NCBI RefSeq assembly: GCF_011250645.1
Contig: NZ_JAANNO010000001.1
Location: forward strand, 332,658-396,657
Source of the DNA: Motilibacter aurantiacus
GTDB taxonomy: Bacteria > Actinomycetota > Actinomycetes > Motilibacterales > Motilibacteraceae
Direction of reading: 5' to 3'
DNA length: 64,000 bases
A program made the translations under genes and the position numbers. Shown here piece by piece: positions 1 to 64,000 of this stretch (within the stretch, counting starts at the first letter, position 1; each line of letters opens with the position of its first letter). Under the pieces are notes generated by a model. It had not been told where the DNA came from. It saw nothing but the letters and a program-made list of their open reading frames with translations, and searched no databases.

Positions 1-1137
1 GGATTGGGGGTGCGGGTGGCCGTCCGGCGGCGGGTGGCTGTGCGAGTGCCCGGGCGAGTGCTCGTGCCCCGCCCCGACCAGCACCCGCTGCTGTGCAGGT
101 GTCCGCTGCGGCGGCAGCACGCCGCTGACCGCGGCGTACGCGGGGCGCAGGCGGCGCCGGCACAGGCTCACCCCGACCGCAGCGACGCAGAGCCCGGCGA
201 GCAGCCCCAGCCAGGGCAGCACGTCGCGCACGGCGGCCGAGGCACCGAGCCCGAGCAGGGCCGCTCCGAGGACGAGCACGCTCGCGGTGTGCATGAGCGA
301 CACCGCCACGCCGAGGGCCACGGCGTCGCGCGGGCGGCCGCGGGTGCCCGTCAGCCAGGCCGCCATCATCGTCTTGCCGTGGCCGGGGCCGACCGCGTGC
401 GCGGCGCCGACACCGAGGGCCACGACCAGGGCCGCCGCCAGCGCCGCCGGTCCGTACGCGCCGTGGCCCAGCAGGCCGGCCAGCCGGCCCTCCTCGCGCG
501 GGGGCGCGCGGCCGCGCAGGACGGGGGCCGGTGCGTCCGCGGTCCCGAGCCGGACCGTCGAGGTGGCCTCGGCCCGCGTCAGCGGCTCGTCGAGCCCCTC
601 CTCGGGGTACGCCCGCAGCTCGTCGCTGACGTCGGCGAGGCCCCCGCTCGTGGCCGTGGCGTCGCCGGCCGCGACGACCAGCGTCTCGCGCCACCCCGGG
701 CGCCCCTCCTCCGAGCGGTCGCGCAGCTCCACGCGTACCTCCCGCCCGGGCGACCAGCCCGGGACCCGGCCGACGAGGAGCACCTCGAGCCGGTACGTCG
801 ACAGCCCGCCCTCGCCGCGCGGCGTGCCCGCCCGCACGTCCTGGGCCTCCAGCGGGACGTCCACGCCGTCGACGGCCAGCGTGATGCCGCCGGTGAGGGC
901 GTCCAGGCGCTCGTCCGCGTACGCCGCGGCGCTGCGCTCGATGCGCTTCTGGTCGGCCAGCGTCGGGACCTCGGCCTGGTCGAGGACGGCCAGCACATGC
1001 ACCGTGGGCCCGCTGACCTCGGCGCGGACGTAGTGGTTGAGCGTGAAGTTGCCGAGCGGGTGCGCGGCCGCCGGGGTGGTGACGAGGAGCGGGAGCGCCA
1101 GCGCCGCGAGGGCGGCGAGCGCCGCGCGCCGGCTCAC
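1..1137 (-). CDS. NicO/RcnA-type nickel-cobalt exporter (3' end outside window)
   Basis: Predicted membrane exporter of Ni2+/Co2+. 379 codons are present and the C-terminus lies beyond the window edge. The N-terminus is a signal peptide (about residues 1-27) followed by an extracellular domain opening with AHPLGNFTLNHY, a common start for this family. Membrane segments begin near residue 210 and include the hallmark HAVGPGHGKT and a downstream SLMHTASV histidine segment. A His-rich stretch (alternating H, S, P, G) sits at the window edge, as in metal-binding loops of RcnA-like proteins. The GTG start overlaps the stop of the upstream exported protein by 4 bp (GTGA), so the two are almost certainly co-transcribed and translationally coupled. 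The metal specificity is inferred from the family. Confidence 0.85.
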   Translation of the reverse strand, partial: MSRRAALAALAALALPLLVTTPAAAHPLGNFTLNHYVRAEVSGPTVHVLAVLDQAEVPTLADQKRIERSAAAYADERLDALTGGITLAVDGVDVPLEAQDVRAGTPRGEGGLSTYRLEVLLVGRVPGWSPGREVRVELRDRSEEGRPGWRETLVVAAGDATATSGGLADVSDELRAYPEEGLDEPLTRAEATSTVRLGTADAPAPVLRGRAPPREEGRLAGLLGHGAYGPAALAAALVVALGVGAAHAVGPGHGKTMMAAWLTGTRGRPRDAVALGVAVSLMHTASVLVLGAALLGLGASAAVRDVLPWLGLLAGLCVAAVGVSLCRRRLRPAYAAVSGVLPPQRTPAQQRVLVGAGHEHSPGHSHSHPPPDGHPHPQS

Positions 1138-1838
1138 GGCCGCCGCCATCCCCGGGCCAGCAGGACGAGCGCCGCGACCCCCGTGCCCGCGACCCCGGCG
1201 CCCGCCACGGCGAGGCCGGACACGCCGTCGCCCCCGGCCTCCTCCTGCACCCGCAGCAGCCCGGGCTCCAGCGGGGCGCCGCCCGGGGCGAAGACGTACG
1301 TGCCGGTGCCGCCGCCGTCGTGCACCCAGGCGAGGTTGCTGTGCGGCTGGCCCTCGTCCTGGACGAAGAGCCGGTAGTCCACCCGGTAACCGCCGCTCGG
1401 GTCGCCCGGGTACTCCAGCTCGACCTTCAGCAGCGGGACGACCGGGTCCATCACCGAGACGCCGCCGAGCCAGGTGAGCCGCGTGGTGTCGGTCGAGGAC
1501 AGGGCGAGCACCCGTGGCTCGGAGCGGGCTCCGCCGACCGTCACGTCGACCTGCTCGGCGACGACGCGCTCGACGTCGACGGGGAGCACAGCCTGGCCGC
1601 TGGTGCCCGCCAGCGGCACGGCTCCCGGCTCCTGGCCGGTGCCCGCCAGCGGCACGACGGCACCCAGCTGGCGGGCGTCGAGGTAGAGGTCGTAGCGCAG
1701 CCCCGCCTCGCCGACGGTGATCTCCGAGACCCCGACGTTGCCCTGGTGCGCGGCCACGGGGCACGCCGCCGCCACGGCCGCGAGGACGGCCAGCCCGGCG
1801 CCCGCGAGCACTGCGACGACGCGCACGAACAGGTTCAC
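1134..1838 (-). CDS. exported protein with C-terminal membrane anchor, partner of NicO exporter
   Basis: About 234 aa, function not recognised. An N-terminal signal peptide (VNLFVRVVAVLAG onward, cleavage near AHQG) leads into a beta-rich extracellular domain. A single hydrophobic segment near the C-terminus (GLAVAGAGVAGTGVAALVLLA) is followed by RGWRRP, so the protein is probably anchored with its bulk outside. I chose the GTG at 1838 because GAGGAA lies 7 nt upstream; a GTG at 1859 is also in frame. The 4-bp overlap with the exporter gene suggests a role in metal handling at the cell surface, but this is context only. An 18-bp direct repeat (1603-1620 and 1639-1656) encodes two VPLAGT units. 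Confidence 0.75.
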   Translation of the reverse strand: MNLFVRVVAVLAGAGLAVLAAVAAACPVAAHQGNVGVSEITVGEAGLRYDLYLDARQLGAVVPLAGTGQEPGAVPLAGTSGQAVLPVDVERVVAEQVDVTVGGARSEPRVLALSSTDTTRLTWLGGVSVMDPVVPLLKVELEYPGDPSGGYRVDYRLFVQDEGQPHSNLAWVHDGGGTGTYVFAPGGAPLEPGLLRVQEEAGGDGVSGLAVAGAGVAGTGVAALVLLARGWRRP

Positions 1839-1956
1839 GGCTTCCTCACGACCCGGCACGAAATCGGGTCAAGGTGAACGCAGCGGGACCGTTCCCCCAG
1901 CAGCGCGTGAGGGATGGGCGTACGACGCCGGTCCCCCGCCGCGCGGCCTGGGGGAC

Positions 1957-2814
1957 TCAGGGCCGCCGGATGTCCGTCGTGTGCGCCAGCTCCCGGCCCG
2001 CCTCGACGTCGGCGGAGAGCGCCTCGACGCGCGCCCGGGCGAGCGCGTAGGAGTCCGACCCGAGCAGTTGGTGCAGCGGGGCCTTCCCACCCGCCACCAC
2101 GGAGACGATCGCGGCCGCCGCCTTGGCCGGGTCGCCGAGCTGCGTGCCCGGCATCGCGAGGTGCGCGTCGGTCATCTCCCGGATGGCCCCGTAGCCCTCG
2201 GCCGCGACGTCCGGCAGGCCCAGCGAGACCGGGCGCAGGAAGTCGGTCTGCATGTAGCCGGGCTCCACGAGGGTGACCTTGATCCCGAGCCCGGCCACCT
2301 CGGCGGCGAGCGACTCGGTCAGCCCCTCCAGGGCGTACTTGCCGGCGCAGTAGAGCCCCCAGCCGGGGAACGCGGTCAGCCCGAGGATGGAGGAGACGTT
2401 GACGACGTGGCCGCTGCCGGCCGCACGGAAGACGGGGAGCGTGGCGCGGAGCACGTTCCAGACGCCGAACACCTGGACGTCGAACATCCGCCGCGCCTCG
2501 GCGTCCGAGACCTCCTCGACCGCGGCGAGGAAGCCGTATCCGGCGTTGTTGACGACGACGTCGAGCCCGCCGAACCGGGCGCGTGCCTCCTCGACGGCAC
2601 GGGCGACGTCCGCCTCGTCGGCCAGGTCTACCTCGAGCGGGAGCAGGCGGCCCGCGTCGATGCCGGCGATGCCGGCGACGAGCCGCTCGATCGAGCGCGT
2701 GGTGGCGGCGACGTGGTCGCCCCGCTGCAGCAGCTGCTTGACCAGCTCCAGGCCCAGGCCTCGGGACGTCCCGGTGACGAGCCAGGTGGCGGGCGACGTG
2801 GTGGGGTACGGCAT
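1957..2814 (-). CDS. short-chain dehydrogenase/reductase (SDR)
   Basis: 285-aa classical SDR, NAD(P)-dependent, cytosolic. The cofactor-binding TGTSRGLG is near residue 15, an NNAGYGF motif follows near residue 90, and the catalytic YxxxK is seen as YCAGKYA. Length and order of motifs fit a complete enzyme. Substrate unknown. The start is the ATG at 2814, and the first residues MPYPTTSPATWLVTG flow directly into the Rossmann fold. It is transcribed divergently from an XRE/MmyB-type regulator 174 bp away, a frequent pairing in actinobacteria in which the regulator controls the dehydrogenase. Confidence 0.9.
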   Translation of the reverse strand: MPYPTTSPATWLVTGTSRGLGLELVKQLLQRGDHVAATTRSIERLVAGIAGIDAGRLLPLEVDLADEADVARAVEEARARFGGLDVVVNNAGYGFLAAVEEVSDAEARRMFDVQVFGVWNVLRATLPVFRAAGSGHVVNVSSILGLTAFPGWGLYCAGKYALEGLTESLAAEVAGLGIKVTLVEPGYMQTDFLRPVSLGLPDVAAEGYGAIREMTDAHLAMPGTQLGDPAKAAAAIVSVVAGGKAPLHQLLGSDSYALARARVEALSADVEAGRELAHTTDIRRP

Positions 2815-2988
2815 GGCTGAACTCCGTTTCCAGGGAGTGCGGGCGGTGTGACGGCCTTCAGCCTGCCGCCGGGAGCGCCCCGGCGGGCCCGTCGCGCTGG
2901 CCCTGCCGTGCCCGGGCAGGGCGTGCCTGGGCACGCCGTGCCCACCCAGGACCCCCCGGCCGTGCGCGCGCTGCCCGACACTGGGGGC

Positions 2989-3876
2989 ATGGCCGGATCG
3001 AGCGAGCTGGGCGAGTTCCTGCGGGCCTGCCGGGCGGACGTGACCCCGGAGTCCGTGGGCCTGGACGGCGGCCAGGCCCGCCGCGTCCGCGGGCTGCGCC
3101 GCGAGGAGGTGGCGCTGCTGGCCGGCGTGAGCGTCGACTACTACACCCGGCTGGAGCAGGGACGGCACGCGTCGCCGTCGGAGTCGGTGGTCGAGGCGAT
3201 CGCGCGGGCGCTCGGCCTCGACGACGCCGCACGCGCCCATCTGGCGAACCTGGCGTCGCGCGTGCGCCGCCCCGCCGAGCGCCCGTCGGCACAGCGGGTA
3301 CGGCCCGCGGTGGCCCAGCTGCTGCGGTCCTTCGTCGACCACCCCGCGTTCGTCGTGGGCCGCCGGACCGACATCCTCGCCTCGAACGCGCTGGCCCGCG
3401 CGCTGCTCACCGACTGGGACCGCAAGCCCGCGCGGGAGCGCAACTACACCCGGTGGATGGTGCTCGACCCGGAGGCGCGCGCGAGGTATGCCGACTGGGA
3501 GGCCGTCACGGCGGAGGTCGTCGGGACGCTGCGGCTCGACGCCGGCCGCCATCCCGACGACCCGCTGCTCAACGAGCTCGTGGGCGAGCTGACGATCAAG
3601 AGCCCGGAGTTCCGCCGCTGGTGGGGTGACAACCGGGTGCACCAGCGGACCCACGGCACCAAGCGGATGCGCCACCCCGAGATCGGCGACATCACCATCA
3701 TCTACGAGGCGCTGGCGCTGCCGGGGGACGCGGACCAGACGCTCTTCGTCTACACGGCGGCGCCGGGCAGCCGGTCCGCGGACAACCTGCGGCTGCTGGC
3801 GTCGTGGGCCGCGCAGCGACGGGCCGGCGCGTCGCCGGAGCGGTCGGACAGCAGCGACGTGCCCCATCGGGCCTGA
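2989..3876 (+). CDS. XRE-family regulator with MmyB-like ligand domain
   Basis: 295 aa. The N-terminal helix-turn-helix (about residues 10-66) contains RREEVALLAGVSVDYYTRLEQG, the signature of this actinobacterial XRE subgroup. The rest (about 100-270) is the MmyB-type PAS-like sensor region, with the usual DWDRKPARERNYTRWM and a RWWGDNRVHQ stretch. The ATG at 2989 gives MAGSSELGEFLR, the usual N-terminus. It probably represses or activates the divergent SDR gene in response to a small hydrophobic ligand. That is inference from the family and the divergent layout. Confidence 0.9.
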   Translation: MAGSSELGEFLRACRADVTPESVGLDGGQARRVRGLRREEVALLAGVSVDYYTRLEQGRHASPSESVVEAIARALGLDDAARAHLANLASRVRRPAERPSAQRVRPAVAQLLRSFVDHPAFVVGRRTDILASNALARALLTDWDRKPARERNYTRWMVLDPEARARYADWEAVTAEVVGTLRLDAGRHPDDPLLNELVGELTIKSPEFRRWWGDNRVHQRTHGTKRMRHPEIGDITIIYEALALPGDADQTLFVYTAAPGSRSADNLRLLASWAAQRRAGASPERSDSSDVPHRA

Positions 3877-3959
3877 CCGGACCGGCTTCGCACCCCTGCG
3901 CCCCGCCTCGCACCGCCGGCCGGAGGAGCGAGGCGGTGCTCAGCGGAGCGGAGCACGCG

Positions 3960-4841
3960 TCAGCGCCGCGACCCGCGTGCCGCGACCGCGATCGCGCCGG
4001 CCGTGAGCAGGCACCCCACCACGGTCCACACCGACACGCCCTCGTCGTGGACGGGCGCGGCGAGGTCGAGCACGATGCCGCCGGCCAGCTGGCCGAGCAC
4101 CGTGCACAGGCCGAGCAGCAGCACTCCGAGCGCTCGCACGGTCTGCGCGCCGCTGACGATGACGACGACCCCGAACGCGCCGCCGAGGTAGAGCCACCAC
4201 TCCCCCGGCAGCCGGCTCCACACGTCCGAGGTCAGGCCGGTGAAGCCGAGATACGCCACGACGAGCAGCAGCGTCCCGAGCAGGAAGTTGACCAGCCCGG
4301 CGACCAGCGGCTCGCCCGTGGCCTGGCTGACCCGCCCGTTCACCGCCTGCTGCACGGCGAGCAGCACGCCGGCGAGGGCGGTCAGCACCATCGCGCCGAC
4401 CGGGCTGCGGCCGTCGAGCCGGTCGGACACCGCGACGAGGACCGCCAGGACGGTCACCGCCGCGGCCACGCCCCGGGCTCCGGTCAGCCGGACGCGGCCG
4501 GCCGGGCCGAGCCCGAGGCGGTCGACCGCGAGGCTCGAGGTCGTCTGGCCGGCGACGACGGCGACGGAGTAGAGCGCCACGCCGAGCACCGGCGCGCTGT
4601 GCGCCTGCACCGCGACGAAGATGCCGCCCGACAGCCCGCCGAGGCACTGCCACCAGCGCAGCCGGCCCGACCGGATCAGCGCCGGGAGGGCGGCGAACTG
4701 GGCGCGCCCGGCCCGCCGGGCGAGCGCCAGCGCGGCGACGATGACGGTGCCGATCGCGAAGCTCAGCAGGGCCGCGGCGATCGAGTCGTCGAGCTTGTCC
4801 CCCAGTTGGCCGTTGACCCGCGCCTGGACGGCGAGCAGCAC
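3960..4841 (-). CDS. DMT-superfamily transporter, YdcZ/DUF606 type
   Basis: Integral membrane protein of about 293 aa with two repeated halves, each containing an LLAVQ-x5-NG motif (LLAVQARVNG and LLAVQQAVNG), which is diagnostic of the YdcZ family. Substrate unknown. The start is uncertain. The first ATG/GTG/TTG in frame is the GTG at 4841, which cuts off half of the first membrane helix. The reading frame continues upstream through a sensible N-terminus (LASHKPLAAAVAVAAG) up to the purH stop, with only CTG or ATT available as starts. The gene lies immediately downstream of purH on the same strand. Confidence 0.75.
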   Translation of the reverse strand: MLLAVQARVNGQLGDKLDDSIAAALLSFAIGTVIVAALALARRAGRAQFAALPALIRSGRLRWWQCLGGLSGGIFVAVQAHSAPVLGVALYSVAVVAGQTTSSLAVDRLGLGPAGRVRLTGARGVAAAVTVLAVLVAVSDRLDGRSPVGAMVLTALAGVLLAVQQAVNGRVSQATGEPLVAGLVNFLLGTLLLVVAYLGFTGLTSDVWSRLPGEWWLYLGGAFGVVVIVSGAQTVRALGVLLLGLCTVLGQLAGGIVLDLAAPVHDEGVSVWTVVGCLLTAGAIAVAARGSRR

Positions 4842-4914
4842 GCCCGCGGCGACCGCGACGGCCGCCGCGAGCGGCTTGTGGCTCGCCAGCGAGCGGCTGC
4901 CGCGGGCCGGGGCC

Positions 4915-6468
4915 TCAGTGGAAGAAATGCCGCGCGCCCGTGAGGTAGACCGTCATCCCTGCGGCGCGAGCGGCGGCGAGGACCTCCTCGTCGCGTACTG
5001 AGCCGCCGGGCTGCACGACGGCGCGCACGCCCGCCTCCGCCAGCACCTCGAGCCCGTCGGGGAACGGGAAGAACGCGTCCGACGCGCCGACCGAGCCGTG
5101 CGCGCGCTCCCCGGCGCGGGACACGGCGAGCCGCGCCGAGTCCACGCGGTTGACCTGCCCCATGCCGACACCGACGGTCGCCCCGCCGGACGCGAGCAGG
5201 ATCGCGTTCGACTTCACGGCCCGGCACGCCCGCCAGGCGAAGGCCAGGTCGGCGAAGGTGGACTCGTCAACTGCGTCTCCGGCAGCCAACGTCCAGTTGG
5301 CCGGGTCGTCGCCGGAGGCGTCGAGCCGGTCGACCGACTGCAGCAGCAGCCCGCCACTGATCGCCCGGAGCTCCACGGCGCCGGCCTCCTCGGACGGCAC
5401 GCGCAGCAGGCGGACGTTCTTCTTGCGGGTCAGCACCTCGAGGGCGTCCTCGTCGAACGCCGGGGCGGCGACGACCTCGGTGAAGACCTCTGCGACCTGC
5501 TCGGCCATCGCCCGGGTCACGGGCCGGTTCACCGCGATGACACCGCCGAAGGCCGACACCGGGTCGCACTCGTGCGCCTTGCGGTGCGCCTCGGCCACGT
5601 CCGCGCCGACCGCGATCCCGCAGGGGTTGGCGTGCTTGATGATCGCGACGCAGGGCTCGGCGTGGTCGTGCGCGGCCCGCCAGGCCGCGTCGGTGTCCGT
5701 GTAGTTGTTGTAGGACATCTCCTTGCCGTGCAGCTGCTCGGCCTGCGCCAGGCCCGGCCGGCCCGAGACGTACAGCGCGGCCCGCTGGTGCGGGTTCTCC
5801 CCGTAGCGCAGGACGTCCGAGCGCTCCCACGAGGCGCCCACCCAGGCGGGGAAGCCGCTGCCGTCGTCGGTGGGGGCGAGGACGCTGCCCATCCAGGACG
5901 CGACCGCGATGTCGTACGTCGCGGTGTGGACGAACGCCTCGGCCGCCAGCCGCTGGCGCTGGGCGAGGGTGAAGCCGCCGTCGGCGATGGCGGTCAGCAC
6001 GTCGGAGTAGCGCTCGGGGGACGTGACGACGGCGACCGAGGGCGAGTTCTTGGCCGCGGCGCGGACCATGGACGGCCCGCCGATGTCGATCTGCTCGACG
6101 CACTCGTCGGGCGAGGCGCCCGACGCGACGGTCGCGGTGAACGGGTAGAGGTTGACGACGACGAGGTCGAACGGCTCCACGCCGAGCTCGCGCAGCTGCT
6201 GCTCGTGCTCGGGCTTGCGCAGGTCGGCCAGGATGCCGGCGTGCACGCGCGGGTGCAGCGTCTTGACCCGGCCGTCGAGGCACTCGGGGAAGCCGGTGAG
6301 CTCCTCGACCGGGGTGACCGGGACGCCGGCCGCGGCGATACGCGAGGCCGTGGAGCCCGTCGACACGAGCGTCACGCCCGCGGCGGCCAGCCCCTGGGCC
6401 AGCTCCTCCAGCCCCGTCTTGTCGTACACGCTGATCAGGGCACGCCGCACCGGACGTCGATCGCTCAC
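4915..6468 (-). CDS. purH: bifunctional AICAR transformylase / IMP cyclohydrolase
   Basis: 517-aa cytosolic enzyme for the last two steps of IMP synthesis: formylation of AICAR by 10-formyl-THF, then ring closure. The N-terminal MGS-like cyclohydrolase domain starts [18 protein letters not shown]. The transformylase domain carries [10 protein letters not shown] and the C-terminal [21 protein letters not shown]. Length is normal for PurH. It overlaps purN by 4 bp (ATGA), so the two are translationally coupled. The order DUF6350-purN-purH near sucCD is a conserved actinobacterial arrangement. Confidence 0.98.
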
Positions 6469-7079
6469 GCGAGAGTCACCTTCCTGCCTTCCACGGACCA
6501 GCCGGACCGCGCCATGCGGCCCACGACGTCGACGAGCAGCCTGCGCTCGACGACCTTGATGCGCTCGTGCAGGGTGGCCTCGTCGTCACCCGGCTCGACA
6601 CGGACGGCCTCCTGCGCGACCACGGGGCCGGTGTCGACCCCGGTGTCGACGAGGTGCACCGTGCAGCCGGTGACGGCCACGCCGTACGCCAGCGCGTCCC
6701 GCACAGCATGCGCTCCCGGGAACGCCGGGAGCAGCGCGGGATGGGTGTTGAGGACGCGGTCAGGGAACCGGACGAGGAACTCGGCCCCCAGGATGCGCAT
6801 GAAGCCGGCCGAGACGACCAGGTCCGGCTCGTACGCCGCCACCGCGTCGGCGAGGGCGTGGTTCCACTGCGCCCGGTCGGCGAAGTCGCGGGGGGCGTGC
6901 ACGAAGGTGGGCACCCCCGCCGCCGCTGCCCGGTCGAGCCCGGCGATGCCGTGGCGGTCCGCGCCCACCGCGACGACCGTGGCCTCGCGCGGGTCGCAGC
7001 CGTCCAGGAGCGCCTGCAGCAGCGTGCCGGAGCCGGACACGAGGGCCACGACCCGAGCCGGGTTCCGAGCCGTAGTCAC
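6465..7079 (-). CDS. purN: phosphoribosylglycinamide formyltransferase
   Basis: 204-aa folate-dependent GAR transformylase of purine synthesis. Visible features are the N-terminal [18 protein letters not shown], the catalytic region [11 protein letters not shown] followed by [15 protein letters not shown] (the NxHPxLLPxFxG motif with the essential N and H), and a downstream D in [13 protein letters not shown]. It is complete and starts at an ATG. Its stop overlaps the purH start, forming a purN-purH unit. Confidence 0.98.
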
Positions 7080-7146
7080 GAGCCGCCACCATAGCGAGGT
7101 GGCGAACGGTGACGGGAATCAGCGGGCACGGGACGACGAGCGGCCG

Positions 7147-7665
7147 GTGACCGACAACCCCTGGGCCCCGCCGCCCGAGGGGCAGCAGGCCGGCCAGCGG
7201 CCTGCTCCGCCGCGCCCCGAGCCGCCGCGGCCGGAGCCGAGCCGCCCCGGCTGGGGCCCCCGCCCGCGCGAGGAGGGCGCCCCCGGCACGCCGCCGCGCC
7301 GGCCCTCGGGGCCGGTGGTGCCGGGGGGCCGACCGGCCCTGCTGCTCGCGCTCGTCGCGCTGCCCGCGCTGTCGGCGCCGGAGATCAGCGTGATCCTCGC
7401 CGTCGGGGCGCTCGTGCTCGCGGCGCTCGCGATCCGCGACGCCCGGCGCCGCAACGGCTACGCCCCCGGCGCGGTGGGCGCCCTGGTCGTGGGCAGCTGC
7501 GTGCTGTCCCTGGGCGTCTCCGTCCTCGTCGCGTCCGCGCTGCCGAGCACGGCGAAGTACCGCGAGTGCCGCGAGCTGGCCCTCACCCACTCGGCACGTG
7601 CGCTGTGCGACGAGCGCTACGAGGAGCGCGGGCCGTTCGGGCTGGAGGGCCGGGCGGGGCGCTGA
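7147..7665 (+). CDS. small proline-rich membrane protein (DUF4190-like)
   Basis: 172 aa from the GTG at 7147; an alternative GTG at 7099 is in frame. Residues 1-65 are a Pro/Arg-rich cytosolic tail. Two hydrophobic segments follow (about 66-95 and 110-135), the second pair flanking RDARRRNGYAPG, then a short tail with two cysteines (YRECRELA, ALCDERY). The layout is that of DUF4190-type membrane proteins common in actinobacteria. Function unknown. It runs opposite to its purine and DUF6350 neighbours and looks like a single-gene insertion in an otherwise conserved block. Confidence 0.7.
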   Translation: MTDNPWAPPPEGQQAGQRPAPPRPEPPRPEPSRPGWGPRPREEGAPGTPPRRPSGPVVPGGRPALLLALVALPALSAPEISVILAVGALVLAALAIRDARRRNGYAPGAVGALVVGSCVLSLGVSVLVASALPSTAKYRECRELALTHSARALCDERYEERGPFGLEGRAGR

Positions 7666-7711
7666 CGCCCGAGGCCCTCGGAACGGTCAGGCAGGGTCGA
7701 CAGGCCGGCGG

Positions 7712-8986
7712 TCAGGCCGGGACGGCGGCGCCCGGCTCGCCCTCGCGGGCTGCGGCGGCCCGGCGTACGACGAGCCACGCGGCGGCCGCGGCGACGAGCC
7801 CCACCTCGGCGGCGACGGCTATGCCGAGGCGGAACGGCGAGGGGCCGACGGCGGCCAGCCGGTCGCCGCCCGCCGAGCCCCCGGACAGCGCGCCCAGGAC
7901 GCCGAGCACCGCACCGGAGACGAGGGCCGCGAGGGCTGCCGTGCCCGCCGCCCGGTCCGGCGACTCCCCCGCAGGAGCCCGCCGCGCCACGACGACGCCG
8001 GCCACCAGGCCGGCCGCGAGCGGGGCCACGATCGACAGCAGCGACACCGCGGGCGCCGATCCGTCCGCCGGCAGGGCCGCGAGCAGCGGCAGCGCCGGCA
8101 GCTGGCCGGTCGACACCCCCGCCGGCGCCACCGACGTGGCCACGCCGACCGCGAAGCCGGGGCCGACGGCGTACGCCGTGGCGCAGACCACGGCGTTGGG
8201 CACCAGCCCCACCCCCACGAGCAGGAGCAGGAGGCCCCCGAGCGGCCCGGGGTCCAGGGACGCCCCGAGGTCCGCCCCGCGGTCAAGGTGCAGCGCCAGC
8301 GAGCCCGCCAGCAGCAGCGCCCCGGTGCCGAGCAGGGTGAGGACGGCGCCGACCGACGCCGCGAGCACCGTGCCCGGCCGCCGGGGCATGACCGGGAGTG
8401 CGGAGCGCCGGCGCAGGGCGCGCAGCGCGCCGAGCCCCGTCGCGGCCGCCCCGAGGACCAGCCCGCCGAGCATCGCGCCCGGGACGGACGGCTGCACCGC
8501 CTCCGAGCGTGACGCGAGCGCCACGACGAGCGTCAGGACGGCGTACGCGACCGCGCCCGCCCCGCAGAGGATGCCGGCCTCGCGCGGGGTGCGCAGGCCT
8601 GCCGAGCGGGCCGCGCGGTAGCCCGCGGCGGTCAGCGTCACGAACGGCAGCGCGAGCAGCCCGAGCGGGGCCAGGCGCAGGCTGCCGTCCGTCAACGTGA
8701 GGTCGATGTGGTGGGCGAGGAGCCAGGCGTACGCCGTGGTCCGCACAGCGTCCACCGCCCCCGCGCCGGTGCCGTGCGCCCCCGCCCAGCCGACGAGCAC
8801 CACGACCGCGCAGGTCAGCAGCGAGAAGCCGGCGCCGCGGGCAGCGCCCGCGGCGGCGGCGGACACCAGGCCGCGCGTCGAGCGTGGGCGCGCCGCCCGT
8901 CCCGTCCGGGCCGTTCGCGCCGGCGCGGAGCGCGGGGCGGTCGACCGGGCGGACGTCGGACGCGAGGGCGGGAGCAGCGTGGACAT
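7712..8986 (-). CDS. DUF6350 polytopic membrane protein
   Basis: 424-aa multi-spanning membrane protein with roughly ten hydrophobic segments after a basic, Ser/Pro/Arg-rich cytosolic leader (residues 1-45). The conserved part begins GAARGAGFSLLTCAVVVLVGW. A DUF6350 protein next to purN-purH is a stable actinobacterial synteny, and this is the main support for the call. The ATG at 8986 is the first good start. No biochemical role can be assigned. Confidence 0.8.
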   Translation of the reverse strand: MSTLLPPSRPTSARSTAPRSAPARTARTGRAARPRSTRGLVSAAAAGAARGAGFSLLTCAVVVLVGWAGAHGTGAGAVDAVRTTAYAWLLAHHIDLTLTDGSLRLAPLGLLALPFVTLTAAGYRAARSAGLRTPREAGILCGAGAVAYAVLTLVVALASRSEAVQPSVPGAMLGGLVLGAAATGLGALRALRRRSALPVMPRRPGTVLAASVGAVLTLLGTGALLLAGSLALHLDRGADLGASLDPGPLGGLLLLLVGVGLVPNAVVCATAYAVGPGFAVGVATSVAPAGVSTGQLPALPLLAALPADGSAPAVSLLSIVAPLAAGLVAGVVVARRAPAGESPDRAAGTAALAALVSGAVLGVLGALSGGSAGGDRLAAVGPSPFRLGIAVAAEVGLVAAAAAWLVVRRAAAAREGEPGAAVPA

Positions 8987-9216
8987 CGCCAGCCATGGTC
9001 GCGGCCCGCGACGCCCGCTCCCGGCAACCGCGGCCTCGTCGGGGTGTCGCCCCGCCCCCAGCCGCCCCACCCTGCACCTCCCCCGGGGTGATCGTGCAGA
9101 TGTGGCGAGCTGTCCGCAGCCGGCGCGGTGCCCCCCGGGCGCGTGCAACCAGGGCCGGCCCCCGGCGGTGTTTCCTGTGACAGCCGGCCGGCAGGGCCGG
9201 CCCGACGGGGGGTCAC
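8987..9216. other. divergent intergenic region with a dispersed-repeat copy
   Basis: Lies between the DUF6350 gene and the ECF sigma gene. No gene is seen. Around 9089-9120 there is a segment closely resembling one at 24896-24927 (shared core TGGCGAG and GTCC-CAGCC), apparently two members of a dispersed non-coding repeat. The region must also hold the promoters of both flanking genes, but I cannot assign -35/-10 boxes with confidence. Confidence 0.45.
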
Positions 9217-9720
9217 GTGAGCGAGACGAGCAGCTTCGACGCGTTCTACGCGGCGAGCGCGCGCCGGGTGCTGCACGCGATGTACGCGATGACCGGCGAC
9301 CTGGCCGAGGCCCAGGACTGCGTGCAGGAGGCGTACGCCCGGGCGTGGCAGCGCTGGGGCCGGGTGGCCGGCTACGACGACCCGGAGGCGTGGGTGCGCA
9401 CCGTCGCCTGGCGGCTGGCGGTCAACCGCTGGCGGCGCGGGCGCAACGCGCTGGCCGCGCTCGTCCGGCACGGGCCGCCCCCTCCGGGACGGCCGCCGTC
9501 GGAGGACAACGTCGCGATCGTCGCCGCTCTCCGCCAGATCCCCGAGGCCCAGCGCCGGGCGATCGTGCTGCACCACCTGTGCGGGCACTCGGTCGAGGAC
9601 GTCGCCCGGGAGACCGAGGCGCCGGTCGGCACCGTCAAGGCGCGGCTCTCGCGCGGACGGGCCGCTCTCGCCGCCCTGCTGTCCGAGGACGAGCCGGACA
9701 AGGAGACATCTCTTGCCTGA
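9217..9720 (+). CDS. ECF RNA polymerase sigma factor (SigE/SigJ-like subgroup)
   Basis: 167 aa. Region 2 is visible as FDAFYAASARRVLHAMYAM ... DLAEAQDCVQEAYARAW (residues about 6-50). Region 4 has PEAQRRAIVLHHLCGHSVEDVA and the recognition-helix segment GTVKARLSRGRAAL near the C-terminus. GTG start at 9217. The downstream membrane gene starts with TTG inside this gene's last codons (8-bp overlap), so the sigma factor and that protein are translationally coupled, as sigma/anti-sigma pairs usually are. The signal is unknown. Confidence 0.92.
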   Translation: MSETSSFDAFYAASARRVLHAMYAMTGDLAEAQDCVQEAYARAWQRWGRVAGYDDPEAWVRTVAWRLAVNRWRRGRNALAALVRHGPPPPGRPPSEDNVAIVAALRQIPEAQRRAIVLHHLCGHSVEDVARETEAPVGTVKARLSRGRAALAALLSEDEPDKETSLA

Positions 9721-10993
9721 ATCGATCTTCCCTGAACTGGAACGGCTGCGTGACGACCTCGGGCCGGAGCCGCTCCCGGGCGCGGCAGCTGCCCGCGCCC
9801 GCGGGGCGCAGCGGTCCCGGCGCTCGTACGCCGGGCTGGCCGTCCTGGTCGCCTGCAGCGTGCTCGGGGCGGGGGCGGCGGTGGTCGCCGCGGCCGACGG
9901 CACCGGTGCGGACGGCACCCCGGCGGCCGGCGCGACCGCCACCGGGGACCTGTCCTACGAGCTCGCTCTGCGGGCCCGGACGCTGGCACCGGCCGACCTG
10001 CCCGGGCCACGGCAGCTCTGGGGCCGCTGGTCCCTGCAGACCCTGCTGCCCGAGCCGCTCCAGGACTCCTGCGCCCGGCGGGCGCTGTCCGCCGGGGCGG
10101 AGGGCGTCGTGACCGTGAACGCCGGCTTCCTCGGCGCCGAGGGCCGGCGGCTGCTCGCCCGGGCCTCCCAGGCGACCACGGCCTACGCGGACGAGCGCTC
10201 GATGCGGGAGGCCTACGACCGGCTGAGTGCGGAGATGGGCCGCTGCGCCGTGGACGAGGGGTCGTGGCTCGAGGGCGAGACACCGTCGGGCCGGGTGTGG
10301 CACCGCGTGGTCGGCTCCAACACCCGCACGGTGGTGCTCCTCTCGGCCCGCGACGGCTTTCTGACCGTCCTCGGGCTGGAGTCGGCGAGCGGCGACCGCG
10401 GGCAGGCGCCGCACGAGCCGCTGGAGGAGACGCAGGCGGCTGCGCTCGAGGTGCTGGGCGTGCCGATCGAGCCCGACGCCGGGGCCGACACCGTGGACGC
10501 CTACCGACCGGGCACGGACGCGCTCGTCCCGCCGCAGATGTGGCCCAAGGGCGTGGGCCCGGACCAGGTCCGGGTGGCGCCCGACACGGTCACCCCATGC
10601 CCGCTGCCCGTGGACGACGCGGCGGCCATGGCCCGGCTCGACCGGGACTACGGCGTCCACGGCGAGGACCCGGCCGCCGGTCACGAGACCGTGGTGGTGC
10701 TCGCGGACCGGCAGCAGGCCGACCGGGTGGTCACGGAGTGGTCCGCCGCCCTCGATCGCTGCGCCGGGCGGCCGGTCGACGGTGAGCTCGACCGGGTCGG
10801 GGACCGGGCCTCCGGTGTCTACACGGCAGCGGGGCCGGACGGCGGCTCGCACCGGCTGATGGTCGGCCGCGTCGGCAACATCGCCGTCGGGATCCGCTTG
10901 ACCGACGCGGGCCCGGAGCAGGCCGAGACGGCGCTGATGCTTGCGCTGCAAGGGGTCGAGGCGTACGCACTGCCGGAGCCTTCGACCGGCTGA
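9713..10993 (+). CDS. membrane-anchored extracellular protein coupled to ECF sigma factor
   Basis: 426 aa from a TTG start. Residues 1-38 are cytosolic and basic, about 39-60 form one membrane helix (YAGLAVLVACSVLGAGAAVV), and the remaining 360 residues would be outside. The outer part seems to contain two similar halves, each with a conserved cysteine pair and a (R/D)RVV-rich core, reminiscent of PknH-like sensor domains but too weak to assert. Its overlap with the sigma gene suggests it senses envelope conditions. The cytosolic part is short and shows no zinc-finger anti-sigma motif (HxxxCxxC), so it may not hold the sigma factor in the classical way. Confidence 0.75.
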   Translation: MPESIFPELERLRDDLGPEPLPGAAAARARGAQRSRRSYAGLAVLVACSVLGAGAAVVAAADGTGADGTPAAGATATGDLSYELALRARTLAPADLPGPRQLWGRWSLQTLLPEPLQDSCARRALSAGAEGVVTVNAGFLGAEGRRLLARASQATTAYADERSMREAYDRLSAEMGRCAVDEGSWLEGETPSGRVWHRVVGSNTRTVVLLSARDGFLTVLGLESASGDRGQAPHEPLEETQAAALEVLGVPIEPDAGADTVDAYRPGTDALVPPQMWPKGVGPDQVRVAPDTVTPCPLPVDDAAAMARLDRDYGVHGEDPAAGHETVVVLADRQQADRVVTEWSAALDRCAGRPVDGELDRVGDRASGVYTAAGPDGGSHRLMVGRVGNIAVGIRLTDAGPEQAETALMLALQGVEAYALPEPSTG

Positions 10994-11007
10994 GCCGGGC
11001 GACGACA

Positions 11008-11041
11008 GTGGGCGGGCACTCGCAGCCGAGTGCCCGCCCAC
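11008..11041. terminator. bidirectional terminator hairpin between sigma operon and sucD
   Basis: Perfect 15-bp inverted repeat (arms 11008-11022 and 11027-11041) with a 4-nt loop CAGC, placed between the convergent membrane gene (ends 10993) and sucD (ends 11063). There is no strong U-tract, as usual in high-GC actinobacteria. Confidence 0.8.
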
Positions 11042-11062
11042 CATCGAGTGAACGCGGATGCG

Positions 11063-11947
11063 TCACATGCCGTTCATGATCTCCCGCATGAGACGGGCGG
11101 TCTCGCTCGGCGTCTTGCCGACCCGGACGCCGGCCGCCTCGAGCGCCTCCTGCTTGGCGGCGGCGGTGCCCGACGAGCCGGAGACGATCGCGCCGGCGTG
11201 GCCCATCGTCTTGCCCTCGGGGGCCGTGAAGCCCGCCACGTAGCCGACGACCGGCTTGGTGACGTTCTCCTTGATGTACGCCGCCGCCCGCTCCTCGGCG
11301 TCGCCGCCGATCTCCCCGATCATGACGATCGCGTCGGTGTCGGGGTCGTCCTGGAACGCCTGCAGCGCATCGATGTGCGTCGTGCCGATGACCGGGTCGC
11401 CGCCGATGCCGATCGCGGTGGAGAAGCCGATGTCGCGCAGCTCGTACATCATCTGGTAGGTCAGCGTGCCGCTCTTGCTGACCAGGCCGATCCGGCCGGA
11501 CGGGGTGATGTCCGAGGGGATGATGCCGGCGTTGGACTTGCCGGGGCTGATGATGCCCGGGCAGTTCGGGCCGATGATCCGCGTCGTGCCCTTCTGCTGG
11601 GCGTACGCGAAGAACGCTGCCGTGTCGTGGACCGGCACGCCCTCGGTGATGACCACCGCGAGCGGGATGCCGGCGTCGACGGCGTCGACGACCGCGTCCT
11701 TGGTGAACGCCGGCGGCACGAAGATGACCGTGACGTCGGCGCCCGTGGCGGCCATGCCCTCGGCGACGTCGGCGAACACCGGAAGCTGGTTGCCGTCGAC
11801 GTCGACCGTGGTCCCGGCCTTGCGCGGGTTGGTGCCGCCGACGACCTGGGCGCCGGAGGCGAGCATGCGCTTGGTGTGCTTCATGCCCTCGGAGCCGGTC
11901 ATCCCCTGGACGAGGATCCGGCTCTTCTCGGTGAGGAAGATCGCCAT
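11063..11947 (-). CDS. sucD: succinyl-CoA synthetase alpha subunit
   Basis: 294-aa alpha subunit of the TCA-cycle enzyme that interconverts succinyl-CoA and succinate with NDP phosphorylation. It has the N-terminal CoA-binding [15 protein letters not shown] and the phosphohistidine loop GHAGAIVSG near residue 245. Complete and of normal length. It follows sucC after 2 nt, so the two subunits are co-translated. Confidence 0.98.
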
Positions 11948-11949
11948 GG

Positions 11950-13152
11950 TCAGGCCCCCTTGCCAGCCGCGCCGGCGAGCTCGGCCGCGCGGCGCGCGGC
12001 GTCGTCCATCGTGTCGACCAGCGTGACGAGCGGGTGCGCGGCCTCGTCGAGGATGCGCCGCCCCTCCGCCGCGTTGTTGCCGTCCAGCCGGACGACGAGC
12101 GGCTTGTCGACCGTCTCGCCGCGCGACTCGAGCAGCGCGAGCGCGCTGACGATGCCGTTGGCCACCGCGTCACAGGCGGTGATGCCACCGAAGACGTTGA
12201 CGAAGACGCTGCGCACGGCCGGGTCGGAGAGGATGATCTCCAGGCCGTTCGCCATGACCTCGGCCGAGGCGCCGCCGCCGATGTCGAGGAAGTTCGCCGG
12301 CTTGACCCCGCCGAAGTCCTCGCCGGCGTACGCCACGACGTCCAGCGTGCTCATGACGAGCCCGGCGCCGTTGCCGATGATGCCGACCTCGCCGTCGAGC
12401 TTGACGTAGTTGAGGCCCTTCTCCTTGGCCCGCTGCTCGAGCGGGTCCGCGGCCGACTTGTCCACCAGGGCCTCGTGGTCCTTGTGGCGGAAGTCGGCGT
12501 TCTCGTCGAGCGTGACCTTGCCGTCGAGGGCCACGATGCGGCCGTCCGCGGTCTTGACCAGCGGGTTGACCTCGACGAGCGTCGCGTCCTCGGCCGTGAA
12601 CACGCCCCAGAGCTTCACGATGGCGGCCGCGATCTGGTCGCGGACCTCCGCCGGGAAGCTCGCCTGCTCCACGATCGCCGCGGCCTTCGCGTCGTCGATG
12701 CCCTCGAGCGCGTCGACGGCCACCCGGGCGAGCGCCTCGGGCTTGGTCGCGGCGACCTCCTCGATCTCCATGCCGCCCTCGACGGACGCCATGGCGAGGT
12801 AGGTGCGGTTCGCGCGGTCGAGCAGGACCGAGAAGTAGTACTCCTCCTCGATCGCGGCCGCCGGCGCGAGCATCACGCGGTGGACCGTGTGGCCCTTGAT
12901 GTCCATGCCGAGGATCTGGCGCGCCTTGTCCTCGGCGTCCTGCGGGCTGTCGGCGAGCTTGACCCCGCCGGCCTTGCCACGGCCGCCCGTCTTGACCTGC
13001 GCCTTGACGACGACCCGGCCGCCGTCGACGCCGGCCCCCAGCCGCTCGGCGGCGGCGCGGGCCTCCTCCGGCGTCTCGGCCACGGCGCCGTCCAGCACGG
13101 GCACTCCGTGCGCGGCGAACACGTCCCTCGCCTGGTACTCGAAGAGGTCCAC
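11950..13152 (-). CDS. sucC: succinyl-CoA synthetase beta subunit (ADP-forming type)
   Basis: 400-aa beta subunit with the ATP-grasp domain. The N-terminus [19 protein letters not shown] and [20 protein letters not shown] are typical, as are the C-terminal NIFGG-equivalent [11 protein letters not shown] and a downstream [11 protein letters not shown]. It is the first gene of the sucCD pair. The gene diverges from the M23 peptidase across a 357-bp gap. Confidence 0.98.
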
Positions 13153-13509
13153 AGGCCTCCGTCCGATCGGTACGTCCCGGCCTCCCGGTCGTGTGCCGGG
13201 ACGGCCGCTGTCCGTCGGCGAGGTTAGTCCCGCCTTGCTCCCGGAGCCGAATCGGGGCGCTGACCACGGCCTCGTGCGCGCGTCCCGCGCAAGGACCGGC
13301 GCGACTGCTGGGGATGAAGTGACAGGGTTGAACTCGTTCCCGTTTTGTCCGATATCGAGATCGGGACCGGGGGGCGACGGATCGGGTCACGACCGCGTAA
13401 CCTGTCCCGCGTTGCTCCCGGCCGCCCGGGGCCTGCGGCTCCGGCCCGGGACCTGCTGCGCCGGCGTGCCAGCGGCTCTTTCCCGTGCATCAACCGCGAA
13501 GGACGGTCT
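13153..13509. other. 357-bp divergent intergenic region between sucC and M23 peptidase gene
   Basis: No open frame on either strand here looks like a gene. It must contain the sucC promoter (minus) and the peptidase promoter (plus). A TTGAAC at about 13328 and a TAACCT at about 13398 are the only hexamers of note; neither has a convincing partner at 17-18 bp. I compared it by eye with the c-di-AMP (ydaO) riboswitch often found before actinobacterial cell-wall hydrolases and did not see its conserved blocks. Confidence 0.5.
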
Positions 13510-14355
13510 GTGAGCGCTCGTCGCCGTACCGCCGGCAAGCACCGTCGGCCCGGCAAGCACCGCAGCCCGTCGACGGGCAGCCGCCCGAGCCCGCCCCTCC
13601 TGCTCGGCACCGCGGTCGTCGCCTCCGCGGCGGCCTACGCCTTCCAGGTTCCCGCCGCGACCGGTGACGACACCCGGCGCACCCCGGCGACCGCCGAGGA
13701 CCTCGGCACCGCCGCCCTGCCGGCGCGCCCGTCCGCCACGCCCACGCCCGCGCCCACGCTCGCCAAGGTCCGCGCCGCGCGCCCGTCGGCCGCCTCGTCG
13801 TCCTCGTCCTCGGGGCCGTCCTCGGCCAAGCCCTCGGCTCCGGCGGCCACCGCCGCCACCCCGAAGGCCGAGGCGAGCACGGCCCCGACCCGCCGGGCGC
13901 AGCGCGCGACCCGCAGCAGCAAGCGCGCCAGCCTCACCTCCCTGGCCCGCGCCCGCCGCGCCTGGGTCGAGCCGTTGAGCGGCTACCGCATCACCGCCCA
14001 CTTCGGGCAGCGCGCCAGCCTCTGGTCCAACGGCCACACCGGCACCGACCTCGCGGCACCCACGGGGACCCCCGTGCACGCCGTCGGCGACGCAGTCGTC
14101 GTCTCGGCCGGCTACGACGGGGCGTACGGCAACAAGATCGTGCTGCGCCACTCGGACGGCACCGAGACGTGGTACGGCCACCTCTCGGCCACCATGGTCA
14201 GCGCCGGGCAGAAGGTCCTGGCGGGCGCGCTCATCGGGCGCGTCGGCGCCACCGGGCACACCACCGGCCCGCACCTGCACATCGAGGTCCGCCCCGGCGC
14301 GGGCGACCCGATCGACGCCGAGGTGTGGCTGCGCGAGCACGGGGTCGTGCTCTAG
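13510..14355 (+). CDS. M23-family peptidoglycan endopeptidase (LytM domain)
   Basis: 281-aa exported zinc metallopeptidase. An Arg/Lys/Ser-rich leader and a hydrophobic segment (LLLGTAVVASAAAYAFQVPA, residues about 32-50) are followed by a long Ala/Ser/Pro/Thr linker. The LytM domain occupies roughly residues 155-275. Zinc ligands and active-site residues are visible: HTGTDLAAP (H and D of HxxxD), the second histidine in WYGHLS, and HLHIEV. The GTG at 13510 was chosen over an upstream ATG because it immediately precedes the basic signal region. Adjacent to pcrA and sucCD, as in many actinobacteria. Confidence 0.93.
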   Translation: MSARRRTAGKHRRPGKHRSPSTGSRPSPPLLLGTAVVASAAAYAFQVPAATGDDTRRTPATAEDLGTAALPARPSATPTPAPTLAKVRAARPSAASSSSSSGPSSAKPSAPAATAATPKAEASTAPTRRAQRATRSSKRASLTSLARARRAWVEPLSGYRITAHFGQRASLWSNGHTGTDLAAPTGTPVHAVGDAVVVSAGYDGAYGNKIVLRHSDGTETWYGHLSATMVSAGQKVLAGALIGRVGATGHTTGPHLHIEVRPGAGDPIDAEVWLREHGVVL

Positions 14356-14551
14356 CTCTCCTCCGGAGGCTGCCCAGGCAGCACGGTCGAGCCGCGCGCC
14401 GGGCAGGCCTCCCGTCCGCCGGCTCACGTCCCGCGGACGCCCGCCGCACCGCAGTGGTGCACCCCTGGTCCAGGAAGCCCGCCGACGGCACGGCGCGACG
14501 CCAGCACGCCCCCACGCTGAGCAGTGCCGGCACCCGGCACGTCCAGCGGCG
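14356..14551. other. convergent intergenic gap between M23 peptidase and pcrA
   Basis: Short region between two 3' ends. Small inverted repeats occur just after 14355 (CCTCCGGAGG-like and GCTGCC-CA-GGCAGC) and may terminate the peptidase transcript. I see no long hairpin and no gene. Confidence 0.4.
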
Positions 14552-16837
14552 CTAGAGCTTCTCGACCGGCGCGTAGCGCAGCAGCAGCCGCTTCGTCCCG
14601 GACGCCCCGAAGTCGATGGTCGCCTCGGCCTTCTCCGCGACCCCGGCGGTGGCGACGACCGTCCCCAGCCCGAAGGTGTCGTGGGTGACCTTGTCGCCCA
14701 CGCTCAGCGACACGACCTTGCGGTTGCCGGGCGACTTCGCGGTGGGCCGGGCGGCCGCCACGGCCAGCGCCGACGGCGGCGCCGAGCGCGAGGGCTCGAC
14801 CCGCTTCCAGTCGGTGAGCTGCGGCGGCACCTCGTCGAGGAAGCGCGACGGCGGGTTGTACGACGGGGCGCCCCAGGAGCTGCGCACCAGCGCCCGGGAG
14901 ATGTAGAGCCGCTCGCGGGCGCGGGTGATGCCGACGTACGCGAGCCGGCGCTCCTCCTCGAGCTCCTTGTCGTCGCCGAGCGTGCGCATGTGCGGGAAGA
15001 CGCCGTCCTCCATGCCGGTCAGGAAGACGACCGGGAACTCCAGGCCCTTGGCCGTGTGCAGCGTCATGAGCGTGACGACGCCGCTGTCCTCGGCGCCCTC
15101 GGGGATCTCGTCGGAGTCGGCCACCAGGGCGACCCGCTCGAGGAAGCCGGCCAGCCCGCCCTCGGGGTCGCTCACCGCGTACTCGCGGGCGACGGCGACG
15201 AGCTCCTGGAGGTTCTCCAGCCGGGTCTGGTCCTGCGGGTCGCTGGAGCGCTGCAGCTCGAGGGCGTAGCCCGACTGCTCGAGGATCGCCTCCAGCAGCT
15301 CGGCCGGCTCGGTGCCGGCCTCCACGAGCGTGCGCAGGCTCTCCATCATCCGGTTGAACTCGGTGATGCACGACAGCGAGCGGGTGGCGAGGCCGGGCGC
15401 GTCGGCGGCGCGCAGCAGCGCCTGGTTGAACGTGATCCGCTCCCGGGAGGCCAGCGCCTCCACGCACGCCTCCGCCCGGTCGCCGATGCCGCGCTTGGGG
15501 GTGTTGAGGATGCGGCGCAGCGAGACCGAGTCGTCGGGGTTGGCGAGGGTGCGCAGGTACGCCAGGGCGTCGCGCACCTCCTTGCGCTCGTAGAACCGCA
15601 CGCCGCCGACGACCTTGTAGGGCAGGCCGACCCGGATGAAGACCTCTTCGAAGACACGGGACTGGGCGTTGGTCCGGTAGAAGACCGCGACGTCGCCGGG
15701 GCGCGCGAGCCCCTCGTCGGTGAGCCGGTCGACCTCGTTGGCGACGAAGGCGGCCTCGTCGTGCTCGTTGTCCGCGACGTAGCCCACGATCGGGGTGCCG
15801 TCGCCGGACTCGGTCCACAGCCGCTTCGGCTTGCGCCCGGTGTTCTTCGCGATGACGGTGTTGGCGGCGGACAGGATCGTCTGGGTCGAGCGGTAGTTCT
15901 GCTCCAGCAGGATGGTCTGCGCGTCGGCGTAGTCCTCCTCGAACTGGAGGATGTTGCGGATCGTGGCACCGCGGAAGGCGTAGATCGACTGGTCCGCGTC
16001 ACCGACCACGCACAGCTCCGCGGGGGGCGTGGCCTCCCCGGGGCGGCCGACCAGCTCGCGGACCAGGACGTACTGCGCATGGTTCGTGTCCTGGTACTCG
16101 TCGACCAGGATGTGCCGGAACCGGCGCCGGTAGTGCTCGGCGGCGTCCGGGAAGACCTGCAGGATGTTGACCGTCGTCATGATCAGGTCGTCGAAGTCGA
16201 GCGCGTTGGCCTCGCGCAGCCGGCGCTGGTAGAGCGCGTACGCCTCGGCGAGCTTGCGCTCGAGGTCGGTCTCGGCCTTGGCCGCGTAGGCCTCGTGGTC
16301 GATCAGCTCGTTCTTCAGGTTGCTGACCTGGTTGCTGAACGAGCGCGGCGGATAGCGCTTCGGGTCGAGGTCCAGCTCGCGGCAGACCAGCCCCATGAGG
16401 CGCTGCGCGTCGGCCGCGTCGTAGATCGAGAAGCTCGAGGTGAACCCGAAGCGGCTGATCTCCTTGCGCAGGATGCGCACGCACGCCGAGTGGAAGGTCG
16501 ACACCCACATCGCCTTGGCGCGGTTGCCGACCAGGTCGGCGACGCGCTCCTTCATCTCACCCGCGGCCTTGTTCGTGAACGTGATCGCGAGCACGGCGCC
16601 CGGGTGCACGTTGCGCTTGGCCAGCAGGTAGGCGATGCGGTGCGTGAGCACCCGGGTCTTGCCCGAGCCGGCGCCGGCGACGATCAGGACCGGGGAGCCC
16701 TCGGCCACGACGGCGGCCCGCTGCTGGGGGTTGAGCCCGGCGAGCAGCTCGTCGGGGTCCTTGGACCGGCGGTGCGCGGACGGCTCCGCCGGGACCGCCG
16801 GCAGGTCGAGGACGAGGTCGTCGGGGAGGCTGCTCAT
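14552..16837 (-). CDS. pcrA: ATP-dependent 3'-5' DNA helicase PcrA/UvrD
   Basis: 761-aa SF1A helicase for nucleotide excision and mismatch repair and for replication-restart functions. It has the Q-motif GLNPQQRAAV, Walker A GAGSGKTRVLTHRIA (about residues 55-70), motif II DEYQDTNHAQY, motif III GDADQSIYAFRGA, motif IV EQNYRSTQTIL, and motif VI with VGITRARERLY. The C-terminal tail (about 660-761) is the PcrA-type region ending in SVGDKVTHDTFGLGTV, a Tudor-like fold. Full length. Confidence 0.97.
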   Translation of the reverse strand: MSSLPDDLVLDLPAVPAEPSAHRRSKDPDELLAGLNPQQRAAVVAEGSPVLIVAGAGSGKTRVLTHRIAYLLAKRNVHPGAVLAITFTNKAAGEMKERVADLVGNRAKAMWVSTFHSACVRILRKEISRFGFTSSFSIYDAADAQRLMGLVCRELDLDPKRYPPRSFSNQVSNLKNELIDHEAYAAKAETDLERKLAEAYALYQRRLREANALDFDDLIMTTVNILQVFPDAAEHYRRRFRHILVDEYQDTNHAQYVLVRELVGRPGEATPPAELCVVGDADQSIYAFRGATIRNILQFEEDYADAQTILLEQNYRSTQTILSAANTVIAKNTGRKPKRLWTESGDGTPIVGYVADNEHDEAAFVANEVDRLTDEGLARPGDVAVFYRTNAQSRVFEEVFIRVGLPYKVVGGVRFYERKEVRDALAYLRTLANPDDSVSLRRILNTPKRGIGDRAEACVEALASRERITFNQALLRAADAPGLATRSLSCITEFNRMMESLRTLVEAGTEPAELLEAILEQSGYALELQRSSDPQDQTRLENLQELVAVAREYAVSDPEGGLAGFLERVALVADSDEIPEGAEDSGVVTLMTLHTAKGLEFPVVFLTGMEDGVFPHMRTLGDDKELEEERRLAYVGITRARERLYISRALVRSSWGAPSYNPPSRFLDEVPPQLTDWKRVEPSRSAPPSALAVAAARPTAKSPGNRKVVSLSVGDKVTHDTFGLGTVVATAGVAEKAEATIDFGASGTKRLLLRYAPVEKL

Positions 16838-16878
16838 CGTCCATCGAGTCTAGGTCGCCCCGGCGTCAGCGGTCCGGG

Positions 16879-17211
16879 TCAGCGCACGGCCTCCCGGCGG
16901 GGCCGCAGCATCAGCGCCAGCAGGGCCCCCGGCACGAGCCCGGCGAGCGCCCAGGCCCACTCCCCCTGCACCGCCCGGACCACGACGAACACCAGGACCG
17001 CGGTGAAGATCCCGGCCGTGGCCAGCTGGCGGTAGCGCGGGGCGACCAGGAACCGGCCGCCCAGGGCCATGAAGAGCATGGTCCCGGGCACCGACTCCCA
17101 GTCGCGCTGCAGCAGCGCGACCGCGAGCAGGACGGCGGACCCGGCGATCAGGGCCCAGCCCAGGAGCCGCTCCAGCCGCTCGGCCAGCCTTCTGCGTACG
17201 CGCTGCTTCAC
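16879..17211 (-). CDS. small polytopic membrane protein
   Basis: 110 aa with a basic N-terminus (MKQRVRRRLAERLERL) and about four hydrophobic stretches. Function unknown. GTG start at 17211. It contains ALLQRDWESVPGTMLFMALG, which matches the small protein encoded just upstream (ALVERDWAALPALALVAAL), so the pair appear to be diverged duplicates. Located between pcrA and the upstream small gene, all on the minus strand. Confidence 0.7.
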   Translation of the reverse strand: MKQRVRRRLAERLERLLGWALIAGSAVLLAVALLQRDWESVPGTMLFMALGGRFLVAPRYRQLATAGIFTAVLVFVVVRAVQGEWAWALAGLVPGALLALMLRPRREAVR

Positions 17212-17220
17212 GTGCCCTTT

Positions 17221-17346
17221 CTACCGGGCCGTCGTCCCCCGCGGGCACGGGAGCAGGAGCGCGGCGACCAGCGCGAGGGCGGGCAGCGCCGCCCAGTCCC
17301 GCTCGACGAGGGCGGTGAGCAGGAGGAACGCGCCGAGGCCGACCAC
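17221..17346 (-). CDS. very small membrane protein, likely paralogue of its downstream neighbour
   Basis: From the only GTG in frame (17346) this is 41 aa: one or two membrane segments around VGLGAFLLLTALVERDWAALP, ending TTAR. The coding frame extends upstream without a usable ATG/GTG/TTG start, including EPARRHALGARLARVV just before the GTG, so the true N-terminus may be longer with a rare start. Support comes from uniform G/C at third positions, hydrophobicity and the shared RDW motif with the 110-aa neighbour. It ends 10 nt before that gene's start. Confidence 0.5.
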   Translation of the reverse strand: MVGLGAFLLLTALVERDWAALPALALVAALLLPCPRGTTAR

Positions 17347-17447
17347 GACGCGCGCGAGCCGCGCTCCCAGGGCGTGTCGGCGTGCCGGCTCATGCCCGGC
17401 TCCTGTCCCGTCGCACCCGGCGCGAACCGCAGCCCTACGATCGACCC

Positions 17448-18176
17448 GTGCCTGTCACGATCCCCGAGGACGAGGTCGAGCGCGCGCTCGTCGTCGCCGC
17501 GCACCCCGACGACATCGACTTCGGCGCCTCCGGCACCGTCGCGCTCTGGACCCAGCGCGGGGTGCAGGTGACGTACTGCATCTGCACCGACGGGGACGCC
17601 GGTGGCTTCGACCCGGACGTCCCGCGCAGCGAGATCCCCGGGATCCGCCGCGCCGAGCAGGTCGCCGCCGCGAAGCAGGTGGGCGTCACCGACGTCCGCT
17701 TCCTCGGCTACAAGGACGGCCGGCTCGAGCCGACGTTCGACCTGCGGCGCGACATCAGCCGCGTGATCCGGCAGGTGCGCCCGCAGCGCGCCATCGTGCC
17801 GAGCCCGGAGTACAACTGGGCGCGGCTGCCGGCGTCCCACCCGGACCACCGGGCGGCCGGCGAGGCCGCGGTCAACTCGATCTACCCCGACGCCCGCAAC
17901 CCGTTCACCCACGTCGAGCTGCTGCACGACGAGGGGCTCGAGGCGTGGACCGTGCGCGAGTTCTGGATCATGGCCCACCCCACCCCGGACCACGCCGTCG
18001 ACGTGACCGACGTGGTCGACCGCAAGATCGCGGCGCTCACCTCACACGTCAGCCAGGTCGCGCACATCGACGGGTTCGAGGAGTTCGTCAAGGGCTTCAT
18101 GCGCGGGGACGCGGCGGCCCAGGGCCTGCCCGCCGGCCGGATGGCCGAGGTGTTCAAGGTCGTGCCCTGCCCCTGA
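17448..18176 (+). CDS. PIG-L/LmbE-type deacetylase
   Basis: 242-aa zinc-dependent N-deacetylase of the LmbE family, which includes MshB and Mca of mycothiol metabolism. The signature AHPDDIDFGASG (zinc ligands H, D) is near residues 19-30, and HPDH near residue 125 supplies further ligand and base residues. GTG start at 17448. It is shorter than MshB or Mca (about 290 aa), so I do not assign it to the mycothiol pathway. It precedes an SDR gene on the same strand by 47 bp, and they may form a transcription unit. Confidence 0.88.
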   Translation: MPVTIPEDEVERALVVAAHPDDIDFGASGTVALWTQRGVQVTYCICTDGDAGGFDPDVPRSEIPGIRRAEQVAAAKQVGVTDVRFLGYKDGRLEPTFDLRRDISRVIRQVRPQRAIVPSPEYNWARLPASHPDHRAAGEAAVNSIYPDARNPFTHVELLHDEGLEAWTVREFWIMAHPTPDHAVDVTDVVDRKIAALTSHVSQVAHIDGFEEFVKGFMRGDAAAQGLPAGRMAEVFKVVPCP

Positions 18177-18223
18177 GCGAACGCCACCCCGGGCGGACGG
18201 CGCAGCGGCATAGGGTCGGCGGC

Positions 18224-19009
18224 ATGGACCTCGGCCTCACCGGCGCCCGCGCCGTCGTCACGGGCGGGAGCCGAGGCCTCGGCCTCGCGATCGCCGACAC
18301 CCTCGCCGCCGAGGGCGCCTCCGTCGCCCTGCTCGCGCGCGGAGCCCAGGGGCTCGAGCGCGCCCGGGAGCAGGTCGCCCGCCACGGGACGCAGGTGGTG
18401 ACGTACGCCGTCGACGTCACCGACAGCGCCGCGCTCGCCACGGCGGTCGACCGCGTCGCGGAGCAGCTGGGCGGGCTGGACAAGGTGGTCGGCAACGCGG
18501 GCGGCACGGTGGGCGGCAACCTGCTGGACAGCTCCACCGACGACTTCGCCGCCACGTTCGCCCTCAACACCGGCCACTCGGCCACGTTGGTGCGCGCCGC
18601 CCACCCGCACCTGCTCGCAGCGGGCGGTGGCTCGGTCGTCCTGGTGACGAGCGTCAACGGGAGCAAGGTCGCCCCGCGCACGACCTACAGCGTCGCGAAG
18701 GCCGCGGAGATCCAGCTGGCCAAGGCGATGGCCCAGGAGCTCGCCGCCGACCGGGTCCGGGTCAACGCGGTCAGCCCCGGCAGCATCTTCTTCGAGGGCG
18801 GCGGCTGGGACAGCTACCAGCAGGCCGACCCCGAGGGCTTCGAACGATTCCGGGAGCAGGAATTCCCCTTCGGTCGTCTGGGACGGCCGGAGGAGGTCGC
18901 CGACGTCGTGGCGTTCGTGCTGTCGGACCGCGCCGGCTGGGTCACGGGCGCCGACATCGTCGTGGACGGCGGGCAGGGACGGCCCAGCGCGCGCCGGTTC
19001 CGCGGCTAG
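18224..19009 (+). CDS. SDR-family oxidoreductase
   Basis: 261-aa classical SDR: TGGSRGLG (about residue 12), NAGGTVGG in the NNAG position, catalytic YxxxK as YSVAKAA, and a C-terminal GWVTGADIVVDGGQ typical of FabG-like enzymes. Substrate unknown. It is followed after 2 nt by the pentapeptide-repeat gene. Confidence 0.92.
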   Translation: MDLGLTGARAVVTGGSRGLGLAIADTLAAEGASVALLARGAQGLERAREQVARHGTQVVTYAVDVTDSAALATAVDRVAEQLGGLDKVVGNAGGTVGGNLLDSSTDDFAATFALNTGHSATLVRAAHPHLLAAGGGSVVLVTSVNGSKVAPRTTYSVAKAAEIQLAKAMAQELAADRVRVNAVSPGSIFFEGGGWDSYQQADPEGFERFREQEFPFGRLGRPEEVADVVAFVLSDRAGWVTGADIVVDGGQGRPSARRFRG

Positions 19010-19011
19010 CG

Positions 19012-19878
19012 ATGCCGGCGGGCGTCCAGGACGTACGAGACGGGCTGCGTGCCGACTGCAGCCGGTGCGCCGCCCTGTGCTGCGTGGGCCCGGCCTTCGC
19101 CGCGTCCAGCGACTTCGCGATCGACAAGCCGGCCGGCACCCCGTGCCCGAAGCTGCGCGCGGACAACCGCTGCGGCATCCACGACGGGCTGCGCGAGCGG
19201 GGCTTCCCGGGATGCGCGGTCTTCGACTGCTTCGGAGCCGGCCAGCACCTGGTGCAGGGCACGTTCGGCGGGCGGACGTGGCGCGACGGCCCCGGGACGG
19301 CACGCGAGATGTTCGCGGCGCTGCCGGCGATGCGCCAGCTGCACGAGTCGCGGTGGTACCTCACGGAGGCCCTCGAGCGGCTGCCGGCCGGCCCGCTGCG
19401 CGACGAGGCGGCGGGCGCCGACACCGCGGCCGCGGCACTCGCGGACGGCACCGCCGAGGCACTCGCGGACTTCGACGCGCGCGCCCACCGGCGGGCCGTC
19501 GGCGAGCTGCTCGGGCGGGTGAGCTCAGCGCTGCGGCAGGCGTCGGGCCACCGCGGCCGCGACCGGGCGAACGCGGACCTCGTCGGCGCCCGCCTGCGCG
19601 GGGCGGACCTGCGCGGTGCGAGCCTGCGCGGGGCGTACCTGCTCGGGGCCGATCTGCGGAACGCTGATTTGCGCTTCACCGATCTGCTCGGCGCCGATCT
19701 GCGGGGAGCCGACGTCAGAGGGACACGGCTCGACCAGAGCCTGTTCCTGACCCAGCCCCAGGTCGACGCGGCCCGGGGCGACGCCGCGACCCGGCTGCCG
19801 GCCGCGCTGCGGCGGCCGGCGCACTGGGGCGCGACCGGGGCCCCCTCACACCAGCCGTCGGTCCGCCGCCCACCGTGA
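19012..19878 (+). CDS. Cys-cluster plus pentapeptide-repeat protein
   Basis: 288 aa. The N-terminal part (residues about 14-75) is cysteine rich: CSRCAALCC, then CPKLRADNRCGIH and GCAVFDCFG. This pattern resembles the YkgJ-type zinc/iron-chelating domain. After an Ala-rich helical linker comes a run of pentapeptide repeats (about residues 185-240), A(D/N)LxG units such as GADLRGASLRGAYLLGADLR, which should form a short right-handed beta-helix. Role unknown. Its start is 2 nt after the SDR stop, and its 3' end overlaps that of the convergent response regulator by 33 bp. Confidence 0.85.
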   Translation: MPAGVQDVRDGLRADCSRCAALCCVGPAFAASSDFAIDKPAGTPCPKLRADNRCGIHDGLRERGFPGCAVFDCFGAGQHLVQGTFGGRTWRDGPGTAREMFAALPAMRQLHESRWYLTEALERLPAGPLRDEAAGADTAAAALADGTAEALADFDARAHRRAVGELLGRVSSALRQASGHRGRDRANADLVGARLRGADLRGASLRGAYLLGADLRNADLRFTDLLGADLRGADVRGTRLDQSLFLTQPQVDAARGDAATRLPAALRRPAHWGATGAPSHQPSVRRPP

Positions 19879-20544
19879 GAGCTCGTGCCGGTTCGACAGC
19901 TGCAGCTTGCGCAGCACCGCCGACACGTGGGTCTCCACCGTCTTGACGCTGATGAAGAGCTGCTTGGCGATCTCCTTGTACGCGTAGCCGCGGGCGATGA
20001 GCCGCAGCACCTCGCGCTCGCGCTGGGTGAGGCGGTCGAGGTCCTCGTCGGCCGACTCCACGGGCACGTCGGCGGTCGTGCCGCCCGCGGCGAAGGCGTC
20101 CAGCACGAACCCGGCCAGCCGCGGCGAGAACACCGCGTCGCCGTCGGCGACCCGCACCACCGCCTCGGTGAGCTCGCCCCCCGTGATCGACTTGGTGACG
20201 TAGCCGCGCGCCCCGCCCCGGATCACGCTGATGACGTCCTCCGGCGCGTCCGAGACCGACAGCGCCAGGAACCTGGTCTCCGGGATCCGCGACACCAGCC
20301 GGCGCAGCACCGTCACCCCGCCGCCACCGGGCAGGTGCACATCGAGCAGCACCACGTCGGGGCGCTGCGCCTCGACCACGGCGACCGCGGTGTCGACGTC
20401 GTCGGCCTCCCCGACGACCTGCAGCGGCTCACCCAGCTCGGCCCGCACCCCCGTCCGGAACATGCGGTGGTCGTCCACCAGCACGACGCGGACGGACCGC
20501 CCGGCCGCGGCGTCGGTGTCGGCGTACGCGCCCTGGCCTGTCAC
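19846..20544 (-). CDS. NarL/LuxR-family response regulator (LiaR-like)
   Basis: 232 aa. The receiver domain has VVLVDDHRMFRTGVR (acidic pocket), the phosphoacceptor D in DVVLLDVHLP (near residue 67), and K in YVTKS. The C-terminal LuxR HTH is seen as LTQREREVLRLIARGYAYKE ... VKTVETHVSAVLRKL. The start is the GTG at 20544, with AGGAGG about 7 nt upstream. Its start overlaps the kinase stop by 4 bp (GTGA), forming a two-component operon. With a PspC-containing kinase and the divergent LiaF-like gene, it probably controls an envelope-stress response. Confidence 0.95.
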   Translation of the reverse strand: MTGQGAYADTDAAAGRSVRVVLVDDHRMFRTGVRAELGEPLQVVGEADDVDTAVAVVEAQRPDVVLLDVHLPGGGGVTVLRRLVSRIPETRFLALSVSDAPEDVISVIRGGARGYVTKSITGGELTEAVVRVADGDAVFSPRLAGFVLDAFAAGGTTADVPVESADEDLDRLTQREREVLRLIARGYAYKEIAKQLFISVKTVETHVSAVLRKLQLSNRHELSRWAADRRLV

Positions 20545-21827
20545 TGCGTGCCTCCTGGGTTCTGGGCTTGCGGCTGCGGCGTCCGGGGCAGCTCGAGCTG
20601 CACCTCGGTCCCCTCGCCCGGCGCCGACGTGATGACCGCCCGCCCGCCGTGGCGTTCCATGCGCCCGAGGATGGACTGGCGGACGCCGAGCCGGTCCTCC
20701 GGCACGCCGTTGATGTCGAAGCCGGGACCCCGGTCCCGGACGAACACCTCGGCCCGGTCCGGCTCGACCTCGGAGAAGACGCTCACCGGCGCGCCGCCGC
20801 CGTGCTTGGCCGCGTTGAGCGCCGCCTCGCGCGTGGCCTGCAGCAGCGCGCGCAGCCCTTCGTCGAGCGGGGCGTCGCCGACCGACACGACCTCGATCTT
20901 GACCCCCTGGGTGTCCTCGACCTCGGCAACCGTGCGCTCCAGCTCCGGGGTGAACGTCGCCGACGTCTCCGCGACGGGGCGGTAGAGCCAGGCCCGAAGC
21001 TCGCGCTCCTGCGCCCGCGCCAGCGTCGCGACGGCCCGCGGGTCGTCGACGTGGCGCTGGATGAGCGTCAGCGTGTGCAGGACCGAGTCGTGCAGGTGCG
21101 CCGCGACCTCGGCCCGCTCCTGCTCCCGGATGCGCGCCGACCGCTCGGCACTGAGGTCGCGCGCCATGCGCAGCCAGTACGGCCCCGTCACCAGCGCGAC
21201 GCCGATCAGCACGATCCCGGCGGCGAGCAGCGACTGGCCGGTGACCCGCAGGTCGCCGGGGACCGTGAGCAGCGCGACCGAGCCGGCGACGAGCAGCGCC
21301 GCGCCCAGCCCGGTCCGGGCCAGGCCGATGCGGCGGTCGGTCGCCGTGCGCGCCCGCCAGCGCGCGCGCTGGGCCTCGTCGGCCTGCCACCAGACCAGCA
21401 CCACCCCGACGCCGACGACCACGACCGGCCAGACCGCCGAGCCGCCGACGCTGACCCACATCTGGGTGGAGAGCAGCAGCCCCAGCGCACCGCAGCCGGC
21501 GAGGGCCGCGAGCACCGCCGTCTCACGCCGGCGCCGCGTGGTGCCCTGTGCGGGGGCGTCGCCGGGCTCCGGAGCAAGCGGGGCCAGCCACCAGAAGGCG
21601 GCGTACGCCAGGAAGCCGGCGCCCTGGGCGAAGGCGAGGACGATGAAGGCCCCGCGCAGGATCCGGACGTCGATGCCCAGGTGGTTCGCCAGGCCGCGGG
21701 CGACGCCCGCGACGTACGAGCCCTGGCTGGCCCGGAACAGGCGCGGCGCGGGCCCGGGCAGCGGCGGCACCGGCCGCGGGGCGTCCGGGGCCGGGGCCAC
21801 CACCGGGGCGGCGTGTCGGGACAGCAT
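20541..21827 (-). CDS. PspC-domain sensor histidine kinase (LiaS/DesK-like)
   Basis: 428 aa. A Pro-rich leader is followed by a PspC domain (about 28-90: GSYVAGVARGLANHLGIDVR and an FWWLAPL end), further membrane helices (about 90-225), then a HisKA_3 dimerisation helix with the phosphorylatable H in HLHDSVLHTL (near residue 245). The HATPase region has GPGFD and GLG-type motifs (FVRDRGPGFD, SILGRMERHGG). Membrane-bound sensor. The PspC module suggests that it monitors the membrane or cell envelope directly. Confidence 0.95.
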   Translation of the reverse strand: MLSRHAAPVVAPAPDAPRPVPPLPGPAPRLFRASQGSYVAGVARGLANHLGIDVRILRGAFIVLAFAQGAGFLAYAAFWWLAPLAPEPGDAPAQGTTRRRRETAVLAALAGCGALGLLLSTQMWVSVGGSAVWPVVVVGVGVVLVWWQADEAQRARWRARTATDRRIGLARTGLGAALLVAGSVALLTVPGDLRVTGQSLLAAGIVLIGVALVTGPYWLRMARDLSAERSARIREQERAEVAAHLHDSVLHTLTLIQRHVDDPRAVATLARAQERELRAWLYRPVAETSATFTPELERTVAEVEDTQGVKIEVVSVGDAPLDEGLRALLQATREAALNAAKHGGGAPVSVFSEVEPDRAEVFVRDRGPGFDINGVPEDRLGVRQSILGRMERHGGRAVITSAPGEGTEVQLELPRTPQPQAQNPGGTQ

Positions 21828-21972
21828 CCGTCGATGGTCGCAGCCCCGCGGCGCGTTGACATCGGGGCAAGCCCTGGGGCCGACCCCGAGGAGCCGTCCC
21901 AGGGGCGGCCCAGGGTCGGGTCAGGGCTGTTCCCGATACCCGCGCGGGCGCCGCGTCGCCACGATGGGTCCC
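21828..21972. promoter_or_regulatory. divergent promoter region of the LiaFSR-like module
   Basis: 145 bp between the kinase start and the PspC/LiaF-like start. It must carry both promoters. No palindrome convincing enough to call an operator was found. Confidence 0.4.
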
Positions 21973-23310
21973 ATGAACGCCAGCGGCACCGACGAGACGA
22001 TCCGGTTCGACAAGCCCGGGCCCGGAGGAGCTGGAGACGGTACGCCGCCGCCACCTCCGCCCGGGCCGCCGCCGGGCTCCCCGCCGCCGGGGCCGCCCCC
22101 GGGCGGCTGGTGGTCCGGCGTCCCGGCCGTGCAGGCGCTGCGACGCAGCGCGACCGACCGCAAGGTCGCCGGCGTCTGCGGCGGGCTTGCCCGCACGCTC
22201 GGCGTCGACCCGCTGGTGCTGCGCATCTGCATCGTGGTCCTGACGATCTTCGGCGGCGCCGGCGCGCTGCTCTACGGCCTCGCCTGGCTGCTGCTGCCCG
22301 AGGAGGGCCAGTACGAGTCGCTGGGCGAGCGCGCGGCCCGCGGGCGGGGCGACGCCTCGCTCATCCTCCCGATCCTGGTGGTGGTCATGGGGCTCACCGT
22401 CTTCGGCGCCATCGGCGACGGCTCGGTCACAGCGGCCGTCGTGGTGACGCTCCTCGCCATCGGCGCCGTCGTCGCGCTGCGCGGCGACCGTCCGTGGGCG
22501 CCGGTGGCCGGCCCGGCGGCCCCGCCGCCGGCGTACCCCTCCCCGCCCCCGCCGATGGGGCCTGTCCATCCCGGGGCGGGCGGCCCGCCACCGGCCGCCG
22601 ACCCCTACGGGCGCACGGCCGGGACCGCCTACACGCCTCCCCCACCGGTGCCTCCCGTGCCGCCCGTCGCGCCGCCGCCCGCCGACCGGCCGAAGGAGAA
22701 GAACGGCCCGCTGGCCCTGCTGACGATCAGCACCGCAGCCGTGGTGGCCGGGCTGGTGCTGCTGGCCTGCCACGCCCTCGGCGAGGGGGCGGACGTGCCG
22801 CTGGTGCTCGGCAGCGCGCTGGCGGTGCTCGGCCTCGGCCTCGTGGTGGCTACGCGCTGGGGCCGCGCCGGAGGCGTGGTGCCGCTCGGGATCGTGCTGA
22901 TCGTGGGCCTGGTGCTCGACGGGGTCGCCGACAACCCGGTGCGCGGCGGCGTCGGCGACCGGACCTGGGCGCCCACGACGGTGGGGCTCGTTCAGGGCAA
23001 GGAGTACCGGCTCGGCGCCGGCAACGCCACGCTGGACCTGCGCGGCCTCGCGCTCGACGGGCAGCGGGTGAGCGTCGAGGCCAGCCTGGGGATTGGCGAG
23101 CTGGTCGTCCTCGTGCCCGCGGACGTCGCCCTGGAGATCGACGCCGACGTGAACGCGGTGGGCGACCTGCGCCTGCCGGACCGGCCCGACGACAGCGGCA
23201 CCGACCTGTCCGAGGACTTCACCGACCCCACGGGCGCCGTCAACGGCACGCTCGTCCTCGACCTCGACGTCAACGTCGGAAGCCTGGAGGTGCGCCGTGA
23301 GGCGTCATGA
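21973..23310 (+). CDS. PspC/LiaF-like membrane protein
   Basis: 445 aa, with an in-frame ATG at 21964 as alternative start. A Pro/Gly-rich leader (1-45) is followed by a PspC domain (about 55-115: DRKVAGVCGGLARTLGVDP, ending WLLLPEEG). Next come several hydrophobic segments split by a second Pro-rich linker (about 175-235). The C-terminal domain (about 330-445) has the repeating short beta-strand pattern GNATLDLRGL ... VEASLGIGELVVLVP of LiaF/YvqF C-terminal domains. Divergent to the PspC kinase/regulator pair, so it is probably the LiaF-like negative regulator or a target of that system. Confidence 0.88.
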   Translation: MNASGTDETIRFDKPGPGGAGDGTPPPPPPGPPPGSPPPGPPPGGWWSGVPAVQALRRSATDRKVAGVCGGLARTLGVDPLVLRICIVVLTIFGGAGALLYGLAWLLLPEEGQYESLGERAARGRGDASLILPILVVVMGLTVFGAIGDGSVTAAVVVTLLAIGAVVALRGDRPWAPVAGPAAPPPAYPSPPPPMGPVHPGAGGPPPAADPYGRTAGTAYTPPPPVPPVPPVAPPPADRPKEKNGPLALLTISTAAVVAGLVLLACHALGEGADVPLVLGSALAVLGLGLVVATRWGRAGGVVPLGIVLIVGLVLDGVADNPVRGGVGDRTWAPTTVGLVQGKEYRLGAGNATLDLRGLALDGQRVSVEASLGIGELVVLVPADVALEIDADVNAVGDLRLPDRPDDSGTDLSEDFTDPTGAVNGTLVLDLDVNVGSLEVRREAS

Positions 23311-23536
23311 CCTGGACCTCGCCGCCCTCGTGATGGGCGTCGTCTTCCTCGCGGTCGGCGTGACGTATGCCGCTGCCAGCCTGACCGACGAGGAGGTCCG
23401 CGCGAACGTCGTGGTCCCCGCCGCGATCGTCGGCCTCGGGCTGGCGGGCATCGCCGCCGCGATCCGGGCAGCGGTGCGGGCGATCCGCCCGGGAACGGCG
23501 GCTTCGGAGACGGAGCTCCCGCCGCGTACCGACTGA
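23297..23536 (+). CDS. small two-helix membrane protein
   Basis: 79 aa with hydrophobic stretches at about 8-28 and 38-62 and a charged tail. The GTG start lies 14 bp inside the end of the PspC/LiaF-like gene, so the two are translationally coupled. Function unknown; context suggests a membrane accessory of the envelope-stress module. Confidence 0.75.
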   Translation: MRRHDLDLAALVMGVVFLAVGVTYAAASLTDEEVRANVVVPAAIVGLGLAGIAAAIRAAVRAIRPGTAASETELPPRTD

Positions 23537-23614
23537 CCGGAGCGTCGTCACCCGAACGGTTGTCGTGTCACGGCGGGAACAGCGGCCCGGCGGCTGCAGC
23601 AGGACAGTTCTCCC

Positions 23615-23875
23615 ATGACTCCTGCAGCCCCCGGGCCGGAAGCGCCCGCTCTCCAGTCCGCGCTGGAGGCCATGGCCGCCCACATCGCGGCCGCCCGGCT
23701 GGAGCACGACCAGGCCCTCGCCGCGGCAGCCGCCGACGAGCGGCTCGGCCGGCGCGTGGAGCACCGCGCGCACCAGCGCCGCGCGGACCGGGCCGAGCTC
23801 CGGCTGAGCGTGTGGCTGCAGGCGTACGCGCTGCTCACCGAGGAGGGACCGGCCCGCCTCCCGCTCTCGGCCTGA
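23615..23875 (+). CDS. small helical hypothetical protein
   Basis: 86 aa, Ala/Arg/Glu-rich and probably all-helical (ALEAMAAHIAAARLEHDQAL ... RRADRAELRLSVWLQAYALL). No family recognised. Codon use fits a real gene and it fills the gap before the convergent GST gene. Moderate confidence because of its size and composition. Confidence 0.5.
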   Translation: MTPAAPGPEAPALQSALEAMAAHIAAARLEHDQALAAAAADERLGRRVEHRAHQRRADRAELRLSVWLQAYALLTEEGPARLPLSA

Positions 23876-23884
23876 CGGCGGGGC

Positions 23885-24832
23885 TCAGCCGAGGGCGTCG
23901 CGCCCGTGCGGCTCGGCCCACCCCGACAGGTCCGGCCCCTTGGGCACGATGAGCGTCGGGTTGATCGCCGCGTGCGTCGCGTAGTAGTGCCGCTTGATGT
24001 GGTCGAAGTCGACCGTCTCGCCGAACCCCGGCGTCTGGAACAGGTCCCGCGCGTACGCCCAGAGCACCGGCATCTCGGTGAGCTTGCTCCGGTTGCACTT
24101 GAAGTGGCCGTGGTACGCCGCGTCGAACCGCACCAGGGTGGTGAAGAGCCGGACGTCGGCCTCGGTGATGGCGTCCCCCACGAGGTAGCGCTGCGTCGAC
24201 AGCCGCTCCGAGAGCCAGTCCAGCCGCGCGAACAGCCGGTCGTAGGCCTTGTCGTAGGCCTCCTGGGTGGTGGCGAACCCGCAGCGGTAGACGCCGTTGT
24301 TGACGTCGCGGAACACCAGGTCGTTGACCTCGTCGATCTGCCCGCGCAACGCCTCGGGGTAGAGGTCCGGCGGCCCGGGCTTGTGGAACGCCTTCCACTC
24401 GGTGGAGAAGTCGAGCGTGATGCTGGGGTAGTCGTTGGTCGCGACCTGGCCGGTCCGCGTGTCCACGATCGCCGGCACGGTGGCCCGGCCGTCGAACTCG
24501 GGGTCGGTGGCCTTGTAGGCCTGCATGAGGAACTCGATCCCGAGCACCGGGTCGCGGCCGTCCTGGTCGAGGGTGAAGCGCCAGCCGCGCTCGTCGCGGA
24601 TCGGGTCGACGACCCCGAGCGAGATGACCTCCTCGAGCCCGAGCAGCCGCCGGACGATGAGCGCGCGGTGCGCCCAGGGGCAGGCGAGGCAGACCACGAG
24701 GCGGTAGCGCCCCGGCTCGACCGGCAGCCCGCTCGACCCGTCGGCGCTGAAGCGCTGGGTGAACCGGTTGGCCTGGCGCTGGAACTCGCCGGACGAACCG
24801 GTCTCCCGGGCGAACTGTGCTGTCGTTGTCAT
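23885..24832 (-). CDS. Xi-class glutathione transferase family / glutathionyl-hydroquinone reductase-like
   Basis: 315 aa. The thioredoxin-like N-terminal domain carries the catalytic CPWAHR motif with the nucleophile at C51, as in YqjG/PcpF enzymes that reduce S-glutathionyl-hydroquinones. It also has VPAIVD and a TNDYPSITLDF segment, and the all-alpha C-terminal domain has GDAITEADVRLFTTLVRFD. The start at the ATG at 24832 gives a full-length family member. Most actinobacteria make mycothiol rather than glutathione, so the physiological thiol may differ. Confidence 0.9.
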   Translation of the reverse strand: MTTTAQFARETGSSGEFQRQANRFTQRFSADGSSGLPVEPGRYRLVVCLACPWAHRALIVRRLLGLEEVISLGVVDPIRDERGWRFTLDQDGRDPVLGIEFLMQAYKATDPEFDGRATVPAIVDTRTGQVATNDYPSITLDFSTEWKAFHKPGPPDLYPEALRGQIDEVNDLVFRDVNNGVYRCGFATTQEAYDKAYDRLFARLDWLSERLSTQRYLVGDAITEADVRLFTTLVRFDAAYHGHFKCNRSKLTEMPVLWAYARDLFQTPGFGETVDFDHIKRHYYATHAAINPTLIVPKGPDLSGWAEPHGRDALG

Positions 24833-24898
24833 CCAGAGCACGCTACCCGCGCTCCTGCAACTCGACGCCTCGCCCGCCCCACTCGCCCTTGGCGCGAT

Positions 24899-24959
24899 CA
24901 TGCAGCCGTGGCGAGTGGTCCACAGCCCTTCGGCAGCGGACGGCTGCCACGGCTGCATG
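24899..24959. repeat. inverted repeat / dispersed palindromic element in MMPL-GST gap
   Basis: Two perfect 13-bp arms (24899-24911 and 24947-24959) separated by 35 nt lie between the MMPL stop (24985) and the GST start (24832). The left half continues into a sequence very like 9089-9120. It could terminate the MMPL transcript, but the similarity to the other intergenic site suggests a dispersed repeat family. Confidence 0.55.
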
Positions 24960-24984
24960 GCTCGCGCGAGCAGGGCAGGGCGGG

Positions 24985-27243
24985 TCAGGCCGGGGCGGGA
25001 GCGGTGCGCGGCGCCGGCAGGTGGCCGGGCTCCGGCAGCTGGACGTGGTGCTCGGGACGGCCCTCCACGTGCAGCTGCGGCAGGCGGCGGTCCAGCCAGG
25101 CCGGCGACCACCACGTGGCCCGGCCGAGCAGCTGCATCACGGCCGGCACCAGGAGCATGCGCACCACGGTGGCGTCGATGAAGATCGCGGTCGCCATCCC
25201 GATGCCGATGACCTTGAGGAACACCGCCGGGCTCGGGACGAACGCCGCGAACACCGCCACCATGATCGCCGCGGCCGCGGTGATGACGCGGGCGGTGCCG
25301 GCTAGCCCCTCGGCGACGCTGCGGGCGTTGTCACCGGTGGCCGTCCAGCGCTCGCGGATCCGGCTGAGCAGGAACACCTCGTAGTCCATCGACAGGCCGA
25401 ACAGCACGGCGAACATCAGCACCGGGATGAAGGCCGGCAGCGGCGTCGGGGTGTCGATGCCGAACAGCTGCCCGGCCCAGCCGCCCTGCAGGACGTACGC
25501 CACCACCCCGAACGCCGCCGCCATCGACAGCAGGTTCATGACCGCGGCCTTGACCGCGAGCGCGACGCTGCGGAACACCACGAGCAGCAGCAGCATCGAG
25601 AGCGCCACGACCCCGCCGACCAGGAGCGGCAGCCGCTTCGCGACGTCCTCGGTGCTGTCGATCGCGCTGGCCGTCACGCCGCCGACGTGCACGGCCGTGC
25701 CGCTGCCCGCCGTCGCCGCGGGCACGACCTCGTCGCGCAGCCGGTGCACCAGGCCCTCGGTCTCGGCGTCCTGCGGGCCGGTCGTGGGGACGACGGTCAT
25801 GACCGCGGTGTCGCCGGCGGGGCTGAGCGAGACGGGGGAGACCGAGGCGACGCCGGGCACACCGCGTACCTGCTCCGCGAGGGCCTCCAGGGTGCTCGCG
25901 TCGCCGGCGTCCGGCAGCGCGGCGGCCAGCAGCAGCGGGCCGTTGGCGCCGGGCCCGAAGGCGGCGGCGGTGGTGTCGTACGCGGCGCGGGTGTTCGTGC
26001 CGGCCTGGCTGTTGCCGGCGTCCGGGAAGCCGAAGCGCAGGCCCGTCAGCGGTGCCGCGAGCAGCACGAGGAGGCCCAGCCCCGCCGCGGCCGACACGAG
26101 CGGCCGGCGCTGGACCAGCCGGCTCCACCGCGTCCAGCCGGGGGACGCGCCCCGCGGGGCCTTGAGCCCCGGCAGCCGCAGCGCGTCGACCCGGCGCCCG
26201 GTGAAGCCCAGCAGCGCGGGGACCAGCGTGCTCGCGGCGGCCATCACGACCAGCACGGCGAGGATGGTGACGAGGGCGGCCCCCCGCATGTAGTCGATGC
26301 CCATCGCGAAGAGGCCGAGCAGGCTGATGACGACGGTCGTGCCGGCGACGACGACACTGCGCCCTGCGGTCTCGGCCGTGGAGACGGCGGCCTGGTACGG
26401 CTCGCGCCCCGCCGCCAGCTGCTCCCGGTAGCGCGTGACGAGCAGCAGGACGTAGTCGATCCCGACCCCGATGCCCATCATCGCGGCGAGCGAGGTGGCC
26501 CAGTCGGGCACGCCGATGACCGCGGCGACGAGGCCGACCAGGCTCGCGCTGACACCGAGCCCCACGACCGCTGTGAGGATCGGCAGGCCCGCGGCGACCA
26601 CGGAGCCGAACGCCAGCAGCAGGATCACGGCGGCTGCCGCCAGCCCGATCGCCTCGGACCCGACCTCCCCCTGCTCGGTCGCCTCGATCGTCTGCCCGCC
26701 GAGCGCGACCCGCAGCTCGTCCGTCTGCGCCGCGGCCGCCAGCTCGACCATGTGCTCGCTGTCCGCCAGCGGCATGTCCACCGGGTTCACGACGTCGAGC
26801 CGGGCCTTCGCCACCGCGACCGTCCCGTCGGAGGAGACCGAGCCGGGCGTGGTGAGCGGGTCGTCCACGGACTGCACGTGGGGCAGCGCGGCGAGCTCGG
26901 CCAGCAGCCGGTCCACGTCCGCCTCGACGGCACGGACGCCCCCCGGGGCCTGGAGGACGACGTCGACCGTGGCACCCGCCCGGCCCGCGAACCGGTCGGA
27001 GAGCAGGTCCTGCGCCGCCCGCGAGTCCGAGCCGCGCACGGTGTAGTCGGCCTCGAAGTCGCCGGACCAGGCGGCGCCGGCACCGACCGCCGCAGCGACG
27101 GCGAGCAGCCAGCCGAGCACGGTCAGCCGGCGGTGCCGGAAGGAGAGCGACGCGAGCCGGCCGAGCAGGCCGAGGCGCGGCGAGCCCTCGGCCTCCTGCC
27201 CGGGCGGAGCGGCGGGCGGGACGAGAGCGGGCGAGCGAGACAT
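24985..27243 (-). CDS. MMPL-family (RND) exporter
   Basis: 752-aa membrane exporter with two MMPL halves, each made of one helix, a large external loop, then five helices. Recognisable stretches are the N-terminal HRRLTVLGWLLAVAAAVGAG, the first-half AMMGIGVGIDYVLLLVTRYREQL and the second-half LFGLSMDYEVFLLSRIRERW, with Asp-Tyr pairs in the proton-relay helices. Such proteins export lipids or drugs using the proton gradient. It is divergent from a TetR regulator with a palindromic operator in between, which points to inducible efflux. Confidence 0.93.
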   Translation of the reverse strand: MSRSPALVPPAAPPGQEAEGSPRLGLLGRLASLSFRHRRLTVLGWLLAVAAAVGAGAAWSGDFEADYTVRGSDSRAAQDLLSDRFAGRAGATVDVVLQAPGGVRAVEADVDRLLAELAALPHVQSVDDPLTTPGSVSSDGTVAVAKARLDVVNPVDMPLADSEHMVELAAAAQTDELRVALGGQTIEATEQGEVGSEAIGLAAAAVILLLAFGSVVAAGLPILTAVVGLGVSASLVGLVAAVIGVPDWATSLAAMMGIGVGIDYVLLLVTRYREQLAAGREPYQAAVSTAETAGRSVVVAGTTVVISLLGLFAMGIDYMRGAALVTILAVLVVMAAASTLVPALLGFTGRRVDALRLPGLKAPRGASPGWTRWSRLVQRRPLVSAAAGLGLLVLLAAPLTGLRFGFPDAGNSQAGTNTRAAYDTTAAAFGPGANGPLLLAAALPDAGDASTLEALAEQVRGVPGVASVSPVSLSPAGDTAVMTVVPTTGPQDAETEGLVHRLRDEVVPAATAGSGTAVHVGGVTASAIDSTEDVAKRLPLLVGGVVALSMLLLLVVFRSVALAVKAAVMNLLSMAAAFGVVAYVLQGGWAGQLFGIDTPTPLPAFIPVLMFAVLFGLSMDYEVFLLSRIRERWTATGDNARSVAEGLAGTARVITAAAAIMVAVFAAFVPSPAVFLKVIGIGMATAIFIDATVVRMLLVPAVMQLLGRATWWSPAWLDRRLPQLHVEGRPEHHVQLPEPGHLPAPRTAPAPA

Positions 27244-27263
27244 CGTTGCTCCTCAGAACGAAA

Positions 27264-27297
27264 GTTACGACCCGGTCCTTGCGTTACGACTCGTAAC
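27264..27297. promoter_or_regulatory. TetR operator between MMPL exporter and regulator
   Basis: A perfect 15-bp palindrome, GTTACGA-C-TCGTAAC (27283-27297), is preceded by a further half-site GTTACGA (27264-27270). It lies in the 124-bp divergent gap, where a TetR dimer would repress both its own gene and the exporter. Confidence 0.8.
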
Positions 27298-27367
27298 TCT
27301 TGCGAGCTGCCGATACAGTTGTCAAGCCCGTTCCGCCAGGAGCGGGCACCGCTGGAGGAGGCCGTCG

Positions 27368-28060
27368 TTGAGCACACGTCGCGAGATCACGCGGGCGGCC
27401 ACGGTGGACGAGATCAAGCGCACCGCACTCGGCCTCATGCGCGAGCAGGGCAGCACCGACCTCCGCTTCGCCGACATCGCCCGGGCCATGTCCATGACCG
27501 CGCCGGGCCTCTACCGCTACTTCGCCAACCGCAACGAGCTCGTCGCCGCGCTCGTCGAGGACGCATTCGTCGAGCTCGGGGACGCCCTCGAGCAGGCCAT
27601 CGACGACACCGCCGGGGGCTCGGCCACCGCCCGGCTGTACGCCCTGTGCCAGGCCTACCGCAGCTGGGCCACCGCGGACCCGACCCGCTTCGCCGTGGTC
27701 TTCGGGCTGCCGGTGGCCGGCTACGTCCCGAAGGACCAGGAGAACAAGTCAGCGGCCGTCGAGCGGGCCTTCAGCTACCTGGCCAGCCCGGTCCTCGCGG
27801 CAGTGCAGGCCGGCGAGGAGATCCTGCCCGGCCAGGTGGAGGTGGCGGCCGCGTTCGCCGCAGTGTGCAACGAGCCCCCGCTCGACGGGCTCTCCCCCGC
27901 CCAGGCACAGGCCGTGCTCCACGCCTGGGCCTCGCTGCACGGCTTCGTGTCGCTGGAGGCCTTCGGGCACCTGTTCGGCCTGGCCGGCGAGCCGGCTGAC
28001 GCGCTCTTCACCAGCCTGGTCCGCGCCGTCGCCGTGTACATCGGGCTGCCGCCCGCCTGA
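27368..28060 (+). CDS. TetR-family transcriptional regulator
   Basis: 230 aa. The N-terminal TetR HTH is seen at about residues 15-60 (TALGLMREQG ... DIARAMSMTAPGLYRYFANRNEL). The C-terminal ligand domain contains FAAVCNEPP and a WASLHGFVSLEAFGHLFGL stretch typical of the TetR_C_13 type. TTG start at 27368; no better start is available. It likely represses the divergent MMPL exporter through the palindrome at 27283-27297. A 32-bp gap precedes the next gene on this strand. Confidence 0.92.
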   Translation: MSTRREITRAATVDEIKRTALGLMREQGSTDLRFADIARAMSMTAPGLYRYFANRNELVAALVEDAFVELGDALEQAIDDTAGGSATARLYALCQAYRSWATADPTRFAVVFGLPVAGYVPKDQENKSAAVERAFSYLASPVLAAVQAGEEILPGQVEVAAAFAAVCNEPPLDGLSPAQAQAVLHAWASLHGFVSLEAFGHLFGLAGEPADALFTSLVRAVAVYIGLPPA

Positions 28061-28092
28061 CGCACCGCCGCCGGGCCCGGTTGGGTAGGGGC

Positions 28093-29559
28093 ATGCCCCG
28101 TTGGCTCGCCGCCCTGCTCGTCCTGCTCACCAGCGCCGCCACACTCGTCCTCGAGATCGTCGCCGTGCGCCTCGTCGCGCCGTACGTCGGCATGACCCTC
28201 GAGTCCTACACCGCGGCCATCGCGGTGGCGCTGCTGGGCATAGCCGCCGGCGCCCGGCTCGGTGGCATGGCCGCCGACACCCGGCCCCCTGCCCACTGGG
28301 TGGGGCCGGCGACGGTCGTGGGCGGGCTCCTCGTGCTGACCGTGCGCCCGCTGGTGCACGCGCTGGGACCGGCCGTCTCGGACGCCGGCGGCGGGCCGCT
28401 CGCGAGCATCGTCCTCGTCGGGGCCTCGACCCTGGTGCCGGTCGGCGTGCTCTCGATGGTCTCCCCCGGCATCGTGAAGATGCGCCTGTCCGACCTCGAC
28501 GAGACCGGCCGCGTGGTGGGCCGGCTGTCCGCCCTCGGCACCATCGGCGGGCTCGCCGGCAGCGTCGCGACCGGCTACCTGCTGGTCGCGACCCTGCCCA
28601 CGACCTGGATCCTCGGCCTGATCGGCGGCGTGCTCGTCGTGCTCGGCCTCGCCGTCACCCCGCGGGTCTCCCGGCTGCTGCCCGGCGCGGTCGCCGGCAG
28701 CCTGGTCCTCGGCGCCGCCCTCGTCACGGTCGACGGGCCGTGCGAGGAGGAGACGGCGTACTACTGCGCCCAGGTCGTCGCCGACCCCGCGCGCGAGGGC
28801 GGCCGGACCCTGGTGCTCGACGACCTGCGCCACGCCTACGTGGACCTGGACGACCCGACGTACCTGCAGTTCGCGTACACCTCCTGGTTCGCGGCCGCGA
28901 CGGACGCGCTGCACCCGCGCCCGCAGCCGGTGCAGGCACTGCACATCGGCGGCGGCGGGTTCACGATGCCGCGGTGGATCGAGGCGACCCGCCCTGGCTC
29001 CGAGTCGCTCGTGCTCGAGCTCGACCCGAGCGTGGTCGAGATCGCCCGCGAGGAGCTCGGCCTGCGCGAGGGGCCACAGCTGGAGGTACGCACCGGCGAC
29101 GCCCGGCGGTCGCTGCGCGCGGTCGCGCCGGACGCCTACGACCTCGTCGTCGGGGACGCCTTCGGGTCGCTGTCGGTGCCGTGGCACCTGGCCACCCGCC
29201 AGCTGGTCGAGGACGTCGACCGGGTGCTGCGGCCGGGCGGGACGTACCTCGCCAACGTCATCGACTACCGGCCGGCGGCGTTCCTCAAGGCCGAGATCGC
29301 CACGGTGCGCGAGGTGTTCGCGCACGTCGCCCTGATCGCCCACGACGGGGCCCTGGAAGCCGCGGGCGGCAACTTCGTGGTGCTGGCGAGCGACGAGCCG
29401 CTCGACACCGACGCGGTCCTCACCGCTCTCGGGCTCACGCCCGACCACCCGGCCCAGCTCGTCACGGGCGCGGCGCTCGACCGGTTCGTCGGCCACGCAC
29501 AGGTGCTGACGGACGACTTCGCCCCGGTGGACCAGCTGCTGACGCCGTACTCCGGCTGA
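28093..29559 (+). CDS. membrane-anchored spermidine-synthase-like protein
   Basis: 488 aa. The N-terminal 200 residues form about six to seven membrane helices (LVLEIVAVRLVAPYVGMTLESYT is characteristic of fused spermidine synthases). The C-terminal half is a class I methyltransferase fold of the spermidine-synthase family, with ALHIGGGGFTMPRWI (SAM-like loop), LELDPSVVEIAREELGL, and the conserved DAFGSLSVPWHL. Whether it makes polyamines is doubtful: many such fused proteins in actinobacteria are of unknown activity. The ATG at 28093 fits best. Confidence 0.88.
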   Translation: MPRWLAALLVLLTSAATLVLEIVAVRLVAPYVGMTLESYTAAIAVALLGIAAGARLGGMAADTRPPAHWVGPATVVGGLLVLTVRPLVHALGPAVSDAGGGPLASIVLVGASTLVPVGVLSMVSPGIVKMRLSDLDETGRVVGRLSALGTIGGLAGSVATGYLLVATLPTTWILGLIGGVLVVLGLAVTPRVSRLLPGAVAGSLVLGAALVTVDGPCEEETAYYCAQVVADPAREGGRTLVLDDLRHAYVDLDDPTYLQFAYTSWFAAATDALHPRPQPVQALHIGGGGFTMPRWIEATRPGSESLVLELDPSVVEIAREELGLREGPQLEVRTGDARRSLRAVAPDAYDLVVGDAFGSLSVPWHLATRQLVEDVDRVLRPGGTYLANVIDYRPAAFLKAEIATVREVFAHVALIAHDGALEAAGGNFVVLASDEPLDTDAVLTALGLTPDHPAQLVTGAALDRFVGHAQVLTDDFAPVDQLLTPYSG

Positions 29560-29562
29560 GGC

Positions 29563-30498
29563 TCAGGTGGCGGCGAGCGCCCGCTCGTCGCTGTCGACCA
29601 CGCCCTGCTCCCGCCCTCCGGTCCGCTGCGCGAGGGCGAGCCCCACGACGACGGCCGCGGTCAGCGCGACGCCGACCCCCTGCGTGACGGACAGCGCCCG
29701 CTGGTCGAGGAAGACCGGCGGGACGACGGCAGCCGTCAACGGGAAGGCCAGCTCGCAGAGGGTCGCGACCATGGCGGGCGTGCGCCGCAGGCCGCGGTAG
29801 TAGAGCAGCATCGCCAGCAGGCCGGGCACGAGGGCGAGCAGCACGAGGCGCCCGTGCCACTCACCGTCCACCTGCAGCGAGGAGCCGGTGACCGCGACGA
29901 CGCCCGCCGCCCCGAGCAGGCCGAACCAGAAGCGCAGCGCGGTCAGCTCGCGCGGCGCGAAGGCCGGGGCGACGTAGCGGCCGAGCACGGTGCCGGCCGC
30001 CCAGAGCGCGGCCGCGCCGATGGCCAGCAGCGCAGGCTCCGCCTCCCCGAGCGAGACGTCGGACGGGTCGCGGAAGGCGATGAGCCAGGCGCCGACGAGG
30101 CCGAGGAGCAGGAACGGCAGGTAGGTCGCCCGCGGCCGCTCGCGCAGCAGGAGCCAGGCGCCGGCCACGACGACGATCGGCTGCACCTTCTGCAGCAGCA
30201 CCGGCGTGGTGTAGTCGCCGTAGCTGAAGGCCTTGGTGAACAGTGCGGTGGCGACGGCCGACGCGCCCACCCCGATGCCGAGCACGACGGCCAGCCCGGC
30301 ACGCCAGCCCGCGCGGCGCAGCGCGCGAAGCGCGGGCGGAAGGGCGACGGCGGTCACGATCGCCAGCACCACGTGCTCCCAGAACACGATGGCCGCCGGG
30401 GACACGGACTCGGACATGTCGCCGCGGAACAGCGCGTCGGTGCCCCAGAGCACGGCGCCGACCGCGACGAACGCCGCACCGGCCGTGGTCGCCTTCAT
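29563..30498 (-). CDS. EamA-family DMT transporter
   Basis: 311 aa with ten membrane helices in two EamA repeats (AAFVAVGAVLWGTDALFRG and AIGAAALWAAGTVLGRYVAP begin the repeats). The ATG at 30498 is preceded by GGGAGGAACC, a good ribosome site. Probable metabolite or amino-acid exporter; the substrate cannot be assigned. Its stop lies 4 nt from the convergent stop of the spermidine-synthase-like gene. Confidence 0.9.
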   Translation of the reverse strand: MKATTAGAAFVAVGAVLWGTDALFRGDMSESVSPAAIVFWEHVVLAIVTAVALPPALRALRRAGWRAGLAVVLGIGVGASAVATALFTKAFSYGDYTTPVLLQKVQPIVVVAGAWLLLRERPRATYLPFLLLGLVGAWLIAFRDPSDVSLGEAEPALLAIGAAALWAAGTVLGRYVAPAFAPRELTALRFWFGLLGAAGVVAVTGSSLQVDGEWHGRLVLLALVPGLLAMLLYYRGLRRTPAMVATLCELAFPLTAAVVPPVFLDQRALSVTQGVGVALTAAVVVGLALAQRTGGREQGVVDSDERALAAT

Positions 30499-30590
30499 GG
30501 TTCCTCCCGCGTCTGCCGTCGCGGCATCCTCTCCCGGATCGCCGACAGGGCTGAAGCACGGGGCCCGGCCCCGCATTCCCGGGCGGGCGG

Positions 30591-31565
30591 CTACGCCAGC
30601 CGGGTCAGGCCGACGACCGCGTGGTCGGCCGGCTGCACTCCCCCGCGGCACCGGCTCGCGGCCACCCAGCCCTGGACGCGCCGCTCGAGCTCGACGTCGA
30701 AGCGCCCGCGGGGGGTGGCGACGGCGACGTGCACCCGCCCGCCGTCCTCACGGGCGGGGCCGCAGGCCACCTCGTCGCGGCCGAGCAGGCCGGTCCGCAC
30801 CCGGACGGCGTGCTCGGCGGCCTGCTGCCAGGGGTCGTACGAGGAGCGCCCGCGGAAGCCGTCGAGCTCGATGCGCCCGGCGACGGCGGCGGCGGCCACG
30901 GCGAGCGCAGCGGAGGTGTCGAGGTGGCCGTGGTACTCCCCGTGCGGAGCGACGACCAGGTTGCCCGCGAACCGGTCCCCCCCGACGTGGCTGCACTCCC
31001 ACACCCGGTCGCCGTACGCCGCGGCGAGCGCGCGCGCGATCGGCCGGCCCTCCACCGCGCAGCACATGTCCTTCGCCCCGTGCGTGCAGACCAGCAGCGC
31101 GGGGCCGTCGACGGGATCGCCGTGGCCGGGCCGACCGGCCGCGAGCGCCTCGAGGTCCAGCCCCGCCAGGGCACGCAGGTCGGGGACGACGAGCCGCTCC
31201 AGCCAGGCCGCGCCGGGGACGGCGGAGCCGACGAGCAGCGTGCGCGGGCCGTCGTGGTCGGGGGTGCGGCCGGGACGGCGGATCAGCAGCGCGCGCAGGA
31301 GGCGCTCGCGCTGCAGCACCCCGAGCCGGCGGCGGTCGGCCGGCCCGAGCGCCCCGGCGAGGGCCTCGGCCAGCGCGGCCCGCGACCAGGCGCCGGGCTG
31401 CTCGAGCAGCAGCCACGAGCGCACGGGGGCGGCCGTGCCGCGCTGCAGCTCGCCGGACGCGCGAGAGGCGACGGCACAGCGCGGGGCGTCCAGGCCGTCG
31501 ACCGCCTCGACCACAGGCGGCGCGTCCCGCACGGGTGGCGCAGTGCGCTCGGCGGCGATCGTCAC
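30591..31565 (-). CDS. sucrase/ferredoxin-like protein (Suc_Fer-like), iron-regulated
   Basis: 324 aa of the Suc_Fer-like family, a thioredoxin-fold protein thought to bind a [2Fe-2S] cluster. The conserved block CTHGAKDMCCAVEGRPIA is followed by WECSHVGGDRFAGN, and a C-terminal cysteine-containing region (CGPAREDGGRVHV). A DtxR/IdeR-like box lies 5-23 nt upstream of the ATG, so transcription is probably repressed by iron. This suits the family's frequent association with siderophore and iron acquisition genes. No siderophore genes are visible in this window. Confidence 0.85.
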   Translation of the reverse strand: MTIAAERTAPPVRDAPPVVEAVDGLDAPRCAVASRASGELQRGTAAPVRSWLLLEQPGAWSRAALAEALAGALGPADRRRLGVLQRERLLRALLIRRPGRTPDHDGPRTLLVGSAVPGAAWLERLVVPDLRALAGLDLEALAAGRPGHGDPVDGPALLVCTHGAKDMCCAVEGRPIARALAAAYGDRVWECSHVGGDRFAGNLVVAPHGEYHGHLDTSAALAVAAAAVAGRIELDGFRGRSSYDPWQQAAEHAVRVRTGLLGRDEVACGPAREDGGRVHVAVATPRGRFDVELERRVQGWVAASRCRGGVQPADHAVVGLTRLA

Positions 31566-31569
31566 TCCA

Positions 31570-31588
31570 GCAGGTTAGGCGAGCCTAA
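31570..31588 (-). promoter_or_regulatory. DtxR/IdeR-like iron box
   Basis: Core TTAGGCGAGCCTAA (31575-31588) within a 19-bp window that I count as 14/19 identical to the actinobacterial DmdR/IdeR box TTAGGTTAGGCTCACCTAA. It sits directly before the sucrase/ferredoxin-like start codon, a repression position. Confidence 0.7.
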
Positions 31589-31748
31589 GTGCCGACACAA
31601 ACGCTCGTCCCGGCCGCCCGTCCCTACCCCGGGGACCGGCCCTCGCTAACGCCGCGGCGGCCGGTACCGCCCGGTCACCTCGTACGGGCCCAGCGAAGCC
31701 GCCGCGAGCGTGGCGGGTCCGCGGGCCGACGCTGGGTAAGGCAGCGGC

Positions 31749-32546
31749 ATGACCGACATCGCCAGCAAGCCCTTCGCCGTCGTGACCGGTGCCTCCAGCG
31801 GCATCGGCTTCGAGCTGGCCAAGCAGTTCGCGCAGAACGGCTTCGACGTGCTCGTCAACGCCGAGGACGCCGGGATCGAGCGCGCCGGGCAGGAGCTCGC
31901 CACCACCGGGGCGAACGTCACGGTGGTCCAGGCCGACCTCAGCACCGACGAGGGCGTCGAGCGCCTCTACACCGCCGTCGTGGCGACGGGGCGGCCCGTC
32001 GACGCGCTCGCGCTCAACGCCGGCATCGGCGCCGGCGGCGCCTTCCTCGACATCGACCTCGCCAGGCACTTCGAGGTCATCGACCTCAACGTCCGCTCGA
32101 CCGTCCACCTCGCCCGCCGCGTGCTGCCGGACATGGTGGCGCGCAACGCGGGCAAGGTGCTCTTCACCTCGTCGATCGCCTCCACGATGCCCGGGTCCTT
32201 CCAGGCGGTCTACAACGCCTCGAAGTCCTTCGTCCAGTCGCTCGCGGAGGCGCTGCAGAACGAGCTGAAGGACACCGAGGTCACCGTCACGAGCCTTATG
32301 CCCGGGCCCACGGAGACCGACTTCTTCCACCGCGCCGAGATGGACGACACCACGGTGGGCCAGAGCTCGAAGGACGACCCCGCCCAGGTGGCCGAGCAGG
32401 GCTTCAAGGCCCTGATGGAGGGCAAGAACCGCGTCGTCGGCGGCGGCGTCAAGACCAAGGTCCAGGAGCTCGGCTCGAAGGTGATGCCCGATGCGCTCAA
32501 GGCGCAGATGCACCGCGGCATGGCGGAGCCGGGCTCGGGGTCCTGA
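31749..32546 (+). CDS. SDR-family oxidoreductase
   Basis: 265-aa classical SDR with TGASSGIG near residue 14, LNAGIGAGG in the NNAG position, catalytic serines in FTSSIAST and YNASKSF (YxxxK). It resembles SDRs often annotated as DltE- or YqjQ-like. Substrate unknown. It is followed by trmB after 25 bp on the same strand. Confidence 0.92.
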   Translation: MTDIASKPFAVVTGASSGIGFELAKQFAQNGFDVLVNAEDAGIERAGQELATTGANVTVVQADLSTDEGVERLYTAVVATGRPVDALALNAGIGAGGAFLDIDLARHFEVIDLNVRSTVHLARRVLPDMVARNAGKVLFTSSIASTMPGSFQAVYNASKSFVQSLAEALQNELKDTEVTVTSLMPGPTETDFFHRAEMDDTTVGQSSKDDPAQVAEQGFKALMEGKNRVVGGGVKTKVQELGSKVMPDALKAQMHRGMAEPGSGS

Positions 32547-32571
32547 CCACTCCTGCTCCTACGGTGGGCGG

Positions 32572-33255
32572 GTGCAGCCTGTCGCGCCCGCCCACCGGAT
32601 CCGCTCGTTCAAGCCGCGCCGCGGCCGGGTCACCCCCGGCCAGCAGCGCGCCCTCGACGCGCTCGGCGGCACGTACGCCCTGCCGCTGCGCGACACCCCG
32701 CTGGACCCCGTGGAGGTGTACGGCCGCAGCGCCCCGCTGATCCTCGAGATCGGGTTCGGCATGGGCGAGACGACGGCAACCCTGGCCGAGGCCGACCCCG
32801 CGCGCGACGTCCTCGCCGTCGACGTGCACACCCCGGGCATCGGCGCGCTGCTCGCCGAGGTCGCGGCCCGCGGCCTCTCCAACGTCCGCGTGATCTCCGG
32901 CGACGCCGTCGAGGTGCTGCGCGACATGCTCGCCCCGTCCTCCCTCGACGAGGTGCGCGTCTTCTTCCCCGACCCCTGGCCCAAGTCCCGGCACCACAAG
33001 CGCCGGCTCGTGGACGCGGGCTTCGCCGCACTGGCCGCCACCCGCTTGCGACCCGGCGGCCGGGTCCACTGCGCCACGGACTGGGCGCCCTACGCCCGGC
33101 AGATGCTCGCGGCGCTCTCCGCGACACCGGAACTCCAGGTCCTCGGTGACGGCTTCGTGCCGCGGCCGGGGTGGCGCCCTGTCACGCGGTTCGAGCAGCA
33201 GGGGATCGACAAGGGGCACGAGGTCTTCGACGTCATCGCGGTGCGCGCAGGCTGA
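32572..33255 (+). CDS. trmB: tRNA (guanine-N7-)-methyltransferase
   Basis: 227-aa SAM-dependent enzyme that methylates G46 of tRNA. Visible signatures are EIGFGMGETT (SAM loop), VRVFFPDPWPKSRHHKRRL (the invariant FPDPWPK(x)RHxKRR block), and the C-terminal TRFEQQGIDKGH. The GTG at 32572 gives the family's usual N-terminus, with IRSFKPRRGRVTPGQ. Confidence 0.97.
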   Translation: MQPVAPAHRIRSFKPRRGRVTPGQQRALDALGGTYALPLRDTPLDPVEVYGRSAPLILEIGFGMGETTATLAEADPARDVLAVDVHTPGIGALLAEVAARGLSNVRVISGDAVEVLRDMLAPSSLDEVRVFFPDPWPKSRHHKRRLVDAGFAALAATRLRPGGRVHCATDWAPYARQMLAALSATPELQVLGDGFVPRPGWRPVTRFEQQGIDKGHEVFDVIAVRAG

Positions 33256-33264
33256 GCCGCGCCC

Positions 33265-33308
33265 GTCAACCGACGTTGACAGCCCGCGCCTCGTCAACCT
33301 ATGTTGAC
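33265..33308. promoter_or_regulatory. twin palindromic operators upstream of HTH/Clp_N pair
   Basis: Two copies of GTCAAC-N4-GTTGAC at 33265-33280 and 33293-33308, with centres 28 bp apart. The second ends 3 bp before the HTH start codon. The arms are identical in both copies while the spacers differ (CGAC, CTAT), as expected of a protein-binding site rather than a duplicated segment. Confidence 0.75.
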
Positions 33309-33311
33309 GAC

Positions 33312-33542
33312 ATGAGCGAGACGACCGACCTGCTCGGGGCAGGGACCAGCTCGGACCCCGACGAGGGCCTGCGGGCCGTCGCCGCGCTACGCCTGCTCGT
33401 GGAGCAGCTCGAGGCGCTGCAGGTGCACGCCGCCCGTCAGCAGGGCTGGTCGTGGGCGGACATCGCCGCCCTGCTCGGCGTCTCGAAGCAGGCCGTCCAC
33501 AAGAAGCACGCCGGGCGCGCGCCGCTCGGGAAGGAGAGCTGA
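33312..33542 (+). CDS. small helix-turn-helix protein
   Basis: 76 aa. The C-terminal half is an HTH (GWSWADIAALLGVSKQAVHKKHA). The N-terminal half is a helix with an EGLRAVAALRLLVEQLEALQ pattern that may dimerise. It sits 3 nt before the double-Clp_N gene, and the two are likely one transcription unit. The twin palindromes right before its ATG make autoregulation the simplest reading. Confidence 0.88.
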   Translation: MSETTDLLGAGTSSDPDEGLRAVAALRLLVEQLEALQVHAARQQGWSWADIAALLGVSKQAVHKKHAGRAPLGKES

Positions 33543-33545
33543 CCC

Positions 33546-34103
33546 ATGTTCGAGCGCTTCACCAAGCCCGCCCGTGCCGCCGTCGTGCAGTCCCAGGTCG
33601 AGGCCCGGCGGCTGGGGCACGACCGGATCGACGACAGCCACCTGCTGCTCGGTGTGCTCGCCCAGGAAGCCGGCGTCGGCGCTCGGGTGCTCACGGAGCT
33701 CGGCGTGGGGCTCGACGCCGCCCGGGACGCGGTGGCCGCCCTGCACGCCCCGGACGCCCAGGCCCTCGGGGCACTGGGGATCGACCTGGACGAGGTACGC
33801 CGGAAGGCCGAAGCGGCGTTCGGGGAAGGCGCCCTCGAGCGGCGCTTCGCCCGACGGCGCGGGTTCTTCCGGCGCAGCACCGGCCACATCGCGTTCACCC
33901 GCCCGGCGAAGGCGGCGCTCGAGGACGCGCTGCGCCAGGCGCTCACGCTGCGGCACAACTACATCGGCACCGAGCACCTGGTGCTGGGGCTGCTGACGGG
34001 AGGCTCCTCCACGGCCGGCCGCGTCCTGCACCGGCTGGGGGTGCGGGTGGACGCGGCCGAGCTGCGCCGCCGGGTCCTGGACGAGCTCGGGCGGGCGGCG
34101 TAG
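33546..34103 (+). CDS. stand-alone double Clp_N domain protein
   Basis: 185 aa with two Clp N-terminal repeats. The first is about residues 3-60 (FERFTKPARAAVVQSQVEAR ... DDSHLLLGVLAQEAG), the second about 115-180 (IAFTRPAKAALEDALRQALT ... GTEHLVLGLLTGG). There is no AAA+ ATPase module, so it is not an unfoldase itself. It could be an adaptor or a substrate-binding module for ClpC, or a heat/envelope stress sensor. Always read with the upstream HTH gene. Confidence 0.9.
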   Translation: MFERFTKPARAAVVQSQVEARRLGHDRIDDSHLLLGVLAQEAGVGARVLTELGVGLDAARDAVAALHAPDAQALGALGIDLDEVRRKAEAAFGEGALERRFARRRGFFRRSTGHIAFTRPAKAALEDALRQALTLRHNYIGTEHLVLGLLTGGSSTAGRVLHRLGVRVDAAELRRRVLDELGRAA

Positions 34104-34130
34104 CGGCCCGCCCGCCGGGGGATCCCGTCA

Positions 34131-35366
34131 ATGACCCCGACCCTGATCTGGAGCGCGCTGATGACGAAGCCCGTCGACCTCGCCACCACGCCCCGCAAGG
34201 CCCTCTCCCTGCTGCTGCTCACCTGCCTGCTCGGGCTGCTCGCGGGGGTCGCCGCCCCGCCCGCCCAGGCGTCGCGCGCCCACCCCCGCGTGGAGCAGCG
34301 CGACGCCGCGCTGCAGCGGGCCGTCGACGCGATCGTCGCAGCCGGTGCCAGCGGGGCAGTCGTCCTCGTCGACGACGGCACGGACGCCTGGCAGCAGGCG
34401 AGCGGTGCCGCCCGGCTCGAGCCGGAGCAGGCCTGGCGCCGCGACGAGAAGGTCCGCATCGGCAGCATCACCAAGACGTTCGTGGCCACGCTCGTGCTGC
34501 AACTGGTCGACGAGGGCAGGCTGTCGCTGGAGGACGACGTCGAGGAGTGGGTGCCCGGCCTGGTGCCCGGCGGCGTGGGGATCTCCCTCCGCCACCTGCT
34601 GCAGCACACCAGCGGGCTCTTCAGCTACAGCGAGGACGAGGCGTTCCTGGACGCCTTCGTCACCGACCCCGAGCGCTCGTTCACCCCCGGCGAGCTCGTC
34701 GCGTACGCCGTGGCCCACCCGCCGCTCTTCGCGCCGGGCGCGGACTGGTCGTACTCGAACACCAACTACGTGCTGCTGGGCCTGGTCCTGGAGAACGCGA
34801 CGGGTGAGAGCCTGCGGTCGCTGCTGCGCGACCGCATCATCAAGCCGCTCGGCCTCACCCACACCAAGTTCCCGGCCGGCGCCACCATCCCCGGCAAGCA
34901 CGCGGCCGGCTACCTGCCGCCCTCGCTGACCGGGCTCACGGAGCTGCTCGACGTCACCGGGGTCAACCCCTCCTGGGCCGGGGCGGCTGGCGCACTGCTG
35001 TCCACCACGACGGACGTGCGCGACTTCTACCGGGCGCTGCTCTCGGGCGAGCTGCTCTCGCCCGCCTCCCTCGCCGCTATGAAGCAGACCGTTCCGATCG
35101 AGGAGGGGACCGCGTACGGGCTGGGCCTGCTCTCGATCGAGACGCCATGCGGCACCGTCTGGGGCCACGACGGCTCCGTCACGGGCTATTCGACATACGC
35201 CCTGAGCAACGAGTCGGGCACACGGAGCATGGTGCTCGCCTTGCCGACGACGCCTGACGAGGCGATCAGCGCTGCGCAGCTACGGGCCCTGTCCATCGCG
35301 GTGTGCGCGATGTACGGTCGATCGGCACCGGCCCGTACGCTCGTTGCCGGGGGCGCCGGAGGCTGA
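34131..35366 (+). CDS. exported serine hydrolase (class C beta-lactamase / DD-peptidase fold)
   Basis: 411 aa. An N-terminal signal peptide (ALSLLLLTCLLGLLAGVAAP, ending near AQAS) precedes a serine-hydrolase domain. It has the SxxK motif in GSITKTFVA (about residue 112), YSN in WSYSNTNYVLLG (about 207), and the third motif as HDG in WGHDGSVTGY. The order and spacing are those of D-alanyl-D-alanine carboxypeptidase/esterase family S12. The ATG at 34161 is an alternative start. Likely acts on peptidoglycan or esters outside the cell. Confidence 0.93.
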   Translation: MTPTLIWSALMTKPVDLATTPRKALSLLLLTCLLGLLAGVAAPPAQASRAHPRVEQRDAALQRAVDAIVAAGASGAVVLVDDGTDAWQQASGAARLEPEQAWRRDEKVRIGSITKTFVATLVLQLVDEGRLSLEDDVEEWVPGLVPGGVGISLRHLLQHTSGLFSYSEDEAFLDAFVTDPERSFTPGELVAYAVAHPPLFAPGADWSYSNTNYVLLGLVLENATGESLRSLLRDRIIKPLGLTHTKFPAGATIPGKHAAGYLPPSLTGLTELLDVTGVNPSWAGAAGALLSTTTDVRDFYRALLSGELLSPASLAAMKQTVPIEEGTAYGLGLLSIETPCGTVWGHDGSVTGYSTYALSNESGTRSMVLALPTTPDEAISAAQLRALSIAVCAMYGRSAPARTLVAGGAGG

Positions 35367-35486
35367 CCCCGCGACCGCTGCTGGACCGGCCTGGGCGGGC
35401 GGGGACCGGTCACTGTTACCGCGCACGCCCGCGGCTGAAGCCTCATGAGCACTCGGCATCACGGCGTCGTGTGTGCAGGGCCGCGG

Positions 35487-36290
35487 TCAGCCTCCCTGTT
35501 GAGCCGCCGTGGCCAGGCGGGTGAGCTGTGCGACGTCCAGGGCGGGCACGGGCCGGACCCGAGCCTGCAGGAGGTCACGGGGGTCAGGGCTGGCCGCGCG
35601 CGTCTCCGCGAACGCGAGCACACCTGTGCCGTCACCAGCGGCCACCTGCACACTCGTCCGACGGATGCCGTGCTCGTCGACGTAGTCCAGCACCGACCGC
35701 ACCTTCCCGTCTGCCAATACCTCCTCCGCACAGGACCCACCAGCTCGGACAGCCTTGGCGCTTCGGCACGGGTGCGGCTGGAGCGTGCCGGGGGCCTGGC
35801 GGGAGACCGTGACGAAGACGCGGGAGGGAGCGCCTCGGCCGTCGTCGAGGTTGCCATCGAGATAGGCACCGTCGTCGTAGCCGACCGACTGCAGCAGCTC
35901 CAAGCGGGCCGGCTCCAGCGCGGCGGCCACTGCCCTCTGAAGCACCACCGGGGCAGTGCCTGTAGGGCGCATCGCCTGCGGGACTGCAGGAGCCCTCTCT
36001 CCGGCGGCGCCAGGGGCGGGCGCGCTGGCACCGGCCGCCAACGCGCCGAGTGCGGGTGCGCTCCCGCCGTCGGAGGAGGAGGTCGGCAGCACGGTCGGCA
36101 CGGCGGCGACAGCGACCGCCACGAGCATCGCAGCCGATCCCCGTCGGGCACTGCGGAGCCGACGAGCCCTGCGTCCCTCGCGGTGCACGCGCTCCAGGAG
36201 GTCGACCGCGCCGTGCCCGTTCAACGAGCGTCGGAGCTCGCTGTCCAGCAGGTGCGGGAGCCGCTCCTGCAGTTCGATCTCGTTCACCAT
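35487..36290 (-). CDS. membrane protein downstream of split ECF sigma gene (possible anti-sigma)
   Basis: 267 aa. Cytosolic residues 1-50 are charged (ELQERLPHLLDSELRRSLNG ... HREGRRARRLRSARRG), one membrane helix follows (about 52-70), and the rest is extracellular, Ala-rich then a folded domain with two cysteines. The start lies 7 bp inside the end of the sigma gene, so it was translationally coupled. By position this would be the anti-sigma factor, though no zinc-finger motif is seen. With the sigma gene broken, expression may now depend on another promoter. Confidence 0.75.
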   Translation of the reverse strand: MVNEIELQERLPHLLDSELRRSLNGHGAVDLLERVHREGRRARRLRSARRGSAAMLVAVAVAAVPTVLPTSSSDGGSAPALGALAAGASAPAPGAAGERAPAVPQAMRPTGTAPVVLQRAVAAALEPARLELLQSVGYDDGAYLDGNLDDGRGAPSRVFVTVSRQAPGTLQPHPCRSAKAVRAGGSCAEEVLADGKVRSVLDYVDEHGIRRTSVQVAAGDGTGVLAFAETRAASPDPRDLLQARVRPVPALDVAQLTRLATAAQQGG

Positions 36291-36757
36291 GTGCTCCTCA
36301 GCTCCATGTCCTCGGTGAGTTCCTCGCGCAGGGCTCTCAGGCCACGCGAGGTGTGGGTTTTCACAGAACCTGTCGAGATGTTGAGCAGGCTTGCGGTCTC
36401 CTCCACGGAATAGCCCTCAAGGTGCCGAAGTACGACGGCCGCCCGCTGCTGTCGCGGCAGCCGCGCCAACGCGTCCAGCAGCGGGGTACCTGTGGGGTCC
36501 TCCGCCAGCACCTCGGCGGCGAGCTCCGGGAAGGGCTCGGTCGCACGCTCGTGCCGCCACCAGCTCCGCCGTCCCTGATCGATCCAGGCGCGCACCCCGG
36601 CCTTGTGCAGGTAGGCGGGTGCCGCCGCCGGGTCCCGAAGCGGCCACGCCAGATAGACCTTGACCAACGCCTGCTGAACCAGGTCCTGTGCGAGATGGAA
36701 GTCACCGCACAGGGCGAGCGCCGTGCGATGCAAGGAGGCCGATCGGGCGGTCGCCAG
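36284..36757 (-). pseudogene. ECF sigma factor (SigE SACE_1376-type), 3' part, split by IS256-family insertion
   Basis: Carries all of region 4 (LPRQQRAAVVLRHLEGYSVEE ... TGSVKTHTSRGLRAL) and most of region 2 (RTALALCGDFHLAQDLVQQA LVKV). The first 13 codons are missing and lie 1.45 kb away at 38201-38241. Joining 38241-38201 to 36749-36284 (one copy of the 8-bp duplication) gives a 507-nt frame of 168 aa without interruption, starting MRRTTEAAFDELATARSAS. At present the frame runs into the IS left end from an ATG at 36853, which would add an IS-encoded N-terminus of about 34 residues. A truncated or chimeric protein might still be made, but it lacks its own start and promoter. Confidence 0.9.
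36750..36757. repeat. left copy of 8-bp target-site duplication
   Basis: GTCGCCAG, identical to 38201-38208 and immediately outside the IS ends. 8 bp is a normal duplication length for IS256-family elements. Confidence 0.88.
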
Positions 36758-36761
36758 AGAA

Positions 36762-36783
36762 GAGTCCCAGGGAGTGGTGTAGG
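36762..36783. repeat. left terminal inverted repeat of the IS element
   Basis: Starts GAGTCCCAGGGAGTGG; pairs with 38175-38196 (18/22 identical on the opposite strand). Confidence 0.8.
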
Positions 36784-36878
36784 ACGACGGCCCTTCGGCG
36801 TGCCTCTGACACGGTGAGGGGCCACCGCGTGAGTCTCTGCGTGAACCCGCCAAGGAACACGTGGAAACGGAGTCCGCG

Positions 36879-38143
36879 ATGGCCCTGGACCAGTCTGCCC
36901 TGCTCGAGGTTCTGGACGCACTGAAGGCCGCCGAAGTCGACGAACGCGTCCGGCTCGCGGCCGAGACGATCTACCAAGCGCTGATCGAGGCCGAGCTCAC
37001 CGCCGTGATCGGCGCCGCCCGTTCGAGCGCACCGACGCCCGCACCGGCCAGCGCAACGGGCACCGGCCACGGACGCTCACCACGCCGGCCGGCGACCTGG
37101 AGCTACGCATCCCCAAGCTCCGGGCCGGCTCGTTCTTCCCCAGCCTGCTCGAGCGCCGCCGCCGGGTCGACCGCGCGCTGTTCGCGGTCGTGATGGAGGC
37201 CTACCTGCACGGCGTCTCCACCCGCAAGGTCGACGACCTGGTCCGGGCGCTCGGGGCGGACTCCGGGATCTCCAAGTCCGAGGTGTCCCGGATCTGCGGC
37301 GAGCTCGACGCCGACCTCGCCGCGTTCCGCGACCGGTCGCTGGCCGGGCAGGCCTACCCGTACGTGTTCCTGGACGCCACCTACTGCCACGCCCGAGTCG
37401 GCGGCGAGCAGGGCTCCCCGGGCGGCGGGCGCGGCGGCAGGGTCGTGTCCCAGGCGGTCGTGATCGCCACCGCGGTCGCCGCCGACGGGCACCGCGAAGT
37501 CCTCGGCTACGCGGTCGGCGACAGTGAGGACGGCGCGTTCTGGACCGCGTTCCTGCGCGCCCTGAAGGCCCGCGGCCTCAGCGGCGTCCAACTGGTGGTC
37601 TCTGACTCCCACGAGGGGCTGAAGAAGGCCATCGGCGCGGTCCTGCTCGGCGCGTCCTGGCAGCGGTGCCGGGTGCACTTCATGCGCAACGTCCTGGCTC
37701 GGGTGCCGAAGGGCAGCGCGGAGATGGTCGCTGCCGCGATCCGCACCGTGTTCGCCCAACCGGACGCCGAGCACGTCCACGGCCAGCTCGACGTCATCGC
37801 CACCATGCTCGGCCGCCAGTTCCCCGCCGTCGAGCAGATGCTGCGCGACGCCGCCCCGGACGTCCTGGCGTTCGCCGGTTTCCCCGCCGCGCACTGGAAG
37901 AAGATCTGGTCGACCAACCCGCTCGAGCGGCTGAACCGGGAGATCAAGCGCCGCACCGACGTCGTCGGGATCTTCCCCAACCCCGACGCCCTCGCCCGGC
38001 TGGCCGGCGCCGTCCTGCTCGAAGCCCACGACGAATGGCAGGTCACCGACCACCGCTACCTGTCAGAAGGCTCCATGGCCCTGCTCACCGGCAAGACCCC
38101 ACCCCAGAAGGAGGTGGCGCAACCCCAACTACTCGGCGCATAG
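36879..38143 (+). pseudogene. IS256-family transposase with 1-nt frameshift
   Basis: A DDE (MULE-type) transposase. The N-terminal 45 residues (from MALDQSALLEVLDALKAAEV to LTAVIGA) are in one frame. From about 37014 the correct frame is shifted, reading PFERTDARTGQRNGH and then the rest to the stop at 38143. The total of 1265 nt is one short of 422 codons, consistent with one lost base near GGCGCCGCCCG (37010-37021). Catalytic residues are in YVFLDATYCH (first D), VVSDSHEGLKKA (second D) and RLNREIKRRTDVVGIFPN (E). IS256 elements do not normally use programmed frameshifting, so it is likely inactive unless this is a sequencing error. Confidence 0.88.
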
Positions 38144-38174
38144 TCAGAACCGCAGCGACCACGACGGAAGATCA

Positions 38175-38196
38175 CCTCCACCACGCCACGGGACTC
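38175..38196. repeat. right terminal inverted repeat of the IS element
   Basis: Reads GAGTCCCGTGGCGTGG on the minus strand; partner of 36762-36783. Confidence 0.8.
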
Positions 38197-38200
38197 GATC

Positions 38201-38208
38201 GTCGCCAG
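38201..38208. repeat. right copy of 8-bp target-site duplication
   Basis: GTCGCCAG, matching 36750-36757. Confidence 0.88.
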
Positions 38209-38241
38209 CTCGTCGAACGCCGCCTCTGTCGTCCGCCTCAT
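38201..38241 (-). pseudogene. ECF sigma factor, 5' fragment (start codon and first 13 codons)
   Basis: ATG at 38241 with GGAG about 8 nt upstream (GGAGCTGAACAC-ATG). It reads MRRTTEAAFDELA and then runs into the IS right end. It completes region 2 of the sigma gene whose remainder is at 36284-36749. Its native promoter must lie in the DNA just to the right. Confidence 0.88.
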
Positions 38242-39031
38242 GTGTTCAGCTCCGATGCCGCGTCGTTCACGACTACAAGGACGGAGTCCCGCGATCATCG
38301 GTTGACAACGGGGACGAGCCTCCGCGGACACAGCGGCTGCTCCGTACGGCACAGCCGTCCCATCGACCCGGCCCACCAGGCGGACACGAGCCCTGTCGAG
38401 CCCTCGAGGGCGCCCGAGCACGAAGTGGCGTTGACTTCCTCGCGGACGGCCACCCCGCCCGCCGAGCGCAGCGTGCACCTGCCGACCGGCCTCGGGCAGG
38501 ACCAGAGCGACCAGCCCGTCCCCGGCTGATCCAGGAGGCAACTGCGTGGTCCTGCAGCTGCGCGGCCCCGGCGCGTCGAGGTCGACGCCCTCCAGTCCTT
38601 CACACGCCCTGGCCGAGCACAGCTAGGCCCCTGGCCGCTGGTGGACGTCGGCCGAAGGCTGCCGCGGTGGCCGGGGCAGCTTCCCGCTGTCGTCGTAGGG
38701 GCCGAAGGGCTTGCCGGCCGGCGCGGGAAGCAGGCCCGCCGGCCGCGGCCCGAGGAGCACGGGCCACAGCCCGGACTCCCGCGCTGGCCTCTGAGCCACG
38801 CCCACCAGTCGACAAGCTCCTCGGCGAGCCGTCCAACACCATGAGGTCGCGCCTCGACGCGGTGGTACGAGCGAGCGCAGGGACAGGCCGGCGAGCACGG
38901 GAGGCACCCCTGGCTGCGCCGCGGTCTGCTCGACCGGGCGCGACCGGGGAGCCACCACCTGCCCCTCAGCGAGTGTCAGCCCCGGTCGAGCTCCCCGCGG
39001 GCCGCGCCCCCGTACGGCTCGGTCAGAGCGC
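38242..39031. other. 790-bp gene-poor, probably decayed region
   Basis: No frame here has a convincing protein. The part nearest the sigma fragment should hold that gene's promoter. On the minus strand at about 38300-38540, pieces in two frames look like a broken coding sequence (GDGLVALVLPEAGRQVHAAL in one frame, then a different frame after about 38460). Near 38640-38760, LGPRPAGLLPAPAGKPFGPY on the minus strand may be another remnant. Third-position GC bias is weaker than in neighbouring genes. I name no gene here. Confidence 0.5.
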
Positions 39032-40654
39032 TCACTCCCACTCGATGGTGCCCGGGGGCTTGCTCGTGATGTCGAGCGTGACCCGGTTGACCTCGCGCAC
39101 CTCGTTGGTGATGCGCGTGGAGATGCGGGCGAGCACGTCGTAGGGCAGCCGCGACCAGTCGGCGGTCATCGCGTCCTCGGAGGAGACGGGGCGCAGGACG
39201 ATGGGGTGGCCGTACGTCCGGCCGTCGCCCTGCACGCCGACCGACCGCACGTCGGCGAGCAGCACGACCGGGCACTGCCAGATCTGGCGGTCCAGGCCGG
39301 CGGCCGACAGCTCCTCCCGGGCGATCGCGTCGGCGAGGCGCAGCACGGCGAGCCGGTCCTCGGTGACCTCACCGATGATGCGGATGCCGAGGCCGGGGCC
39401 GGGGAACGGCTGGCGCCAGACGATCTCCTCGGGGAGACCGAGCTCGAGGCCGACCTTGCGCACCTCGTCCTTGAAGAGGGTGCGCAGCGGCTCGACCAGG
39501 GCGAACTGCAGGTCCTCGGGAAGCCCGCCGACGTTGTGGTGGGACTTGATGTTGGCGGTGCCGGTGCCGCCACCGGACTCGACGACGTCGGGGTAGAGCG
39601 TCCCCTGGACGAGGAACTCGACCTCCTCGCCGTGGGCGCCGGCGTCGGCCACGACCTCGCGGGCCGCCTGCTCGAACACGCGGATGAACTCGCGGCCGAT
39701 CGCCTTGCGCTTGGCCTCGGGGTCGGTGAGGCCGGCGAGCGCATCGAGGAAGCGCTGGCGGGCGTCGACGACCTTGAGGCGTACGCCGGTGGAGGCCACG
39801 AAGTCCTGCTCGACCTGCTCGGCCTCGCCCTGGCGCAGCAGCCCGTGGTCGACGAAGACGCAGGTGAGCTGGTCGCCCACGGCCCGCTGCACGAGCGCGG
39901 CCGCGACCGCGGAGTCGACGCCGCCGGACAGGCCGCACACGACGCGCTTGTCCCCGACCTGGCCCCGGATCGCGGCGACCTGCTCGTCGACGATGTTGTC
40001 CGTCGTCCAGGTCGGCGAGCAGCCGGCGACCTCGAACAGGAACCGCTCGAGGACGGCCTGCCCGTGCGCGCTGTGCAGCACCTCGGGGTGGAACTGCACC
40101 CCGGCCAGGCCACGGGTGACGTCCTCGAACGCCGCGACCGGCGCCCCGGCGGAGGCGGCGACGACGGCGAAGCCCTCCGGCGCCCGCGTCACCGAGTCCC
40201 CGTGCGACATCCACACCGACTGCTCGGAGGGCAGCCCGGCGAACAGCTTGGACGTCTCGTCGGTGACCAGCAGCGGCGTGCCGCCGAACTCGGACCGGCC
40301 GGTCTGCTCGACCGTGCCGCCGAGGGCCTGCGCCATCGCCTGGAAGCCGTAGCAGATGCCGAACGCCGGGACACCGGCCGTGAAGAGCGCAGGGTCGACC
40401 GCGGGGGCGCCCTCGGCGTACACGCTGGACGGCCCGCCGGAGAGGATCACCGCCTTGGGACGCCGGGCCAGGATCTCGGCGACGGCCGTGGTGTGCGGCA
40501 CGATCTCGCTGTAGACCTTCGCCTCACGCACCCGGCGGGCGATGAGTTGGGCGTACTGCGCCCCGAAGTCGACGACGAGGACGAGGTCCTGGCCGTGCTG
40601 GTCGGGGGTGGGTACGGGCGGTGTCGCGGAGGACGTCTGCAGGTCGGCGGCCAC
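39032..40654 (-). CDS. guaA: GMP synthase (glutamine-hydrolysing)
   Basis: 540-aa enzyme converting XMP to GMP. The class I amidotransferase domain (about 20-215) has the nucleophile in [12 protein letters not shown] and the His/Glu pair in GVQFHPEV. The ATP-pyrophosphatase domain has the P-loop [14 protein letters not shown], and the C-terminal dimerisation domain ends [18 protein letters not shown], the universal GuaA terminus. Complete. Isolated from guaB in this genome but within 12 kb of it. Confidence 0.98.
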
Positions 40655-40768
40655 GTGACAAGCCTAGGCGGTCCCCGCCCCCCACCCTCTGCGACGCTGA
40701 GTGACCGAGCCGGCAGCGGTCGGTCAATGCAGAGGCGGAAAGCCCCGTTGGTGATCTAGCGTGCCCGC

Positions 40769-43744
40769 GTGGGACAACCGACGGGGCCGCGCATCGGCGT
40801 GCTCGGGCCGCTGGAGGCGTCCGTCGCAGGCGTGCCCGTGGACCTGGCCGGGCCGCGCCAGCGCGCCGTGCTGGCCGTCCTCGCCGCCGCGCAGGGGCAG
40901 GTGGTCCCGGCCGAGCGGCTCGTCGAGGAGGTCTGGGCCGGGCAGGCGCCGGCGAGCGCGCCCCAGACGCTGCAGGTCTTCGTGAGCAAGCTGCGCAAGG
41001 TGCTCGAGCCGGACCGCCCCGCCCGGGCTCCGGCGACCGTGCTCGTCAGCGTGCCACCGGGGTACGCGCTGGCCTCCGACGCGGTGACGCTGGACGCCGA
41101 CGAGTTCACCGCCCTGACCGCGGAGGGCGCCCGCCTGCGTGCCGGCAGCGCGCCCGGGCAGGCGCGGGACGCGCTCACCCGTGCCCTGGCGCTCTGGCGC
41201 GGCCCGGCGTACGCCGACGTCGCGGACGTGCCGGCGCTCCGGCAGGAGGCGGCCCGGCTCGAGGAGCTGCGCGCAACCGCGCAGGAGGAGCTGCTGGCGG
41301 CCCGGCTGGACCTGCCCGGGGGCCGGGAGGCGGTCGGGGAGCTGGAGGCGCTGGTCGCCGCGCACCCGTGGCGGGAGCGGCCGCGCGAGCTGCTGGCGCT
41401 GGGGCTCTACCGCGCCGGGCGGCAGGCCGACGCCCTCGCCGCGCTGCGTGAAGCCCGCCGCCACCTGGCCGACGAGCTCGGCATCGACCCCGGCCCCGCG
41501 CTGCAGCGGCTCGAGGCGGCGATCCTCGCGCAGGACCCCGCCCTGGACCTTGCTCCAGACCTCGCTTCCGGCCTCGCTCCAGACCTCGCTTTGGGCCTCG
41601 CTCCGGACCTGGCGCCGCGGCCCACGCCACCGCCGCCGGCCGAGCCCGCCTCCCCGCCGGCACGCCCGGCAGGCCGGCGCTCCGCCCTTCCCACGGCGCT
41701 CTCCTCCTTCGTGGGGCGCGACCGCGAGCTGGCGCAGGTCGCGGACTGGCTGCGCAGCTCGCGGGTGGTCACGCTCGTGGGCTCGGGCGGGGCCGGCAAG
41801 ACACGGCTCGCGCTCGAGGCCGCCCGCCGCCACGAGGGGGCGGACGGCCCCTGGCTGGTGCTGCTCGCCGGCGTACGCGACCCTGCCCTGGTGCCGGCGG
41901 CGGTCGCCGACGCGCTGGGCGTGGCTGCGAGCGTGGGCTCCTCGCGCACCGAGGCGGTCGCCGAGTCGCTGCGGGAGCGCTCGGCCCTGCTCGTGCTGGA
42001 CAACTGCGAGCACGTCCTCGACGCGGCGGCCGACGTGGTGACGGCGATCCTCGAGACGGCGCCCGACGTGCGCGTGCTGGCGACCAGCCGGGAGCGGCTC
42101 GGCGTGCCGGGAGAGGCGCTGGTCGCCGTGGCTCCGCTGCCGGTCGAGGCGGCGCCGGACGGTGCGCCCGCCCCGGCGGTGCGCCTCTTCCTCGACCGCG
42201 CGGCGGCGGTGATGGGCGGCCCCTGGGAGCCGGACGCGGCCGAGCTGGACGCGGTGCGCCGGGTCTGCGCGGCGCTCGACGGCATCCCGCTCGCGCTGGA
42301 GCTGGCCGCTTCGCGCTGCGACGTGCTCTCCCCCGCCCAGCTGCTCGAGCACCTGGGTGACCGGTTCGAGGTGCTGGCGGACGGCCGGCCCCGGCGCGGG
42401 GCCGCGAGCCCGCGTCACCACCGCACGCTCGAGGCGGCGGTCGAGTGGAGCTACGCGATGCTCTCGCCCGACGAGCAGGAGGTCTTCTGCACGCTGTCCG
42501 TGTTCGACGGCGGGTTCGACCTCGATGCCGCGGCGGCGGTGGCCGGACGCCCCGTGCTGCGCCCGCTGACCGGCCTGGCCGCCAAGTCGATGATCACGGT
42601 CGACACGTCGGCGAGCCCGCGGCGCTACGGGATGCTCGAGTCGCTGCGCGAGTACGCAGCCCGCGCGCTGCCACCGGCCGAGCGCGCCACCCTGCGCGAC
42701 CGGCACGCCGCCTGGGTCGTCGACCTCGCCGAGCAGGCGCTCCCCCGCTTGCGCACCCGCGACTGCACCGTGTGGCTGCGCCGGCTCTCGGCCGAGCAGT
42801 CCAACGTGCGCGCCGCGCTCGGCCACGCCCTGGCCTCCGGCGACGGCGGCACCGCTGCCCGGATCGCCTCCGCGCTGGGCTGGGCGTGGTACCGCACCGG
42901 CCCTGCCGACGAGGGGCGCGAGTGGCTCGGCCGGGCGCTGGCCGCCGCTCCGGGCGCCCCCGGCCGGGTCCGCGTCCGGGGTCTGCTCGCCCTGGCAATG
43001 CTGAGCTACCTCATGGGCGACGTTCACGGCGGGTCCGGCCACCTGGCAGAGGCGATGTCCCTCGCCGACGCGGCCCGTGAGCCGGACATGTACGCCCTGG
43101 CCAACGTCTACGCCGGCTACTTCCAGGCGCTCATCGGCAACCCGGACGCGGGGCAGGCGCTGGCCGAGGAGGCCCGCCGGACGGCGCAGCAGACCGGGTA
43201 CGCCTGGGTGCAGGCCGAGGCCTACCAGACGCTCGGGCTGGTGGCCCGCCTGCGCGGCGAGGCCGCCCGCGCCCAGGAGCTGCTCGACGAGGGCGCCCAG
43301 ATCGCCATCGAGTGCGGCCATCTGTGGGCGGCCGCGTCGATCGGCTGGATCGCGGCGAAGGCCGGCCTGGACCGCGGCGACCCGCACGACACGCTCCGCC
43401 GGCTCGTGCCGATCCTGCGCGACCTCTACGAGGAGCACGACCGCACGTCCACGCTGGTCGGCGTGCACACGCTCGCCGGCGCGCTCGCGGCCTGCGGGCG
43501 CGCCACGGACGGCGCCGTGCTGCTCGCGGCCGTCGCGGCGCAGGGCCGGGAGATCGGCTACGCCCCGGCGCTGATGGACCCGGTGGACTGCGGGCGGGAC
43601 ATCGCCCTCGTCGAGGCGGCGGTGACCGGCACGGACGCCGAGGCGGCCCGCGAGCGCGGGCGGGCGCTCGGCTGGGACGCGATGCTCGCGTACGCCCTGG
43701 ACGCCGCGCGCGACGAGCTGGCCGCCGTGACGGCCGGGCGCTGA
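40769..43744 (+). CDS. AfsR/SARP-type regulator with BTAD and NB-ARC-like ATPase
   Basis: 991 aa. An OmpR-type winged-helix DNA-binding domain is at about residues 1-95 (RIGVLGPLEASVAGVPVDLAG ... QTLQVFVSKLRKVL). A bacterial transcriptional activation domain (BTAD) is at about 100-250. An Ala/Pro linker with three LAPDLA repeats (about 258-285) precedes an ATPase domain with Walker A GSGGAGKTRLALEA (about 336) and LVLDNCEHVLDAA (Walker B region). The C-terminal 350 residues look like winged-helix then TPR-like helices. GTG start. Regulators of this type control secondary metabolism or stress genes; no biosynthetic cluster is next to it here. Confidence 0.93.
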   Translation: MGQPTGPRIGVLGPLEASVAGVPVDLAGPRQRAVLAVLAAAQGQVVPAERLVEEVWAGQAPASAPQTLQVFVSKLRKVLEPDRPARAPATVLVSVPPGYALASDAVTLDADEFTALTAEGARLRAGSAPGQARDALTRALALWRGPAYADVADVPALRQEAARLEELRATAQEELLAARLDLPGGREAVGELEALVAAHPWRERPRELLALGLYRAGRQADALAALREARRHLADELGIDPGPALQRLEAAILAQDPALDLAPDLASGLAPDLALGLAPDLAPRPTPPPPAEPASPPARPAGRRSALPTALSSFVGRDRELAQVADWLRSSRVVTLVGSGGAGKTRLALEAARRHEGADGPWLVLLAGVRDPALVPAAVADALGVAASVGSSRTEAVAESLRERSALLVLDNCEHVLDAAADVVTAILETAPDVRVLATSRERLGVPGEALVAVAPLPVEAAPDGAPAPAVRLFLDRAAAVMGGPWEPDAAELDAVRRVCAALDGIPLALELAASRCDVLSPAQLLEHLGDRFEVLADGRPRRGAASPRHHRTLEAAVEWSYAMLSPDEQEVFCTLSVFDGGFDLDAAAAVAGRPVLRPLTGLAAKSMITVDTSASPRRYGMLESLREYAARALPPAERATLRDRHAAWVVDLAEQALPRLRTRDCTVWLRRLSAEQSNVRAALGHALASGDGGTAARIASALGWAWYRTGPADEGREWLGRALAAAPGAPGRVRVRGLLALAMLSYLMGDVHGGSGHLAEAMSLADAAREPDMYALANVYAGYFQALIGNPDAGQALAEEARRTAQQTGYAWVQAEAYQTLGLVARLRGEAARAQELLDEGAQIAIECGHLWAAASIGWIAAKAGLDRGDPHDTLRRLVPILRDLYEEHDRTSTLVGVHTLAGALAACGRATDGAVLLAAVAAQGREIGYAPALMDPVDCGRDIALVEAAVTGTDAEAARERGRALGWDAMLAYALDAARDELAAVTAGR

Positions 43745-43766
43745 GGCACGCCGGGGCACCCGCGGC

Positions 43767-44507
43767 TCACCCCGGGCCCGGCGCCGCGGCGCCGGCGGCA
43801 CGCAGCGCCGGCGTCGGGGCGGCGAGCGTGGACACCGCCTCCGCGAGCCGCGCGCCGTGCAGCAGGGGGCCGTGGGCCGACACCACCAGCCGCGGCCGAT
43901 CGTGGCCCGGCCAGCGGGCGAGCAGGTCGTCCGGGCGCGCCTGCGCGCAGGGCCAGGGGCTGGCCGCCGCGTACGCACGGAAGGCGCCGGGCCAGTCCTG
44001 GTCGGGAAGCTCGTCGGGGTCGAGCACCTGACCGGGGACCGGCGCGGCGAACGCCTCCCCGGCCCAGAGCAGGCCGGCCTGGGGGTCGGCCAGCCCGAGC
44101 GCGCCCCCGGCGGGCAGGAGCGGCACGAGCGCGCGGCCACGCACGGGCAGGGGTTGCCCGTCACCGACGGCCCGCAGCCGGCCGCCGAGCTCGGGAAGGT
44201 CGGCGAGCAGGCGCGCCGCGACGGCCGGTGCGGCGACGACGCGGGCGAGCGGGCAGGCCGGCAGCACGGCGGCCAGGCCGCCGGCGTGGTCGGGTCCGCC
44301 GTCCCCGATGACGATCCACCGCACGTCACCGGGGTCGACGACCGACCACGCCGCGTCCGGGCGCTCCTCGGCCGGGGCGTCGACCAGCACCGGCTCCGCG
44401 CCGGTGAGCACGAGCGAGCTGCGCAGCAGGAACTGCCCTCCGGGCCCGGAGTGCCAGCGCGGTACGACCCAGGTGTCGAGCGCTACGCGTACCGCGCCAG
44501 CGGGCAT
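43767..44507 (-). CDS. metallo-beta-lactamase-fold-like protein, degenerate metal site
   Basis: 246 aa from the ATG at 44507, preceded by GGAGGAG. The fold is suggested by WVVPRWHSGPGGQFLLRSSLVL ... PVLVDAP, IVIGDGGPDHAGGL in the place of the HxHxDH motif, and a late SAHGPLL. The usual HxHxDH reads GDGGPDH, keeping only the D-H pair, so metal binding and catalysis are doubtful. It resembles flavodiiron-like MBL domains. Convergent with the AfsR-type regulator, 22 bp apart. Confidence 0.7.
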   Translation of the reverse strand: MPAGAVRVALDTWVVPRWHSGPGGQFLLRSSLVLTGAEPVLVDAPAEERPDAAWSVVDPGDVRWIVIGDGGPDHAGGLAAVLPACPLARVVAAPAVAARLLADLPELGGRLRAVGDGQPLPVRGRALVPLLPAGGALGLADPQAGLLWAGEAFAAPVPGQVLDPDELPDQDWPGAFRAYAAASPWPCAQARPDDLLARWPGHDRPRLVVSAHGPLLHGARLAEAVSTLAAPTPALRAAGAAAPGPG

Positions 44508-44804
44508 TGCTCCTCCAGGTGCGCTCGGCCCCGGCGAAGGGACGACGGACGGCGTGCCGGTGGTGCCGACGCAGACAGGCTGCGGCCGGGCGCTTCCGGC
44601 CCGCTTAACGCCCGCTTGTCGTCGCACCGGCGGGCGCGGCGACATGGTCGGCAACGTTTCCGCGGAATGATCGACTTTTCGCGCTTCTCGCATCCCGGGA
44701 AAGATCAGCGATATTTGTGACGAGAAAGACGAACGTCAGGTCTAGCGCAAAGGCGTCTAGATAGCTCACGCTGGAAGCGGCAGAGCCCCCGACCGGGATG
44801 GCAG
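44508..44804. other. 297-bp divergent intergenic region, relatively AT-rich
   Basis: Lies between the MBL-like gene (minus) and the STAS-like gene (plus). The section 44660-44760 is clearly less GC-rich than the rest of the window, with TTTTCGCG and GATATTTGTGACG, as expected of promoter DNA. Two GTCTAG repeats occur at about 44738 and 44755. No gene and no confident promoter boxes. Confidence 0.45.
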
Positions 44805-45281
44805 ATGACTTACACCTCCAGCGTCACCAGCACCCGTTCTCGCTCGTCGGACCTCTACGTCCCCCCGTGTGGCTGTCCGGACCTCGGCGCAGGCGCCGGC
44901 GACCACCCGGTGGTCTCCCGCGTCCTCTCCCTCTCCCAGCCGATCGGGCAGCGCACGTCCTGGCACGTCCGCGCCGAGTTGCTCGACGGCAACGGCGACG
45001 TCGTGCGCACGCGACAGTGCCTGAGCGCCGCGGTCGCGGCCGCGGTCAGCGGTGACGTCGTGGTCCTCCACGCCGCGAGCATCCGGACGCCGTCCGCCTC
45101 GCTGCTGACGTTCCTGCTCGACGCGGCTCGCGCCGTCCGGAGCCACGGCGCCTCGCTGCGCATCGAGCCGGTGGACTGCGCGCTCGTGGACGCGCTGCGG
45201 GCCGAGGGCCTCTACGACGACGTCGTCGGCTCCGCGCCGAGCGCGGCGGGGCCGACCGGGCTCGTCCCCCGGCCGCGATAG
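44805..45281 (+). CDS. small protein with STAS-like C-terminal part
   Basis: 158 aa. Residues 1-45 are Ser/Thr-rich and probably disordered, with a CGC near 23. The remaining part has the strand-helix alternation of STAS/anti-anti-sigma domains (GDVVVLHAASIRTPSASLLT FLLDAARAVRSHG, then LRIEPVDCALVDALRAEGLY). The Ser/Thr at the site phosphorylated in SpoIIAA-like proteins cannot be placed with confidence. Its last 70 bp overlap the 3' end of the convergent SDR gene. Confidence 0.6.
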   Translation: MTYTSSVTSTRSRSSDLYVPPCGCPDLGAGAGDHPVVSRVLSLSQPIGQRTSWHVRAELLDGNGDVVRTRQCLSAAVAAAVSGDVVVLHAASIRTPSASLLTFLLDAARAVRSHGASLRIEPVDCALVDALRAEGLYDDVVGSAPSAAGPTGLVPRPR

Positions 45282-46187
45282 TCGACGCCGGTCTCCTGCT
45301 CGGACCGGTGCCACAGCGCCGCCGCGAGCGCCTCGTCGCGGGCCAGCGGCGGCAGCTCGACGCGCACCGCGGCGCCCCGCAGCTGCCCAGGCCCGCCGGG
45401 GCCGTAGTAGTCGCCGGGGCGGACGTCCGGCGCGGTCGCCGCCCGGAGCACGGGCGCGGCCCCGGCATCCGGCCCCTGCACGAGCAGGGTGGCCGCTGCC
45501 GGCGCGGTCACGAGCGAGCCCAGCCCGGGCCCGCGCCGGGTGAGCAGCCGCGTGCGCGCCCAGCCGGGATGAGCGGCGGCGACCGTCACGTCGCCGCGCA
45601 GCGCAGGCGCGCGCCGGGCCAGCTCTGCGGCGAACAACAGGTTCGCCAGCTTGGACCCGGCGTACGCGCGCCAGCCGCGGAAGGGCGCGTCCTCCTGCTC
45701 ACCGAGGCCCGGTGTGCCCGCGGTCGCCGCTGCGAGGCTGGACACGACGACCACTCGGGCCGACGGGGCGGCGGCCAGCCGCGGCGCGAGCAGCCCGGTG
45801 AGCGCGAAGTGGCCGAGGTGGTTGGTGCCGACCATGAGCTCGTGCCCGTCGACGGTCCGCTGCCGGCTGCCGGCGTAGACGCCCGCGTTGCACACGAGCA
45901 GGCCCAGCGGCAGGGCGTACTCCCGCTCGCGCGCCGCGAGCGCCCGGACCGAGGCCAGGTCGGCCAGGTCGAGCAGGGTGACGGACGAGGGCGTCCGCGG
46001 CGCGACCGCACGCACCCGCTCCAGCGCGGACTCGCCGCGCTCCCGGTCGCGCACCGCCAGGGCCACGGTCGCCCCGCGCGCGGCCAGGGCGCGCGACGGC
46101 GAGGCCCAGGCCGCCCGTCGCCCCCGTCACCAGGGCCAGGCGCCCCGTGAGGTCCGGGATGCGGGAGGTCGACCAGCGCTGCGCCAC
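45212..46187 (-). pseudogene. SDR-family oxidoreductase with 2-nt frameshift
   Basis: An SDR of about 325 aa in which the N-terminal Rossmann segment (RIPDLTGRLALVTGATGG) is in one frame, and everything from ALAARGATVALAVRDRERG onward is in another. The break is in a GCGCGC run at about 46094-46100 (minus strand GTCGCGCGCCCTGG). Adding one GC unit restores VARALAARG and makes the total 978 nt, a whole number of codons from the GTG at 46187. NHLGHFALTG, SSLAA and YAGSK motifs are intact, so decay would be recent. Either a real slippage mutation or an assembly error in a GC repeat. Confidence 0.8.
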
Positions 46188-46258
46188 GACCACGGTGTCC
46201 CACCCCGGGCGAGCGCGCACGCGGCCCGGACGGGTGAGGCGCTTCACCTCCCGGCGGC

Positions 46259-47779
46259 TCACTCGCGAGCGGAGCCCACCTCGACCCAGCCGAGCGACCG
46301 CTGGACCGCCCGCTTCCAGCCGGCGTACTCGCTCTCCCGGCGGTCCTCGGACCACTGCGGCTCCCAGCGCCGGTCCTCGCGCCAGTTGCCGACGAGCTCT
46401 TCGGTCGACGCCCACACCCCGGCCGCCAGCCCCGCTGCGTACGCAGCGCCGAGCGCCGTGGTCTCGGTGACGGCCGGCCGGCTGACCGGCACGCCGAGGA
46501 CGTCGGCCTGGACCTGCATGCAGAGGCTGTTCGCCGTGACCCCGCCGTCGACCCGCAGCACATCAAGATCGATTCCGGAATCGATCTTCGCTGCTTCGAT
46601 GACGTCCCGGCTCTGGTAGCAGATCGCCTCGAGGGTCGCCCGCGCCAGGTGTGCATTGGTGTTGTAGCGCGACAGCCCGACGATCGCCCCTCTGGCGTCG
46701 GAGCGCCAGTAGGGCGCGAAGAGCCCGGAGAAGGCCGGGACGAAGTAGACGCCGCCGTTGTCCTCGACCTGGGCCGCGAGTGCCTCGCTCTGGGCCGCGC
46801 CGGTCAGGATGCCGAGCTGGTCCCGCAACCACTGAATCGCGCTTCCCGTGACGGCGATCGACCCCTCGAGCGCGTACGCGGGCTGGTCGTCGCCGAGCTG
46901 CCAGGCCGGGGTGGTGAGCAGGCCGCTGCCGGACCGGACCAGGTCCACCCCGGTATTGAGGAGCAGGAAGTTGCCGGTGCCGTAGGTGTTCTTGGCCGTT
47001 CCCGGGCGCAGGCACCCCTGCCCCAGCGTCGCCGCCTGCTGGTCGCCGAGGGCCGCGGTGAGCGGCACCCCGCGCAGCGGCCCGACGGCCTCGCCGTAGC
47101 CGGCCGCGTCCGAGGAGGGGCGGATCTCCGGCAGCATCCGCCGCGGCACCCCGAAGAACGAGAGCAGCTCGTCGTCCCAGTCGAGCCGCTCCAGGCTCAT
47201 CAGCATGGTGCGCGAGGCGTTCGTGACGTCGGTGACGTGGACGCCGCCCTGCGGCCCGCCGGTCAGGTTCCACAGCAGCCAGGTGTCGGTCGTGCCGAAG
47301 AGCGCGTCGCCGCGCTCGGCGTCCGCCCGCAGCCCGTCGACCTCGTCGAGCAGCCACTGCAGCTTGGCCCCGGAGAAGTACGTCGCCGGCGGCAGCCCCG
47401 CCTTGCGCCGGATCACCTCGCCCCTCCCGTCGGCCTCGAGGGCCGCCGCGATCCGGTCGGTGCGGGTGTCCTGCCAGACGATCGCGTTGGCGTACGGCCG
47501 CCCGGTCCGCCGGTCCCAGACGACCGTCGTCTCGCGCTGGTTCGCGATCCCCACCGCGGCCAGGTCCGTGGCGTCGAGCCGGGCCTGGCGCAGCGCGATG
47601 GAGACCACGGACGCGGCACGGTCGGAGATCTCCTCGGGGTCGTGCTCGACCCACCCCGGGCGCGGCAGGATCTGGGCGTGCTCGAGCTGGTGACGGGCCA
47701 CCTCCCGGCCCGCGCCGTCGAACACCATGAACCGGGTGCTCGTCGTGCCGTGGTCGAGCGCACCCACCAGGTCGGCCAT
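46259..47779 (-). CDS. glpK: glycerol kinase
   Basis: 506-aa FGGY kinase that phosphorylates glycerol to glycerol-3-phosphate. It begins [20 protein letters not shown] (phosphate-binding loop), has [20 protein letters not shown], the substrate region [10 protein letters not shown], and the C-terminal [19 protein letters not shown]. Full length. No glpF or glpD is adjacent here; the gene is divergent from the CapA-family gene. Confidence 0.97.
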
Positions 47780-47942
47780 GCCGCCCCTCCTACCTCTCGT
47801 CCGGCACGCTACGCGGGAGGCCTGCGGTGATCACCGGACCGGGCCCGCCGAGGCCGTCTTCCGAGGCACCGCGTCCGCACGCCCCCGACCGCCACCGTGT
47901 GATCACCGCGACGCCTCTCCGGCCCGGCACGTAGCCTGAGCC
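47780..47942. promoter_or_regulatory. glpK / CapA-family divergent region with two GTGATCAC sites
   Basis: Two copies of the palindrome GTGATCAC, at 47827-47834 (extended to GGTGATCACC, 47826-47835) and 47899-47906, 72 bp apart. They could bind a regulator of glpK or of the divergent gene. No known consensus is matched. Confidence 0.45.
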
Positions 47943-49449
47943 ATGGCGACCACGGCCCAGCGCGTACGCCTCCTGACCCTCGCCGGCGCGGTGGCGGTGC
48001 TCGCCGCCTGCACCGGCGGGGCGCCGGACGAGGGGCGCGAGGTCAGCGGGCCGTTGAACGCCCCCGCCGGCACCCCGGTCGCCACAGCCCCGCCGGGGGC
48101 CTCCGTCGCCCCCGCGCCCACCGCCCCGCCGGAGGCCCCCATCACCCCTCCCGAGGACGCCCCGCTCGCCCTGGCCGCGCACCCCAGCCGGGGCCCGATC
48201 GACGTCCCCGCGGCTGTCGCCCGCGCGGTGGTCTCCGGCACCGCCCGCGACTGGTCACGCCTGGGGCTGGCGCCCGGCCGGCTGCGCGTGGTCCGCGGCC
48301 CCGGCGTCGACGCGCCGCGGGCCGCCCGAGCGGCCAGCGACGCGGCAGCGGTCCGGCAGGCCGCCGGCGACCCGTCGGTGCTGGCGCTCGTGCCGACCAG
48401 CGCCCTCGGCCCCACGGTGCGGGCCGTGCTGGTCGGCGGGCGGTCCGCCGCTGCGGGCGCCCCGGGCATATCCGCTGAAGACCTCGGGAGAGGCGCCGTC
48501 CGACGCCGTGACGGTCACCGTGGTCGGTGACGTCATGCTGGCGCGCCGGGTGGCGACGGCCGCGGGGGACGACCCCGCCGCGCCGCTGCGGCCGCTCGCC
48601 GCGCGGCTGGCCGCCGCCGACCTGACGGTCGGCAACCTGGAGAGCACCCTCTCCCGGGAGGGCGCGCCGACCCAGGGCGGGGACTCCTTCGGTGCCGATC
48701 CCGCCGTGCTGGAGGGGCTCGAGCACGCCGGGTTCGACGCCTTGTCGCTGGCCAACAACCACCTGGGCGACTACGGCCCTGCCGCGTTGCGCACCACGGT
48801 CACCCGCGTCGCGCGAGCAGGGATCACGCCCTTCGGGGCCGGGGCCAACCTGGCCGTCGCGCGCAAGCCGGCGATCCTGCGGGCGGGCGGGTTGCGGTTC
48901 GGCTTCCTGGCCTTCAACGCCATCGGCGAGACACCCGCAGCCACCGCGGCCTCCCCCGGCGCCGTCCAGCTGCGGATGCCGCCCCGGACGGGGCCGCTGA
49001 ACGAGGGCGACCTGGCCGCGGTGCAGGCGCAGATCCGTCAGCTGCGCGACCGCGTCGACGTGGTGGTCGTGCTGCCGCACTGGGGCGACCAGTACACGAG
49101 CCGGCCGGTCCCGGCCCAGCGCACCGTCGGCCGCGCCCTCGTCGACGCCGGCGCGGACCTCGTCGTCGGCGGGCACCCGCACGTGCTGCAGGGCGTGGAG
49201 CTGCGGCGCGGCAAGCTGATCGCCCATTCCCTGGGCAACTTCGTCTTCGACATGGACTTCTCCAGCCGGACGATGGAAGGCGCATTCCTGGAACTGTCCT
49301 TCTGGGGTGACGAGCTGAAGGCGGCCGACCTGGTGCCCTACCGCATGGACGGGCGGTTCACGCCGCGCGCGGTCGAGGGGGCCGCTGCGCGTTCGGTGCT
49401 CGCGCCTGTGTGGCCGGAGAGCGGCGCGCCGTTCAGCGCAGGCCGCTGA
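47943..49449 (+). pseudogene. CapA-family (poly-gamma-glutamate synthesis-like) lipoprotein with 1-nt frameshift
   Basis: About 501 aa if repaired. The first part (47943 to about 48438) is a lipoprotein signal with lipobox VLAAC followed by a Pro/Ala linker and a domain with LALAAHPSRGPIDVPAAVARA. The second part (about 48440 to 49449) is the CapA metallophosphoesterase-like domain: VVGDVMLARR, VGNLESTLS, ANNHLGDYG, LPHWGDQYTSRP, GGHPHVLQG. The frames meet at GGCGGGCGG (48434-48442): removing one G gives LVGGGPPLRAPRAYPLKTSG and a total of 1506 nt. The second part could otherwise start at a GTG at 48508. Real decay and a homopolymer sequencing error are both possible. Confidence 0.8.
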
Positions 49450-50494
49450 GCCACTCCCAGGCGATGCGGGCCGAGCGGCCGAGCTGGGCCGCCCGGACGT
49501 ACCGCGTCGTGTCCGCCGCGGAGTGGTAGCCAGCCCACGAGGTGCTCCCCAGCCGCCCCGCGGGGATCCCGGCCTTCTCGAAGGACCAGTGGTCCGAGGA
49601 GCGGTTCTGCCCGCAGGACGTCGTCGGCACCCCGGCCCGCTCGGCCGCCGCCAGCAGCTGACGGGCCACGACCCCGCCGGCCAGCCCGCCGTCGCACACC
49701 GGCACCACCGAGCCGACCCCCACCCGGTCCAGGGCGAGCATCGCCTGCACCGCGTCCCGCTCGGCCCCCGACATCCGGGCGACCTGCACCCGCGAGCCGT
49801 AGTGGTGCCGCGAGTCGCCCGGGCCGCGCGGCTCCTCCGCGCCGTAGACGACGAACATCACGGGCACCTGCGGGGCCACGGCTGCCGCCAGGCGCGCCAG
49901 CTCGAGCAGCACGGCGACCCCGGACGCGTTGTCCTCGGCCCCGGGCGACTGCGGCACCGTGTCGAGGTGGGCGCCGACGACCACGTGCGGCTGCTCGGGG
50001 TCGAGCCCGTCGCGGGTGGCGACGAGGTTGAACGTCTCGCCCGCGTCGACCGGGACGCCCCACGACTGCCCGGCCGGGACCGACAGCCCCTGCCGGGCGA
50101 CCTGCCAGCCGTCCGTCTCGAGCCGCTCCTGGACGTACGCCGCGGCGCGCCGGAACGCCGGCCCGGTCGCCTCGCGCGGGCCGAAGCCCTGCAGGCGCTC
50201 CACCGTGCTGAGCATCGCCTCCGCGTCGAGCCGCGGCGGGGATGCCGGCGCAGGGGTGCCGGCCGGCGGCCGGCTCGCCGTACGGGTCGGCCCCAGGGGC
50301 GTCGCGAGTGGCGTCGCGCTGGGCTCCTGGCCGGCGCCCGGTGCCGAACTGCCGCCGGGCGTGCCGGTCGGCACCGACGTCGGCACCGATGTCACCGGCG
50401 AGGGCGAGGCTCCCGCCCCGGCGTTGTCCGCTCCACCGCTGCAGGCCGTGAGCGCGAGGAGCGCGAGCAGGCCTGCGGCGCACGAGCGCCGCAC
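49433..50494 (-). CDS. M28-family zinc aminopeptidase lipoprotein
   Basis: 353 aa from the GTG at 50494; the frame is open further upstream. A lipoprotein signal with lipobox LTAC (LLALLALTACSGG) is followed by a Ser/Pro/Thr linker (about 25-85). The M28 domain shows the metal ligands in order: H and D in VVGAHLDTVPQ, D in GAEDNASG, E in YGAEEPRG, D in LALDRVG, H in AGYHSAAD. The product is an extracellular, membrane-tethered aminopeptidase. Its 3' end overlaps that of the convergent CapA-family gene by 17 bp. Confidence 0.9.
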   Translation of the reverse strand: MRRSCAAGLLALLALTACSGGADNAGAGASPSPVTSVPTSVPTGTPGGSSAPGAGQEPSATPLATPLGPTRTASRPPAGTPAPASPPRLDAEAMLSTVERLQGFGPREATGPAFRRAAAYVQERLETDGWQVARQGLSVPAGQSWGVPVDAGETFNLVATRDGLDPEQPHVVVGAHLDTVPQSPGAEDNASGVAVLLELARLAAAVAPQVPVMFVVYGAEEPRGPGDSRHHYGSRVQVARMSGAERDAVQAMLALDRVGVGSVVPVCDGGLAGGVVARQLLAAAERAGVPTTSCGQNRSSDHWSFEKAGIPAGRLGSTSWAGYHSAADTTRYVRAAQLGRSARIAWEWLSGLR

Positions 50495-50734
50495 GGAGGG
50501 CGAGGCGGGCCGCGAGGGTAGGCAGGGCCCCGACGACGCATCCCCGTCCCGACGGGGCCCTGCCTGTCCGACGGCCCGCGCCGGCCCGGACGGGCCACCT
50601 GGCGCACAGGCCTCGGCCCTGACGGGACCCCCGTGACCGTCAGAGCGGGAAGAACTTACCCGACGAGCGGCCACCGGCACATACCTTCGCGGGAACACAC
50701 ATTTCCCAACGCACGAGCCGGCCGGATCGTGCAG
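50495..50734. other. 240-bp gap upstream of M28 peptidase, downstream of guaB3
   Basis: Contains the open but low-quality upstream extension of the peptidase frame and a relatively AT-rich stretch at 50640-50715, the likely peptidase promoter. No separate gene is seen. Confidence 0.4.
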
Positions 50735-51856
50735 TCAGCTGCGCGAGTGCGGCGCCACGGCGACCTCGACACGCTGGAACTCCTTGAGGTCGGAGTAGCC
50801 CGTCGTCGCCATCGCCCGGCGCAGCGCCCCGATGAAGTTCAGCGACCCGTCGGAGGTGCTCGACGGGCCGAGCAGGATCTCCTCGAGCGACCCGACCGTG
50901 CCGACGTGCTGGCGGCGCCCGCGCGGCAGCTCCTGGTGGGAGGCCTCCGAGCCCCAGTGCCAGCCCTGCCCGGGGGCCTCGGTCGCCCGCGCCAGGGGGC
51001 TGCCCATCATCACGGCGTCCGCGCCGCAGGCGATCGCCTTCGCCAGGTCGCCGCTGCGCCCGACCCCACCGTCGGCGATCACGTGGACGTAGCGGCCGCC
51101 CGACTCGTCCATGTAGTCCCGGCGAGCGGCGGCCACGTCGGCCACGGCGCTCGCCATGGGCACCGAGACACCGAGCACGGAGCGCGTGGTGTGGGCGGCG
51201 CCCCCGCCGAAGCCGACGAGCACGCCGGCCGCGCCCGTACGCATCAGGTGCAGCGCGGCCTGGTAGGTCGCGCAGCCGCCGACGACCACCGGCACGTCGA
51301 GCTCGTAGATGAACTGCTTGAGGTTCAGCGGCTCGGCCCGCCCGGACACGTGCTCGGCGGAGACGGTGGTCCCGCGGATCACGAAGATGTCCACGCCCGC
51401 GTCGACCACGGTCTTCCACAGCTGCTGCGTGCGCTGCGGGGAGAGCGAGGCCGCGACCGTGCTCCCGGACGCCCGCATCTGGGCGATGCGCTCGGCGACG
51501 AGGTCGGGCTTGATCGGCTCGGAGTAGATCTCCTGCATCCGCCGGTTCGCCTCGTCCTCGGGAAGCGCGGCGATCTGGTCGAACAGCGGCTGGGGGTCCG
51601 CGTAGCGCGTCCAGAGCCCCTCGAGGTCGAGCACGCCGAGGCCGCCGAGCCGGCCGACGGTGCAGGCGGTGTCCGGGGACATCACCGAGTCCATCGGGGC
51701 GGCCATCACCGGCATCTCGAAGCGGTACGCGTCGATCTGCCACGCGACCGAGACCTCTTCGGGGTCACGGGTCCGTCGGCTCGGCACGATGGCGATGTCG
51801 TCGAACGGGTAGCCGACCTTGCCGCGCTTGCCCCGCCCGATCTCGACCTCGGTCAA
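50735..51856 (-). CDS. guaB3: GuaB3-type IMP dehydrogenase paralogue
   Basis: 373-aa TIM-barrel protein of the IMPDH/GMPR family with no CBS domains. N-terminus EIGRGKRGKVGYPFDDIAIV and GGVGRSGDLAKAIACGADAVMMGSPLA identify the actinobacterial GuaB3 group (Rv3410c-like). The loop that carries the catalytic cysteine in IMPDH (GSICTTR) here reads GGGAAHTTR, with no cysteine, so classical IMPDH chemistry is not expected. It follows guaB after 40 nt on the same strand, the standard actinobacterial order. Confidence 0.95.
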   Translation of the reverse strand: MTEVEIGRGKRGKVGYPFDDIAIVPSRRTRDPEEVSVAWQIDAYRFEMPVMAAPMDSVMSPDTACTVGRLGGLGVLDLEGLWTRYADPQPLFDQIAALPEDEANRRMQEIYSEPIKPDLVAERIAQMRASGSTVAASLSPQRTQQLWKTVVDAGVDIFVIRGTTVSAEHVSGRAEPLNLKQFIYELDVPVVVGGCATYQAALHLMRTGAAGVLVGFGGGAAHTTRSVLGVSVPMASAVADVAAARRDYMDESGGRYVHVIADGGVGRSGDLAKAIACGADAVMMGSPLARATEAPGQGWHWGSEASHQELPRGRRQHVGTVGSLEEILLGPSSTSDGSLNFIGALRRAMATTGYSDLKEFQRVEVAVAPHSRS

Positions 51857-51896
51857 CAGCTGTCCTCTTCTCCGATGGCCGGCGTCGGCAGGGCCG

Positions 51897-53627
<1,731 letters not shown>

Positions 53628-53669
53628 TCAGGTCGGGCACCCCTGGGGTGCTCAACGCCTGCGGCGCGA

Positions 53670-54278
53670 CTAGTGGACGATCCCCTTGCGGAAGCCGAGC
53701 GCGACCGCGTGCGCGCGGTCCGCAGCGCCCAGCTTGCGGAAGAGCCGACGGGCGTGGGTCTTGACCGTGTCCTCGGACAGGTAGAGCTCGCGCCCGATCT
53801 CGGCGTTGCTCCGGCCGCGGCTCATCCCGTCGAGCACCTGCAGCTCGCGCTCGGTCAGGGACGGCAGGTCGGCGTCGACCGGCTTGCCGTTCACCGGGGC
53901 GCGCCGGCTCGCGGCGTCGCTGAGCGCGGAGGCGACGGTCGCGGCGACCTCCTCGCGGGAGGCGTCCTTGACCAGGTAGCCCCGGACGCCGGAGGCGACC
54001 GCGCGGGCCACGCCGTCGACGTCCTCGGCCATCGTCAGCATGATCACGCTGGCGGTCGGGTCGGTGGCCAGGATCCGGCGCGCGGCCTCGATACCGCCGA
54101 GCCCGGGCATGCGGACGTCGATGAGGACCAGGTCCGGACGCTCGCGGGACCAACGGGCGAGCGCCTCCTCGCCGGAGCCGGCGACCACCACACGCTCGAT
54201 CCCCGGCACGGACGCGACCCCGCGCCGGAGCGCCTCACGGGCCAGCGGCGAGTCGTCGCACACCATGACGGTCGGCAT
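53670..54278 (-). CDS. bldM: BldM-like response regulator
   Basis: 202 aa: receiver domain with VMVCDDSPLAREALRRGV, phospho-acceptor region DLVLIDVRMPGLGG, YLVKDAS, and a LuxR-type HTH (LTERELQVLDGMSRGRSNAE ... SEDTVKTHARRLFRKL). The sequence and its position beside guaB, with groEL and whiB nearby, match BldM of Streptomyces. There BldM is an orphan, possibly unphosphorylated, regulator of development. The acidic pocket here is intact (DD, D, K). No kinase is adjacent. The gene symbol is by synteny and similarity; morphological function in this organism is not established. Confidence 0.82.
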   Translation of the reverse strand: MPTVMVCDDSPLAREALRRGVASVPGIERVVVAGSGEEALARWSRERPDLVLIDVRMPGLGGIEAARRILATDPTASVIMLTMAEDVDGVARAVASGVRGYLVKDASREEVAATVASALSDAASRRAPVNGKPVDADLPSLTERELQVLDGMSRGRSNAEIGRELYLSEDTVKTHARRLFRKLGAADRAHAVALGFRKGIVH

Positions 54279-54300
54279 CGACGTCCCTCTCTTTCGACCG

Positions 54301-54321
54301 GCGCCCCCGCGCAGGGGGCGC
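54301..54321 (-). other. hairpin just upstream of bldM-like gene
   Basis: GCGCCCCC-GCGCA-GGGGGCGC, 8-bp stem. It lies 23 nt before the bldM-like start and 160 nt after the MerR gene stop, so it may terminate the upstream transcript or sit in the bldM leader. Confidence 0.45.
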
Positions 54322-54483
54322 GACGAGGGGCCCCATGCCCGCCGTCAAGAGAGCTTTCGGCAGATGTCACTCGTCAGTGGAGCCCTTCGGGCCCTTCGAC
54401 CTGCGAAGTCCGTCCCTCGTGCCCAGGCGCCACCGCATCCGGCCCGGCCGCGGAGGGGGCCTTCGCAGCCGGCGGGACGAGGG

Positions 54484-55566
54484 TCAGGCGCGCTGCGCGG
54501 TGACCGCGCCCAGCACGGCGTCGACCGCCGCGGACAGCGAGGTGACGACCTCGGCCCCCGGCGGGTACGCCCGGCCCACCCAGCCCGGCCCGCCCAGGAG
54601 AGTGACGCCCGCCGGGCGCTGGACGGGCAGGCCGGCCACCACCGAGGGGTCGGCGTGCGCCGGCAGCGAGGCCCAGACGAAGACCGCCGCCGGGCCGGTA
54701 CGGCGCACCGCGTCCGAGAGGGCCCGCGGGGGCATCTGACCGCCCAGCATCCGGCTGGCCACCGACCGCTCGGCCAGCGCCGCCGACAGGGCGTGCAGCG
54801 GCAGCGAGTGCAGCTCGGAGTCGCTGCAGGCCAGCAGGACCGGCCGGCCGTTGATCGGCGTGCTCACCGACTCCGGGTACGCCCGCAGCGCGCTCATGAC
54901 GACCTCGGAGAGCAGGTGCTCGACCTCGACGCCCTCACCGGTCTCCGCCCAGCGGGCCCCGATGCCGGCCAGCACCGGGGTCAGCAGCCCGTTCCAGGTC
55001 GCCACGACGCCCTTGGCCTGCAGGCTCGAGCGGATGATCTCGCGGCAGACGTGGGCGTCGAGCGCCATCGCGGCACGAGCCAGCCCGCGTGAGGCGGCAC
55101 TGCCGCCGGGAATGGCGAGCACGCGGCCGCCTCCCGGGGTGGCGCGCGAGGCGGCCGCCTCGGGCAGGCCGGGCGGCGGCGTACGAAGCCGGGTGACCTC
55201 CGCCGGCAGCCGCTCCTCGGGGCCGGCGACCGGCAGGGCCGGGGGCCCGGCCGGGACGCTTCCCGCGAGCTCGGGGACGGCGTCCTCGGACGCGCGGGCG
55301 AGCGCGATCGCGGCCGCCTCTGCCGGCGGCACGCCCTCGAGGGTGAGGCGCCGCATGAGGGTGAGCCGGGCGAGGTCGGCGGCGGTGTAGCGGCGGTGCG
55401 CACCCGCGGTGTGGGAGGACGGGCCCAGGCCGTACCTCCGGTCCCAGGTGCGCAGGGTGGCCGGCGCCACGCCCAGCCGTCGGGCGACCGCGGCCACGGT
55501 CAGGGCCGGCTCAGGGGCGTTCGCCATGCGCTGCGCCCCCTCGACGTCGCCGCTCGTCGGCCTCAT
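54484..55566 (-). CDS. MerR-family regulator with CarH-like B12-binding-type C-terminus
   Basis: 360 aa (alternative ATG at 55527). The MerR HTH is at about residues 24-90 (VAAVARRLGVAPATLRTWDRRYGLGPSSH ... AGAHRRYTAADLARL). The C-terminal half has the helical cap region with ARWAETGEGVEVEHLLSE, a match to the Wx9EH motif that contacts adenosylcobalamin in CarH photoreceptors. A Rossmann-like part follows with ACSDSELHSLPLHAL at the B12-lower-ligand position (E-x-H retained, the following G absent). It could be a light- or B12-responsive regulator, or a B12-independent relative. Neighbours are bldM-like and whiB genes. Confidence 0.82.
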   Translation of the reverse strand: MRPTSGDVEGAQRMANAPEPALTVAAVARRLGVAPATLRTWDRRYGLGPSSHTAGAHRRYTAADLARLTLMRRLTLEGVPPAEAAAIALARASEDAVPELAGSVPAGPPALPVAGPEERLPAEVTRLRTPPPGLPEAAASRATPGGGRVLAIPGGSAASRGLARAAMALDAHVCREIIRSSLQAKGVVATWNGLLTPVLAGIGARWAETGEGVEVEHLLSEVVMSALRAYPESVSTPINGRPVLLACSDSELHSLPLHALSAALAERSVASRMLGGQMPPRALSDAVRRTGPAAVFVWASLPAHADPSVVAGLPVQRPAGVTLLGGPGWVGRAYPPGAEVVTSLSAAVDAVLGAVTAQRA

Positions 55567-55701
55567 GGCCGAATCGTCCCCTGCGGGGTGGCTCTTCGCC
55601 ACCGGAGGGGGTCGCGCCGCGCGCGGGAACTTTCTGCGATCGAGGGTTGAACCACTTCTGGCGCGGTATACGACCGATACCGACGTCAGGAAGGCCCTCC
55701 C

Positions 55702-56019
55702 ATGGCCGAGCTCTCCCGGCTCCCCGGTCCGAACGCGGACCTGTGGGACTGGCAGTTGTCCGGGGCATGCCGCCGCACCGACCCCGACGTGTTCTTCCAC
55801 CCCGACGGCGAGCGCGGCCCACGTCGCCGGGCCCGCGAGCTGGCCGCGAAGACAGTCTGTGCCTCTTGCCCGGTCATCGTCCAATGTGCGAAGCACGCAC
55901 TGGCCGTCCGGGAGCCGTACGGCGTCTGGGGTGGGATGTCCGAGGACGAGCGCGAGGCGGTGTACGCCAGCGCGCGCGGGCCGGTGCCGAGCTTCCCCGA
56001 CAGCAGCGCCGTCGCCTGA
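55702..56019 (+). CDS. WhiB-family iron-sulfur regulator (WhiB3-position)
   Basis: 105 aa. Four cysteines for a [4Fe-4S] cluster: GACRR (C23), then CASC and VQC spaced as CxxCx5C (about residues 53, 56, 62), followed by the GVWGGMSEDER turn that defines the family. Its place between guaB/bldM and groEL matches whiB3 (Rv3416) of Mycobacterium, a redox-responsive regulator; identity as WhiB3 is by synteny only. Divergent from the MerR gene. Confidence 0.92.
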   Translation: MAELSRLPGPNADLWDWQLSGACRRTDPDVFFHPDGERGPRRRARELAAKTVCASCPVIVQCAKHALAVREPYGVWGGMSEDEREAVYASARGPVPSFPDSSAVA

Positions 56020-56064
56020 GTCGACGCCTGTCGCGTCGAGCCTCACGGCTGCCCCCGCAGATGC

Positions 56065-56100
56065 GGACGGCCGCCGCACCCGGGGGTGCGACGGCCGTCC
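56065..56100. terminator. bidirectional terminator between whiB and VanY-like gene
   Basis: Long inverted repeat GGACGGCCG...CGGCCGTCC with an inner GCACCC/GGGTGC stem (one mismatch), between the convergent whiB and peptidase genes. Confidence 0.75.
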
Positions 56101-56205
56101 GGTGTCCTGTCGGTGCTGTCGACGTGCTGCCAGTTCGGGGCGTGCTGCGGGTGCGGCGAGGGCTGTCGGCGCGTGTCGCCTGCCCTGTCCTGCCGCGACG
56201 GCGCC

Positions 56206-57717
56206 TCAGCCGCCGTACTCCCAGTGCCACGGCTCGGGCCGGCTGCCGGTCGCGTCCGCCCAGGCCGGGTGGTACCAGCCGTACGCCGTGGCGTTGAGCA
56301 CCAGCCACTCGTGCTGCGGCGTGCCGAAGCTCTCCACCCCGTCGCAGAGGTCCACCGCGACGCCCCAGCCGTGGTTCGACGTGCCGGGGATGGCGGCGAG
56401 CGTGGGCTTGCGGACGTACAGGTCCTCCTGCATCGCCCGGTTGCGGTAGGAGTCGGTCACGCAGATCGGCGAGCCGAACGTTGCGGCGTACGCCTTGCTC
56501 ATGGCGGTGAAGGCGGCAGCGGCGTCGGCGCGGAGCAGGTGGCCGGGCGCGCCCCAGATCGAGCAGAGCGCCGGGAGCGGGAGCTCTCCGTTGGGGTAGC
56601 CGGACACGTCCTCGCCGGTGCAGCCCACGGCGCCGGCGTCGGGCAGGACCGCCTCGCCGGCCGCGAGCGCGTTGGCGCGCTGCAGCGCGGCGGTCCGCCG
56701 CCGCTGCTCGGCGACCGAGAGCGCCTGGGACAGCTGGTCCGCGGTCCCGGTGGACAGCAGCTTGGCCTGCAGCGCGGAGACGACCGTGCGCTGCCGGGCG
56801 ACCAGCTCGTCGGCCTTCGCCTTGGCCGCCTTCTCGGCGGCAGCCGTCCTCGCCGCCGTCTGCGCGGTCTCGTCGGCCTCGGCCGCGGCGGTCTTCTCGC
56901 CCTCGATCGCGTCCTGCAGCGCCGCGAGGGAGGCGGCCTGCGCGTCGGCGAGCACGTCGATGTCGGCCGCGCCGCGCAGCAGGTCGCTCGGGTCGTCCGC
57001 GCTGAGCAGCGCCCCGAGCCCCGAGCCGTGCGTCCCCAGCGGCCCGGCGCGGTACGCGTCGGCGGCGAAGCGGTTGAGCGTCGACTGGGCGCCCTCGGCC
57101 GCCTTCTGGGCGGCGGTGAGCTTCTTGCGGGCCTCGACGTCGTCGGCGCGCGCGTCGGCGGCGGTCTTCTTGGCGGCCGCGTGCGCCTCGAGGGCGCGGC
57201 GGGCCTCCTTGATCAGCTCGGCCAGCCGCGCGGTCGCCGTCTCGAGCGAGACGGTGCCGGCGTTGACCTCGGCCGCCAGCTCGGCGGCCTCCTCCGGCGA
57301 GAGCACCGGGACGGACGGCGCGGGCGTGGGGGTCGCCCCGGGGGTAGCACCCGGGTCAGCACCCGGCACAGGACTGCCCGTGGGCGTCGCGCCCGGGGTG
57401 GCGGACGTCGCCGGCGTCGCGCCGGCGGTGGGGGTCGGCTTCGGGGCCGCGCTCGCGGTCGGCTTCGCCGTGGGGGTCGGGCTGGCGGCCTGCCCGTCAC
57501 CGACGTCGCCGAGCCCGCCGCCCGCGGTGGGGGCCGGAGCCGGTGTCGCGGCGGGCGCGGCGGCGGCGCCGGGCACGGTGAGCGTGAGCGTGGCCGCGAC
57601 CGTCGCGGCGAGGCCGACCGCGAGCGGCAGGCGCCGCCGTGGCGACTCGTCCGCTCCGTGCCGCACTCGTCGCGCTCCCGTCATCGTCGTGCCGTCCGCC
57701 GCCCGCGTGCTACGCAT
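56206..57717 (-). CDS. exported coiled-coil protein with M15 (VanY-type) D,D-carboxypeptidase domain
   Basis: 503 aa. A signal/anchor (LAVGLAATVAATLTLTVPGA, about 30-50) leads to an Ala/Pro/Thr/Gly low-complexity linker (about 55-150). A long Ala/Glu/Lys-rich coiled coil (about 155-360) follows, as in cell-wall hydrolases gated by FtsEX/RipC-type coiled coils. The C-terminal M15B domain has CVTDSYRNRAMQEDLYVR, the zinc ligands in SNHGWGVAVDL (H and D), and EPWHWEY. Predicted peptidoglycan carboxypeptidase. Start taken at the ATG at 57717. Confidence 0.9.
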   Translation of the reverse strand: MRSTRAADGTTMTGARRVRHGADESPRRRLPLAVGLAATVAATLTLTVPGAAAAPAATPAPAPTAGGGLGDVGDGQAASPTPTAKPTASAAPKPTPTAGATPATSATPGATPTGSPVPGADPGATPGATPTPAPSVPVLSPEEAAELAAEVNAGTVSLETATARLAELIKEARRALEAHAAAKKTAADARADDVEARKKLTAAQKAAEGAQSTLNRFAADAYRAGPLGTHGSGLGALLSADDPSDLLRGAADIDVLADAQAASLAALQDAIEGEKTAAAEADETAQTAARTAAAEKAAKAKADELVARQRTVVSALQAKLLSTGTADQLSQALSVAEQRRRTAALQRANALAAGEAVLPDAGAVGCTGEDVSGYPNGELPLPALCSIWGAPGHLLRADAAAAFTAMSKAYAATFGSPICVTDSYRNRAMQEDLYVRKPTLAAIPGTSNHGWGVAVDLCDGVESFGTPQHEWLVLNATAYGWYHPAWADATGSRPEPWHWEYGG

Positions 57718-57902
57718 CCGTCGAAAGCTCCCGACCGCTTCTCGTTCCACGACGCGGGACAACGCCCGCCAGGCTACCCGTGCTCCCTGGATCGACCAGC
57801 TCTTCACGGTACTGAAGCCGATTCTTCGCGTCCGCTCAGGAAGGCCTTCGCCCCCCGGCCGGCTCGCGTTCGCCCGCCGGACACCCGGCGGGGAAACGCA
57901 GG

Positions 57903-57942
57903 GCGGCCCGGGGGCGCCTCGATCGAGGCGCCCCCGGGCCGC
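57903..57942 (-). terminator. groEL terminator, perfect 40-bp palindrome
   Basis: Arms of 20 bp pair without mismatch around a central GATC, 20 bp past the groEL stop. Very stable; no U-tract. Confidence 0.85.
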
Positions 57943-57961
57943 GCCCGGTGAGGAAGGACGG

Positions 57962-60059
<2,098 letters not shown>

Positions 60060-60185
60060 GTCTGCGACCTCCCGATCGTGGAGAGACGTCCTGCACGGAA
60101 CTGCACGAACTGGTCTGTGCTCGAACGCACTGCGTTGGGGCGGGCGAGTCGGCACGCCGTCGCGGGGGTCGGGCCTCGTCGCTCG

Positions 60186-60212
60186 TTGGCACACTCACCA
60201 GGAGAGTGCCAA
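60186..60212. promoter_or_regulatory. CIRCE operator 1 (HrcA site)
   Basis: TTGGCACAC-N9-GAGTGCCAA, one mismatch between the arms. Compared with consensus TTAGCACTC-N9-GAGTGCTAA. Located just downstream of the promoter -10 box, in the transcript leader. Confidence 0.92.
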
Positions 60213-60217
60213 CACGA

Positions 60218-60247
60218 AGATTAGGAGGCTGCCTGGCACTCGGTCAA
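60218..60247 (-). promoter_or_regulatory. groES-groEL promoter
   Basis: On the minus strand: TTGACC (-35; 60242-60247), 18-bp spacer, TAATCT (-10; 60218-60223). A good match to vegetative sigma. CIRCE 2 overlaps the -35 and CIRCE 1 lies past the -10. Confidence 0.82.
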
Positions 60248-60259
60248 GGCGAGTGCCAG
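60233..60259. promoter_or_regulatory. CIRCE operator 2 (HrcA site)
   Basis: CTGGCACTC-N9-GAGTGCCAG, perfectly symmetrical 9-bp arms, 47 bp upstream of CIRCE 1 and overlapping the -35 box. Confidence 0.92.
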
Positions 60260-60305
60260 AAGTGCGCGGGAGGCGTGATCGGCGCGACGCCGGGGGTAGC
60301 TACGG

Positions 60306-60323
60306 GTGGGCCCGCCGGCCCAC
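60306..60323. promoter_or_regulatory. palindrome upstream of gntP (possible operator)
   Basis: GTGGGCC-CGCC-GGCCCAC, 31 bp before the gntP start. It shares a TGGG-N8-CCCA spacing with the palindrome before gnd. It could also be a leader hairpin. Confidence 0.4.
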
Positions 60324-60353
60324 GGTCCGACTCGGCGAACGGGAGAGCAGCCC

Positions 60354-61904
60354 ATGGTCCCAGCAGCGCTCGGCACGACGCTCGGGCAGGCGCACCTGCT
60401 CGCGGCCGAGCCCGAGGCCCAGACGTCCGCGAGCGACACCCGCCTCGTGCTGGCCGCCCTGGTCGGCATCGCGGTGATCGTGCTGCTGATCACGGTGGTG
60501 AAGCTGCACCCGTTCCTCTCGCTCACCCTGGGCTCGGGCGTGCTGGCCCTCGCGGCCGGCATCCCCTTCGCCGACACGTTCGCCAGCTTCACGGCCGGCC
60601 TCGGCTCGACCGTCTCCGGCGTCGGGGTGCTCATCGCCCTGGGGGCGATCATCGGCAAGCTGCTGACCGACAGCGGAGGCGCCGACGAGATCGTCGACAC
60701 GATCCTCGCGCGGACGTCCGCGGCCCGGCTGCCGTGGGCCATGGCGCTCATCGCGTTCGTCATCGGGATCCCGCTCTTCTTCGAGGTCGGGGTCGTCCTC
60801 ATCATCCCGGTGGTCATGCTGGTCGCCCGGCGGGCGCAGCAGTCCTTGATCCGGGTGGGGATGCCGGCCATCGCCGGGCTCTCGGTGCTGCACGGGCTCG
60901 TCCCTCCCCACCCCGGCCCGCTGATCGCGGTGGACGCCCTGGACGCGAACCTCGGCCTGACGCTGGGCCTGGGCCTGCTCGTCGCGGTGCCCACGCTGAT
61001 CGTGTCCGGGCCGTTGCTGGTGCCGGTCATGGAGCGCTGGGTGCAGCTGCCGCCTCCGCCCGCCCTGGCGACGGCGGGAGCAGCGGGCGCGCAGGCCGGC
61101 CGCCGGCGGGAGACCACGCTGGCCCGAGGCGGGCGCGGTGACGACGACCTCGTCACCCCGCGCGACATCTCCGGCGAGCGCGCCGCGGGCGCCGGCGCAG
61201 TCAGCGCCGAGGAAGCGGCCGAGCCGGCCAGCGGTCGCCGGCCCGGGTTCGGCACCACCCTGTTCACGATCCTGCTCCCGGTCGTGCTCATGCTCGGCCG
61301 CACGCTCGCCGAGTCCGTCCTCGACGAGGGCACCCGGCTGCGCACCACGCTCGAGTTCATCGGCAGCCCGCTCGTGGCCCTGCTCGCCACCGCGCTCGTG
61401 GCGCTCGTGACCCTCGGGGTGTCGGTCGGGAGCGACCGCTCGACGCTCTCGCGCGCGGTCGACTCCTCCTTCACGGGCATCGCGAGCATCCTGCTGATCG
61501 TCGGCGCCGGCGGGGGCTTCAAGCAGACCCTCGTCGACTCCGGCGTCGCCGACGTGGTGGCCAAGGCCGCCGAGGACACGTCGCTCTCGCCGCTCGTCAC
61601 CGGCTGGCTCATCGCGGTGCTCATCCGGCTCGCGACGGGCTCAGCCACCGTCGCGACGATCACGGCGGCCGGCATCGTCGCCCCGCTGGCGGCCGACCTC
61701 AGCGACACCCACGCGGCACTGCTGGCCCTCGCCGTGGGCGCCGGCTCGCTCTTCCTGTCCCACGTCAACGACGCCGGCTTCTGGCTCATCAAGGAGTACT
61801 TCGGCATGACGGTGGGCCAGACGTTCAAGACGTGGTCGTTCCTCGAGTGCGTGATCTCGACGGTGGCGCTGGTGGTCATCCTGCTGCTGAGCCTGGTGGT
61901 CTAG
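60354..61904 (+). CDS. gntP: GntP-family gluconate:H+ symporter
   Basis: 516-aa membrane protein with about 12 to 14 helices. Recognisable blocks are PFLSLTLGSGVLALAAGIPF, LGAIIGKLL, GIPLFFEVGVVLIIPVV, and GLSVLHGLVPPHPGP, the GntP signature. It ends with LFLSHVNDAGFWLIKEYFGM. A cytosolic loop of about 90 residues (about 230-315) rich in Arg, Ala and Gly is longer than in E. coli GntP. First gene of a gluconate operon with gnd and gluconokinase. The ATG at 60354 has GGGAGAGCAG before it. Confidence 0.93.
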   Translation: MVPAALGTTLGQAHLLAAEPEAQTSASDTRLVLAALVGIAVIVLLITVVKLHPFLSLTLGSGVLALAAGIPFADTFASFTAGLGSTVSGVGVLIALGAIIGKLLTDSGGADEIVDTILARTSAARLPWAMALIAFVIGIPLFFEVGVVLIIPVVMLVARRAQQSLIRVGMPAIAGLSVLHGLVPPHPGPLIAVDALDANLGLTLGLGLLVAVPTLIVSGPLLVPVMERWVQLPPPPALATAGAAGAQAGRRRETTLARGGRGDDDLVTPRDISGERAAGAGAVSAEEAAEPASGRRPGFGTTLFTILLPVVLMLGRTLAESVLDEGTRLRTTLEFIGSPLVALLATALVALVTLGVSVGSDRSTLSRAVDSSFTGIASILLIVGAGGGFKQTLVDSGVADVVAKAAEDTSLSPLVTGWLIAVLIRLATGSATVATITAAGIVAPLAADLSDTHAALLALAVGAGSLFLSHVNDAGFWLIKEYFGMTVGQTFKTWSFLECVISTVALVVILLLSLVV

Positions 61905-61919
61905 CGCCGACGAATTCGA

Positions 61920-61935
61920 TGGGACACCTATCCCA
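61920..61935. promoter_or_regulatory. palindrome between gntP and gnd (possible gluconate operator)
   Basis: TGGGA-CACCTA-TCCCA, perfect 5-bp arms, flanked by GAATT/AATTC. The 117-bp gntP-gnd gap is AT-rich around it. It may bind a GntR-type regulator; none is encoded nearby. Confidence 0.5.
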
Positions 61936-62021
61936 ATTCACCCGCGCTGTGGTGTGATCTTGTCGCGACGCGCGCGACGCCGTCGCCACCCGTGCACCAT
62001 CCACCGTCGAATGGAGCCTTC

Positions 62022-63464
62022 GTGAGCCCGCAGCAACCCGCCCGGATCGGAGTCACCGGCCTCGCGACGATGGGCCGGAACCTCGCCCGCAACCTCGCCC
62101 GTCACGGCTTCCCGGTCGCGGTGCACAACCGCAGCCAGGAGCGGACCGACTCGCTGGTCGCCGAGCACGGTGACGAGGGCACCTTCGTGCCGGTGTCCAC
62201 GCTGGAGGAGCTGGCCGCGGTGCTGGAGCGGCCGCGCCGGGTGCTCGTGATGGTGAAGGCGGGGCCGGCCACCGACGCGGTGATCGACGACCTGGCCGGC
62301 GTGCTCGAGCCCGGGGACATCGTGATCGACGGGGGCAACGCGCACTTCGCCGACACCCGCCGCCGGGAGGCGGCACTGAAGGAGAAGGGCATCCGCTTCT
62401 TCGGCGTCGGGGTGTCCGGCGGCGAGGAGGGCGCGCTCAACGGGCCGAGCATCATGCCGGGCGGGGACGCGGAGGCGTACCAGGAGCTGGCCCCGATGCT
62501 CGAGGCGATCGCCGCCCAGGTCGACGGCACCCCGTGCTGCACCTACATCGGGCCGGACGGCGCCGGCCACTTCGTCAAGATGGTCCACAACGGCATCGAG
62601 TACGCCGACATGCAGCTCATCGCGGAGGCGTACGACCTGCTCCGCTCGGCGCTCGACCTGGGCCCCGCGCAGCTGGGCGACGTCTTCGAGAGCTGGAACT
62701 CCGGGGACCTCGAGTCCTTCCTCATCGAGATCACCGCACGCGTCCTGCGACACGTCGACAGCACGACCGGCCGGCCCTTCGTCGACGTGGTGGTCGACCA
62801 GGCCGAGCAGAAGGGCACGGGGCTGTGGACGGTGCAGACCGCGCTGGAGCTGGGCGTGCCGGTGTCGGGCATCGCTGAAGCGGTGTTCGCCCGTGGGGTG
62901 TCGAGCCACGCCGAGCAGCGGGAGCGGGCGCGCGGCGTCCTGCCCGGGCCGGGAGGCCGGCCGGAGGTCGGTGACCGCGACGCCTTCGTCGAGGACGTGC
63001 GCAAGGCGCTCTACGCCTCGAAGCTCGTGGCCTACGCGCAGGGCTTCGACATGATGCGGCAGGCCAACGAGCGCTACGGCTGGGACATCGACCGCGGAGC
63101 GGTGGCGACGATCTGGCGCGGGGGCTGCATCATCCGCGCCCGCTTCCTCGACCGCATCCGCGAGGCGTACGACCGCGAGCGCGAGCTGCCGAGCCTGCTC
63201 TTCGACGAGTACTTCACCCGGGCGCTGGTCGACGGGCAGGAGGCCTGGCGGCGCGTGGTGTCGCTGGCGACCGCCTCGGGCGTGCCGGTGCCCGGCTTCT
63301 CCAGCGCCCTGGCCTACTACGACGCGCTGCGGGCCGACCGGCTGCCCGCCGCGCTGATCCAAGGCCAGCGTGACCTGTTCGGCGCGCACACCTACCGTCG
63401 GGTCGACCGCCCGGGCAGCTTCCACGCGGGGTGGTCGAGCGGGGGCCGGGAGGAGGAGCGGTGA
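62022..63464 (+). CDS. gnd: 6-phosphogluconate dehydrogenase (decarboxylating)
   Basis: 480 aa, oxidises 6-phosphogluconate to ribulose-5-phosphate. The N-terminal Rossmann GVTGLATMGRNLARNLARHGF uses the RSQERTD region for NADP. The signature VSGGEEGALNGPSIMPGG and the catalytic KMVHNGIEYADMQLIAEAYD follow. C-terminal domain complete with IIRARFLDRIREAY. GTG at 62022. Its last bases overlap the kinase start (GTGA), so gnd and the kinase are coupled. Confidence 0.97.
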   Translation: MSPQQPARIGVTGLATMGRNLARNLARHGFPVAVHNRSQERTDSLVAEHGDEGTFVPVSTLEELAAVLERPRRVLVMVKAGPATDAVIDDLAGVLEPGDIVIDGGNAHFADTRRREAALKEKGIRFFGVGVSGGEEGALNGPSIMPGGDAEAYQELAPMLEAIAAQVDGTPCCTYIGPDGAGHFVKMVHNGIEYADMQLIAEAYDLLRSALDLGPAQLGDVFESWNSGDLESFLIEITARVLRHVDSTTGRPFVDVVVDQAEQKGTGLWTVQTALELGVPVSGIAEAVFARGVSSHAEQRERARGVLPGPGGRPEVGDRDAFVEDVRKALYASKLVAYAQGFDMMRQANERYGWDIDRGAVATIWRGGCIIRARFLDRIREAYDRERELPSLLFDEYFTRALVDGQEAWRRVVSLATASGVPVPGFSSALAYYDALRADRLPAALIQGQRDLFGAHTYRRVDRPGSFHAGWSSGGREEER

Positions 63465-64000
63465 CGGCAGAAGCCGATGCCGTGAACGGCGCTGCGCAGG
63501 TCGTGCTGGGGGTGGACCTCGGCACGACGGCCACCAAGGTCGTGGCGTTCGACGTGCAGGGCCGCGAGCACGCCTCGGCGTCCGCGGGCTACCCGCTGCT
63601 GGAGCCGTCGCCGGGCGAGGCCGTGCAGGACCCCGCGGAGATCACCGCGGCGGCGTTCCGGGCGATCCGTACGGTCGTTGCGGAGCTCGCCTCGCGCGGC
63701 GCGGTCGTGCGCGCGGTGTCGTTCAGCTCGGCCCTGCACAGCCTGGTGGGCGTCGACGCGGACGGGGTCGCGCTCACCCCGTCGATCACCTGGGCCGACA
63801 TCCGGGCCAAGGACCAGGCCGCCCGGCTGCGGTCGACCGGCAAGGGCCTCGAGCTGCACCTGCGGACCGGGACGCCCACCCACGCCATGTCGCCGCTGAC
63901 CAAGCTGATGTGGTTCCGCGAGGAGCAGCCCGAGCTGCACGCGCGGGTGGCCCTGTGGGCCGGCATCAAGGAGGTCGTGCTCCACGCGCTGACCGGCGAG
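63461..64000 (+). CDS. gluconokinase, FGGY family (3' end outside window)
   Basis: 180 codons of the N-terminal part. After VTAEADAVNGAAQ the phosphate-binding GVDLGTTATKVVAFD begins, then SFSSALHSLVGVDADG and the substrate region TWADIRAKDQA, and LTKLMWFREEQP. The pattern matches FGGY gluconokinases (about 500 aa), which make 6-phosphogluconate for the preceding gnd product. GTG start at 63461 overlaps the gnd stop by 4 bp. The gene runs off the window. Confidence 0.9.
   Translation, partial: MTAEADAVNGAAQVVLGVDLGTTATKVVAFDVQGREHASASAGYPLLEPSPGEAVQDPAEITAAAFRAIRTVVAELASRGAVVRAVSFSSALHSLVGVDADGVALTPSITWADIRAKDQAARLRSTGKGLELHLRTGTPTHAMSPLTKLMWFREEQPELHARVALWAGIKEVVLHALTGE

Follow-up and report, generated by a model that had tools for sequence, protein, structure and literature searches.

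A putative two-gene form of the ClpC2 system in Motilibacter aurantiacus and its predicted operators among Actinomycetes

Cyclomarin, ecumicin, ilamycin/rufomycin and lassomycin all target ClpC1; against cyclomarin, cells are known to have a countermeasure in ClpC2. In Mycobacterium, ClpC2 is an autorepressor acting through the palindrome CGTCAAC-n5-GTTGACG, which is often doubled and lies over the -35 and -10 elements of a promoter with a leaderless start; binding of cyclomarin to the C-terminal Clp_N part lifts this repression, and the protein acts as a sponge that shields ClpC1 (PMC10030653). Ecumicin and ilamycin bind ClpC2 without inducing it (PMC12913811). According to a review, ClpC3 of M. 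smegmatis is a second small Clp protein that binds cyclomarin and ecumicin (PMC10864484); it is possibly a Clp_N protein of the split type described below. RelI, the antitoxin of the RelS-RelI system (Rv2663-Rv2664), is a member of the actinobacterial HTH group that also includes the HTH protein described below; its partner is a RelE-superfamily RNase, whereas ours is a Clp_N protein.

The window (the whole stretch of 64,000 nucleotides of M. aurantiacus DNA that was analysed) contains a small HTH gene followed by a stand-alone Clp_N gene. Literature searches on such a split HTH-Clp_N pair found nothing, and an earlier note on this DNA knew of no characterised function for it; mycobacterial ClpC2 (Rv2667) is, however, a characterised fused counterpart with homologous parts (PMC10030653), and the window module can therefore be seen as a characterised system in split form. 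Judging from comparative sequence analysis, we consider it probable that the pair works as a two-gene ClpC2 system, in which an HTH dimer would repress its own operon and the Clp_N protein would be both a decoy and a sensor whose occupancy relieves repression.

The gene pair and its predicted operators

The locus comprises the following features, with positions counted in the window:

33265-33280: predicted distal operator, GTCAACCGACGTTGAC, GTCAAC-CGAC-GTTGAC; assigned from the sequence and from a tandem layout kept in 191/204 HTH+Clp_N pairs
33276-33281, + strand: predicted -35 hexamer TTGACA, overlapping the right arm of the distal operator
33293-33308: predicted proximal operator, GTCAACCTATGTTGAC, GTCAAC-CTAT-GTTGAC; 3 nt 5' of the HTH start codon
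33300-33305, + strand: predicted -10 hexamer TATGTT, within the proximal operator
33312-33542, + strand: HTH gene, 76 aa; homologue of the ClpC2 N-terminal domain, recognition helix SKQAVHKK
33546-34103, + strand: stand-alone Clp_N gene, 185 aa; ClpC1 N-terminal domain fold, no ATPase
34131-35366, + strand: PF00144 serine hydrolase (beta-lactamase-like), 27 nt 3' of the Clp_N gene

Two GTCAAC-N4-GTTGAC palindromes with identical arms, unlike spacers and centres 28 bp apart, followed by a 76-aa HTH gene and an ATPase-less Clp_N gene, had been reported in the earlier note, and all lie where it placed them. The distal palindrome supplies a perfect -35 hexamer with its right arm and the -10 hexamer falls within the proximal site, so that both palindromes are predicted operators. 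A promoter scan recovered TTGACA-18-TATGTT with 10/12 matches and gave none in shuffled sequences. Since the ATG of the HTH gene is only 6 nt 3' of the -10 hexamer, the HTH-Clp_N transcript is probably leaderless.

A genome-wide scan for GTCAAC-N4-GTTGAC, proposed earlier as a way to define a regulon, returned two exact matches in the whole 4.59-Mb genome, both at this locus. With one mismatch allowed, the N4 pattern was also found in a paralogous module (contig C2) and at a single asymmetric site (C13), against one match in the reversed-pattern control, and no further convincing N4 operator site was found in the genome by the exact and one-mismatch scans. One-mismatch N5 matches besides the fused clpC2 pair numbered 11 genome-wide, against 3 in the reversed control.

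The HTH and Clp_N domains of the window module are homologous to those of ClpC2 and follow one another as they do there; both systems also have, directly before the start codon, GTCAAC/GTTGAC arms in two sites about 28 bp apart over the -35 and -10 elements. ClpC2 is one gene encoding a single polypeptide, whereas the HTH and Clp_N proteins are encoded by separate ORFs with a TGA between them. The arms, doubling and position of the ClpC2 operator recur here but its spacer length does not, being four nucleotides in the window and the split family and five in ClpC2 (36/36 sites in 18 fused loci).

The HTH protein matched in profile searches both the ClpC2 N-terminal structure 8ADA (E 3.7e-4) and the fused ClpC2 of its own genome (i-Evalue 7.9e-13), and the salt-bridge pair of the ClpC2 dimer is kept in the split HTH family (E/D in 201/204, R in 185/204). 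Its fold is assigned from sequence profiles and predicted helices, the structure searches having mainly concerned the Clp_N part (model residues 78-263). Homology of this HTH family to the antitoxin RelI (Rv2664), along with small abutting genes and likely autoregulation, would also suit a toxin-antitoxin-like pair, with the HTH protein as antitoxin and the Clp_N protein as a toxin that might, for example, jam ClpC1. We give this arrangement a slim chance, given that the gene beside the window HTH encodes a Clp_N protein and not a RelE-superfamily toxin or RelE-fold nuclease, and that a strong increase in the fused counterpart ClpC2 is protective and not harmful to cells (PMC10030653). The hydrolase gene is possibly the third gene of the operon; a PF00144 homologue also follows the HTH-Clp_N pair in a genome of the same genus (G001, locus L017) and at locus L192. 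Further along the window, at 36861-38143, ORFs resembling by eye a mutator-type (IS256-like) transposase were seen, apparently in two frames.

Conservation and the probable reading of the half-sites

HTH homologues were found in 258/393 class-level genomes and in 94/137 genera, fused ClpC2 in 109/387 class genomes, and the exact tandem N4 pattern in 51/387, with none from the reversed control among the matches listed. A Clp_N gene lies directly 3' of the HTH gene in 204/238 HTH loci, a sample rich in Streptomyces so that the counts are not independent. Tandem N4 palindromes were sought in these loci by agreement among the four half-sites only, with no consensus prior and a cut-off of at least 20/24, which was reached at 208/238 loci and in 4/238 shuffled upstream regions. 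Tandem GTCAAC-N4-GTTGAC-type sites stand just 5' of the start codon in 191 of the 204 HTH+Clp_N pairs; the earlier note had named absence of palindromes upstream of homologous pairs as grounds for refutation, and they are instead conserved class-wide. The two sites are 27-29 bp apart, almost always 27-28 bp, and the end of the proximal one is usually 3-4 nt from the start codon. Its spacer reads xTAx in 85% of related loci, against 7% for the distal spacer, as expected if the -10 element lies only in the proximal site. Conversely, all 28 newly listed class loci with an exact tandem (L323-L350) have a family HTH just downstream, on one strand. The combination of tandem palindromes and gene pair is far beyond chance.

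The recognition helix of the family has the consensus LGVSRQAVHKK, and two of its positions vary with the operator half-site. Following the conserved Q, the helix has A where the half-site is GTCAA-, S where it is GTCAGT (10/11) and T where it is GTCAGC (9/10); following the conserved H, it has K for GTCAAC, R for GTCAGC, A/T/N for GTCAGT, H/Y for GTCAAA and Q for GTCAAG. The first of these positions was associated with operator base 5 (table 19/2/1/185; Fisher p 1.2e-23, uncorrected for phylogeny). Mapped on a tree of the Clp_N partners, the residue shows 3 changes, base 5 shows 4 and their joint state also 4, with agreement at 185/186 tips; the covariation thus comes from about three independent residue changes, nearly coincident with the base changes. 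This is strong sequence evidence that the HTH protein reads the palindromes. The earlier proposal of a compact autoregulated module draws support from this covariation, from the conserved operators over the promoter and from the lack of other convincing sites in the genome, and the split family yields a testable specificity code.

By separating DNA reading from ligand sensing, the split form also indicates where ClpC2 itself reads DNA, a point on which the published structure, lacking the recognition helix, is silent. The crystal structure of the ClpC2 N-terminal part, 8ADA, stops at residue 72 (GV) owing to proteolysis (PMC10030653), which is exactly before this helix. DNA contact was assigned to R185/R189 of the Clp_N part, and a helix-turn-helix is mentioned nowhere in the main text (PMC10030653). 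By extension, the window Clp_N protein might itself contact the operator, with the HTH protein a dimerisation or auxiliary factor, and indeed ClpC2 R185A/R189A binds DNA less well and clpC2 expression rises 2.0-fold in the equivalent M. smegmatis strain (PMC10030653). We hold this to be very improbable in the split system. R189 is R in 18/18 fused proteins but in only 17/203 split ones, being A or G in most of these and T in the window protein, while the operator arms are unchanged; the half-sites track HTH residues; and this operator is also seen before HTH genes for which no Clp_N partner was detected. In ClpC2 itself, the N-terminal dimer mutant R57A raised expression 4.6-fold, more than the arginine double mutant (PMC10030653). 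The recognition helix of the fused proteins, [ST][KR]QAAQKR, has the A and K that accompany GTCAAC in the split family, and the simplest reading would be that DNA is recognised mainly by the N-terminal HTH in split and fused proteins alike; the effect of R185/R189 in fused ClpC2 could then be indirect or add affinity. The likeness of RelI to the ClpC2 HTH region was already reported in 2026 using HHpred (PMC13284704), so the idea of an HTH in ClpC2 has a precedent.

The Clp_N protein and the proposed circuit

The 185-aa Clp_N protein has two Clp_N repeats (Pfam E 2.9e-24) and no AAA domain was detected in it by Pfam. An AlphaFold model of the HTH-Clp_N read-through chain had a pLDDT of 39.6 from the single sequence and of 87.8 overall with a 74-row alignment. 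In structure searches, the Clp_N part matched the ClpC1 N-terminal domain (NTD) with Z 24.1 (rmsd 1.6 A over 142 residues), ClpT1/ClpT2 with Z 20.1-20.9 and the ClpC2 domain (8AD9) with Z 17.6. It thus models as a stand-alone version of the domain with which ClpC1 receives its substrates, sharing its fold and ligand surface, and differs from ClpC1 in having no AAA modules, a longer inter-repeat linker (about 37 residues) and DDSH in place of the first GTEH motif; the second, NYIGTEH, is intact. The contacts for cyclomarin-type ligands are kept at F2, R10, V13, Q17, H77, F80, K85, L88, E89, L92 and L96, with one checked residue changed (P79 to A). F2, F80 and E89 are likewise present in ClpC2, although the window protein is nearer to the ClpC1 NTD than to the ClpC2 domain and does not keep ClpC2 R189; as this arginine is not conserved in the split family, findings on ClpC2 carry over only in part. 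Across the split family the same site is incompletely retained (F2 in 162/203, F80 in 144/203, E89 in 137/203), which may reflect different ligands.

The plant proteins ClpT1 and ClpT2 are also stand-alone double Clp_N proteins. Their match to the model would suit a role for the window protein as an accessory or adaptor of ClpC1P1P2 or of a ClpP complex, without sensing, the HTH protein being a simple autorepressor that fixes a constant low level. This seems unlikely to us, as the ClpC1 NTD is the closer match and the drug-contact surface is kept, and as pairing with a repressor over many genera would suit inducible control better. The earlier note had offered two roles for the Clp_N protein: that of a sensor feeding back on the HTH factor fits the behaviour of fused ClpC2, whereas that of an adaptor for ClpC gained no positive evidence. 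The model matches the receptor domain to which adaptors of the MecA/ClpS type bind; no adaptor fold was among the structure matches, which would still be compatible with an adaptor function.

In the split ClpC2 system that we favour, an HTH dimer, paired with its sites by comparative sequence evidence, would bind the two palindromes that overlap the -35 and -10 elements of the probably leaderless promoter before its gene and repress the operon. The Clp_N protein would capture whatever would otherwise occupy or poison ClpC1, most likely cyclomarin-type peptides or damaged or arginine-phosphorylated proteins; once occupied, it would stop supporting repression by the HTH protein, and more decoy would be made. 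A direct Clp_N-HTH complex, as against an indirect effect, would be the simplest link between the two, because the homologue is fused and the genes are tightly paired, overlapping or abutting. Some split HTH proteins have other partners (PF00144 hydrolase, MoxR-type AAA), so Clp_N is not required for the use of the HTH.

Related modules and other partners

The M. aurantiacus genome also encodes ClpC1 and a ClpB-type protein, and has three HTH/Clp_N modules in all. A second split pair (L014, 1480-2276) is preceded by two ATCAAC-N4-GTTGAC/T sites 28 bp apart; its Clp_N is degenerate and its recognition helix contains a proline (ISPQAAHKK), beside the altered half-site ATCAAC. The third module is a fused 247-aa protein (L015/L218) with two GTCAAC-N5-GTTGAC sites, the last one 2 nt before the ATG, which matched mycobacterial ClpC2 structures with 160-190 bits for the Clp_N part and 118 bits for the N-terminal part. 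Other genomes with several modules also use unlike codes, G323 for example combining GTCAAA, GTCAGC and GTCAGT with a fused N5 module. We suggest, tentatively and with rather less than even confidence, that Actinomycetes carry a family of split ClpC2 modules insulated from one another, every module having a separate operator code (spacer N4 or N5; half-site GTCAAC, GTCAGC, GTCAGT, GTCAAA, GTCAAG, AGCAAC), so that several ClpC-receptor decoys per cell might answer different ClpC-targeting toxins; in one family this operator also stands before an ABC exporter. One or more such decoy modules are predicted in Streptomyces and in many further actinomycetes.

Free Clp_N proteins also occur on plasmids. 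In Mycobacterium intracellulare, a mobilizable plasmid of 13.5 kb carries a gene for a free, ATPase-less protein resembling the ClpC1 NTD (L318, 2500-2938), similar free Clp_N matches occur in other M. intracellulare/avium plasmids, and no family HTH was found with the plasmid Clp_N genes of M. intracellulare and M. branderi.

The following loci were chosen for not coinciding with listed HTH matches and are thus not a random sample. In six genomes (L354-L359, family f17), an exact tandem GTCAAC-N4-GTTGAC precedes a gene that looks like an ABC exporter (at L354, Pfam gave PF00664+PF00005) and lacks an adjacent HTH gene; this exporter is possibly regulated in trans by the HTH of a module. A MoxR-type AAA ATPase gene directly follows a family HTH (L283, L205) or a tandem operator (L351), and PF00144-like serine hydrolases follow family HTH genes without Clp_N at L268, L294 (directly) and L296. 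The exporter, hydrolase and MoxR loci fit a detoxification role, a fit and not a proof.
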